A stretch of 36,869 bases of DNA from Chloroflexota bacterium (GTDB lineage: Bacteria > Chloroflexota > Dehalococcoidia > Lucifugimonadales > UBA2985), in assembly GCA_002717805.1 (NCBI GenBank), contig PBBS01000005.1:27904-64772 (forward strand), given 5' to 3'. Made by a program: the position numbers and the translations under genes. Position 1 is the first letter of the stretch. Every line of letters begins with the position of its first letter. The notes under the pieces are model-generated. The model did not search any database. It was not told the DNA's origin and saw only the letters and a list, made by a program, of their open reading frames with translations. This document shows, piece after piece, positions 1 to 36,869 of this stretch.

Positions 1-352
1 CACCTAGATTTGTTGTAATCACTTCATTCCAGGCTTCGTTGGACATTCTCATTAATAGTCCGTCATTTATTATTCCTGCGTTGTTTACTAATATGTCTAT
101 ATCTCCAAAAGTTTCTGATATTTCTTTAAACATAGACTCAACATTCTCCGGGTTCGCTACATCAGCCATAATAGCTAATCCCTTAGATCCCATATTGGCT
201 ATTTCATTTACAACGTTCATTGCAGCTTCGTTGTTGCTCTTATAATTTACAACTACGTTCATCCCCATCTTGGCGAACTTGAGGCAAGTAGACCTGCCTA
301 TGCCACGTGACCCGCCTGTTACAAGGACATTCTTCTTGTTTTCATCCGTCAT
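1..352 (-). CDS. fabG: 3-oxoacyl-ACP reductase FabG (SDR), C-terminus cut by window edge
   Basis: NADPH-dependent reductase that reduces 3-oxoacyl-ACP in fatty-acid elongation. Reading the minus strand from the ATG ending at 352 gives about 117 residues before the left edge. An N-terminal Rossmann motif TGGSRGIG is followed by the SDR structural motif NNAG and a fatty-acid-type LLMRM segment. The catalytic Tyr-Lys region lies outside the window. The ATG lies inside the end of plsX: the two genes overlap by 11 bases (ATGACGGATGA on the minus strand), which suggests translational coupling. It is last of the visible genes in an operon with two MaoC-like proteins and plsX, so a fatty-acid role is more likely than another SDR function. 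Partial. Confidence 0.88.
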   Translation of the reverse strand, partial: MTDENKKNVLVTGGSRGIGRSTCLKFAKMGMNVVVNYKSNNEAAMNVVNEIANMGSKGLAIMADVANPENVESMFKEISETFGDIDILVNNAGIINDGLLMRMSNEAWNEVITTNLG

Positions 353-1382
353 TATTTTCTCCATCTGAAACTAAATTATGCCCATTTACTTTGATAAGTT
401 CCTCAGTCATTACAGTTACAAATTGTTTTTCTATTGCTGTCTTAGCCATTTCTATTGCTAACATTATGGCTCGGGATCTTGATCTACCATGGCCAACTAC
501 GCAGATGCCGTTTAATCCCAGCAGAGGAGCGCCGCCAAAATGTTCTGCAAAATTGGTTAGTTTATTGAGTTCTTGGATAAGTGAGTCTGAGGCTTCTCCT
601 TTACTAGCGTCCAAGTATTTCCCAAGATATTCGATGACTGCTTGGCCAAGTCCTTCTGTAAATTTCATTAATATGTTACCGACGAAACCATCGCATACTA
701 TTACGTCAGCTTTGTCTTTGGGTATATCTATTCCCTCTACATTACCAATAAAATTTAGATTACTTTTGGACAGAAGACTATGAGCTTCTCTCGTTTGCCT
801 ATTGCCTTTACTATCTTCGCTACCTACGCTTAGCAACCCCACCCTTGGATTTGATATATTACAGAATATTTTGGAGAAAGCTACTCCTAGTACGCCATAA
901 TTAACAAGTTGTGAAGGTCTGTTATCCACGCTTGTACCAAGATCTACGAGGACAGTATTGGGTGAAAGCCCTAGGAATGGACCTCCAAGAGCCGGCCTTT
1001 CTACGCCAGGGAGAGTTCCAAGGGACACTACCCCTGCCGCCATTGCAGCTCCGGTGGATCCCATGCTTACATAGGCATCTGCCAATCCTTGTCGAACCAT
1101 ATTTGCAGATACTAATATTGATGCATTGGGTTTGCTTTTCATCGCATCTATAGGGTGCTCTGTCTCATATATTACGTCATGAGATGGAATTATCGTGAGG
1201 TTTGTGGGGATATTTGCTGGTAATAATCTCAGTAACTTATCTTCGTCGCCAACAAGTAATACGTGGGTATCCTTATTGGAACATGCCTCTAATGCTCCAG
1301 ATACGGTCTCGGCCGGTGCATAATCTCCGCCCATAGCGTCTAGGGCAATATTGTATTTGTATTCTGTTGCTGATTTGCTCAT
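342..1382 (-). CDS. plsX: Phosphate acyltransferase PlsX
   Basis: PlsX converts acyl-ACP and phosphate to acyl-phosphate, the acyl donor for PlsY in the first step of membrane phospholipid synthesis; it is a peripheral membrane enzyme. The 346-residue product is of usual family length. It has the N-terminal ALDAMGGDYAP motif (about residues 13-23) and the conserved VDLGTSVDNRPSQLVNYG-type and CDGFVGNILMKFTEG segments. The ATG at 1382 is 18 bases downstream of the MaoC-like gene. The 3' end overlaps fabG by 11 bases. Order MaoC-MaoC-plsX-fabG makes this a fatty-acid/phospholipid operon. Confidence 0.95.
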   Translation of the reverse strand: MSKSATEYKYNIALDAMGGDYAPAETVSGALEACSNKDTHVLLVGDEDKLLRLLPANIPTNLTIIPSHDVIYETEHPIDAMKSKPNASILVSANMVRQGLADAYVSMGSTGAAMAAGVVSLGTLPGVERPALGGPFLGLSPNTVLVDLGTSVDNRPSQLVNYGVLGVAFSKIFCNISNPRVGLLSVGSEDSKGNRQTREAHSLLSKSNLNFIGNVEGIDIPKDKADVIVCDGFVGNILMKFTEGLGQAVIEYLGKYLDASKGEASDSLIQELNKLTNFAEHFGGAPLLGLNGICVVGHGRSRSRAIMLAIEMAKTAIEKQFVTVMTEELIKVNGHNLVSDGENNDG

Positions 1383-1400
1383 ATGGAATTCCTGCCTTTT

Positions 1401-1811
1401 TTATCCAAAAGTTATATAAGCATCTCCCTTTAAAACTTCTGCGTTGTTCTCATCCCGGCATCCTACGGCACATGTTATTAATATAGAGCCTGTATTTTTT
1501 GCTACCTTTGTGACCGTGCCATAAGTTTGAACCTTGTTTGGTATGAAAACAGGCGACCTAAACCTTATCTTAAGCCTGCCGTTATTTATCCAATTTTCAT
1601 TGAATGCTGTTGTCAGCATATCAGATAAGTGTCCCAGTATCAGCATACCATGCGCTATAGTACGACCGTATTGGGAGCTTGATGCGAATTCTTCATTTAT
1701 ATGTAGAGGATTATAATCCCCGCTTGCCTCAGCATATCTGTACACTGACTCCGGTGTTACTTCCATAAAGTACTCGGGCAATGAGTCACCTATTTGGGGT
1801 ATGTGTATCAT
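1401..1811 (-). CDS. MaoC-like (R)-3-hydroxyacyl dehydratase, catalytic subunit (HadB-like)
   Basis: A 136-residue single hot-dog protein of the MaoC/(R)-specific enoyl hydratase family. The hydratase-2 signature is intact: YAEASGDYNPLHINEEFA with the Asp and His expected in catalysis at about residues 32 and 37, followed by the conserved IAHGML segment. The family dehydrates (R)-3-hydroxyacyl thioesters to trans-2-enoyl thioesters. It follows another MaoC-like gene (gap 17 bases) and precedes plsX and fabG, so I infer it supplies the dehydratase step of fatty-acid synthesis, as HadB does within mycobacterial HadAB. No FabZ-type gene is in the window. A role in acyl-CoA metabolism cannot be excluded from sequence alone. 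Confidence 0.82.
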   Translation of the reverse strand: MIHIPQIGDSLPEYFMEVTPESVYRYAEASGDYNPLHINEEFASSSQYGRTIAHGMLILGHLSDMLTTAFNENWINNGRLKIRFRSPVFIPNKVQTYGTVTKVAKNTGSILITCAVGCRDENNAEVLKGDAYITFG

Positions 1812-1828
1812 ATTATCTTCACTTCTTA

Positions 1829-2230
1829 TTATTCAGGTACCAAGATAGTGGCTTTGCCGGATATTGAACACTTCTTCGTCCCAGATTCGACTGTTACATC
1901 CAAAGTAAGATACCTCCAGCCCGATCTGGAGCTATTTTGTGATATCTCACCACCCAGTATAACTTTATCATTATTACATATTGCCCCATAGCAGTTCATC
2001 TCTTGAGAAACGTGTATAGATCCCTCAGGTAAACTAATTTCTTCCATTATTGACCTAAGCGAGAATGCTAGTAGGGCCGTTGGGGGGCATATTTCGTTTC
2101 TTGAATAAAATTCTGAGGAAGTTCCTACAGCCGACAGGTAATTATCAATGTCTTTTTTAGAAACCGTATAATCAACGGGTTTGAATTTGTAACCGACCGG
2201 CAATTTGCCTATTTCATGTGAAGAAGTCAT
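1829..2230 (-). CDS. MaoC-like dehydratase partner subunit (HadA/FAS1-DH N-terminal type)
   Basis: A 133-residue hot-dog-like protein resembling the N-terminal, non-catalytic MaoC-like dehydratase domain (FAS1_DH/HadA type). It starts with a GKLPVGYKF-type segment and a YTVSKKDIDNYLSAVG helix, and has an ICPPTALLAF segment where the catalytic protein has its hot-dog helix. I do not see the D-x-N-P-x-H hydratase signature, as expected of the substrate-binding partner. It is first gene of the operon, 17 bases before the catalytic MaoC-like gene, so a heterodimer is likely. The ATG has no obvious Shine-Dalgarno sequence. A good promoter lies about 35 bases upstream (2265-2293). Confidence 0.7.
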   Translation of the reverse strand: MTSSHEIGKLPVGYKFKPVDYTVSKKDIDNYLSAVGTSSEFYSRNEICPPTALLAFSLRSIMEEISLPEGSIHVSQEMNCYGAICNNDKVILGGEISQNSSRSGWRYLTLDVTVESGTKKCSISGKATILVPE

Positions 2231-2264
2231 CGAATATATGTATTTGGAAATCTAGTTGCACTGC

Positions 2265-2293
2265 ATTATAGGGCTGAGTTTTCGTGTAATCAA
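2265..2293 (-). promoter_or_regulatory. Promoter of the MaoC-plsX-fabG operon
   Basis: On the minus strand, TTGATT (2288-2293) is separated by exactly 17 bases from a perfect TATAAT (2265-2270). The predicted transcript begins about 28 bases before the first MaoC-like ATG at 2230. It is divergent from the promoter at 2328-2356. Confidence 0.7.
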
Positions 2294-2327
2294 GATCTCG
2301 CAGATCCTATCACGGCTAAGCTTGCTA

Positions 2328-2356
2328 TTGACATTGCCAGATATTTTACATATTAT
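2328..2356 (+). promoter_or_regulatory. Sigma-70-type promoter of the brkB-htrA unit
   Basis: A perfect TTGACA (2328-2333), a 17-base spacer and TATTAT (2351-2356). The predicted start is near 2363. That is only a few bases before the in-frame TTG at 2368 and about 50 bases before the ATG at 2416, which bears on the choice of start codon. Confidence 0.75.
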
Positions 2357-2415
2357 GCAGACCGTTTTTGAATATTCATTGGGACTTGGCTGTGCTAACA
2401 TCAATAATTGAGATC

Positions 2416-3306
2416 ATGGGTATGTTGGGCCGTGCGGTCAATGACTTTCTTGGGAAGAATGGTCCGCAATTAGCTGCTGCTGTTTCGTATTATGCACTTT
2501 TCTCACTTTTCCCTCTAGCCTTGGCTATACTGTCTGGACTAAGCTTCATATTAGCTCCTGAAGCTGTCGAGGAGCTGGCACTTAGCATTGCTGAGCAAGC
2601 CCCAGTTTCGAATTCCACAGTTAGTGATATCTTGACTGGCGTTATATTAAGCAGGGGAATTGCCGGGGTAACTGGTATAATTGGTTTGCTCATTGCAGGC
2701 ACCGCTGTATTTGGCGCTATAAGAAAGGGTATAAATGCTACGTGGGGGATCACAAAACCACGACCTTTCTTGCAGGAAAGATTTATCGACATATCCCTAA
2801 TGTTGATAGCTGCACTCTTAATCCTTGTTTCAATATTTGCTACCGCTGTATTGGCATACATTATTGAGATTATGCAGTTTGTTACTAGAGAAACATTGAT
2901 AGATAGAGAGATTCTGTGGGATAGAACTGCGTCTACCATTCCTCCAATATTGTCATTGACAGTATTCTTGGGTCTATATTATTTCCTTCCGAATACTAAA
3001 GTCTACATTCAGGATGTTTTGCCTGGTGCACTTGCAGCTACTATAGCTTTTGAAGTGGTTAAGAATGTTTATGTTTTATATGTTCGAGACTATTCTGTAT
3101 ACAATAGCATATATGGTTCCATGGGGAGCATAATGGCTCTATTGGTATGGGTTTACGTTTCAGCAATAGTCTTACTGTTCGGGTCATTGATTACTTCTAG
3201 GTATTCAAAATATCGGATGTCTAGACAAAGAGAGGAAGAATATACTGTTAGCGTACTATCTGCTGGGAAGAGACCGGTTATTACCGAGGCTCGTATAGAC
3301 GATTGA
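2416..3306 (+). CDS. YihY/BrkB family membrane protein
   Basis: Integral membrane protein of the YihY/BrkB family (often misnamed ribonuclease BN). Hallmarks are the early segment with QLAAAVSYYALFSLFPL, several hydrophobic helices, and the late segment with YNSIYGSMGSIMALLVWVY that is typical of the family. Function in the cell is not firmly known; the family is predicted to transport or flip a substrate. The frame also opens at a TTG at 2368, but a strong promoter at 2328-2356 would start transcription almost on it, so I prefer the ATG at 2416, giving 296 residues, close to the usual length. An ATG at 2422 is also possible. The htrA-like gene follows after 40 bases and is probably co-transcribed. 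Confidence 0.85.
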   Translation: MGMLGRAVNDFLGKNGPQLAAAVSYYALFSLFPLALAILSGLSFILAPEAVEELALSIAEQAPVSNSTVSDILTGVILSRGIAGVTGIIGLLIAGTAVFGAIRKGINATWGITKPRPFLQERFIDISLMLIAALLILVSIFATAVLAYIIEIMQFVTRETLIDREILWDRTASTIPPILSLTVFLGLYYFLPNTKVYIQDVLPGALAATIAFEVVKNVYVLYVRDYSVYNSIYGSMGSIMALLVWVYVSAIVLLFGSLITSRYSKYRMSRQREEEYTVSVLSAGKRPVITEARIDD

Positions 3307-3346
3307 GTCAGATCAGTATTGGTATATTCAAGAACAGGTTGATTTT

Positions 3347-4474
3347 ATGTTGGGGACTTTAGGTAAATTCATAATCATTCTGGTGCATTTGATAATGATT
3401 TCGGCATGTATAGTCGAATCAGTAGAGACACCTACTCCGGATCTTCTACCCATACCATCTCCTGCAAACAGTATATCCACTAACTTGGGATTAGACTCTC
3501 CTTCAACGCCACCAACATCTCTTGTCGGTGGATATCCGGATATTGCTAAGGTTGTAGATATTGTGGGACCATCTGTTGTTGCATTATCAGTTACTACTGA
3601 AAATGAGCAATGTGATTTTTTCATGAGGTGTCGGATTGTAGAGCGGCAAGGTGCCGGCACCGGTGTTATATTTGATAGTTCTGGTTTGATAGCGACCAAT
3701 AATCATGTAATAGAAGATGCAATTGAGATCATAGTTTCATTACCTGACGAGTCGACAATAGAGGCAGATCTAGTAGGGCGTGACCCAGCGACGGATTTGG
3801 CAGTAATCAGAATTCCGGGAGATCAATACAGAGAAGTAAAATTTGCAAATCCAGAATATATAACGATAGGTGATTGGGTTGTAGCTATTGGTAATGCATT
3901 AGACTTACTTGGTGGACCAACTGTTACAGTTGGTATTGTTGGCGCATTAGATAGAGTAGTTACTACTGAAGGTGGAACACTATTCGATATGATACAGACT
4001 GACGCAGCTATAAATCCAGGTAACAGTGGGGGGCCATTGGTGAATTTGAATGGCCAGGTTATTGGCATAAATACCGCCAGAAGTGGAACAGGTGAAGGAA
4101 TAGGTTTTGCCACTAGTGTTTTCACTGTGGTGCCTGTGATAGATTCGATAGTTGAAAACGGTAAAGTGATATTCCCATGGTTAGGTGTAGGTATAGATGA
4201 CGTTACGCCTGCGTCGGCAGCTCGGTTAGACTTGTCCGAAAAAAGAGGTGTCTTGGTTCTATCCGTAAGTCAAGGGGGACCAGCATTTGATGCTGGTATT
4301 CTTGCTGGAGACATAATAGTTGGTATAAACCAACAAATGGTTGAAAATGTTAAACAACTTCAGGTTGCAGTCAGGGACAAATCTGTGGGAGACAATATAA
4401 ATGTTCACCTAGTTAGGGATGGTGCTAACAAAGTAATCGAAGTATTGCTTGGAGAGATGCCAAGAGGTTTGTGA
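3347..4474 (+). CDS. HtrA/DegP-type serine protease, predicted lipoprotein, with PDZ domain
   Basis: Extracytoplasmic trypsin-fold quality-control protease of 375 residues. The N-terminus is a short hydrophobic signal ending in I-S-A-C with Cys21, a convincing lipobox, so the mature enzyme is probably lipid-anchored outside the membrane. A Pro/Ser/Thr-rich linker (about 25-60) precedes the protease domain. The catalytic triad reads His120 (NNHVIEDA), Asp150 (DPATDLAVI) and Ser227 (NPGNSGGP). A C-terminal PDZ domain (about 275-370) contains GGPAFDAGILAGDIIVGIN. Only one PDZ is present, as in DegS or HtrA rather than DegP. It follows the BrkB-like gene by 40 bases and ends 9 bases from the convergent ileS stop. 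Confidence 0.92.
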   Translation: MLGTLGKFIIILVHLIMISACIVESVETPTPDLLPIPSPANSISTNLGLDSPSTPPTSLVGGYPDIAKVVDIVGPSVVALSVTTENEQCDFFMRCRIVERQGAGTGVIFDSSGLIATNNHVIEDAIEIIVSLPDESTIEADLVGRDPATDLAVIRIPGDQYREVKFANPEYITIGDWVVAIGNALDLLGGPTVTVGIVGALDRVVTTEGGTLFDMIQTDAAINPGNSGGPLVNLNGQVIGINTARSGTGEGIGFATSVFTVVPVIDSIVENGKVIFPWLGVGIDDVTPASAARLDLSEKRGVLVLSVSQGGPAFDAGILAGDIIVGINQQMVENVKQLQVAVRDKSVGDNINVHLVRDGANKVIEVLLGEMPRGL

Positions 4475-4483
4475 CGAGATTTT

Positions 4484-7400
4484 CTATTTGACTAGATCTA
4501 TACCTATTTTGAGCACTACACCGTCTATATTATGTTCTTCGAAGTATTCAGATGTAGTAGGATCAGAAATCTCAATGTGGTCTGATAACGTTTCTTGTCT
4601 GATATAGGACTGGAAGTTGGATATAGCTTTAGAGATGCGTTCGTCGGTGTTGTATTTAGTGTTAATATGATCAGCTATATCGAAACCCGCTGACCTACGC
4701 ATATTCTGCAGGCGATGGATTATCTCTCTGACTATGCCTTCGTCTTTCAGTTCGCCCGTGAGTTCCTTGTCTATAGCAACTAGATATCCAGAATCAGATG
4801 CAGATGTATAACCGTCTTTGTCAGTATAATTCAAGTTAAGTTCATCAGGTTCGATTTCATATTCATCTAGAATGATTTTGAATCCAGCTTTCGCTTTCAG
4901 CGCTGTCTGGTTTTGATCCAACCTTGATATAAGATTGTTAATTTCCGAGAGTTGGCTACCATACTTTGAGCCTGCTACAGCCGGGTTGATACTTAGTGTG
5001 AAATCGAGGACTTTATCTTCTGAATGTATTTCAACTATTTCTTTGACATTTAGTTCGTCGAGTATTTGATCAGAGACTAGTTTTAGAAATGAACTTTCTT
5101 CCTCATCCTTTAATTTAACCAAAATTCTGGCTAAGGGTTGTCTCACTTTTATTCCGCTCTTGCTTCTTGATGAGCGTCCGAGGCTAGATATTTGCATTGC
5201 CAGCCTGATTGCTTTAGATAAGTCTTGATCTATTAAAGATTCGTTACAGATTGGATAATCCGATAGATGGACACTTTCTGGGGCGTTAAGATCGCACGAT
5301 ACAACCAGGTTCTGGTATATAGACTCAGATATAAATGGCGCAAAAGGAGCCATTAACTTAGCTACGGTAACAAGGCAATCATACAATGTATTGTACGCTG
5401 ATATCTTATCTTGATCGTTTTCACTTTTCCAAAACCGGCGTCTACTGCGTCTAACATACCAATTTGACAGGGTGTCTACAAACTCTTGTATTCGTCTACC
5501 AGCTTCAGTCGGATTGTATTCTTCCAAAAGTTCTGTAACTTGCATTATGAGTATATTTAGTTCGGAGAGTATCCACCTGTCCATCTCTGCGGTAATTTTT
5601 ACATCTTTCGATAGAGTTGGATTAAAATCGTCTATGTTAGCGTAGGTTATGAAAAATGAGTATGTATTCCATAAGGTTAAGAAGAAATGTCTTAGAGTCT
5701 CCCCGACCAATTGACTAGAGAACCGCCGGTTATTTCCTGGAGGCGCAGCAGTGAATAGGTACCATCTTAGAGCATCTGCACCATGAGTGTTTATCACTTC
5801 CCACGGCTGTATAACATTACCCTTGGACTTGCTCATCTTGGCGCCTTTTTCATCCTGTATCAATCCGAGGCAGATGACGTTTTCGTAGCTGTTACCTCCT
5901 GTTAGGAGTGTTGATATAGCGTGCAGGCTATAGAACCATCCTCTAGTTTGATCTACAGCTTCGCATATATAACTAGCCGGGAACTTACCATCAGAGATCA
6001 GGTCGTTAAGTTGTTCTTGGGATGTAATATGCCATTGAGCGAATGGCATGGCACCAGAGTCAAACCAAACGTCCATGACTTCAGGTACACGGTACATATC
6101 TTTCTTGCAAGACTGGCATTCTAGTATTACGTTATCTATGTAAGGCCGGTGCAAGTCACTAGGCAGATCATCAGTATTGGATAATTGTCTTATATCATCA
6201 GTTGTGCCTATGCAAGTGTATTCACCGCAACTCTCGCATTGCCATATAGGTATTGGTGTTCCCCAATACCTTTCCCTAGATATAGCCCAATCCACATTGT
6301 TTCTGAGCCATTCCCCGAACCTGCCATTCTTTATGTAATCGGGGTACCAGTTGATTTCTTGGTTGCCAGATAGCAGTTCATCTTTTAGAGAAGTGGTTCG
6401 TATGTACCACGAACTCTTAGCATAATATAGCAATGGTGTATCACATCGCCAGCAAAAAGGATATGTATGTTTATATATTTCATTACGGTGGAGCAATCCT
6501 CTAGTATCTAAGTCTCTTGTTATATCTTTGTCCGCATCTTTAACAAACTTCCCCGCGAATTCATAGTTACCTAATATTTCACCTTTTGAATCAACATGCT
6601 GAACAAAAAACAACCCTTCTTGTGAACCAATATCCAAGTCAACTTCACCGAACGCAGGTGCGATATGAACAATGCCTGTTCCGTCTTCCATAGAAACGAA
6701 CGAGGCATTTATTATCCTTGGTCGGAATTCCTGAGTATTCGCTGGTTGATTTTCTTTCAGGGATCTTATTTCTATTCCATATTGTTCTGGATTGTATAGT
6801 GGTTCGTATCTTATATCATAGAGTTCGCTACCTAAGAAGTTGTTGAGAATTTGATAATCAGAGTCCATTACATTTTTTAGTAAAGAAGAGGCCATGACTA
6901 TTATTTCTTCATTGGAATCCGTTCTGACTAGTACTGCAGAATAGGTGGAGTCATTTGATACAGCGAGTCCAGTGTTGCCAGGGAGAGTCCATGGTGTAGT
7001 TGTCCAAGCTAGGAAATACACAGGGTACTGTGTAGCCAGTTCTCTCAAATACGTATATGCAGATTCAGATGCCTCAGGTTCATCTTCTTCCTGAGCCATC
7101 TTGAATTTAATATAAACTGAAGGATCAGGAGTGTCTTCTTGGTATCCTAGCGAAACTTCATGGGAGCTGAGGCTAGTGACACATCGTGGGCAATGTGGTG
7201 TAACCTTATAATCTCTATAGACCAAATTCTTTTCCCAGAATTGCTTTACCAGCCACCAGCAGGTTTCGATGTATTCGTTATTCAGAGTAGCGTAAGGGTT
7301 ATCCATATCTACCCAAAAGCCTATACGATCTGTGAGGTCTTCCCAGTCTTTGACATATCTGAAAACGCTTTCTCTGCATTTGGCGTTGAATGCTTCTACT

Positions 7401-7774
7401 CCGTAGGCTTCTATTTCGCCTTTGGTAGAGATTCCTAACTCTTTTTCCACTTCCAATTCGACCGGTAGCCCGTGAGTGTCCCATCCACCTTTTCTGATGG
7501 ATTTGAACCCCTTCATTGTTTTGTACCTGGGCATTATGTCTTTGAATGCCCGTGCCAATACATGATGAAGTCCGGGACTCCCATTCGCTGTAGGAGGACC
7601 TTCATATAGGACGAAAAGAGGTCTGTCACTATCGGTGAATTCCGATTTTCTGAAAATATCGTTTGTTTTCCAGAATGACTGTATATCGGTTTCCATAGCA
7701 GGGAAATTCACCCTACTAGAAACTGGTTTGAATAGCTTTTTTGTGCTGCTATCTTGGTGGTTTATATCTGACAT
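4484..7774 (-). CDS. ileS: Isoleucine--tRNA ligase (Thermus/eukaryote-like type)
   Basis: Class I aminoacyl-tRNA synthetase that charges tRNA-Ile in the cytoplasm; 1096 residues from the chosen start. The KMSKSKGN loop is intact. The HIGH region reads PPTANGSPGLHHVLAR, so the usual HxGH is GLHH. The editing domain contains WTTTPWTLPGN and GTGIVHIAPAFG, and a four-Cys segment (CESCGEYTC, CQSCKKDMYRVPE) lies before the KMSKS region. The sequence follows the Thermus/eukaryote-like IleRS branch, which is often mupirocin-insensitive. The frame is open to 7963, but the ATG at 7774 has a GAGGA Shine-Dalgarno 9-10 bases upstream. The extra 63 codons cover the leader hairpin and are not coding-like, so I start at 7774. 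Confidence 0.96.
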   Translation of the reverse strand: MSDINHQDSSTKKLFKPVSSRVNFPAMETDIQSFWKTNDIFRKSEFTDSDRPLFVLYEGPPTANGSPGLHHVLARAFKDIMPRYKTMKGFKSIRKGGWDTHGLPVELEVEKELGISTKGEIEAYGVEAFNAKCRESVFRYVKDWEDLTDRIGFWVDMDNPYATLNNEYIETCWWLVKQFWEKNLVYRDYKVTPHCPRCVTSLSSHEVSLGYQEDTPDPSVYIKFKMAQEEDEPEASESAYTYLRELATQYPVYFLAWTTTPWTLPGNTGLAVSNDSTYSAVLVRTDSNEEIIVMASSLLKNVMDSDYQILNNFLGSELYDIRYEPLYNPEQYGIEIRSLKENQPANTQEFRPRIINASFVSMEDGTGIVHIAPAFGEVDLDIGSQEGLFFVQHVDSKGEILGNYEFAGKFVKDADKDITRDLDTRGLLHRNEIYKHTYPFCWRCDTPLLYYAKSSWYIRTTSLKDELLSGNQEINWYPDYIKNGRFGEWLRNNVDWAISRERYWGTPIPIWQCESCGEYTCIGTTDDIRQLSNTDDLPSDLHRPYIDNVILECQSCKKDMYRVPEVMDVWFDSGAMPFAQWHITSQEQLNDLISDGKFPASYICEAVDQTRGWFYSLHAISTLLTGGNSYENVICLGLIQDEKGAKMSKSKGNVIQPWEVINTHGADALRWYLFTAAPPGNNRRFSSQLVGETLRHFFLTLWNTYSFFITYANIDDFNPTLSKDVKITAEMDRWILSELNILIMQVTELLEEYNPTEAGRRIQEFVDTLSNWYVRRSRRRFWKSENDQDKISAYNTLYDCLVTVAKLMAPFAPFISESIYQNLVVSCDLNAPESVHLSDYPICNESLIDQDLSKAIRLAMQISSLGRSSRSKSGIKVRQPLARILVKLKDEEESSFLKLVSDQILDELNVKEIVEIHSEDKVLDFTLSINPAVAGSKYGSQLSEINNLISRLDQNQTALKAKAGFKIILDEYEIEPDELNLNYTDKDGYTSASDSGYLVAIDKELTGELKDEGIVREIIHRLQNMRRSAGFDIADHINTKYNTDERISKAISNFQSYIRQETLSDHIEISDPTTSEYFEEHNIDGVVLKIGIDLVK

Positions 7775-7799
7775 TTTGCATTGTCCTCGTGTATATCCG

Positions 7800-7836
7800 G
7801 TTGAAAAGAAAACCCCGCCCATTTTAGACGGGGATG
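7800..7836 (-). terminator. Terminator hairpin inside the ileS leader (candidate attenuator)
   Basis: On the minus strand CCCCGUC pairs with GGCGGGG (one G-U) around a 7-base UAAAAUG loop, followed at once by UUUUCUUUU. The hairpin spans roughly 7813-7833. This is a good rho-independent terminator by shape, but it lies between a candidate ileS promoter and the ileS ribosome-binding site. I see no canonical T-box sequence before it. It could be an attenuator of unknown class. Confidence 0.6.
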
Positions 7837-7902
7837 CTAGAAAACTTCCTCCGGTAATTCTATCAGGAATGGTTATGAATTGTAAAATTAAAGGATACAG
7901 GC

Positions 7903-7930
7903 ATAGTACGAAAACATTATTTCGTAACAA
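7903..7930 (-). promoter_or_regulatory. Candidate ileS promoter with internal palindrome
   Basis: On the minus strand TTGTTA (7925-7930), a 16-base spacer and TACTAT (7903-7908). The spacer region carries a perfect 7-bp inverted repeat TACGAAA/TTTCGTA (7907-7913 and 7920-7926, 6-base loop). Its position between the two promoter boxes would suit an operator. The predicted leader is about 120 bases. The -35 match is only moderate. Confidence 0.4.
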
Positions 7931-7954
7931 ATATGTAACACTAAGGCAATAAGT

Positions 7955-8001
7955 TTGAAACATGCATAGATCATTATTATGATCAGTAGACCATAATAAT
8001 G
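7955..8001 (+). promoter_or_regulatory. amtB promoter with overlapping palindromic operator
   Basis: TTGAAA (7955-7960), a 17-base spacer and TATGAT (7978-7983). A perfect 10-bp inverted repeat CATTATTATG/CATAATAATG (7972-7981 and 7992-8001, 10-base centre) overlaps the -10 box and the predicted start. A bound regulator would be expected to block the promoter. It does not match the NtcA or GlnR/TnrA half-sites as I know them. Confidence 0.6.
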
Positions 8002-8070
8002 GTTATAACTCTAGGATTATTTAGCCACCTGGGGTGGTATTTATGATTCTCTATCTAGGAGGTGACACTT

Positions 8071-9279
8071 ATGGATTCAGGAAGTATAGCTTGGATGCTT
8101 ACGGCATCTGCTTTGGTATTATTAATGACACCGGGACTTGCGTTCTTCTATGGCGGTCTGGTAAGGGCCAAGAATGTAGTTAACACCATAATGTACAGCT
8201 TTATCGCCATGGCTTTGGCAACCGTTGTATGGGTATTATGGGGATACAGTCTTGCCTTTGGTCCTGGAAGTGCATTCATTGGTGACTTAAGTGCTATTGG
8301 TCTGCAGGGAATAGGCATTGATGATGGTGAAGGTGTACCAACTTTGTTATTCGTAGCATTCCAAGGTATGTTCGCCATAATAACACCCGCCCTGATTACT
8401 GGAGCATTTGTTGAGAGGTTCAAATTTACTACATATTTGGTATTTCTAGTACTATGGTTAACTCTAGTCTATGCACCAATATGCCACTGGGTATGGCATG
8501 AAAATGGTTGGCTTTGGGATATGGGGGCTCTAGACTTTGCCGGTGGTACAGTAGTTCATATAAACGCAGGTATAGCTGCTGTAGCTGCCGCAATGATGGT
8601 TGGCAAACGTAGGAATCCAGGAATTGAACCACACAACGTACCATATGTCGTTTTAGGTGCAGGCTTACTTTGGTTCGGTTGGTTCGGATTTAATGCTGGA
8701 TCAGCTGTTGCTGCAGATACTCTAGCCGTTAGTGCATTTATCGTTACTAATGTCGCAGCGGCTACCGCTGCGCTGACATGGGGACTTATATCTCATATGA
8801 GAACAGGTAAGATGAGTGCGGTTGGGGTTGCTACTGGAGCTGTTGCTGGGCTAGTTGCTATAACACCAGCATCTGGATTCGTTGGTGTTATGGGAGCTCT
8901 GGCTATAGGAGCTTCTGCTGGTGCTATATGTCTTTTCGCAGTTGACATAATAAAAGGCATGGGATTAGACGATGCCTTGGATGTTTTTGCAGTTCATGGC
9001 CTTGGAGGAATAATTGGAGCCCTTCTGACTGGAGTATTTGCAGTCGAGGCAATAGGTGGTACTGCAGGTGTGATTGAGGGAAACGCTGGAGTTATGGGAC
9101 CACAAATAATTGGTATACTTGCAACGTTGGGATATTCACTTGTTGTCACAATGGCTATACTTTTCGTTCTGGATAAGATTCCTGGCCTTGGGTTAAGAGC
9201 TAGTGAAGCTGCAGAAGATCAAGGTATGGATATATCCGCACATGGAGAGAGAGCTTTCGTTAGAGATGGTGCGGATTAA
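8071..9279 (+). CDS. amtB: Ammonium transporter AmtB
   Basis: Inner-membrane Amt/Rh-family ammonium channel of 402 residues, all hydrophobic helices, trimeric in the family. Family motifs include FFYGGLVRAKN near the N-terminus, the DFAGGTVVHINAG segment with the first pore His, and AVHGLGGIIGALLTG with the second. There is no long cleavable signal. A GTG at 8062 is in frame, but the Shine-Dalgarno TAGGAGG (8056-8062) overlaps it and sits 8 bases before the ATG at 8071, which is therefore the start. A PII gene follows after about 50 bases, the usual amtB-glnK arrangement in which PII plugs the channel when nitrogen is plentiful. Confidence 0.96.
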   Translation: MDSGSIAWMLTASALVLLMTPGLAFFYGGLVRAKNVVNTIMYSFIAMALATVVWVLWGYSLAFGPGSAFIGDLSAIGLQGIGIDDGEGVPTLLFVAFQGMFAIITPALITGAFVERFKFTTYLVFLVLWLTLVYAPICHWVWHENGWLWDMGALDFAGGTVVHINAGIAAVAAAMMVGKRRNPGIEPHNVPYVVLGAGLLWFGWFGFNAGSAVAADTLAVSAFIVTNVAAATAALTWGLISHMRTGKMSAVGVATGAVAGLVAITPASGFVGVMGALAIGASAGAICLFAVDIIKGMGLDDALDVFAVHGLGGIIGALLTGVFAVEAIGGTAGVIEGNAGVMGPQIIGILATLGYSLVVTMAILFVLDKIPGLGLRASEAAEDQGMDISAHGERAFVRDGAD

Positions 9280-9332
9280 TCTAGAGCGATTTTGTTCTAG
9301 CGCCTAATTATAGGATAATTTGGAGGAGAAAT

Positions 9333-9677
9333 ATGTTGAAGATAGAAGCTATTTTTAGACCTGAGAGAGTTAATGCGGTTTCAACAGCTTTACTTGATGC
9401 TGGAGTTACTGGTTTTCATTATCAGAATGTTACGGGACAAGGACAGCAGAGGGGAGTTGAAGTGGTTACAGGGAGAGGAGGACAGGCTACGACGAGATCT
9501 GCGGTTCCAAAAACCCTTTTGGTTACTGTGATTGCAGATGACAAGAAAGATGAGGTAGTAGAAGCCATAGTGTCTGCTACTAGGAGTGGAGAGATAGGGG
9601 ATGGTAAGATATTCATTACAGAAGTTAGAGATGTAGTACGAGTCAGAACAGGTGAGAGTGGGGCAGACGCTATATAA
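9333..9677 (+). CDS. Nitrogen regulatory protein PII (GlnK/GlnB family), T-loop without Tyr51
   Basis: Trimeric PII signal protein of 114 residues that senses ATP/ADP and 2-oxoglutarate and controls AmtB. The start has a good GGAGGAG site. The N-terminal KIEAIFRPERV segment, Gln39 (2-oxoglutarate ligand in PII proteins) and the C-terminal signatures GDGKIFITEVRDVVRVRTGE and GxDAI are present. Numbered against E. coli GlnB, residue 51, the tyrosine uridylylated by GlnD, is Gln, and the loop reads GRGGQATTRSAVPK. The protein therefore cannot be regulated by uridylylation at that site. Pairing with amtB indicates a GlnK-like job. A strong terminator follows. Confidence 0.93.
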   Translation: MLKIEAIFRPERVNAVSTALLDAGVTGFHYQNVTGQGQQRGVEVVTGRGGQATTRSAVPKTLLVTVIADDKKDEVVEAIVSATRSGEIGDGKIFITEVRDVVRVRTGESGADAI

Positions 9678-9707
9678 GAACAACTGTAGTTTACTTTTCT
9701 TAGTTTA

Positions 9708-9765
9708 GATGTGGGCGTGACTGGAACGGAACATTCTGGTTACGCCCACATCTTTAGGTTTTCTG
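9708..9765 (+). terminator. Rho-independent-like terminator after the amtB-PII operon
   Basis: Perfect 11-bp stem GATGTGGGCGT (9708-9718) with ACGCCCACATC (9742-9752), extended by a few imperfect pairs, around a 23-base loop, followed by TTTAGGTTTT. The stem is GC-rich relative to its surroundings. The T-tract is interrupted, so termination strength is uncertain. Confidence 0.65.
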
Positions 9766-9860
9766 ATATGTGTTTATCTTGAATATATAAACGGGTATAA
9801 TGTGGGCACATTTAAAGTAATATAATCCTATTTCGAATTGCAAAATGGAGATTTATACAT

Positions 9861-10205
9861 ATGCGTTGGGTACTGAGATCGAAGATACATAAAGCAGTAG
9901 TTACCGAGGCAGATCTGCATTATATAGGCAGCATCACTATTGATCAGGATCTTATTGATAAATGTGGTCTTTGGCCAGGAGAGCGTGTTTTAGTTGTTGA
10001 TAACACTAATGGCGCCAGGTTGGAGACTTATGTCATGTCTGGAGAATCAGGTAGCGGTGTGATATGCATGAACGGAGCGGCTGCCCATTTAATCCACGTT
10101 GGTGATGAGTTAATTATAATGGGATTTGAGTTGACTGATAGTCCTATACAACCCAAGAGCATATTAGTAGATTCCAATAATGCTTTCGTTGAATTTATAA
10201 ACTAG
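9861..10205 (+). CDS. panD: Aspartate 1-decarboxylase PanD
   Basis: Pyruvoyl enzyme that makes beta-alanine from aspartate for pantothenate and CoA synthesis. The 114-residue proenzyme has usual length. The self-cleavage site is visible at Gly23-Ser24 in [12 protein letters not shown], where Ser24 becomes the pyruvoyl group. NGARLETYV and [17 protein letters not shown] are further family segments. A GGAG lies about 11 bases before the ATG. It stands alone: the convergent pntB ends 8 bases away. Two TATAAT-like boxes (9796-9801 and 9821-9826) lie upstream, without a convincing -35. Confidence 0.95.
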
Positions 10206-10213
10206 TGAGCTAG

Positions 10214-11611
10214 CTATTCTAGTTCTCTTATAGCACCTGTTACGTCTGCTATAGCTTGGCGTGCATCAGCAAAGAGCATCCTTGTATTTGGGTGATAGAA
10301 CAATTCATTGTCTATACCTGCGAAGCCTGGACTAAGACTTCTCTTTATAAATATAATAGTTCTTGCTTTGTCTACATTTAGTATTGGCATCCCATATATA
10401 GGGCTGTCAGTTGCATCTCGGGCCGCCGGGTTCGTTACATCATTGGCTCCAACTACCACAGCGACATCTGTGTTGTCGAATTCAGAATTTATATCTTCCA
10501 TAGGATATAATTGATCGTAGGGCACTTCGGCTTCTGCTAGCAGAACGTTCATGTGCCCCGGCATTCTTCCAGCAACCGGATGAATAGCGTATCTTACATC
10601 TACACCTTTGGATTGTAATAGATCTGCAAGTTCTTTTGTTTGCCTCTGTGCTTGGGCAGCTGCTAATCCATATCCAGGGACGAATATTACTGACCTAGCA
10701 TATGCAAGTACTATTGCAGCCTCTTCTGAGGTGGTACTTTGGGCGTGCTTTCCTTCTGAACTAGCATGACCCTGTGATGATGTTTCTGCTCCAAACGCTC
10801 CAAATATAACATTCCAAATAGAGCGGTTCATCGCCTTGCACATTAAATTAGTGAGGATTAATCCGGAAGCGCCTACGAGGGATCCAGCTATTATTAGCAT
10901 ATTGTTCCCTAATACAAAGCCAGTTGCCGATGCTGCAAGCCCTGAATATGAGTTCAGTAGTGCAATAACTACAGGCATGTCAGCTCCACCTATTGGGATG
11001 ACTAACAATATACCTAGCAGAAGAGAACATATTATAAGTGCAGGGAAGAGATAAGTCGTACCTGTTTCCAGTACTAGAAGAGTTGATGCACCTATACAAG
11101 ATAAGAATAGTAGTAGGTTGAGAGCTTTTATTAGTATGGAATTAATTGCATTTGAAGGCACAAGGAATGATTGCAGTTTTCCAAAAGCTATAAGGCTTCC
11201 AGATAATGTGACTGCTCCTATGAATGTACCTAGCATGATGGTAATAGATACATCTGGATCGATACTGCCGGGTAGGTTTCGTATCCTATTATATTCTGCG
11301 ATTGCGACTAATGCAGAGGCTCCACCACCAAGGCCATTGAATATAGCGACCAATTGAGGCATAGCTGTCATCTGTATTCTTTTGGCTAGCAATATTCCTA
11401 CTAAACCTCCTAGAACAATGCCAGCTATTATGCCTTGATACTCTACTACTTCTTGATTAACGAGAGTTGCCACTACAGCGATTAGCATACCGATTGATCC
11501 CAGTTGATTCCCAGATCTCGCAGTTGCTGGGGAACCTAGCCTTTTCAAGCCAAATATGAAGAATACAGCCGATAGTAGGTAAGACAGATTAATCGCTTGA
11601 TCTTGACTCAT
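10214..11611 (-). CDS. pntB: NAD(P) transhydrogenase subunit beta PntB
   Basis: Membrane and NADP(H)-binding subunit of the proton-translocating transhydrogenase, which makes NADPH from NADH using the proton gradient. The 465-residue protein has about nine hydrophobic helices (domain II) in the first 270 residues. A soluble domain III follows with VPGYGLAAAQAQ, HPVAGRMPGHMNVLLAEA, VVVGANDVTNPAA and the late IFIKRSLSPGFAGIDNELF motif. Its start overlaps the end of the preceding pnt subunit by 4 bases (ATGA), so the subunits are translationally coupled. Confidence 0.96.
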   Translation of the reverse strand: MSQDQAINLSYLLSAVFFIFGLKRLGSPATARSGNQLGSIGMLIAVVATLVNQEVVEYQGIIAGIVLGGLVGILLAKRIQMTAMPQLVAIFNGLGGGASALVAIAEYNRIRNLPGSIDPDVSITIMLGTFIGAVTLSGSLIAFGKLQSFLVPSNAINSILIKALNLLLFLSCIGASTLLVLETGTTYLFPALIICSLLLGILLVIPIGGADMPVVIALLNSYSGLAASATGFVLGNNMLIIAGSLVGASGLILTNLMCKAMNRSIWNVIFGAFGAETSSQGHASSEGKHAQSTTSEEAAIVLAYARSVIFVPGYGLAAAQAQRQTKELADLLQSKGVDVRYAIHPVAGRMPGHMNVLLAEAEVPYDQLYPMEDINSEFDNTDVAVVVGANDVTNPAARDATDSPIYGMPILNVDKARTIIFIKRSLSPGFAGIDNELFYHPNTRMLFADARQAIADVTGAIRELE

Positions 11612-11907
11612 TGATTATTATCTCCAGTTCTTTTCTTGAACATTTGGAGCATTCTATCTGTAACTAGGAAACCACCGACAACGTTTACTGTGGCAATAGC
11701 GACTGCTACGATGCCGAGATATGTGCTTATATCTGGGTTGTCAGTTTTACCTGCTATTAGCAAGGCTCCAATGACGGCTATACCTGATACAGCATTGGAA
11801 CCAGACATAAGAGGTGTGTGAAGGATAGGAGGTACTTTGCTAATCACCTCAAAACCGACCAGCACTGCTAACACAAATATATATAGAGATATTATTAGAC
11901 CTTCCAT
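11608..11907 (-). CDS. pntAB: NAD(P) transhydrogenase subunit alpha, membrane part (PntAB)
   Basis: A 99-residue membrane protein corresponding to the C-terminal transmembrane helices of E. coli PntA. Sequence features are the LIISLYIFVLAVLVGFEVI helix, the conserved HTPLMSGSNAVSGI segment and a terminal VVGGFLVTDRMLQMF. It is encoded separately from the NAD-binding part, the three-gene arrangement known from Rhodospirillum and many other bacteria. It overlaps pntB by 4 bases and follows the soluble alpha gene by 32 bases. Confidence 0.94.
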   Translation of the reverse strand: MEGLIISLYIFVLAVLVGFEVISKVPPILHTPLMSGSNAVSGIAVIGALLIAGKTDNPDISTYLGIVAVAIATVNVVGGFLVTDRMLQMFKKRTGDNNQ

Positions 11908-11939
11908 ACTATTATGCCCTCAAAAACTTCCATGTTTCA

Positions 11940-13085
11940 TCATATTAGAGATTTGGTTGCTTCATTTACAACACTACCTTGATAAGTTATACAACATCCT
12001 TTAGATATTGCATCATTGAAATCTAGAGACAATATATTGTCGGCTAAAACATGCGCAAGTAATGCAGATATATTCTTAGAATACATTTGACTGGCATGAT
12101 TTGGCATGGTACTCGGGAGATTTAATCTACCGTATATAGTTATATCTTGTATTATGACTTCTTCTCCAGGAACAGTTAATTCACAATTGCCACCAGTTTC
12201 AGCAGCTATGTCAATTATTATGGATCCAGGCTTCATGCTTCTTACCATATCTTCAGTTATTAGTATAGGGGCTGGTCTTCCTGGAATCATCGCAGTCGAT
12301 ATCACAAAATCAGCTTCAGAAGAGTGTTTTTGTATAAGTCTTCTACCTGCCTCCTGAGTGTCCTCTTGGAGTTCTTTGGCATAGCCTCCAGAATCTTGTA
12401 CATCTGCCCCATCTGGGGTCATGCCAACAAATATACCGCCTAGGCTTTCCACTTCTTCTTTAACTGTTGGTCTGACATCAAATGCCTGCATCACAGCTCC
12501 AAGTCTGCGCCCTGTGGCAATAGCTTGCAGGCCTGCTACGCCTGCACCTAGTACTAAGCCTTTAGCTGGCGGATATGTTCCAGCCGCAGTCATCATCATA
12601 GGTAGATATCTGCCTAATCTGTCAGCTGCGATCAGGATAGATTTATATCCAGCAATAGAGCTCTGTGAAGATAGGGCGTCCATGCTCTGTGCTCGAGCAA
12701 TTCTGGGGATGGTATCCATACTCAGAGCAGTGATATTCTTCTGGAGTAGTTTTTTAACAAGTTCAACATTGGTCATTGGTTGTAGGAGACCTATTACTGT
12801 GCTTCCCTCACTCATCATATTGACCTCGTTTTGGCCGGTTGTACTGTCAATTATTGGAGCCTGGACTTTTAAGTACAGTTCTGTTGATCTGTATAGCGTC
12901 TCCGGATCCTCTACTTTGGTAGCTCCAGCTGCAGCATACATGTCATCAGTGAATAGTGATGCTGATCCAGCCCCAGACTCTACGATTACTTCGATACCCT
13001 GATCGACTAGCTTTTTAACGGCATCGGGCACTAGGGAGACCCTACGCTCGCCAGGTAATATTTCCTTTGGTATTCCTATTTTCAT
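11940..13085 (-). CDS. pntAA: NAD(P) transhydrogenase subunit alpha, NAD-binding part (PntAA)
   Basis: Soluble domain I of the transhydrogenase, binding NAD(H) at the cytoplasmic face; 381 residues. It begins MKIGIPKEILPGERRVSLVPD, as in the alanine dehydrogenase/PntA family. It has the Rossmann segment VLGAGVAGLQAIATGRRLGA and AFDVRPTVKEEVESLGG, followed by TAMIPGRPAPILI. First gene of the pntAA-pntAB-pntB operon. The leader upstream contains a promoter at 13169-13197 and an inverted repeat at 13109-13149. Confidence 0.95.
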   Translation of the reverse strand: MKIGIPKEILPGERRVSLVPDAVKKLVDQGIEVIVESGAGSASLFTDDMYAAAGATKVEDPETLYRSTELYLKVQAPIIDSTTGQNEVNMMSEGSTVIGLLQPMTNVELVKKLLQKNITALSMDTIPRIARAQSMDALSSQSSIAGYKSILIAADRLGRYLPMMMTAAGTYPPAKGLVLGAGVAGLQAIATGRRLGAVMQAFDVRPTVKEEVESLGGIFVGMTPDGADVQDSGGYAKELQEDTQEAGRRLIQKHSSEADFVISTAMIPGRPAPILITEDMVRSMKPGSIIIDIAAETGGNCELTVPGEEVIIQDITIYGRLNLPSTMPNHASQMYSKNISALLAHVLADNILSLDFNDAISKGCCITYQGSVVNEATKSLI

Positions 13086-13108
13086 AGATGCCTCTTTTTG
13101 ATTTAGGC

Positions 13109-13149
13109 TACCTCAGATTAGGTGATAGGTTTTATTATCTTATGAGGTA
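13109..13149 (-). repeat. Inverted repeat in the pntAA leader
   Basis: Perfect 7-bp arms TACCTCA (13109-13115) and TGAGGTA (13143-13149) with a 27-base AT-rich interval, located between the predicted transcription start (about 13162) and the pntAA ATG. It may be an operator or a leader hairpin. On the plus strand it is followed by TTTTTT, so it could also act as a weak terminator in that direction, although no plus-strand gene enters it. Confidence 0.4.
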
Positions 13150-13168
13150 TTTTTTAGTACAGAAATAA

Positions 13169-13197
13169 AGTATAATTCGCTTGATTTTTGTAGTCAA
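13169..13197 (-). promoter_or_regulatory. Promoter of the pnt operon
   Basis: On the minus strand TTGACT (13192-13197), a 17-base spacer and TATACT (13169-13174). The predicted start near 13162 gives a leader of about 77 bases before pntAA. Confidence 0.7.
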
Positions 13198-13225
13198 CAC
13201 AATATCCCTAGATGGCATTTCATAT

Positions 13226-14656
13226 TCATATTAGTTCCAATGTCTCTACTTCTCCAATGTCAAGATCTATGATTCTGATAGCGTGATTGTTTGTATCGGC
13301 AATGTATATCTTGTTATTTATAGCCGTTAATCCACTTGGCTCATAGAATGAGGAATGGCTATTCAATCCGTCGAGAAGCCTCGGCTTACCATCGCCAGCC
13401 AACGTAGAAACCTCCACTTTATCAAGGGATAGAACCTTAATTTTATTATTGTAAGTATCTGCTACATATATATTCCCCTTGTATATTTCTATACCCATGG
13501 GATGTTGCAGTTTAGCCTCAGTACCAATGGCGTCTAGGTCACCATATTCGAAAAGTCCGGTTCCAATTAGTGTGTGTACCTTCTGGTCTCCATTAAGATT
13601 CAGGCTTCTTACGGAGCTCGTCTCGCTGTCTACAAAATATATGTGGCCCCGGTTGACATCCAATCCACTAGGTTGTGCTAGGCAGGCAGTTTTAGGATCA
13701 CCGTCTAGTAATCCTTCATTTCCTGAACCTGCCAGAGCCAAGATGTTATTGTCCAATATATTCATATCCCATATTTGATGAACTCCTGCCATTGCTATAT
13801 AAAGTATTCCATCTTCATATGCTAAATCCCACGGAGATGTTTGGCTATTTTTTGAATACCACATGGTGGATACTTGTTTGGTTTTCAGATCAATCTTTCT
13901 TATAGCGTGATTGCCGGTATCAGCAACGAATAATACATTTTTATGATTGGCGATACCTTGAGGGTTGTTGAACAGGGCTTCATTTATATCTCCATCCAAG
14001 AACCCGGATCGCTTCATACCTATCTGATCTGTTATTTTTCCTTCTAGTGATGTAACTAATATACGATTGTTGTTTGAGTCTGCAATAAACAGCCTCTGCG
14101 ATATACTATCTGAAGTAATGTTGCCTGGAAAACATAAATTCTCGCATGCATGTTCTGATATTTTGGTGTCATAAGTATTTGATATCTGGCGTTCTATCAA
14201 TTTGTTATCTGGAAAATGTGAAGAAACCTCCAATATCTTTTGTTCGAGTTCTTCGAAGCTGATTTCTCCTTCTATATAACTATGTGTACTACCCTCTGCG
14301 TCAATAATTAGCGTGGTAGGCCATGCCTTTATGCCGTAGTATTTCCATATTTCGTGATTATTATCATTTATCACTGGGTAATTTATTCTATAGCGTTGAG
14401 TAGCTTGGATGACGTTGTTGGTGAAAGATTCCGCGAGAAACTTAGCAGAGTGGATGCCGATTATGTGGAATCCATCACTATATTTTTCTTGTAGCTTCCG
14501 CAACTGCGGAAGTATATGCATGCAATTTACTCAACAGTAAGTCCAGAAATGCAGGACCAATATCTTAGATGTCATGTCTATAGGTGCTAATTGGTCGTCT
14601 ATGTTTATCCAGTCTAATGTTGATGAGAGATATAGAGGATTGGCCTTATTATCCAT
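13226..14656 (-). CDS. Candidate selenoprotein: thioredoxin-like domain plus NHL-repeat propeller (NHLRC2-type), in-frame TGA read as Sec42
   Basis: The frame downstream of 14521 encodes 431 residues, but the protein clearly begins earlier. From the ATG at 14656 the same frame runs 41 codons to a single TGA (14531-14533) and then on to the stop at 13226, 476 residues in all. Around the TGA the reading is FWTYC-TGA-VNCMHILPQL, matching the CCxxC redox motif of NHLRC2-type thioredoxin-like proteins with the second Cys replaced by Sec (C41-U42-V-N-C45). Residues 15-150 form the thioredoxin-like domain (FHIIGIHSAKF, then KAWPTTLIIDAEG with the cis-Pro). Residues 165-476 hold NHL repeats such as FVADTGNHAIRKIDL and IYVADTYNNKIKVLSL. 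A SECIS-like hairpin follows the TGA. Known members are predicted redox proteins of unclear substrate. Alternatives are a pseudogene or a sequencing error at this codon. No selA, selB, selC or selD gene is in the window. Confidence 0.75.
14495..14512 (-). promoter_or_regulatory. SECIS-like hairpin downstream of the in-frame TGA
   Basis: In the mRNA (minus strand) CUUCCGC, loop AGUU, GCGGAAG forms a perfect 7-bp stem beginning 16 bases after the TGA at 14531-14533, so the apical loop is 23 bases from the TGA. Bacterial SECIS elements are described as stem-loops with the loop about 16-37 bases from UGA and a G among the first two loop bases; both hold here. The hairpin lies in coding sequence (codons for L-P-Q-L-R-K). 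Confidence 0.7.
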
Positions 14657-14791
14657 GATAAGCAGATTGTATCACGTTCAAGATATGTTCATATAACACA
14701 TTCAAGCTGCTATATTTCGTCTTGTGATTTACATACGTTAAGTTGATACTGATACAATAGTACAAACTGAATATTGTCAGAGGTAACTAAT

Positions 14792-15568
14792 ATGGATTTA
14801 GGTATTCGAGATAAGGTTGCAATGGTAAGCGGTGGTAGTCGTGGATTAGGGAAACAATCTGCGATTGCACTTGCTAAGGAAGGTTGTCGGGTTTCTATAT
14901 GCGGTAGAGGTAAAGAAGATTTAAGTAAAGCATTGGAGGAGATCAGAGGTCTGGGGTACGATGTTTTAGGAATCGAGGCAGATGTGGGAACATCAGATGG
15001 ATGCGAGCATTTCTATAGCAGGACTGTAAATGAATTAGGGACGGTAGATATATTGGTAAATAACGTAGGAGGTACAGTTGGTGGCAGGGATTTTATCAGT
15101 GCTACAGATCAAGATTGGCTGGACACTATAAATATAAACCTATTTTCTTCTGTCAGACTCACCAGATTAGTCATTCCTAATATGAAGGAGAATATATGGG
15201 GAAGGATTGTTAATATTGCATCAATCTGGGGGAGGGAATATGGAGGCGCCCCAACTTATATGACAGCCAAGGCCGCTGTGATAGCATTCTCTAAACATAT
15301 GGCAATTAATTTGGCGCCATATAATGTCTTGGTGAATAGTGTGGCTCCAGGTTCAATAAAGTTTTCTGGTGGAAGCTGGGACCGTTTCGAGAGTAATAAC
15401 TCTCCAGAGGTAGTTGAACAGTTTATCGCCAACAATCTTCCCATGGGTAAGTTCGGTTGGCCTGAACCTCTGGGTAATGTGGTTGCTTTTCTGTGTTCTA
15501 ATGTTGCAGATTTGGTTACGGGAACTTCAATAAATGTAGATGGTGGGCAATCTAATTCACTTATCTGA
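14792..15568 (+). CDS. SDR family NAD(P)-dependent oxidoreductase
   Basis: Classical short-chain dehydrogenase of 258 residues. The cofactor motif SGGSRGLG lies at about 13-20, NNVGG at about 90, and the catalytic Ser and Y-M-T-A-K motif in ASIWGREYGGAPTYMTAK at about 140-157. The C-terminal segment VTGTSINVDGGQS is typical. The substrate is not evident; such enzymes often reduce 3-oxoacyl or sugar-derived ketones. A TTG at 14774 is in frame, but AGAGG sits about 8 bases before the ATG at 14792. Its stop overlaps the start region of the 6-phosphogluconate dehydrogenase-like gene (TGATG), so the two are co-translated and perhaps act in one sugar-acid route. Confidence 0.9.
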   Translation: MDLGIRDKVAMVSGGSRGLGKQSAIALAKEGCRVSICGRGKEDLSKALEEIRGLGYDVLGIEADVGTSDGCEHFYSRTVNELGTVDILVNNVGGTVGGRDFISATDQDWLDTININLFSSVRLTRLVIPNMKENIWGRIVNIASIWGREYGGAPTYMTAKAAVIAFSKHMAINLAPYNVLVNSVAPGSIKFSGGSWDRFESNNSPEVVEQFIANNLPMGKFGWPEPLGNVVAFLCSNVADLVTGTSINVDGGQSNSLI

Positions 15569-15579
15569 TGGAGGTCAGT

Positions 15580-16488
15580 GTGGACTTAGGTATAATTGGT
15601 CTTGGTAGGATGGGGTTGAGTATGTCTATCCGTTTGGTTGGAGATGGGCACAGTGTGGTTGGATATGATAAAGATGCTGTAGTTGCTAAGAACAGCATCG
15701 AATATATTACCAATGTAGCCAGTTCAATAGAGGAATTAATAGATGCACTCCCAGTTCCTAGGATAGTGTGGGTTATGTTACCTTCAGGTGAGCCAACAGA
15801 AAATACATTCCAACAACTGATCGGTATTTTATCTGAGAGCGATATTATTGTAGATGGTGGTAATTGTTATTACAAAGATAGTATTCGTAGGGCAGGTATA
15901 GCTGCAGCCGAGGGTATATATTATCTGGATGCTGGGGTTAGTGGAGGGGTTTCTGGCTTGACCAATGGATACAGCATAATGGTCGGAGGGGATTCAGAAA
16001 GTTTCACAAAAATTGAACCAATATTACAGAGTTTGGCATTCGATAGATCATCTGGTTATGGCCTAGTAGGAAAATCCGGAGCAGGGCATTTCGTAAAGAT
16101 GATACATAACGGCATAGAATATGGGCTCATGCAGGCATACGCAGAAGGGTTTGAATTGCTTTCATCTAAAGAAGATTTATCGCTTGATATGCTACAGATA
16201 TCAGATATATGGCAGAATGGGAGCATAATTAGCTCCAGATTGCTTCATTTCGCTCAAGAGGTTCTAGATGAAGACCCAGGTGTGTATTCCAACGATGGAT
16301 ATGTGGAGGATACAGGTGAGGGAAGGTGGACTGTAATAGAATCTGTTGAGTTGGGTATACCGATCCCTGTGATAAGCTCAGCATTACAACGAAGGTTTAG
16401 ATCTCGGCAGGATCATCCCTACTCCGACCGATTCTTGGCCGCATTGAGGAAGATTTTTGGTGGGCATTCAGTGCGCTCTAAGTTTTAG
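15580..16488 (+). CDS. 6-phosphogluconate dehydrogenase (decarboxylating), short GndA-like form
   Basis: Predicted to oxidise and decarboxylate 6-phosphogluconate to ribulose 5-phosphate, or a related acid. It has the beta-hydroxyacid dehydrogenase Rossmann motif GLGRMG at the N-terminus, the substrate segment GVSGGVSGLTNGYSIMVGG, and the catalytic GKSGAGHFVKMIHNGIEY with the conserved Lys and Asn. At about 302 residues it is the short form of the family, not the 470-residue enzyme. The frame opens at an ATG at 15568 overlapping the SDR stop. The GTG at 15580 has GGAGG 5-6 bases upstream and gives the usual MxLGxIGLGRMG beginning, so I prefer it. Other substrates of the 3-hydroxyacid family are possible. 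Confidence 0.85.
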   Translation: MDLGIIGLGRMGLSMSIRLVGDGHSVVGYDKDAVVAKNSIEYITNVASSIEELIDALPVPRIVWVMLPSGEPTENTFQQLIGILSESDIIVDGGNCYYKDSIRRAGIAAAEGIYYLDAGVSGGVSGLTNGYSIMVGGDSESFTKIEPILQSLAFDRSSGYGLVGKSGAGHFVKMIHNGIEYGLMQAYAEGFELLSSKEDLSLDMLQISDIWQNGSIISSRLLHFAQEVLDEDPGVYSNDGYVEDTGEGRWTVIESVELGIPIPVISSALQRRFRSRQDHPYSDRFLAALRKIFGGHSVRSKF

Positions 16489-16576
16489 TCGTTTGTGAGG
16501 GATGGCAGGAGGAAACTTTCTTGTTCGTCGTTACTATAGAACAGTGTATATATTATGTGTTGCCTTATATTAGTTC

Positions 16577-16632
16577 ACAACTAGAACGTTACTTCACATC
16601 TTTGCTAGCTTACAAAGTCACGCTCTAGTTGT
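16577..16632. repeat. Nested inverted repeat between convergent genes
   Basis: Perfect 9-bp arms ACAACTAGA (16577-16585) and TCTAGTTGT (16624-16632) enclose a second hairpin CTTTG/CAAAG (16600-16604 and 16613-16617). It lies between the convergent GndA-like gene and the Cys-rich gene. There is no T-run on either side. It is probably a weak bidirectional terminator, but this is unproven. Confidence 0.35.
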
Positions 16633-16675
16633 ATTCGTCTTATCTAGTGTATTTTTAGTGTTATTGCCGTATATA

Positions 16676-16873
16676 TTAAGCTACAGCCATATCGTGGCCG
16701 TGGCACATAGGCGATTTTATTCGTCCGCATCCTTTAGGACATTCGAGAACTCCTACTACTGTTCCATCTGGCCTTGTTAAATCTTTGTATTCCAGCTCTG
16801 TCTCACATTTACCACAGTTTATGGGCATAATCTCCATATCACAACTGTCATCTGAGCATACGTACTTAGCCAT
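16676..16873 (-). CDS. Small Cys-rich, zinc-ribbon-like protein of unknown function
   Basis: A 65-residue protein with a good Shine-Dalgarno sequence (CGGAGG 9-10 bases before the ATG) and a TATAAT box upstream at 16950-16955. Cysteines occur as CSDDSC (6, 11), CGKC (20, 23), CPKGC (about 49-53) and a final CHGHDM, with two further His. This layout suggests one or two zinc-binding knuckles. I recognise no functional family. It could be a small metal-binding regulator or a metal store. It is transcribed alone, between a GndA-like gene and a divergent PAC2 gene. Confidence 0.75.
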   Translation of the reverse strand: MAKYVCSDDSCDMEIMPINCGKCETELEYKDLTRPDGTVVGVLECPKGCGRIKSPMCHGHDMAVA

Positions 16874-17035
16874 TGTATTCTACCTCCGTATATATGTGTA
16901 TGATGTCGATTCGTTGTGAGAGCGCACATGTAATGCGCAATCTTGCATCATTATACATGATTAATTAGTGAATATGTGATTCTGAAATATAATCATTAAG
17001 ATTATTTCGATTTGTAGTCATTTTTATGCTAGAAT

Positions 17036-17947
17036 ATGGCTATGAAATTTAGGGGATTTGAACTAAACGAACCTTTGCCAGAACTTCGTTCACCACACGC
17101 CTTCGCGTGCCTGAGACCTTGGGTAGATGTAGGTAGTGTCGGAAGCCTTACGTTTAGGAGTCTGGAAAGGCATTTGAGAGCTGAAGACGTTGGCAAACTT
17201 TCCGAACCTGGCAAATTCTTCGATTTTACGAGGTATAGACCTACTATATACACTGATGCAGAGGGTGAACGGCAAGTTACCGTACCTAACGTATCCGTGA
17301 AGTATGCTAAGGGTTCCGGTGAGAATGATTTGGTTTTTTTGCATTTGCTCGAACCTCACCTAAATGGCGAACTATTTGTACTTTGTATGGTTCAGTTGCT
17401 GAAGAAATTAGGTGTGGAGAGGTACTGTCTAATCGGCGGTATGTACGACTTGGTTCCACATACTAAACCTATAATGGTTACTGGCACGGCTACTGGAGAC
17501 ATGACACTTAAGCAAGTTAGAGGTCTCAATATAAAAGCTAGTACATACGAGGGACCTACAAGTATTGCAGCAATGGTATCACAAGAAGCGTCAAAAGTAG
17601 GTATAGAGACCATGGGTATGATTGCTCATCTTCCTCAATATGCACAACTGGAACAAGATCACACTGGCCGTCTTTCACTGCTTCAGATATTGTGTGAGCT
17701 ATATGATATAGATATGGATTTAGACCGGATTCGCCAAAGGGCAAGGCGGCAATATGACGAGGTAACCTCTGCTATGAATCGCAGCCCAGAGGTTCAAGGA
17801 TTGGTACAAAAATTAGAGCTCGAGTACGATGAGAGAATGGGAATACAAAGCGAATCCAGTGAATCTCAAGGGGAGTCCACTCAGTTGGCCCCGGAGGTTG
17901 AGGATTTCCTAAAGAAGTTAGGCGAGGAGTTTAATCAGAGCTCCTGA
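17036..17947 (+). CDS. PAC2 family protein
   Basis: A 303-residue PAC2-family (proteasome assembly chaperone 2-like) protein. The family fold is shared by archaeal and actinobacterial proteins whose bacterial function is not established. Recognisable segments are FLHLLEPHLNG, the ERYCLIGGMYDLVPHTKP strand, and a C-terminal acidic helical tail with PEVEDFLKKLGEEF. No proteasome genes are in view. The start at 17036 has no Shine-Dalgarno sequence, and a TAGAAT box (17030-17035) abuts it. Transcription would then begin at about 17042, where a second in-frame ATG lies, so a leaderless mRNA is possible. It is convergent with ffh, 9 bases apart. Confidence 0.85.
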   Translation: MAMKFRGFELNEPLPELRSPHAFACLRPWVDVGSVGSLTFRSLERHLRAEDVGKLSEPGKFFDFTRYRPTIYTDAEGERQVTVPNVSVKYAKGSGENDLVFLHLLEPHLNGELFVLCMVQLLKKLGVERYCLIGGMYDLVPHTKPIMVTGTATGDMTLKQVRGLNIKASTYEGPTSIAAMVSQEASKVGIETMGMIAHLPQYAQLEQDHTGRLSLLQILCELYDIDMDLDRIRQRARRQYDEVTSAMNRSPEVQGLVQKLELEYDERMGIQSESSESQGESTQLAPEVEDFLKKLGEEFNQSS

Positions 17948-17956
17948 TGTAGGATA

Positions 17957-19288
17957 TTACCGGAACAAACCAGCGAGGTTACGTGGGATTTTACCAGAAG
18001 AGATCTGTTTCATCATTCTCTGCATCTGTTTGAATTGATTCAAAAGCTGGTTTACGTCATAAGGAGTAGTTCCACTGCCAGTCGCAATTCTCCTTCTCCT
18101 GCTGCCCTTGATTATATCTGGACGATTCCTCTCAGCAGGGGTCATTGAATATATTATTGCTTCAACTTTCTTAAGTCCTTTACCATCTGCGTCCTCAGTC
18201 GATAGTTTTCTTGATATGGAAGAGAATCCAGGCACCATGTCTAATATTTGTCCGACAGATCCCATCTTTTGGATCTGTTGTATTTGTTGTAAAAAATCTT
18301 CTAGAGTGAGCGAAGACTTTCGCATCTTCTGCTCAAGATTTTGCATTTGCTTATGATCGAATGCCTCTTGGGCCCGTTCTACTAGAGTTAAAACATCCCC
18401 CATACCTAGTATACGAGATGCCATCCTCTCAGGATGGAAAGCTTCTAGTGCATCTGTTTTCTCTCCAGTTCCGATAAATTTTATTGGGAGATTGGTCATT
18501 TGAGATATGGACAAGGCTGCTCCACCTCGGGCATCTCCGTCAAGTTTTGTCATTATTAGCCCGGTGAGTTCAATAGAATCATGAAACCCCTGAGCTGAGG
18601 ATATTGCGTCTTGACCGGTCATGCTATCTACTACCATAAGGGTTTCTGATGGATTCAGAGATTTCTTGATATCTTGTAACTCACGCATTAATTCTGAATC
18701 TATATGAAGTCTTCCACCAGTGTCTACAAGTACCCACGTAGCTTCGACGTGTTTAGCCTTTGCAATCCCATTTTGAACCAATTTTATTGGGTCGGTTTCG
18801 GACCTATCTGAGTACACTGATATATCAAGCTGTTTTCCTAGTGTCTCTAGCTGGTCTATTGCGGCAGGTCGTCTAAGGTCAGCCGCAATCATCATGACCT
18901 TATTGCCACTTCTTTTTAGGTTTAATGATAATTTTGCAGCAGTAGTTGTTTTACCCGATCCCTGTAAGCCTACGAGCATTAGTACATTTGGGGTTTGATT
19001 GCCACCGCTCAGAGTTGATGACTCAGTACCTAGAATAGAAGTCATCTCCTCATGTACTATCTTTATGATCTGTTGACCAGGACTAATACTTTCGAGAACA
19101 TCTTTGCCTATGCTTCTGGCCTTGACATCATCTATAAACTTACGTGTTACGCGGAAATTCACATCTGCTTCGAGGAGAGCTAGACGAACTTCCTTAAGGC
19201 CTTCTTCCAGATCCTTTTCTGTAATCCTGCCCTTGTTTTGGAATCTGGAGAATACAGAAGTCAGTTTATCTGATAGTGCTTCAAACAA
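17957..19288 (-). CDS. ffh: Signal recognition particle protein Ffh
   Basis: SRP54 GTPase that binds signal sequences and 4.5S RNA and targets nascent membrane proteins to FtsY. The 443 residues comprise an N-terminal helical bundle (1-90), a G domain with GLQGSGKTTTAAKL at about 107-120, DTGGRL and TKLDGDARGG, and the methionine-rich M domain (about 320-443) with RRRRIATGSGT and a QMQRMMKQ helix. The start is a TTG, supported by GGAGG 8 bases upstream. The product begins MFEALSDKL as expected. A promoter lies at 19314-19342. Confidence 0.96.
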   Translation of the reverse strand: MFEALSDKLTSVFSRFQNKGRITEKDLEEGLKEVRLALLEADVNFRVTRKFIDDVKARSIGKDVLESISPGQQIIKIVHEEMTSILGTESSTLSGGNQTPNVLMLVGLQGSGKTTTAAKLSLNLKRSGNKVMMIAADLRRPAAIDQLETLGKQLDISVYSDRSETDPIKLVQNGIAKAKHVEATWVLVDTGGRLHIDSELMRELQDIKKSLNPSETLMVVDSMTGQDAISSAQGFHDSIELTGLIMTKLDGDARGGAALSISQMTNLPIKFIGTGEKTDALEAFHPERMASRILGMGDVLTLVERAQEAFDHKQMQNLEQKMRKSSLTLEDFLQQIQQIQKMGSVGQILDMVPGFSSISRKLSTEDADGKGLKKVEAIIYSMTPAERNRPDIIKGSRRRRIATGSGTTPYDVNQLLNQFKQMQRMMKQISSGKIPRNLAGLFR

Positions 19289-19313
19289 AGTTCAAACCTC
19301 CACTGTTTCGTAT

Positions 19314-19342
19314 ATTCTAAGGCATTTATCATCAATGTCCAA
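19314..19342 (-). promoter_or_regulatory. Promoter of ffh
   Basis: On the minus strand TTGGAC (19337-19342), a 17-base spacer and TAGAAT (19314-19319). The predicted start gives a leader of about 20 bases that still contains the GGAGG site of ffh. Confidence 0.65.
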
Positions 19343-19355
19343 GCCTCGTATATCA

Positions 19356-19384
19356 TTGACTATGGGATATATGCACTGTAAACT
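19356..19384 (+). promoter_or_regulatory. Promoter of the TPP riboswitch transcript
   Basis: TTGACT (19356-19361), a 17-base spacer and TAAACT (19379-19384). The predicted start near 19391 is about 23 bases before the TPP riboswitch. It is back-to-back with the ffh promoter. Confidence 0.65.
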
Positions 19385-19413
19385 TTCGTCTACAAAGAGG
19401 TTATCGAATTGTT

Positions 19414-19507
19414 TAAGGGGAGCTTGCGTCTATGCAGGCTGAGAGGCTCCGCAACAAATGGAGCGACCCTAGTTAACCTGATCTGGGTAATGCCAGCGGA
19501 GGTAGTA
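19414..19507 (+). ncRNA. TPP riboswitch (THI element)
   Basis: The thi-box core is plain. It opens AAGGGGAGCTTGCG, followed by GCAGGCTGAGAGG with the CTGAGA pyrimidine-sensing motif. Then comes GACCCTAGTTAACCTGATCTGG, and finally GGTAATGCCAGCGGAGGTAGT carrying the pyrophosphate helix. It sits directly before a terminator hairpin and a transporter-thiD operon. It should switch these genes off when thiamine pyrophosphate is abundant. Confidence 0.95.
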
Positions 19508-19525
19508 TCTTATGATGACATCCTT

Positions 19526-19566
19526 AGAAAGTGGGCCACAGGATTACCGTGGGTCCACTTTTTTTT
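19526..19566 (+). terminator. Expression-platform terminator of the TPP riboswitch
   Basis: AAAGTGGGCC (19526-19535) pairs with GGTCCACTTT (19550-19559) with one G-U, and can extend by two pairs past a bulge. A run of T follows, about ten bases to 19566. Its place right after the aptamer points to transcriptional control. Confidence 0.9.
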
Positions 19567-19597
19567 GTCGAATATTTGATAGTTCCGGAGTTAATTT

Positions 19598-21049
19598 ATG
19601 GGCGTTATAGTGTTGATTCTTGGCATATCGGCAGGCTTCGGTGTATTGGGTTATTGGTACTCTAGGAACTCTATTGGCAATGTACAGGAATATATAGTCG
19701 TCAGAAATAGTATAGGCTCTGGTTTATCTATTGCTACATTCGTGGCCACTGGCATCGGGGCATGGATATTGTTTGCCCCTACAGAAACAGCCATAAATTT
19801 TGGATTAGTTGCTCTAATTGGATATGCTATTGGGGGGGCCAGTCCGCTCATTGCTTTTTGGTTCTTGGGTCCTAGGCTAAGGTATCTAATGCCTAATGGT
19901 AATACACTTGCAGAATATGTCAGTAAGAGATTTGGAGGCAAGGCAAAGGTTCTAATCCTTGCTGTTATGGTATTTTATATGTTTGTATTCTTGACTGCAG
20001 AATTGACAGCGGTTGGTCAGACAGTCAGACTAATTGCTCCAGACATAAGTATGATTCTTATCGTTTCGATAGTCGGTTTGGTTACTACTGCATACACTAG
20101 TTATGGCGGGTTAAGAGCTTCAATATTCACAGATGGAATCCAATTCTTAATCATATTGCCATTGTTAATCGTATTGTTTTTAGCAACTGTATATGCTCTG
20201 GGCGGTCCTTCGGATATTATAAATGAAGTTCGAGTAAATGCACCGGATAAACTTGACCTAGGGAATACTACTGGTATTGCCACTGCTGTTTCTCTAATAA
20301 TAGCAGTACTAGCGGCTAACCTTTTTCATCAAGGATACTGGCAGAGAATATTCTCTGCAGTTGATGATGAGAGCTTGAAGAAATCTTTGACGATTTCCTC
20401 AATAATTGTGATACCTATAGTATTGATTGCAGGGTCATTTGGTTTGATAGCTCTGAGTGATACTGAAGCCTTTGCCGGTATTCCAGCTATCGCTATGTTC
20501 GAAATAGTTGGGAGCGAATTACCAGACTTAGTTGGTATATTGATCATACTCCTCGTGATTGCATTGGTAATGAGTAGCATGGACACTTTGTTAAATGGTA
20601 TAGCATCTTTATTAATATACGAGATATCTGATATGAGCAGATCTGCTCAAGTGTTGACGACCTCAAGAACAATAACATTCTTGTTACTGATTCCAGCTAT
20701 AATCATAGCATCTAGGGAATTTAGCGTTTTATACATGTTCTTCATAGCGGATTTGGTTGCAGCAGGTTTCATATATCCAGTATTCCGAGGTATGTATTCA
20801 AAGTTGACCAAAGGATGGATGGTTATATCCTCAGGTTTCTTGGGAATATTAGTAAGTCTGATATTTTTCCCCAAATCAGATTGGTCAGGGGTAGTATTGC
20901 AGGTATCGAGTCTTAACACCTCACCAAGCCTTATGAATAGTTTCTTGTCATGTTTGTTAATATCTGTATGCACCATTTTGGTATTGGAGTATATTGGTAA
21001 GCGTTATTCCACAAGTGCAGACTATGACTTTGAAGATTTGAGAGAATAG
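19598..21049 (+). CDS. Sodium:solute symporter under TPP control, probable thiamine-precursor transporter (ThiV-like)
   Basis: A 483-residue SSS-family (PutP-like) membrane protein with about 13 hydrophobic helices. Conserved segments are GLSIATFVATGIGAW, an early LAEYVSKRFGGKAK loop typical of the family, TAYTSYGGLRASIFTDGIQF and HQGYWQRIFSA. CGGAG precedes the ATG by about 8 bases. The gene lies behind a TPP riboswitch and 12 bases before thiD, so the substrate is probably thiamine or its pyrimidine part (HMP), not proline or glucose. The SAR11 gene thiV, also an SSS protein behind a TPP riboswitch, is the closest described arrangement. Substrate is inference from context. Confidence 0.88.
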   Translation: MGVIVLILGISAGFGVLGYWYSRNSIGNVQEYIVVRNSIGSGLSIATFVATGIGAWILFAPTETAINFGLVALIGYAIGGASPLIAFWFLGPRLRYLMPNGNTLAEYVSKRFGGKAKVLILAVMVFYMFVFLTAELTAVGQTVRLIAPDISMILIVSIVGLVTTAYTSYGGLRASIFTDGIQFLIILPLLIVLFLATVYALGGPSDIINEVRVNAPDKLDLGNTTGIATAVSLIIAVLAANLFHQGYWQRIFSAVDDESLKKSLTISSIIVIPIVLIAGSFGLIALSDTEAFAGIPAIAMFEIVGSELPDLVGILIILLVIALVMSSMDTLLNGIASLLIYEISDMSRSAQVLTTSRTITFLLLIPAIIIASREFSVLYMFFIADLVAAGFIYPVFRGMYSKLTKGWMVISSGFLGILVSLIFFPKSDWSGVVLQVSSLNTSPSLMNSFLSCLLISVCTILVLEYIGKRYSTSADYDFEDLRE

Positions 21050-21061
21050 ATCGGGATTAGT

Positions 21062-21868
21062 ATGAATAAATTCTCAAGTAATATTCCTAGGGTAATAACA
21101 ATTGCCGGATCAGATTCCGGTGGGGGAGCCGGCATTCAGGCTGATCTTAAAACATTCGGAGCAAATGGGGTCTATGGAACATCAGCGATAACTGCGATTA
21201 CGGCTCAAAATACTGTGGGTGTACAGGCTATTCTTGGTGTCCCACTAAATGTGATCGAAGCACAGATAGATTCTGTGTTTACTGATATTGGTACTGATGC
21301 AGTCAAAATAGGGATGTTAGGGAACGTTGACACTATAAATTTAGTAGCAGATAAGATAGTTGAGTATTCCCTTGATAACGTAGTGCTTGATCCTGTCATG
21401 ATAGCTAAAGGTGGAGATAGACTTATAGAGCCAGATGCTATTCAGGCAATGATAGAGCGTCTTCTAGTATTGGCCACGATTGTAACTCCAAACTTACCAG
21501 AGGCAGCTGTATTACTAAATCGTTCCATCGATTCATTAGATGATGCACGTCAGGCTGCAATAGATATAATGAGTATGGGTCCTAAGAATGTAGTCGTTAA
21601 GGGAGGCCATCTAACTGGATCTGCAGTCGATGTGCTGTACGATGGAGATAGCTTAATCGAGTTTGAAAATGTAAGATTGGAGACCAAGAACACACATGGC
21701 ACTGGTTGCACATTCTCATCTGCTATAGCTGCTAACTTAGCAAAAGGCATGTCTATTAGAAGTGCTGTTGAGAAAGCAAAGGATTATGTTTTTGAGGCGA
21801 TAATGGGATCACACAGTATAGGGCATGGGCATGGACCGCTCAATCATATGTACAAATTAGACCTCTAG
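21062..21868 (+). CDS. thiD: Hydroxymethylpyrimidine/phosphomethylpyrimidine kinase ThiD
   Basis: Ribokinase-fold enzyme that phosphorylates HMP twice to HMP-PP for thiamine phosphate synthesis; 268 residues. It has the N-terminal GSDSGGGAGIQADLKTF motif, a central DPVMIAKGGDRL segment and the anion-hole motif NTHGTGCTFSSAIAANLAKG with the catalytic Asp replaced in the usual way by a Cys-containing loop of ThiD enzymes. It follows the transporter by 12 bases in the same TPP-riboswitch transcript. No thiC or thiE is in the window, which points to salvage of imported pyrimidine here. It overlaps the convergent flavodoxin-like gene by 4 bases. Confidence 0.95.
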   Translation: MNKFSSNIPRVITIAGSDSGGGAGIQADLKTFGANGVYGTSAITAITAQNTVGVQAILGVPLNVIEAQIDSVFTDIGTDAVKIGMLGNVDTINLVADKIVEYSLDNVVLDPVMIAKGGDRLIEPDAIQAMIERLLVLATIVTPNLPEAAVLLNRSIDSLDDARQAAIDIMSMGPKNVVVKGGHLTGSAVDVLYDGDSLIEFENVRLETKNTHGTGCTFSSAIAANLAKGMSIRSAVEKAKDYVFEAIMGSHSIGHGHGPLNHMYKLDL

Positions 21869-22392
21869 AATATAGAAGTCATCCCACCATCTTTCAGGTA
21901 ATTTGCCATCTGGGCTGCTCTACTACCTAATACTTTGGCCTGTTCTTCGTCATCTGGACTCATATTGCCGAAGACGGTTGCTCCGTAAAACGATCCAGAT
22001 ACAGACATTCTATCGCTCCATGGGAGTCCGACTATAAGCATGCCCCAAGAAAGGCCCCAGTGGAGCAAGGAGAGGAGAGTGAATTCTGTACCAGATGACT
22101 GACCCCATCCAGCAGTAAAAGCGGCACAGATCTTACCTTCAAGGAGACCTTCTCTACCTAAGTCTGACATGTCATCGAGCCAGGACTTCAGCCTTCCTGT
22201 TATGCCGTTCCAGTTAGGGGTGCCAAGTATTATAGAGTCAGCGTCAAGCAAATCTTCTGGCGATGCCGAGTTTAAGTCTCGTACCATAGCTTGGGCTCCC
22301 TGTATCCTTCCAACACCTTCAGCTACCGCTTGTGCAAGTGATTCGACCTGATTTCCTTGGTTATCGTAAAGAATTAGTACGTTTACGCTCAT
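21865..22392 (-). CDS. Flavodoxin-like NAD(P)H:quinone reductase/FMN protein (WrbA-like)
   Basis: A 175-residue flavodoxin-fold protein. The N-terminus (VLILYDNQGNQVESLAQAVAEGV) is the FMN phosphate-binding strand-loop, with the Ser/Thr-rich loop replaced by YDNQGN. The middle segment (ILGTPNWNGITGRLKSWLDD) is the family's second flavin loop, and AAFTAGWGQSSGTEFTL follows as in WrbA-type proteins. A role in two-electron quinone or flavin redox chemistry is likely; the partner is unknown. AAGGAG lies 6-7 bases before the ATG. A 37-codon zinc-ribbon gene ends 12 bases upstream, so they form one operon. Confidence 0.85.
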   Translation of the reverse strand: MSVNVLILYDNQGNQVESLAQAVAEGVGRIQGAQAMVRDLNSASPEDLLDADSIILGTPNWNGITGRLKSWLDDMSDLGREGLLEGKICAAFTAGWGQSSGTEFTLLSLLHWGLSWGMLIVGLPWSDRMSVSGSFYGATVFGNMSPDDEEQAKVLGSRAAQMANYLKDGGMTSIF

Positions 22393-22404
22393 AAAAAACT
22401 CCTT

Positions 22405-22518
22405 CTAGGGATCTGAACAATCTCTAGTGTAGCCGCAGTTAGTACATCGCAATTTGCAATTTAGGTTTAATACCTTGCCGTTGCATATCTCACACTGTGT
22501 GTTCGTATCTTTGTACAT
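22405..22518 (-). CDS. 37-residue zinc-ribbon mini-protein
   Basis: A short frame from the ATG at 22518 to a TAG at 22405. The product begins MYKDTNTQCEIC and ends RCTNCGYTRDCSDP. The pairs CEIC (9, 12) and CTNC (24 or 25 onward), with further Cys at NCKLRC and DCSDP, make a compact zinc-ribbon. The terminal NCGYTRDCSDP-like ending is one I associate with small zinc-ribbon proteins of bacteria, but I know no function. There is no strong Shine-Dalgarno sequence. Its stop is 12 bases before the flavodoxin-like start, and the AAGGAG of that gene overlaps the stop, so co-translation is likely. Too short for many gene callers. Confidence 0.7.
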   Translation of the reverse strand: MYKDTNTQCEICNGKVLNLNCKLRCTNCGYTRDCSDP

Positions 22519-22653
22519 TATCGCACTACTTATAGATTCTATATTCCCAGTATATCAGAGCTACTATAAGTGGTTCAACTTAACAATTTACTGTGATCTA
22601 TTAACATATGGAATAATTAGATACCATTCAGTTATCAATTACTAATACTTCAA

Positions 22654-22682
22654 TTGCGCTGAATAGATTGTGCTGATAGAAT
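22654..22682 (+). promoter_or_regulatory. Promoter of the dcd-rib operon
   Basis: TTGCGC (22654-22659), a 17-base spacer and TAGAAT (22677-22682). The predicted start is near 22689, about 34 bases before the dcd ATG, leaving no room for an FMN riboswitch. Between 22519 and 22653 I see only AT-rich sequence without clear features. Confidence 0.55.
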
Positions 22683-22722
22683 CAAGCTCATATTAGCAGT
22701 AAGTAAGTTCGTGGAGGTATAC

Positions 22723-23295
22723 ATGGTCCTGAGTGATCGCACCATAAAAGAAGAGATTGATAGTGGAAGAATAATAATAGATCCTTTGGGAGAATCCTGT
22801 ATACAACCGGCCAGCGTTGACTTGCACCTAGATAATAAGCTATTGGTCTTTCGTAACGCTAGGCAGCCATACATAGATGTGAGAAAAGATCTGCCTGATC
22901 TGACAGAGGTGGAGGAAATAGCAGGCGATACTGCGTTTATACTCCATCCAGGTGAATTTGTATTGGCCAGTACACTAGAATACGTTGGATTGCCAGATGA
23001 TCTAGTTGCTAGGTTGGAAGGTAAAAGCTCATTGGGGAGAATAGGGCTTCTGATTCATTCTACAGCTGGGTATGTTGATCCCGGATGGAAAGGTCATTTG
23101 ACTCTAGAATTGAGTAACGTTGCTAACTTACCAGTTACTCTTTACTACGGTATGAAAATAGGTCAGATATCCTTTCTTAGACTGACTACTCCTGCAGATG
23201 TACCGTATGGTTCTCCTGAATTGGGAAGTAAGTATCAAGGACAGACTGAACCTACTGCCACTCGCTTCTATAAGGATTTCTCTAAGGAGAGATAG
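22723..23295 (+). CDS. dcd: dCTP deaminase Dcd
   Basis: Deaminates dCTP to dUTP in the dTTP pathway; trimeric cytoplasmic enzyme, 190 residues. Family motifs are MVLSDRTIKEEIDSGR at the N-terminus, IQPASVDLHLDN, and SSLGRIGLLIHSTAGYVDPGWKGHLTLELSN, which holds the active-site Ser, Arg and the Glu of LELSN. A bifunctional deaminase/dUTPase cannot be ruled out. A GTG at 22711 is in frame but lies in the Shine-Dalgarno region; GGAGG sits 5-6 bases before the ATG at 22723. First gene of the riboflavin operon, 5 bases before ribD. Confidence 0.95.
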   Translation: MVLSDRTIKEEIDSGRIIIDPLGESCIQPASVDLHLDNKLLVFRNARQPYIDVRKDLPDLTEVEEIAGDTAFILHPGEFVLASTLEYVGLPDDLVARLEGKSSLGRIGLLIHSTAGYVDPGWKGHLTLELSNVANLPVTLYYGMKIGQISFLRLTTPADVPYGSPELGSKYQGQTEPTATRFYKDFSKER

Positions 23296-23300
23296 AGTTT

Positions 23301-24383
23301 ATGGAGTACATGAGGCAGGCTTTGGAGTTGGCAGAGGAGGCTCTTAGTGTATCCCACCCTAACCCACCTGTGGGGGCGGTTGTTGTGAAAGATGGCAAGG
23401 TGGCTGGTAGGGGTCATACTATGCATATTGGCGGAGCACATGCTGAAGTTGTCGCTATAGCAGAGGCAGGCGACCTTGCAGCAGGTGCAACCTTATATAC
23501 TACATTGGAACCATGTTGTCACGTTGGAAGAACTCCTCCATGCACAGATCTGATAATAAATTCAGGTATTAGAGAAGTCAGTATAGCTACCATAGATCCG
23601 AATCCTAAGGTTAATGGAAAAGGCATACATATATTGAAGGGTGCTGGTTTGACAGTCCACTTGGGCGATGGTGAGGAGGAAAGTTTGCAAGTAGCAGAAG
23701 GATATATGAAATTGATGTCTACTGGGCTTCCTTTTGTTATAGCTAAATTCGCAATGAGCCTAGACGGAAAGATAGCTCTATCTTCAGGTGAATCCAAATG
23801 GATTACGTCTAGGGAGTCTAGGGATTATGTCGGTCTAATGAGAAGTCAAGTTGGGGCGGTTGTTGCTGGCATCGGTACCGTATTGGAAGATAATCCCAGA
23901 TTGACAGCCAGAGATTTCGAAGGTAATGAATTTCCGACTCAACCGCTTAAACTGATAGTAGATAGTAATGCCAGAACTCCACTAGACGCTGCCTTGTTCG
24001 ATGGTGGAGGAGAGGTAGTTGTTGCTACGTGCGGAGCATCTGCTCTCCGGGAACAGGCATTGGTAAACAGAGGCGTCAGGCTAATAAAAACTGATCCCAA
24101 AGGCGATATGGTAGATTTAGATGTCCTACTTTCACAATTAGGCAAAATGGGAGTTAATTCAATACTCGTCGAAGGAGGCGAAACTTTGTTAGGGTCTTTT
24201 GCTGATATGCGATTGATTGATAAGGTAGTAGTCTTCATTGCCCCAGTGATTATCGGAGGTAGTGGTTCGCCATCTCCGATTGGAGGCGTAGGTGTAAAGG
24301 TTATGGAGGATATTATTAGATTGGAAAGGTCCCAGTTAAAGATGTTCGGGGAAGATATAATGGTTACGGGATATATGGGTTAA
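23301..24383 (+). CDS. ribD: Bifunctional riboflavin deaminase-reductase RibD
   Basis: Performs the second and third steps of riboflavin synthesis: deamination, then NADPH reduction of the ribosyl side chain. The 360 residues carry an N-terminal cytidine-deaminase-like domain with zinc motifs HAEVVAIAEAG and EPCCHVGRTPPC, and a C-terminal DHFR-like reductase domain (about 145-360) starting AKFAMSLDGKIA and containing VEGGETLLGSF. It starts 5 bases after dcd and ends 2 bases before ribE. Confidence 0.96.
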   Translation: MEYMRQALELAEEALSVSHPNPPVGAVVVKDGKVAGRGHTMHIGGAHAEVVAIAEAGDLAAGATLYTTLEPCCHVGRTPPCTDLIINSGIREVSIATIDPNPKVNGKGIHILKGAGLTVHLGDGEEESLQVAEGYMKLMSTGLPFVIAKFAMSLDGKIALSSGESKWITSRESRDYVGLMRSQVGAVVAGIGTVLEDNPRLTARDFEGNEFPTQPLKLIVDSNARTPLDAALFDGGGEVVVATCGASALREQALVNRGVRLIKTDPKGDMVDLDVLLSQLGKMGVNSILVEGGETLLGSFADMRLIDKVVVFIAPVIIGGSGSPSPIGGVGVKVMEDIIRLERSQLKMFGEDIMVTGYMG

Positions 24384-24385
24384 AT

Positions 24386-24964
24386 ATGTTCACTGGAATA
24401 ATACAGGAGATAGGTAAACTGATAAATTGCAGCAATGATTCTATGACTTTTGCATCTTCGCATTTAGGAGGTGTTCTTAAAGGGGATAGTATAGCTGTTA
24501 ATGGGGTGTGCCTAACGGTTAAATCAATAGATGGAAATTCGTTTTCGGCAGATGTAATGCCTGAGACTTTGAGGCGGTCTAACTTAGGTAGGTTGTCTGA
24601 AGGAGACAAGGTTAATCTGGAGGAAGCATTGACTCCACAATCTCGACTTGGAGGACATTTCCTACAAGGGCATATAGACGGAGTCGGTGAGGTTTCTAAA
24701 ATCGTTAAAGACGGTCAAGCTATCCTGATAAGTTTCACTGCTTCTCAATCTGTGATGAGATATATTGTTGAGAAAGGATTCATTGCTATAGACGGAGCCA
24801 GCTTAACGGTAACAGAATGTGATGACCGAGGATTTACGGTCTCTGTGGTACAATATAGTCGAGATAATACGATCCTAGGTGACTATCAAGTGGGTCGTGA
24901 GGTTAACCTGGAAATAGACATATTGGCTAAGTACGTAGAGAAGTTGCTAGCTGACAGACAATAA
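24386..24964 (+). CDS. ribE: Riboflavin synthase alpha chain RibE
   Basis: Dismutates two 6,7-dimethyl-8-ribityllumazine molecules to riboflavin. The 192-residue protein has the two tandem lumazine-binding barrels. The first starts MFTGIIQEIG and has GVCLTV; the second has GHFLQGHIDGVGEV and GASLTVTE. Length and motifs are normal. Fourth visible link in the dcd-ribD-ribE-ribBA-ribH operon, 2 bases after ribD. Confidence 0.96.
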   Translation: MFTGIIQEIGKLINCSNDSMTFASSHLGGVLKGDSIAVNGVCLTVKSIDGNSFSADVMPETLRRSNLGRLSEGDKVNLEEALTPQSRLGGHFLQGHIDGVGEVSKIVKDGQAILISFTASQSVMRYIVEKGFIAIDGASLTVTECDDRGFTVSVVQYSRDNTILGDYQVGREVNLEIDILAKYVEKLLADRQ

Positions 24965-25002
24965 CAGTGAAATTATAGTTAGATATTGTGACGGGGGAGA
25001 GT

Positions 25003-26220
25003 ATGCCTTTATCTAGTGTAGAACAAGCTATAGAAGATTTCCAAAATGGCAAGATGGTCATACTTGTTGATGATGAAGATCGTGAAAACGAGGGTGATCT
25101 TGTTATAGCGGCTGAGATGGTTGATGCAGATAGTATAAATTTCATGGCTATCTATGCACGGGGTTTGATATGCCAACCAATTCTTGAAGATAGATTGATT
25201 GAATTAGATTTACCTCCAATGGTGCAGTCTAATACCTCTAGGAACACCACTGCATTCACAGTTTCTGTTGACGTTACTAAAGGAGCTACTACTGGTATAT
25301 CTGCTTCTGATAGAGCTGAAACCGTCAAAGCTATGATAGACCCAGATACTAAGCCGGAAGATCTAGCAAGACCTGGGCACCTTTTCCCATTAAAGTACCA
25401 GGAGGGTGGCGTGCTGGTAAGAGCTGGTCAAACTGAAGGATCCGTAGATTTAGCCAAACTTGCTGGTTTGTATCCTTCTGCAGTTATATGCGAAATAATG
25501 AATGAAGACGGTACTATGTCTAGGATGCCTGATCTGGAAGAATTCTCCAAGGAACATGACATAAAAATAGTTAGTGTGGCGCAAATAATAGCCTACAGAG
25601 TATTACATGAGAAAATGATTGAAAGAGTTGCTGATGCTAGGCTTCCATCTAGGTATGGAGATTTCCGGGCAATAGCATTCAAAAGTTCAGTTGACGCTGC
25701 CGAGCACCTAGCTCTGGTTATGGGAACTATTGATAGCGAAGAGCCAGTACTAGTCAGGGTACATAGTGAGTGTCTAACGGGAGATGTTCTCGGTAGTATT
25801 CGATGTGATTGTGGGTTACAACTAGATAAGGCACTTCAATTGATCGCTGAAGAAGGCAAAGGTGTTTTCTTATATATGCGTCAAGAGGGAAGAGGTATAG
25901 GCCTTCATAATAAGATTAAAGCGTATTCCTTACAAGACCAAGGCATGGACACGGTTGAAGCTAATACGACACTTGGGTTTGAGCCAGACTTGAGGCATTA
26001 CGGAGTAGGTGCTCAGATATTAAAAGATCTCGGTGTTGGAACTATGCGACTTCTTACGAATAACCCTAAGAAAGTTATTGGACTGGATTCATACGGTTTA
26101 AAGTTAGCAGAGAGAGTTCCAATAATAATACCATCCAATCCAGAAAATGACCGATATATGAAAACCAAGAAGACCAAGATGGGACATTTACTTGATGACG
26201 AGACGAGTGAGATTAAGTGA
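25003..26220 (+). CDS. ribBA: Bifunctional 3,4-dihydroxy-2-butanone 4-phosphate synthase / GTP cyclohydrolase II RibBA
   Basis: Supplies both starting precursors of riboflavin. The N-terminal RibB domain (1-200) shows [16 protein letters not shown] and a [25 protein letters not shown]-type segment. The C-terminal RibA domain (210-405) shows the zinc site [15 protein letters not shown] and [13 protein letters not shown] at 24988 is in frame, but GGGGGAGAG lies just before the ATG at 25003, which I take as the start (405 residues). It overlaps ribH by 4 bases. Confidence 0.95.
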
Positions 26221-26744
26221 AGAGTTCATCTTTGGGGAATGTCCCGGATTTCCAAAGAGGTTTCAATATTCATGGGGACCTTGATGGCACTGGACTCAAA
26301 ATTGGCATAGCAGTAGCCAAATTCAATTTATTTGTAACTAGAAAGCTCCTGGATGGTGCATTTGAAACACTAATACGGCATGGCCTGAAGGAAGATAATA
26401 TTACGGTTGTTTGGGTTCCTGGAGCATTCGAGATTCCGCTTGCTGCTCTTGCTATGGCAGAGACAGGGAATTTCGATGCCGTGGTATGTTTGGGAGCGGT
26501 GATCCGGGGTGAGACGTCTCATTTTGACTACGTAGCAGGAGAATCTGCAAGAGGCATAGCTTCCTCTTCACTTGATACCGGTGTGCCGATAACATTTGGA
26601 ATATTGACAACAGATACCGAACAGCAAGCTCTGGATAGATCAGGTGGTAAACATGGGAATAAGGGTGAGGATGTGGCGTTAGTCGCAATTGAGATGGTCA
26701 ATCTTTTAGTAGGTATTAACGATTCTATGAATGAAGACATATAG
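26217..26744 (+). CDS. ribH: 6,7-dimethyl-8-ribityllumazine synthase RibH
   Basis: Condenses the RibD product with the RibB product to lumazine; forms icosahedral or pentameric shells in the family. Motifs are the early VAKFN segment, [11 protein letters not shown], and [18 protein letters not shown] with the catalytic His. The start is a GTG overlapping the ribBA stop (GTGA). This gives a 175-residue protein with about 20 extra N-terminal residues compared with typical family members. A start further in, such as the TTG codons at Leu6 or beyond, cannot be excluded. An ABC transporter gene begins on the next base after the stop. Confidence 0.94.
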
Positions 26745-27638
26745 ATGAGCGACGACACAATATTAGAACTGTCCAAACTCACCAAGTACTATGGCAAACA
26801 CAGAGGAGTTATAGACTTGGATATGTCTGTGAAGAAGGGTGAGATATTCGGATATCTTGGGCCTAATGGGGCAGGTAAGACAACAACTATGCGTATGTTG
26901 CTTGATTTTATTCGCCCTACTAGCGGGACTTCAAAGATATTTGGGTTGGACACTAAGGAAAATTCATTAGCACTGCGCCATCGTATTGGATATCTCCCTA
27001 CTGCTCCAGCTTTGTATGGTGACATTACAGGCAAACAATTCTTCGAATATTGTGCTAACCTCAAGGGTGGCTGTGATTGGGATTACGTTCGTGAATTAAT
27101 TCAGCGAATGGAATGCGATATAGACAGACCAATAGATACATTGTCACATGGTAATAAGCAGAAACTGGCTATAGTTAGGGCACTAATGCATAGACCAGAA
27201 TTGGTTATTCTGGATGAACCAACGACTGGTTTAGATCCCCTAATACAAAACGAATTTGAGAAGATATTGCGTGAAACTACAGAACAGGGTAATAGCGTTA
27301 TATTTTCATCTCACATTTTGTCAGAAGTTGAAGAATTATGCGATCGGGTGGCCATCATACGTGAAGGCACTTTGGTTGCAGTCGAACAAATAGCAGATCT
27401 TAAGTCCAAACAGGTCAGGCGCATAGAGATGAGCTTCGGCAATAATATACGAAGTGAATTGTTTGAGGGTATAGACGGGGTAAAGAACATAATTATCAAT
27501 GAGAATAAACTTAAGTGTGACATAGTAGGATCATTGGATTCTCTGGTGAAAGTTGTAGCCACTCAACATATCTTGGATATAAGGACTGAGGAACCGGCAC
27601 TTGAAGATATATTTCTGGCTTATTACGAGGGGCATTGA
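26745..27638 (+). CDS. ABC transporter ATP-binding protein (ABC-2 exporter type)
   Basis: ATPase subunit of a two-gene ABC exporter; 297 residues. Walker A GPNGAGKTT at about 39-47, signature LSHGNKQKLAIVRAL and Walker B ELVILDEPTTGLDP are intact, followed by the switch His in IFSSHILSEVEELCDR. A C-terminal domain of about 80 residues with no recognised motif follows. The ATG comes immediately after the ribH stop, so it is probably co-transcribed with the rib operon. The cargo is unknown; flavin export is only a contextual guess. The partner permease begins at the next base after its stop. Confidence 0.93.
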   Translation: MSDDTILELSKLTKYYGKHRGVIDLDMSVKKGEIFGYLGPNGAGKTTTMRMLLDFIRPTSGTSKIFGLDTKENSLALRHRIGYLPTAPALYGDITGKQFFEYCANLKGGCDWDYVRELIQRMECDIDRPIDTLSHGNKQKLAIVRALMHRPELVILDEPTTGLDPLIQNEFEKILRETTEQGNSVIFSSHILSEVEELCDRVAIIREGTLVAVEQIADLKSKQVRRIEMSFGNNIRSELFEGIDGVKNIIINENKLKCDIVGSLDSLVKVVATQHILDIRTEEPALEDIFLAYYEGH

Positions 27639-28436
27639 GTGTTTTTAACTAGCATATTCCTCAAGTCTGTTAGAGATTTACGGAGATCACTATTTTGGTG
27701 GTCAGTAGCTGTAATTCTCTATTGCTCATTAATGACAATTTTATATGATACGATGGCGGACTCGTTGGAATTGCTCGTCGAGTTTTACCCACCGGAACTG
27801 GCGAAAATGTTTGGGGTAGATATTAAGACTTTAGCAAGTCCTTCTGGTTGGCTATACGCTGAGATATACGCTATGGTTCTTCCGATATGCTTTATTGCAT
27901 TCTTTGTATTTTCGGGGGCTAATGCAATAGCCAATGAAGAAGAGACGAGGACATTGGAACTTCTCCTCTCAGAACCCGTATCTAGAGGACGACTCTATGT
28001 AGAGAAATTCATGGCGCTTGTATTCAATTGTGTTGTGATTAGTATTGTGGCTTTTATTAGCATAGCCCTACCAAGCATTGCTATAAATATGGATATATAT
28101 ATGTGGAATTTAATAGCAGGTACATTAAACTTAACATTGTTAGCTACTTTACTGGGTACTTTGGCATTTGCTCTATCAGCTTCACTAGGAAAAAGGCGGA
28201 CTGCTTTAGTCGTTCCCGTTGGATTTGCCATGGTTTCTTATGTTTCCAACATAGCCAGTATGTTTACTAGTGTGGTTGATGGCATAAATAAATTTTCAAT
28301 ATTCAATTACTACAGGATAGAGGAAGCATTCGAGAAGGGCATAGATGTTGGTATTATACTTGGGTTTCTCTTTTCTATAATACTCGTCACATTGATTGGC
28401 TACTTGAGGTTTCAGAGACGTGACTTACGGTTCTAG
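27639..28436 (+). CDS. ABC transporter permease (ABC-2 type)
   Basis: Membrane partner of the preceding ATPase, 265 residues with six hydrophobic helices. The loop NAIANEEETRTLELLLSEPVSRGRLYVEKF is the ABC-2 coupling segment. It starts with GTG directly after the ATPase stop (TGA-GTG). The final FQRRDLRF is a typical cytoplasmic end. It converges with the metallophosphoesterase gene; a small CTAGC/GCTAG hairpin (about 28434-28447) spans the 6-base gap. Confidence 0.9.
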   Translation: MFLTSIFLKSVRDLRRSLFWWSVAVILYCSLMTILYDTMADSLELLVEFYPPELAKMFGVDIKTLASPSGWLYAEIYAMVLPICFIAFFVFSGANAIANEEETRTLELLLSEPVSRGRLYVEKFMALVFNCVVISIVAFISIALPSIAINMDIYMWNLIAGTLNLTLLATLLGTLAFALSASLGKRRTALVVPVGFAMVSYVSNIASMFTSVVDGINKFSIFNYYRIEEAFEKGIDVGIILGFLFSIILVTLIGYLRFQRRDLRF

Positions 28437-28442
28437 CTTCCG

Positions 28443-29165
28443 CTAGGGCAATGGAACTTTCTTAATATCAATGCCGTCCTTCGGATGAAAGTGGACTATG
28501 GCAACTGAGCCCAGCACTTTGCCATCTGTAGACTCTATAGGTGCACCAGAGTAAGCCGCTTTTACTGTCCCCTGAGTCAGTTCCTCGAAGATGTCGGAAT
28601 GACCCAAAGCTATGTAATCGTAGCCAGTATCTTCTATTTCCTTGGCGTATATTGGCGAGGATCTGTCGAAGTTCTCCTCACCTGGGGGAATGTACATGCC
28701 ATGTACTATTCCAATATGCCACCAAGGGCCGTTCCTCGGAGGAGTACTTTCTAATGGCCTGAAACCAATGTGGTGGTCATAGGTAGGCCTCCCCCATACT
28801 TGTACTTCAAGTTCTGGGAACAGAATACTTTCACCCTCGCGTTCCCTGAACAGATGAAGATTAGGGGGTAGATCCTTGAAAGCTTGGTTGTGATAAACGG
28901 AAATCGAGTCCAATTGGTCGTGGTTACCAGGTACCAGAACAACGGGCATATTAAATCTACCAAGTTGCCTTATAGTTTCCTTTATTACGTCGTTTGCGAC
29001 CCTACTATTGTCGAAGAAGTCGCCAGCAAAGATAGCGAGATCTACATTTAGGCTATTGGCTTTGTCTACTACTGCTGCCAAGGCATTGCATGTGGACATC
29101 TGGTCCATGTGATTGTCTGAGGTGTGTAGTACCGTTAGCTCAGTAGAAGGACCACTATCACTCAA
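28443..29165 (-). CDS. Metallophosphoesterase (calcineurin-like)
   Basis: Two-metal phosphohydrolase of about 240 residues. Metal-ligand motifs appear in order: SDNHMD, AGDFFD, VPGNHD, then IVHG and LGHSD near the C-terminus, as in the Mre11/SbcD-like and DNA-repair exonuclease branch; the exact substrate is not determined. The frame can start at a TTG at 29171, but AAGGAG would be only 2 bases from it. A second TTG at 29165 has AAGGAG 8 bases upstream, so I use it. Its C-terminus faces the ABC permease. It stands alone with a 180-base gap upstream. Confidence 0.85.
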   Translation of the reverse strand: MSDSGPSTELTVLHTSDNHMDQMSTCNALAAVVDKANSLNVDLAIFAGDFFDNSRVANDVIKETIRQLGRFNMPVVLVPGNHDQLDSISVYHNQAFKDLPPNLHLFREREGESILFPELEVQVWGRPTYDHHIGFRPLESTPPRNGPWWHIGIVHGMYIPPGEENFDRSSPIYAKEIEDTGYDYIALGHSDIFEELTQGTVKAAYSGAPIESTDGKVLGSVAIVHFHPKDGIDIKKVPLP

Positions 29166-29285
29166 CTGCAATACTCCTTATTGTGTCTAAACTACGGCAC
29201 ATACTTGTTTTCGTAGCTGACCGGAATGTTAGCATAGATAAGTTGTCGTGTACAGTTACTATAGGACGCTAGGACGTGGTAAGGA

Positions 29286-29332
29286 GCTTAGTCGCAGGAT
29301 ACTTGCAGGGCTGCTACAAGTATCCTGTAAGC
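29286..29332. repeat. Long interrupted hairpin downstream of sodN
   Basis: A perfect 11-bp stem CAGGATACTTG (29295-29305) with CAAGTATCCTG (29317-29327), 11-base loop, continues after a four-base bulge (GTCG) as GCTTA (29286-29290) with TAAGC (29328-29332). It lies 14 bases beyond the sodN stop on the minus strand. There is no T-run, so it may be a 3' stabilising hairpin, a weak terminator or part of a small RNA. Nothing else is evident in 29166-29345. Confidence 0.45.
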
Positions 29333-29345
29333 AATTTGCAATTTC

Positions 29346-29861
29346 TTATGACGGAAGTACTAGTTCTCCACCCACAGCCTGTCTGGAAGGTTTAACTGAA
29401 GTCTCTACATCTTTAGTCGCCCAGAATATGGTAGCAATTTGATTGACTGCATTTAGTAGGTCCTGGGGTGCTTCGGAGTCATTAGTTTGCCTTACTTTGG
29501 AGCCGGTCTTTAGTGCACTGAAAACGATGTTGTGCAGATCCGGGTATTTTTCTACATGTTCTGGTCGGAAGTAATCTGCCCAGAGGATCCGTATCTCTTG
29601 TTTACATAATTCAGCATGATGCTCTTTAGTAGCAACGTATCTGCTGATCTGTGCAACATAAGCACTTCTTTGCGAAGCGGATGAATCTGCCCCTGGTTGT
29701 TCGGCTGCCTCTATGAGCTGAATCATTCTCATAGTCGTTAGCGCAGCAACTTGCGCTAAATGGGGATCATATATACCGCATGGTACATCGCAGTGTGCAT
29801 ATGCTTTTTCCGATGGTATCACTTTATATGTTAAGTCTAAGGCCTTGCTAAGTATAGACAT
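29346..29861 (-). CDS. sodN: Nickel superoxide dismutase SodN
   Basis: Converts superoxide to oxygen and hydrogen peroxide in a homohexamer with one Ni per subunit. The Ni-hook is unmistakable: after a 22-residue propeptide comes HCDVPCGIYDP. The mature N-terminus is His23, and Cys24 and Cys28 are the Ni ligands of the family (His1, Cys2, Cys6). The propeptide must be cut for activity, and the divergent sodX-like gene encodes the protease. The 171-residue length includes about 15-20 extra C-terminal residues. AGGAGG lies 8 bases before the ATG, and a promoter lies at 29894-29922. Known in marine bacteria and actinobacteria. Confidence 0.96.
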   Translation of the reverse strand: MSILSKALDLTYKVIPSEKAYAHCDVPCGIYDPHLAQVAALTTMRMIQLIEAAEQPGADSSASQRSAYVAQISRYVATKEHHAELCKQEIRILWADYFRPEHVEKYPDLHNIVFSALKTGSKVRQTNDSEAPQDLLNAVNQIATIFWATKDVETSVKPSRQAVGGELVLPS

Positions 29862-29893
29862 ACATACACCTCCTATTTATTGATTTATTGTAT

Positions 29894-29922
29894 AGTGTAA
29901 AGCAAGGATAACAGGATGCCAA
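29894..29922 (-). promoter_or_regulatory. Promoter of sodN
   Basis: On the minus strand TTGGCA (29917-29922), a 17-base spacer and TACACT (29894-29899). The predicted start is about 25 bases before the sodN ATG. I see no obvious Nur or Fur palindrome. Confidence 0.55.
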
Positions 29923-30007
29923 GTAGCAAATTGGCTAAGATTACATATAGGTGCAATATAGCTGAGTATTCTAGGTGCTAATGGTATCTCATAGGAGACG
30001 TTGATAA

Positions 30008-30496
30008 GTGTATGCCTTAATTATACTTTTTCGTAGGTTATACGCAGCTACATATTTTATCCTGATAATCTTGAGAGTGCTTCTAAAGAGAGTTCAGGTT
30101 GTAGGATGGAGCATGTATCCTACGTTCCATAATGGAGATACACTGTTTTTATATAGATTTGGATTAATATTACATAGAATTAATTATGGAGACATAGTTT
30201 TGGTAGAGGGCATCACTTATACGAACTTGCCACTGATAAAGAGAGTAGTTGGAACGCCTGGCGACGTCGTAGAGTTTAATGAATTTATAGTCAGGATTAA
30301 TGGAAGCACGATTCTAAATGGAAGCAATGAGTCCAATGTTTATAAATCCTCTGATCTCCATAAAATTGTGTTGACTAATTATCATTACTTTGTAATAGGT
30401 GATGCTGAATTTAGTGACGTAGCTGTTTTAGACAGCAGGGAATTTGGGCCAGTCCACAAGGACAGTATCAGATACAAAACTATCACCAGGTACTAG
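30008..30496 (+). CDS. sodX: Nickel-type superoxide dismutase maturation protease SodX (S26 family)
   Basis: Signal-peptidase-like serine protease of 162 residues, predicted to remove the SodN propeptide. The membrane-associated N-terminus (about 5-27) precedes the catalytic Ser35 in GWSMYPTF and Lys78 in LPLIKRVVGTPGD, and GDAEFSDVAVLDSREFGPV resembles the conserved S26 GDN-S-DSR box. It starts at a GTG with AGGAG 10 bases upstream. It is divergent from sodN, 146 bases between the starts, which supports the assignment over a general signal peptidase I. Confidence 0.9.
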   Translation: MYALIILFRRLYAATYFILIILRVLLKRVQVVGWSMYPTFHNGDTLFLYRFGLILHRINYGDIVLVEGITYTNLPLIKRVVGTPGDVVEFNEFIVRINGSTILNGSNESNVYKSSDLHKIVLTNYHYFVIGDAEFSDVAVLDSREFGPVHKDSIRYKTITRY

Positions 30497-30546
30497 GTAG
30501 TATTTGTTAAGATATCATTTTAGTTAGGATAGAACAGGGAATCTTC

Positions 30547-32100
30547 TTAATCTAAGAAGTCTCTTAACTTTCTCGACCTAGTAGGGTGCCTTAGTTTTCT
30601 CAGTGCCTTAGCTTCTATCTGCCTAATTCTCTCGCGAGTGACACCGAATTCTCTTCCAACTTCTTCTAATGTCCTGCTTCTGCCGTCTTCTAAGCCGAAT
30701 CTAAGTTGGAGTACTCTTCGTTCGCGGTCGTTAAGGGTGTTTAGTACTTCTTCTACCTGCTCTTTTAGTAATTGAAACGATGCTGCATCTGCTGGAGCAA
30801 GAGCACTTCTGTCTTCTATAAAATCTCCGAGGTGGTTATCTTCCTCCTCACCTATAGGAGTTTCGAGTGATACTGGTTCTTGAGATATTTTTAGGATTTC
30901 CCGTACTTTCTCAGGGCTTATATCCATATCTTTACTTATTTCTTCGCTTGTAGGCTCCCTTCCGTACTCCTGTACAAGTCGCCTACTAGTTCTCATAAGT
31001 TTGTTTATAGTTTCCACCATATGGACAGGAATACGTATTGTTCTAGCTTGGTCTGCTATTGCTCTGGTGATTGCCTGCCTTATCCACCACGTAGCATATG
31101 TGCTGAATTTGAAGCCTTTTCTGAAATCAAATTTTTCGACTGCTCTTATAAGTCCTATATTTCCCTCTTGAACAAGATCGAGTAAGGACATCCCGCGACC
31201 TATATATTTCTTTGCCACGCTTACAACTAACCTCAGGTTGGCTTCTGCCAGATGTCGTTGGGATTTTATTCCATCAGCTTCTATTAACCGTATTTGGTCT
31301 TGGAGTGTATCCTCCGAGCTATTCAGCATGAATACGAATGACTCGTTTTCTATTAATTCATTAAGTTCACTGATTCGAGTAGTTCTGTCGATTATGTCCA
31401 AAATATCACTCGGCAGTATACGGCTTGTTAGAGATAATTTTGATATAGCAGATGCTATTTCTGTTTCCTCGCATTGCAGTTCCTCTGCCATGCTCCACAT
31501 CATGTCAGTATTTATTTCACCGTCTATGGCAGCTCTGAGTCTTTCGTTAGATACTAATTCATCTATGCTAGGATCAGGATCTAGTTCGAGTCTAGCTAGG
31601 ATAAGGTCCAATATATGGGTATGGTTTACTAACTCCCTTACGATTGACAACCACGTGTCAAATCCACTAGGTATTCTCCCATCAACCCCAGAAAGGAGCT
31701 TTTTTGTGGAGCGTACATATATTGCGCATTCCATGGATCTTGCAAGGAATCGTTCATCCTTGGCTGTGAGGAGGCTTACTCTGCCAATTTCTCTAAGATA
31801 CATTCTAACGGGGTCGTCGATTGCATCAGGAATTTCTAGCCCGGCATCTACTTCGTTTTCAGCGTCTGCTTCTATGTCCTTCACAGACTCCTCGAGCTCT
31901 TCTTTCCCTATATTTGGAGGTATGACATCCTCTTCATCTATAACTGCTGTTGGTACAGATATATTTATCCCGAGTGCTGCTGTTGCAGAGGAACCATCTT
32001 CAGAGACGGCGGACAGGATGCCAGCAGTGGTACCTCCGTCATCTTCCGCTTCCTGCAAATCCTCTATCAATGCATCTATATCGTTCTTTTTTCTTCGCAT
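30547..32100 (-). CDS. rpoD: Primary RNA polymerase sigma factor RpoD
   Basis: Main sigma-70 factor, 517 residues. An acidic N-terminal part (1-100) precedes region 1.2 ([21 protein letters not shown]). Region 2 shows [27 protein letters not shown] and [21 protein letters not shown], which binds the -10 box. Region 3 begins [10 protein letters not shown]. Region 4 has the helix-turn-helix [30 protein letters not shown]. It matches the TTGACA/TATAAT-like promoters seen throughout the window. It follows dnaG by one base, the classical dgt-dnaG-rpoD order. A 7-bp hairpin CTTCTTA/TAAGAAG (30544-30560) overlaps its stop codon. Confidence 0.97.
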
Positions 32101-32101
32101 A

Positions 32102-33934
32102 TTAACTTGTTTCCCTCTGTTCTGGGTTTTCTCCAGAGTATATTTTCCTCAGTTCGTGGTTAATAACTTGGGCCTCCACGATGTTACGTTCTATTATATC
32201 TTTGCTCTGCCAGTCCGCCTCAGTCAATTTCTCAAGAAGTATCTGTTCTTGCAGAGTATAGAATCTTGCCTTAATCCTATTGGCTATGTCGGTCAGAGCT
32301 TTAATTCTGTCCTTAATGTCTAGAGGCGGTATGTCCATAGACATTATGTGATCCAAATGGGCCACTAGCTCATCTGCCATAGATTCCCTCAGTCTTTCCA
32401 TTGTAGTCCAGCTATCAAGATTTGTGAATATACTCCTGTTTTCTGATTGTTCGAACATATCAGGATATATCTCATTTATCTCAGTTATTAGATCAGGGTA
32501 GTTCAGAAGGAGATATAGGCAATATTCTTCGAGTATATCCCTTTTATCAGCAGATTGACTAGCTGCTGAGTTGTTAGTGTTGCTAATTTCTCGTTTGATG
32601 GAGGCCGAAGAGTTTTTGATTGGTTGCCAGATGTGTTTTTCTAAATCTCGTTCAGATATATTTGTTATTTCTGACAAGGATCTGAGATATTTGCCCCTTG
32701 TAAAAGGATTAGCTTCAGTTCGTATAAATGGCCCTAAAGAATCCACTAACATAAGTCTGCCGTTGTCATTGGTTACGTCATATCTTGAAGGGATGGTCTC
32801 GAATAAGTATTCTAATAGCGATCTGGCATTCCCTATCAAGTGTTGCCATTTTTCAGGATCAGACTGTATTAGAGTATCTGGATCTTGACCTACAGGCAGT
32901 TCGGCAACTTTAAGAGATACATTTAAATGCCTCTGCTGGAATGATATTCTACTGTTTCTGCCAGCTCTTAATATATCTATTTGGGTTGCCTGCCAAGATG
33001 ACTCCATACTTCTTATTGTTGCTTCTTTACCGGCGTTATCCGGATCTAGCGCTAGTACGAAGTCGGAGGATATATTTCTGAGAGTTTTAACTTGTTGTTC
33101 AGTGAGTGCTGTTCCCATAGATGCCACAACATTTTGGAATTGGTATTGGTGAGCCGTTATAACATCGAGGTAGCCTTCAACTATCACCGTTTGTTTATTT
33201 TCTGCTATAGCGGTTCTAGCAAAATATAATCCGTAGAGTAAGCTGCTTTTATCAAATACTTGGCTCTTAGGGGTATTAATATATTTTGGATTGCTATTAT
33301 CTATGGACCTTCCACCGAATCCAGCTATTTCTCCATTTGTGTTGTGTATAGGGAAAATTATTCTTCGCTGGAACATGTCCCTAATTTGTCCATCTGTACC
33401 TTGGGTGGCAAGGCCAGAGTTGAGTATTTCTTGGTCTGTATAACCTTTTGACGACAGGTGTCTTACTAAAGTGTCTCTTCCAAAACTGCCTAAGCCAAGT
33501 TGGAAGCGGGATATAGAGGCTTGATTTACCCCTCTGTTCCTCAGATACTCGGCTGCATGATAGCCATCTGGGGAATTTAGGTTTTGTTTGAATGTTTCCA
33601 TTGCCAGGTTATTCAGTTCATATATTCTCTTGTCCAAGTTCCTGTTCACGTTGCTGGGAACACTTAGCCCTAGTTGATTAGCCAACTTGTTGAGTGCCTC
33701 AGGAAATTCTATTCCGTCTACTTTCATTATGAATGAAAGTGAGTCTCCTCCGTCCGCGCATGCGCCAAAACATCGCCAGGTTTGTCGTTCGGGAAATACG
33801 AAAAAGGAAGGAGTTTTTTCATCATGAAAAGGACAAGCAGCTTTAAAATTGCGCCCTGATCGCTCTAGGGCTACATAGCCAGATATCATATCCACTATAT
33901 CTAGACGATTTTTTACTTCTTGAGCTAAAGTCAT
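32102..33934 (-). CDS. dnaG: DNA primase DnaG
   Basis: Makes RNA primers at the replication fork; 610 residues. The N-terminal CHC2 zinc finger contains Cys34, His37 (CPFH) and a CFGAC pair (Cys55, Cys59). The last pair is C-x3-C, where E. coli-type primases have C-x2-C. A TOPRIM domain follows with [29 protein letters not shown] and [11 protein letters not shown]. The C-terminal third is probably the helicase-binding domain. The start is ATG. It is one base from rpoD and follows dgt by 62 bases. Confidence 0.96.
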
Positions 33935-33996
33935 ATTGTTTATTGGATTCGCAATTATTCTTTTGTATTCTGGGTGTAAGAATTTTATTGGATTTC

Positions 33997-35067
33997 CTAG
34001 ATTATGGTATGAGTTAGGAATCCTTTCGTTATCCTTGGCTCTATTTCTTCAGCCTTAGTCAGTGCAAAATAATCAGTCATACCAGATACATAGTCAACTG
34101 CCATTATATCCGACCCCTCTTCTCTAAGGTGATATTCATTAGGTATATATTGAGGATTATTAGAGAAGTAATTATACAGTAAGGTTACTATTTTTCTCGC
34201 GGTATCACCTATCTCTCCCATTCCCGCTGGTACATATATATTCTCAAACATGAATTCACGTAGGATGTTAGAAGCTTCGAGTACTTGTTCACTCATATGG
34301 ATACTTGGTTCTGTATCACTCCTTTCTGTTAATCCTGTAGCATCCCAGGATGAAGTGACTATGTCAGTAACCATTGTGTCTATTCGCTGAGAATGCCTCT
34401 GCCCGAGAACTCTAATGCATATATCTGGTATTTTATCTTCCGCTAGTAACCCAGCCCGTATCGCATCCTTTATGTCATGATTTAAGTAGGCGATTGCATC
34501 GGAAATTCGACAGATTTGTGCCTCAAGAGTGGTTGGTTTCTCAAGAAACCCGGAGATATCATTTTTGGGTTTCGAATGTGATCTCATGCCATTTTTAACT
34601 ACTTCTGTAAGATTTAAGCCATCCCCATTCTTTTCGAGTTTCTCAACTATACGGACACTCTGAGCTGCATGATTGAATCCATTATTGTGTAATTTATTAA
34701 GCTCATCTTCTCCCAAATGTCCAAAAGGAGTGTGACCTATATCGTGTCCAAGTGTCATAGCTTCAACCAGATCTTCGTTGAGGTTCAATGCCCTAGCAAT
34801 AGTTCTACCTATTTGGGACACCTCAAGGGTATGTGTAAGCCGGGTTACGTAATGGTCTCCAGTAGGGGCGATAAAAACCTGTGTCTTGTGTTTTAAGCGA
34901 CGAAAGGCATTGCTATGCACCAACCTGTCTCTGTCTCTCTGGAATTCATTTCTTAGCGGAGATGGGTTTTCTGGTACTTCTCTAATTGCTGAATCTAGAG
35001 ATTTTGTGGCATAAGGTGATAAGTTTTCTTCTCTAATGCTGAGTCTATGATTTATCTCTTCTAACAT
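33997..35067 (-). CDS. dgt: Deoxyguanosinetriphosphate triphosphohydrolase-like protein (Dgt)
   Basis: HD-domain enzyme that hydrolyses dNTPs to nucleosides and triphosphate; 356 residues. The HD metal site is visible as His79 in TRLTHTLEVSQIGR and His108-Asp109 in TLGHDIGHTPFGHLGEDEL. The RDRDRLVHSNAFRRLKHKTQVF segment (about 44-65) is the family N-terminal signature. The length suits the short, non-E. coli type often encoded upstream of dnaG. It is the first gene of the dgt-dnaG-rpoD set. The 145 bases upstream contain only short palindromes (for example CCTACTGGTAGG near 35090 and CTCCAATTGGAG at 35188-35199). Confidence 0.92.
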   Translation of the reverse strand: MLEEINHRLSIREENLSPYATKSLDSAIREVPENPSPLRNEFQRDRDRLVHSNAFRRLKHKTQVFIAPTGDHYVTRLTHTLEVSQIGRTIARALNLNEDLVEAMTLGHDIGHTPFGHLGEDELNKLHNNGFNHAAQSVRIVEKLEKNGDGLNLTEVVKNGMRSHSKPKNDISGFLEKPTTLEAQICRISDAIAYLNHDIKDAIRAGLLAEDKIPDICIRVLGQRHSQRIDTMVTDIVTSSWDATGLTERSDTEPSIHMSEQVLEASNILREFMFENIYVPAGMGEIGDTARKIVTLLYNYFSNNPQYIPNEYHLREEGSDIMAVDYVSGMTDYFALTKAEEIEPRITKGFLTHTII

Positions 35068-35212
35068 GCTGCACCGTGTTTCAACGAGTACCTACTGGTA
35101 GGCCGGGTGATGATAAAACTTTTATCGTTCCTCTATATAATACACCAAGAGAGGCAGTTTTTATTAGGTGATAGCTGAGGAATTATCTCCAATTGGAGTG
35201 TGAAGACTTTAC

Positions 35213-36869
35213 CTACTCCACGGTCACAGATTTAGCAAGATTACGGGGTTGATCTACATCACATCCACGCTTAATTGCTATGTTGTATGCCAGTAATTGG
35301 AGAGGTACTACTGCCAATATAGGTGTAAGTAGATAGTCGATTGCAGGTATGTATACTACTTCATCTGCTAGGTCCGCTATATTTGTATCGCCTTTTGTAG
35401 CCAAGGCTATTACTGTGCCTCCGCGTGCTTTTACTTCTGCTATATTATTTAGCATCTTGTCATACAGTTCGTCTTTAGTTGCTATAGCTAATACAGGCAT
35501 GTTCTCGTCTATCAGAGCAATTGGTCCATGCTTCATTTCCCCGGCAGCACATCCTTCGGAATGTATATAGGATATTTCTTTAAGTTTCAAAGCTCCTTCG
35601 AGCGCCGTAGGATAATTTATACCACGACCTAAGAATAGGAAGTTCGTCTTCCTGTAAAACTTGTCTGCAAGCTCGATATAAGGATTGTTGTTAGCGAGTA
35701 TCTTTCCTATCATATCAGGGAGCCTGGACAGGGAATTTAGCGCTTCTTTTACTTGGTTTTGATTTAGGTATCTGGTTTTCGATCCAAAATCTATGGCCAA
35801 TAAATATATTGCCTCTAAGGAACATATATAAGTTTTTGTGGATGCTACCCCAATTTCGGGACCCGCTCTAAGATATAGAGTTTCATCGGATATTCTATTG
35901 GATTGACTACCCTCTGTGTTACATATGTTTATGATGTAGGCGCCCTGTTCCTTAGCCATTGACATTGCGGCTAGTGTATCAGCAGTTTCTCCGGATTGGC
36001 TTATAGATATGACTATTGTGTCTTTTCCCAATAGTGGTCTATTGTATCTAAATTCGGACGCGTTTTCTGCCTCAGAGTGTATGCCAGCTAATTGTTCCAT
36101 CATATGTTTCCCTACCATTGACGCATTGTAGCTAGTGCCCATTCCTATAAATATTACTCTGTTAATTTTCTTTATTTGCGATTCGGTGAGAGATATCTCA
36201 TCTAAATTTACGGACAGGGATTCGAATGATAATCTTCCGCCAAGAGTTGCGATTGTTGCTTCTGGTTGCTCGGCTATTTCTTTCATCATGAAATGCTTGT
36301 ACTTCCCTTTAACCGCAGAAATTGGGTCATAAGGGATAGCCTGCACAGTCTTTTCTATGTGTATTCCGTCCAATGATTCATAAGTGGTTGATTTCGGGGT
36401 AATATATGCGATTTCATTAGACTCTAGATAATTCACTTGGCGTGTGTATGGGAGTATCGCTGGTAAGTCACTTGCTATAATCATCCCATTCTGAGTCTCG
36501 CCTATGACTATGCCCCCAGCATTTCCTTTCTTGAAAGCGATAATTGCATCAGGAGCCTTTTTCGAGATAATGACGACTGCATGAGCTCCCATTATCTTGT
36601 TTGCTACGTTGCTGATTGATCGTTTAAGGTCAAATCCCAATGACAATTGGGACTCTATTAGGTGAGGTATGACTTCACTGTCAGTATCAGACTTGAACGT
36701 ATGACCTTCGGAGATCAATTCATTTTTTATTTCTCGATAATTCTCTACTATTCCATTGTGTACTACGGTTATTGAGGATGAGCAATCTTCATGAGGATGA
36801 GCATTTTTGTGATTAGCTTCGCCATGAGTTGCCCAGCGAGTATGCCCTATGCCAATAATCCCTTCAACC
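35213..36869 (-). CDS. glmS: Glutamine--fructose-6-phosphate aminotransferase GlmS, N-terminus cut by window edge
   Basis: Makes glucosamine 6-phosphate for peptidoglycan and lipid sugars. The frame is open to the right edge, so the first roughly 60 residues, including the catalytic Cys, are outside. The visible glutaminase part has GHTRWATHGEAN and VVHNGIVENYREIKNEL. Two SIS isomerase domains follow, with IGMGTSYNASMVGK, SQSGETADTL and IGVASTKTYICSLEA. The C-terminus ends GCDVDQPRNLAKSVTVE, the signature of the family. No glmS ribozyme could be seen, as the leader is not in the window. Confidence 0.96.
   Translation of the reverse strand, partial: VEGIIGIGHTRWATHGEANHKNAHPHEDCSSSITVVHNGIVENYREIKNELISEGHTFKSDTDSEVIPHLIESQLSLGFDLKRSISNVANKIMGAHAVVIISKKAPDAIIAFKKGNAGGIVIGETQNGMIIASDLPAILPYTRQVNYLESNEIAYITPKSTTYESLDGIHIEKTVQAIPYDPISAVKGKYKHFMMKEIAEQPEATIATLGGRLSFESLSVNLDEISLTESQIKKINRVIFIGMGTSYNASMVGKHMMEQLAGIHSEAENASEFRYNRPLLGKDTIVISISQSGETADTLAAMSMAKEQGAYIINICNTEGSQSNRISDETLYLRAGPEIGVASTKTYICSLEAIYLLAIDFGSKTRYLNQNQVKEALNSLSRLPDMIGKILANNNPYIELADKFYRKTNFLFLGRGINYPTALEGALKLKEISYIHSEGCAAGEMKHGPIALIDENMPVLAIATKDELYDKMLNNIAEVKARGGTVIALATKGDTNIADLADEVVYIPAIDYLLTPILAVVPLQLLAYNIAIKRGCDVDQPRNLAKSVTVE

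Follow-up and report, generated by a model that had tools for sequence, protein, structure and literature searches.

The question raised by this locus is whether a TGA within an otherwise open frame ends translation or encodes selenocysteine (Sec, U). The window, i.e. the whole stretch of DNA that was analysed, comprises 36,869 nt from a Chloroflexota genome, and the gene lies on its (-) strand at 13226..14656. Read with TGA as U, 14656..13226 (-) gives 476 residues with a single internal TGA, at codon 42 (14531..14533), along with a terminal TGA (13228..13226), which confirms the original prediction of a 476-codon frame broken by exactly one TGA. It was also predicted that automated annotation would start the gene at 14521 and lose the redox centre, and the conventional ORF list does contain only 14521..13226, a frame of 431 aa beginning at Met46 (14519..14521), directly past C41-U42-V43-N44-C45 (14522..14536). 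Residue 46 is not conserved (M, L, V, A, H or I in relatives), and on this basis we regard the Met46 codon as a false start for standard gene callers.

Across the TGA the translation aligns unbroken with Arabidopsis SOQ1 (7djj, E 7e-102) and with human NHLRC2 (6gc1, E 5e-86). The homology starts at residue 11-13 and continues ungapped through the TGA, in line with the claim that codons 1-41 are needed. Codon 42 falls, as predicted, on the second Cys of the CCINC centre, corresponding to human NHLRC2 Cys-90 (6gc1 chain position 97 less 7, the offset being inferred from the chain length), and by the same inferred offset in 6gc1 numbering D98 matches human Asp-148, the site of the mutation in FINCA disease. 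A thioredoxin-like (Trx-like) domain spans residues ~12-145 (14222..14623; Thioredoxin_8 E 8e-18), and an NHL beta-propeller spans residues ~172-474 (13235..14143; NHL E 1e-27), both delimited with the aid of the alignment and an AlphaFold2 (AF2) model, the propeller also by Foldseek. On the same protein the Redoxin profile scores 35 bits vs 65 bits for Thioredoxin_8. The AF2 model reached a pLDDT of 88.3 and a pTM of 0.88, and a Foldseek search with it returned 7djk as best match (TMq 0.94), with 6gc1 at TMq 0.91-0.92. Profiles, alignment, model and Foldseek agree on the NHLRC2/SOQ1 architecture of a Trx-like domain followed by a six-bladed NHL propeller, and the designation as an NHLRC2-type thioredoxin/NHL protein is upheld.

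With human NHLRC2 (6gc1) and the lumenal domains of Arabidopsis SOQ1 (7djj/7djk) the bacterial protein thus shares both domains, a CC[IV]NC centre at the domain interface and a WP cis-Pro motif, at 36-42% identity in the structural alignments and TMq of 0.91-0.94 for the two-domain chains. It differs from them in lacking the C-terminal beta domain, the HAD part and the membrane part, no signal peptide being seen, and in carrying a predicted Sec for the second Cys (human Cys-90). The CC(I/V)NC motif characteristic of the family (PMC6107167) is hence found here as C-Sec-V-N-C.

In an alignment of 24 sequences N44 and C45 are invariant and column 42 is either Sec or Cys, while W16, L35, F37, W38 and T39, all upstream of the UGA, are also invariant. 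Cys homologues at column 42, which were to be looked for as a check, were found (e.g. L010, L023 and L171); Trp was never seen there. The predicted C-U-x-N-C motif is present in the window gene, but as a description of the redox pair it held only in part. Position 41 is Ala in two members (L207, L224) and Gly in two others (L191, G090), all four with TGA at codon 42, and Gly is also found in the Cys-type members L205 and L206. Since C41 is replaced in some Sec members, the redox pair would be Sec42-x-x-Cys45 and not a C-U pair; judged from these sequences, the core chemistry can do without C41, which is not needed everywhere.

The TGA is kept well beyond the window. Within the same order there are 17 other full-length relatives at 41-47% identity, of which 15 have TGA at the column and 2 have a Cys codon, and the full-length related genes that keep the TGA show no further disruption; further frameshifts were among the things to be checked in related genomes. 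Altogether TGA stands at the codon-42 column in ~150 retrieved relatives, mostly Chloroflexota, with other phyla including Rokubacteria, NC10/Methylomirabilota and Acidobacteria; an in-frame UGA at a Cys column, kept in several species, is what is expected of a bacterial selenoprotein. An exact scan of GTDB genomes for W-T-[YF]-C-TGA-[IV]-N-C gave at least 118 genuine and 2 chance matches among the matches listed, with further titles from SAR202, Dehalococcoidia, Thermomicrobia, Anaerolineae, Rubrobacter, Armatimonadetes, Planctomycetota and Bacillota MAGs. Two TGA-form records are not labelled MAG, namely Thermomicrobium sp. CFH 73360 (L105) and Thermosporothrix hazakensis ATCC BAA-1881 (L130). 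Of 400 Chloroflexota genomes taken as an even sample, 85 have the family and 58 an in-frame TGA, which a pattern search confirmed at the motif in 56. The pattern WT[YF]x-TGA-[IV]NC occurred in 67 of these 400 genomes, with some Trx-only paralogues among the genes counted, vs 0 for the reversed control pattern. As the TGA is kept across relatives and the control gave no match, chance, error and decay are excluded as its source. We rejected L073 and L087 as chance matches to the TGA motif, and likewise L161, the sole match in viral contigs; a plasmid search gave no close relative of the gene.

The strongest single piece of evidence for the selenoprotein reading is a hairpin that the original prediction did not mention. 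Just past UGA42, at 14495..14512 (-), lies CUUCCGC-AGUU-GCGGAAG, a stem of 7 bp with its loop at 14505..14502. The rules for bacterial SECIS elements call for a loop of 3-9 nt, a stem of 4-16 bp, a G in the first two loop positions, a spacing of 16-37 nt and an MFE <= -7.5 (PMC13188914). With a loop of 4 nt (AGUU) having G second, 7 bp, a UGA-to-loop distance of 25 nt and -11.5 kcal/mol, the hairpin agrees with every one of them. An Rfam scan of the SECIS region matched none of the SECIS families and gave just a weak osmY hit under the gathering score, and the hairpin was therefore tested by recoding and covariation instead.

Against synonymous recoding of its own protein stretch the native fold of the window gene had p 0.004, and the mean z against such recoding was -2.02 in 128 distinct Sec genes vs -0.05 in 10 Cys genes. 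Taken singly, the window hairpin reached only z -1.95 against dinucleotide shuffles, and for some single genes the p-value fell short of significance, the stem being favoured by the protein sequence itself. Stem positions are paired in 92% of cases in Sec genes and in 56% in Cys genes, compared with 34-66% for shifted partners. At pair 22-39, 51 genes have U-A and 49 have C-G (Fisher 1e-17), and the second base falls on a synonymous position of a Lys codon in most. The AGUU loop is kept in 117/128 Sec genes, and the loop is spanned by a Leu codon that reads TTG in 123/128, while TTG makes up 10% of the Leu codons of the same genes. Divergent members keep the stem in other sequence, e.g. GUCGACG/CGUCGAC in L050. 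Judged by these comparisons the hairpin is absent from the Cys forms, and the sequence data show UGA42 to be under selection together with a downstream SECIS hairpin within the coding sequence.

The source genome (1.32 Mb in 25 contigs, 87% complete) was to be searched for selA, selB, selC and selD. It has a tRNA-Sec with anticodon tca (UCA) at C10:66875-66968, a selA scoring 516.8 bits and a selD scoring 356 bits (G000:C4:53630-54550, L166), whose frame contains a TGA at the established Sec site KCAG-U-AAK. This selD (KCAG-TGA-AAK) is itself a selenoprotein gene. Only selB is incomplete, found as a fragment of 229 bits against a cut-off of 242, the score falling short because contig C2 ends within the frame. 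Sec genomes of the same order have SelB (truncated in the source genome, G000), whereas the Cys-type genomes G034 and G045 have no SelB over the cut-off. In the even sample SelA was detected in 57 of 58 Sec-type genomes vs 323 of 400 overall, an association (p = 6e-5) that is indicative only as the genomes are related; the sole Sec-type genome without SelA (G390) is 77% complete. SelA is also common in Cys-type genomes (20/23), hence the machinery does not predict the Sec form, and only the reverse holds. Together with the conserved TGA and the SECIS hairpin, the machinery supports the predicted Sec-containing product.

Three other readings of the TGA were weighed against this evidence. The window gene is a single divergent gene of MAG type on a long branch, and TGA is one base from TGY, so that a sequencing error, or mutation of a Cys codon as the gene decays, might be suspected. 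The frame is otherwise intact, the hairpin is conserved and the same TGA stands in the ~150 other genes, including the two not labelled MAG; for the family as a whole the sequences refute this explanation, and we consider it extremely improbable. That UGA42 is a real stop, with a functional product starting at Met46 and the upstream part a leader or remnant, would fit the ATG directly after it at 14521, which is the gene callers' choice. However, many relatives have no Met at residue 46, the upstream residues listed above are invariant, and in the AF2 model the Trx fold would be cut after its first strands, which makes a real stop equally hard to credit.

The remaining possibility is that UGA is decoded otherwise, as Trp by a variant code or as Cys by a misacylated tRNA-Sec. 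Both UGA recoding and the insertion of Cys through the Sec machinery are known elsewhere. Here, TGA ends ~10 of the 34 ORFs of the window as well as the gene itself, so it is no general sense codon; tRNA-Sec, SelA, SelD and SelB are present, and the column is Cys in homologues and never Trp. We therefore consider decoding as Trp or Cys very unlikely.

With high confidence, we read the gene from its sequence as encoding a cytosolic selenoprotein of NHLRC2/SOQ1 architecture, with hairpin-directed Sec at UGA42, Sec42 as nucleophile and Cys45 as resolving residue. By the established bacterial mechanism, SelB and Sec-tRNA(Sec) would bind the hairpin and insert Sec at UGA42, while the terminal UGA, without a hairpin, would stop translation. 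In NHLRC2 the CCINC motif is placed at the N-terminal end of helix alpha1 and faces the propeller cup (PMC6107167). From the fold, Sec42 would likewise occupy the N-terminal end of helix alpha1 in the Trx domain, where CxxC has its nucleophile, and face the NHL propeller cup; it may attack an oxidised client or ligand bound in the cleft between Trx domain and propeller. Cys45 would then resolve to a selenenylsulfide, which would be re-reduced. Human NHLRC2 does not reduce insulin (PMC6107167), hence a role as generic disulfide reductase is uncertain. The chemistry of CCINC in NHLRC2/SOQ1 is unsettled, and the predicted Sec exactly at the second Cys indicates a redox nucleophile and not a structural residue.

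Bacterial selenoproteins of the UxxC type (Trx, Prx-like, Redoxin PF08534 and thiol-disulfide isomerase-like cd02966) have in common with this protein the Trx fold, Sec for the N-terminal Cys of CxxC and a SECIS just downstream of the UGA, but not the fused NHL propeller with its conserved cleft. The DipZ C-terminal domain and short SCINC or GCINC Trx proteins share the Trx domain with x-C-I-N-C in the same place, and some Chloroflexota paralogues also have a TGA (WT[YF]G-TGA-INC); they differ in having no propeller, in being apparently secreted or lipoprotein-like, and as a separate subfamily. Six short Trx-only proteins from Chloroflexota (L208-L212 and L037; genomes G379, G398, G447, G144, G437 and G025) have an N-terminal extension and WT[FY]G-TGA-INC, with a hairpin-like repeat, e.g. 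ATTCCTTCGTTGAAGGAAT, past the TGA. They probably constitute a second family of Sec proteins, akin to DipZ/TlpA-like Trx domains.

In a phylogeny built from 107 Sec proteins and 10 Cys proteins the well-supported branches force at least five Sec/Cys changes, hence conversion happened repeatedly. The window protein has a long branch (1.52) and its exact place is therefore unsure. Four genomes of the same family lack a full-length copy, and with the long branch this marks the window gene as one divergent copy.

A 2026 inventory comprises 119 prokaryotic selenoprotein families, and no NHL, NHLRC2 or SOQ1 entry is among them (PMC13188914). A selenoprotein of this kind is likewise absent from a 2022 review, the deep-Sep paper and the GOS and Sargasso papers, and a search of the main texts of open-licence papers for NHLRC2 or NHL repeat paired with selenocysteine or selenoprotein gave nothing relevant. 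The Redoxin UxxC (PF08534) or generic Trx-like groups may include fragments of this family, and a generic 'redoxin' entry may conceal the family itself. We think it probable that these proteins form a new, widespread Sec-NHLRC2/SOQ1 family in Chloroflexota and other phyla, in which the position of Sec identifies the catalytic nucleophile; they are best regarded as a selenoprotein variant, not described before, within a known protein family. In mice NHLRC2 is essential, mutations of the human protein are found in FINCA disease, and qH, a form of photoprotection in plants, is under the control of SOQ1. Ordinary annotation would truncate this widespread selenoprotein family at Met46; the family probably accounts for some of the selenium use in Chloroflexota, including the dark-ocean SAR202.

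The window gene is followed on its own strand, after 140 nt, by a pyridine-nucleotide transhydrogenase-like gene, a neighbour not conserved among relatives. Transhydrogenase-like genes occupy 10214-13085 (-) of the window, the first with AlaDh/PNT domains and the next two recognised by inspection of the translated ORFs. The relatives' loci, searched for a conserved operon, showed no universal neighbour and hence we claim no partner; for NHLRC2-type genes no operon was found earlier either (PMC6107167). A DUF255/YyaL gene (PF03190 Thioredox_DsbH) follows the Sec gene on its strand in 21 of ~129 loci (among them L011, L018, L043, L046, L063, L067, L074 and L147), directly adjoining in most, and this thioredoxin-like protein is a possible functional partner. 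In 9 other loci a TENA-family gene lies upstream of the Sec gene, and the window itself has a TPP riboswitch (RF00059, 55.9 bits) at 19406-19521 (+), upstream of an ORF at 19598.
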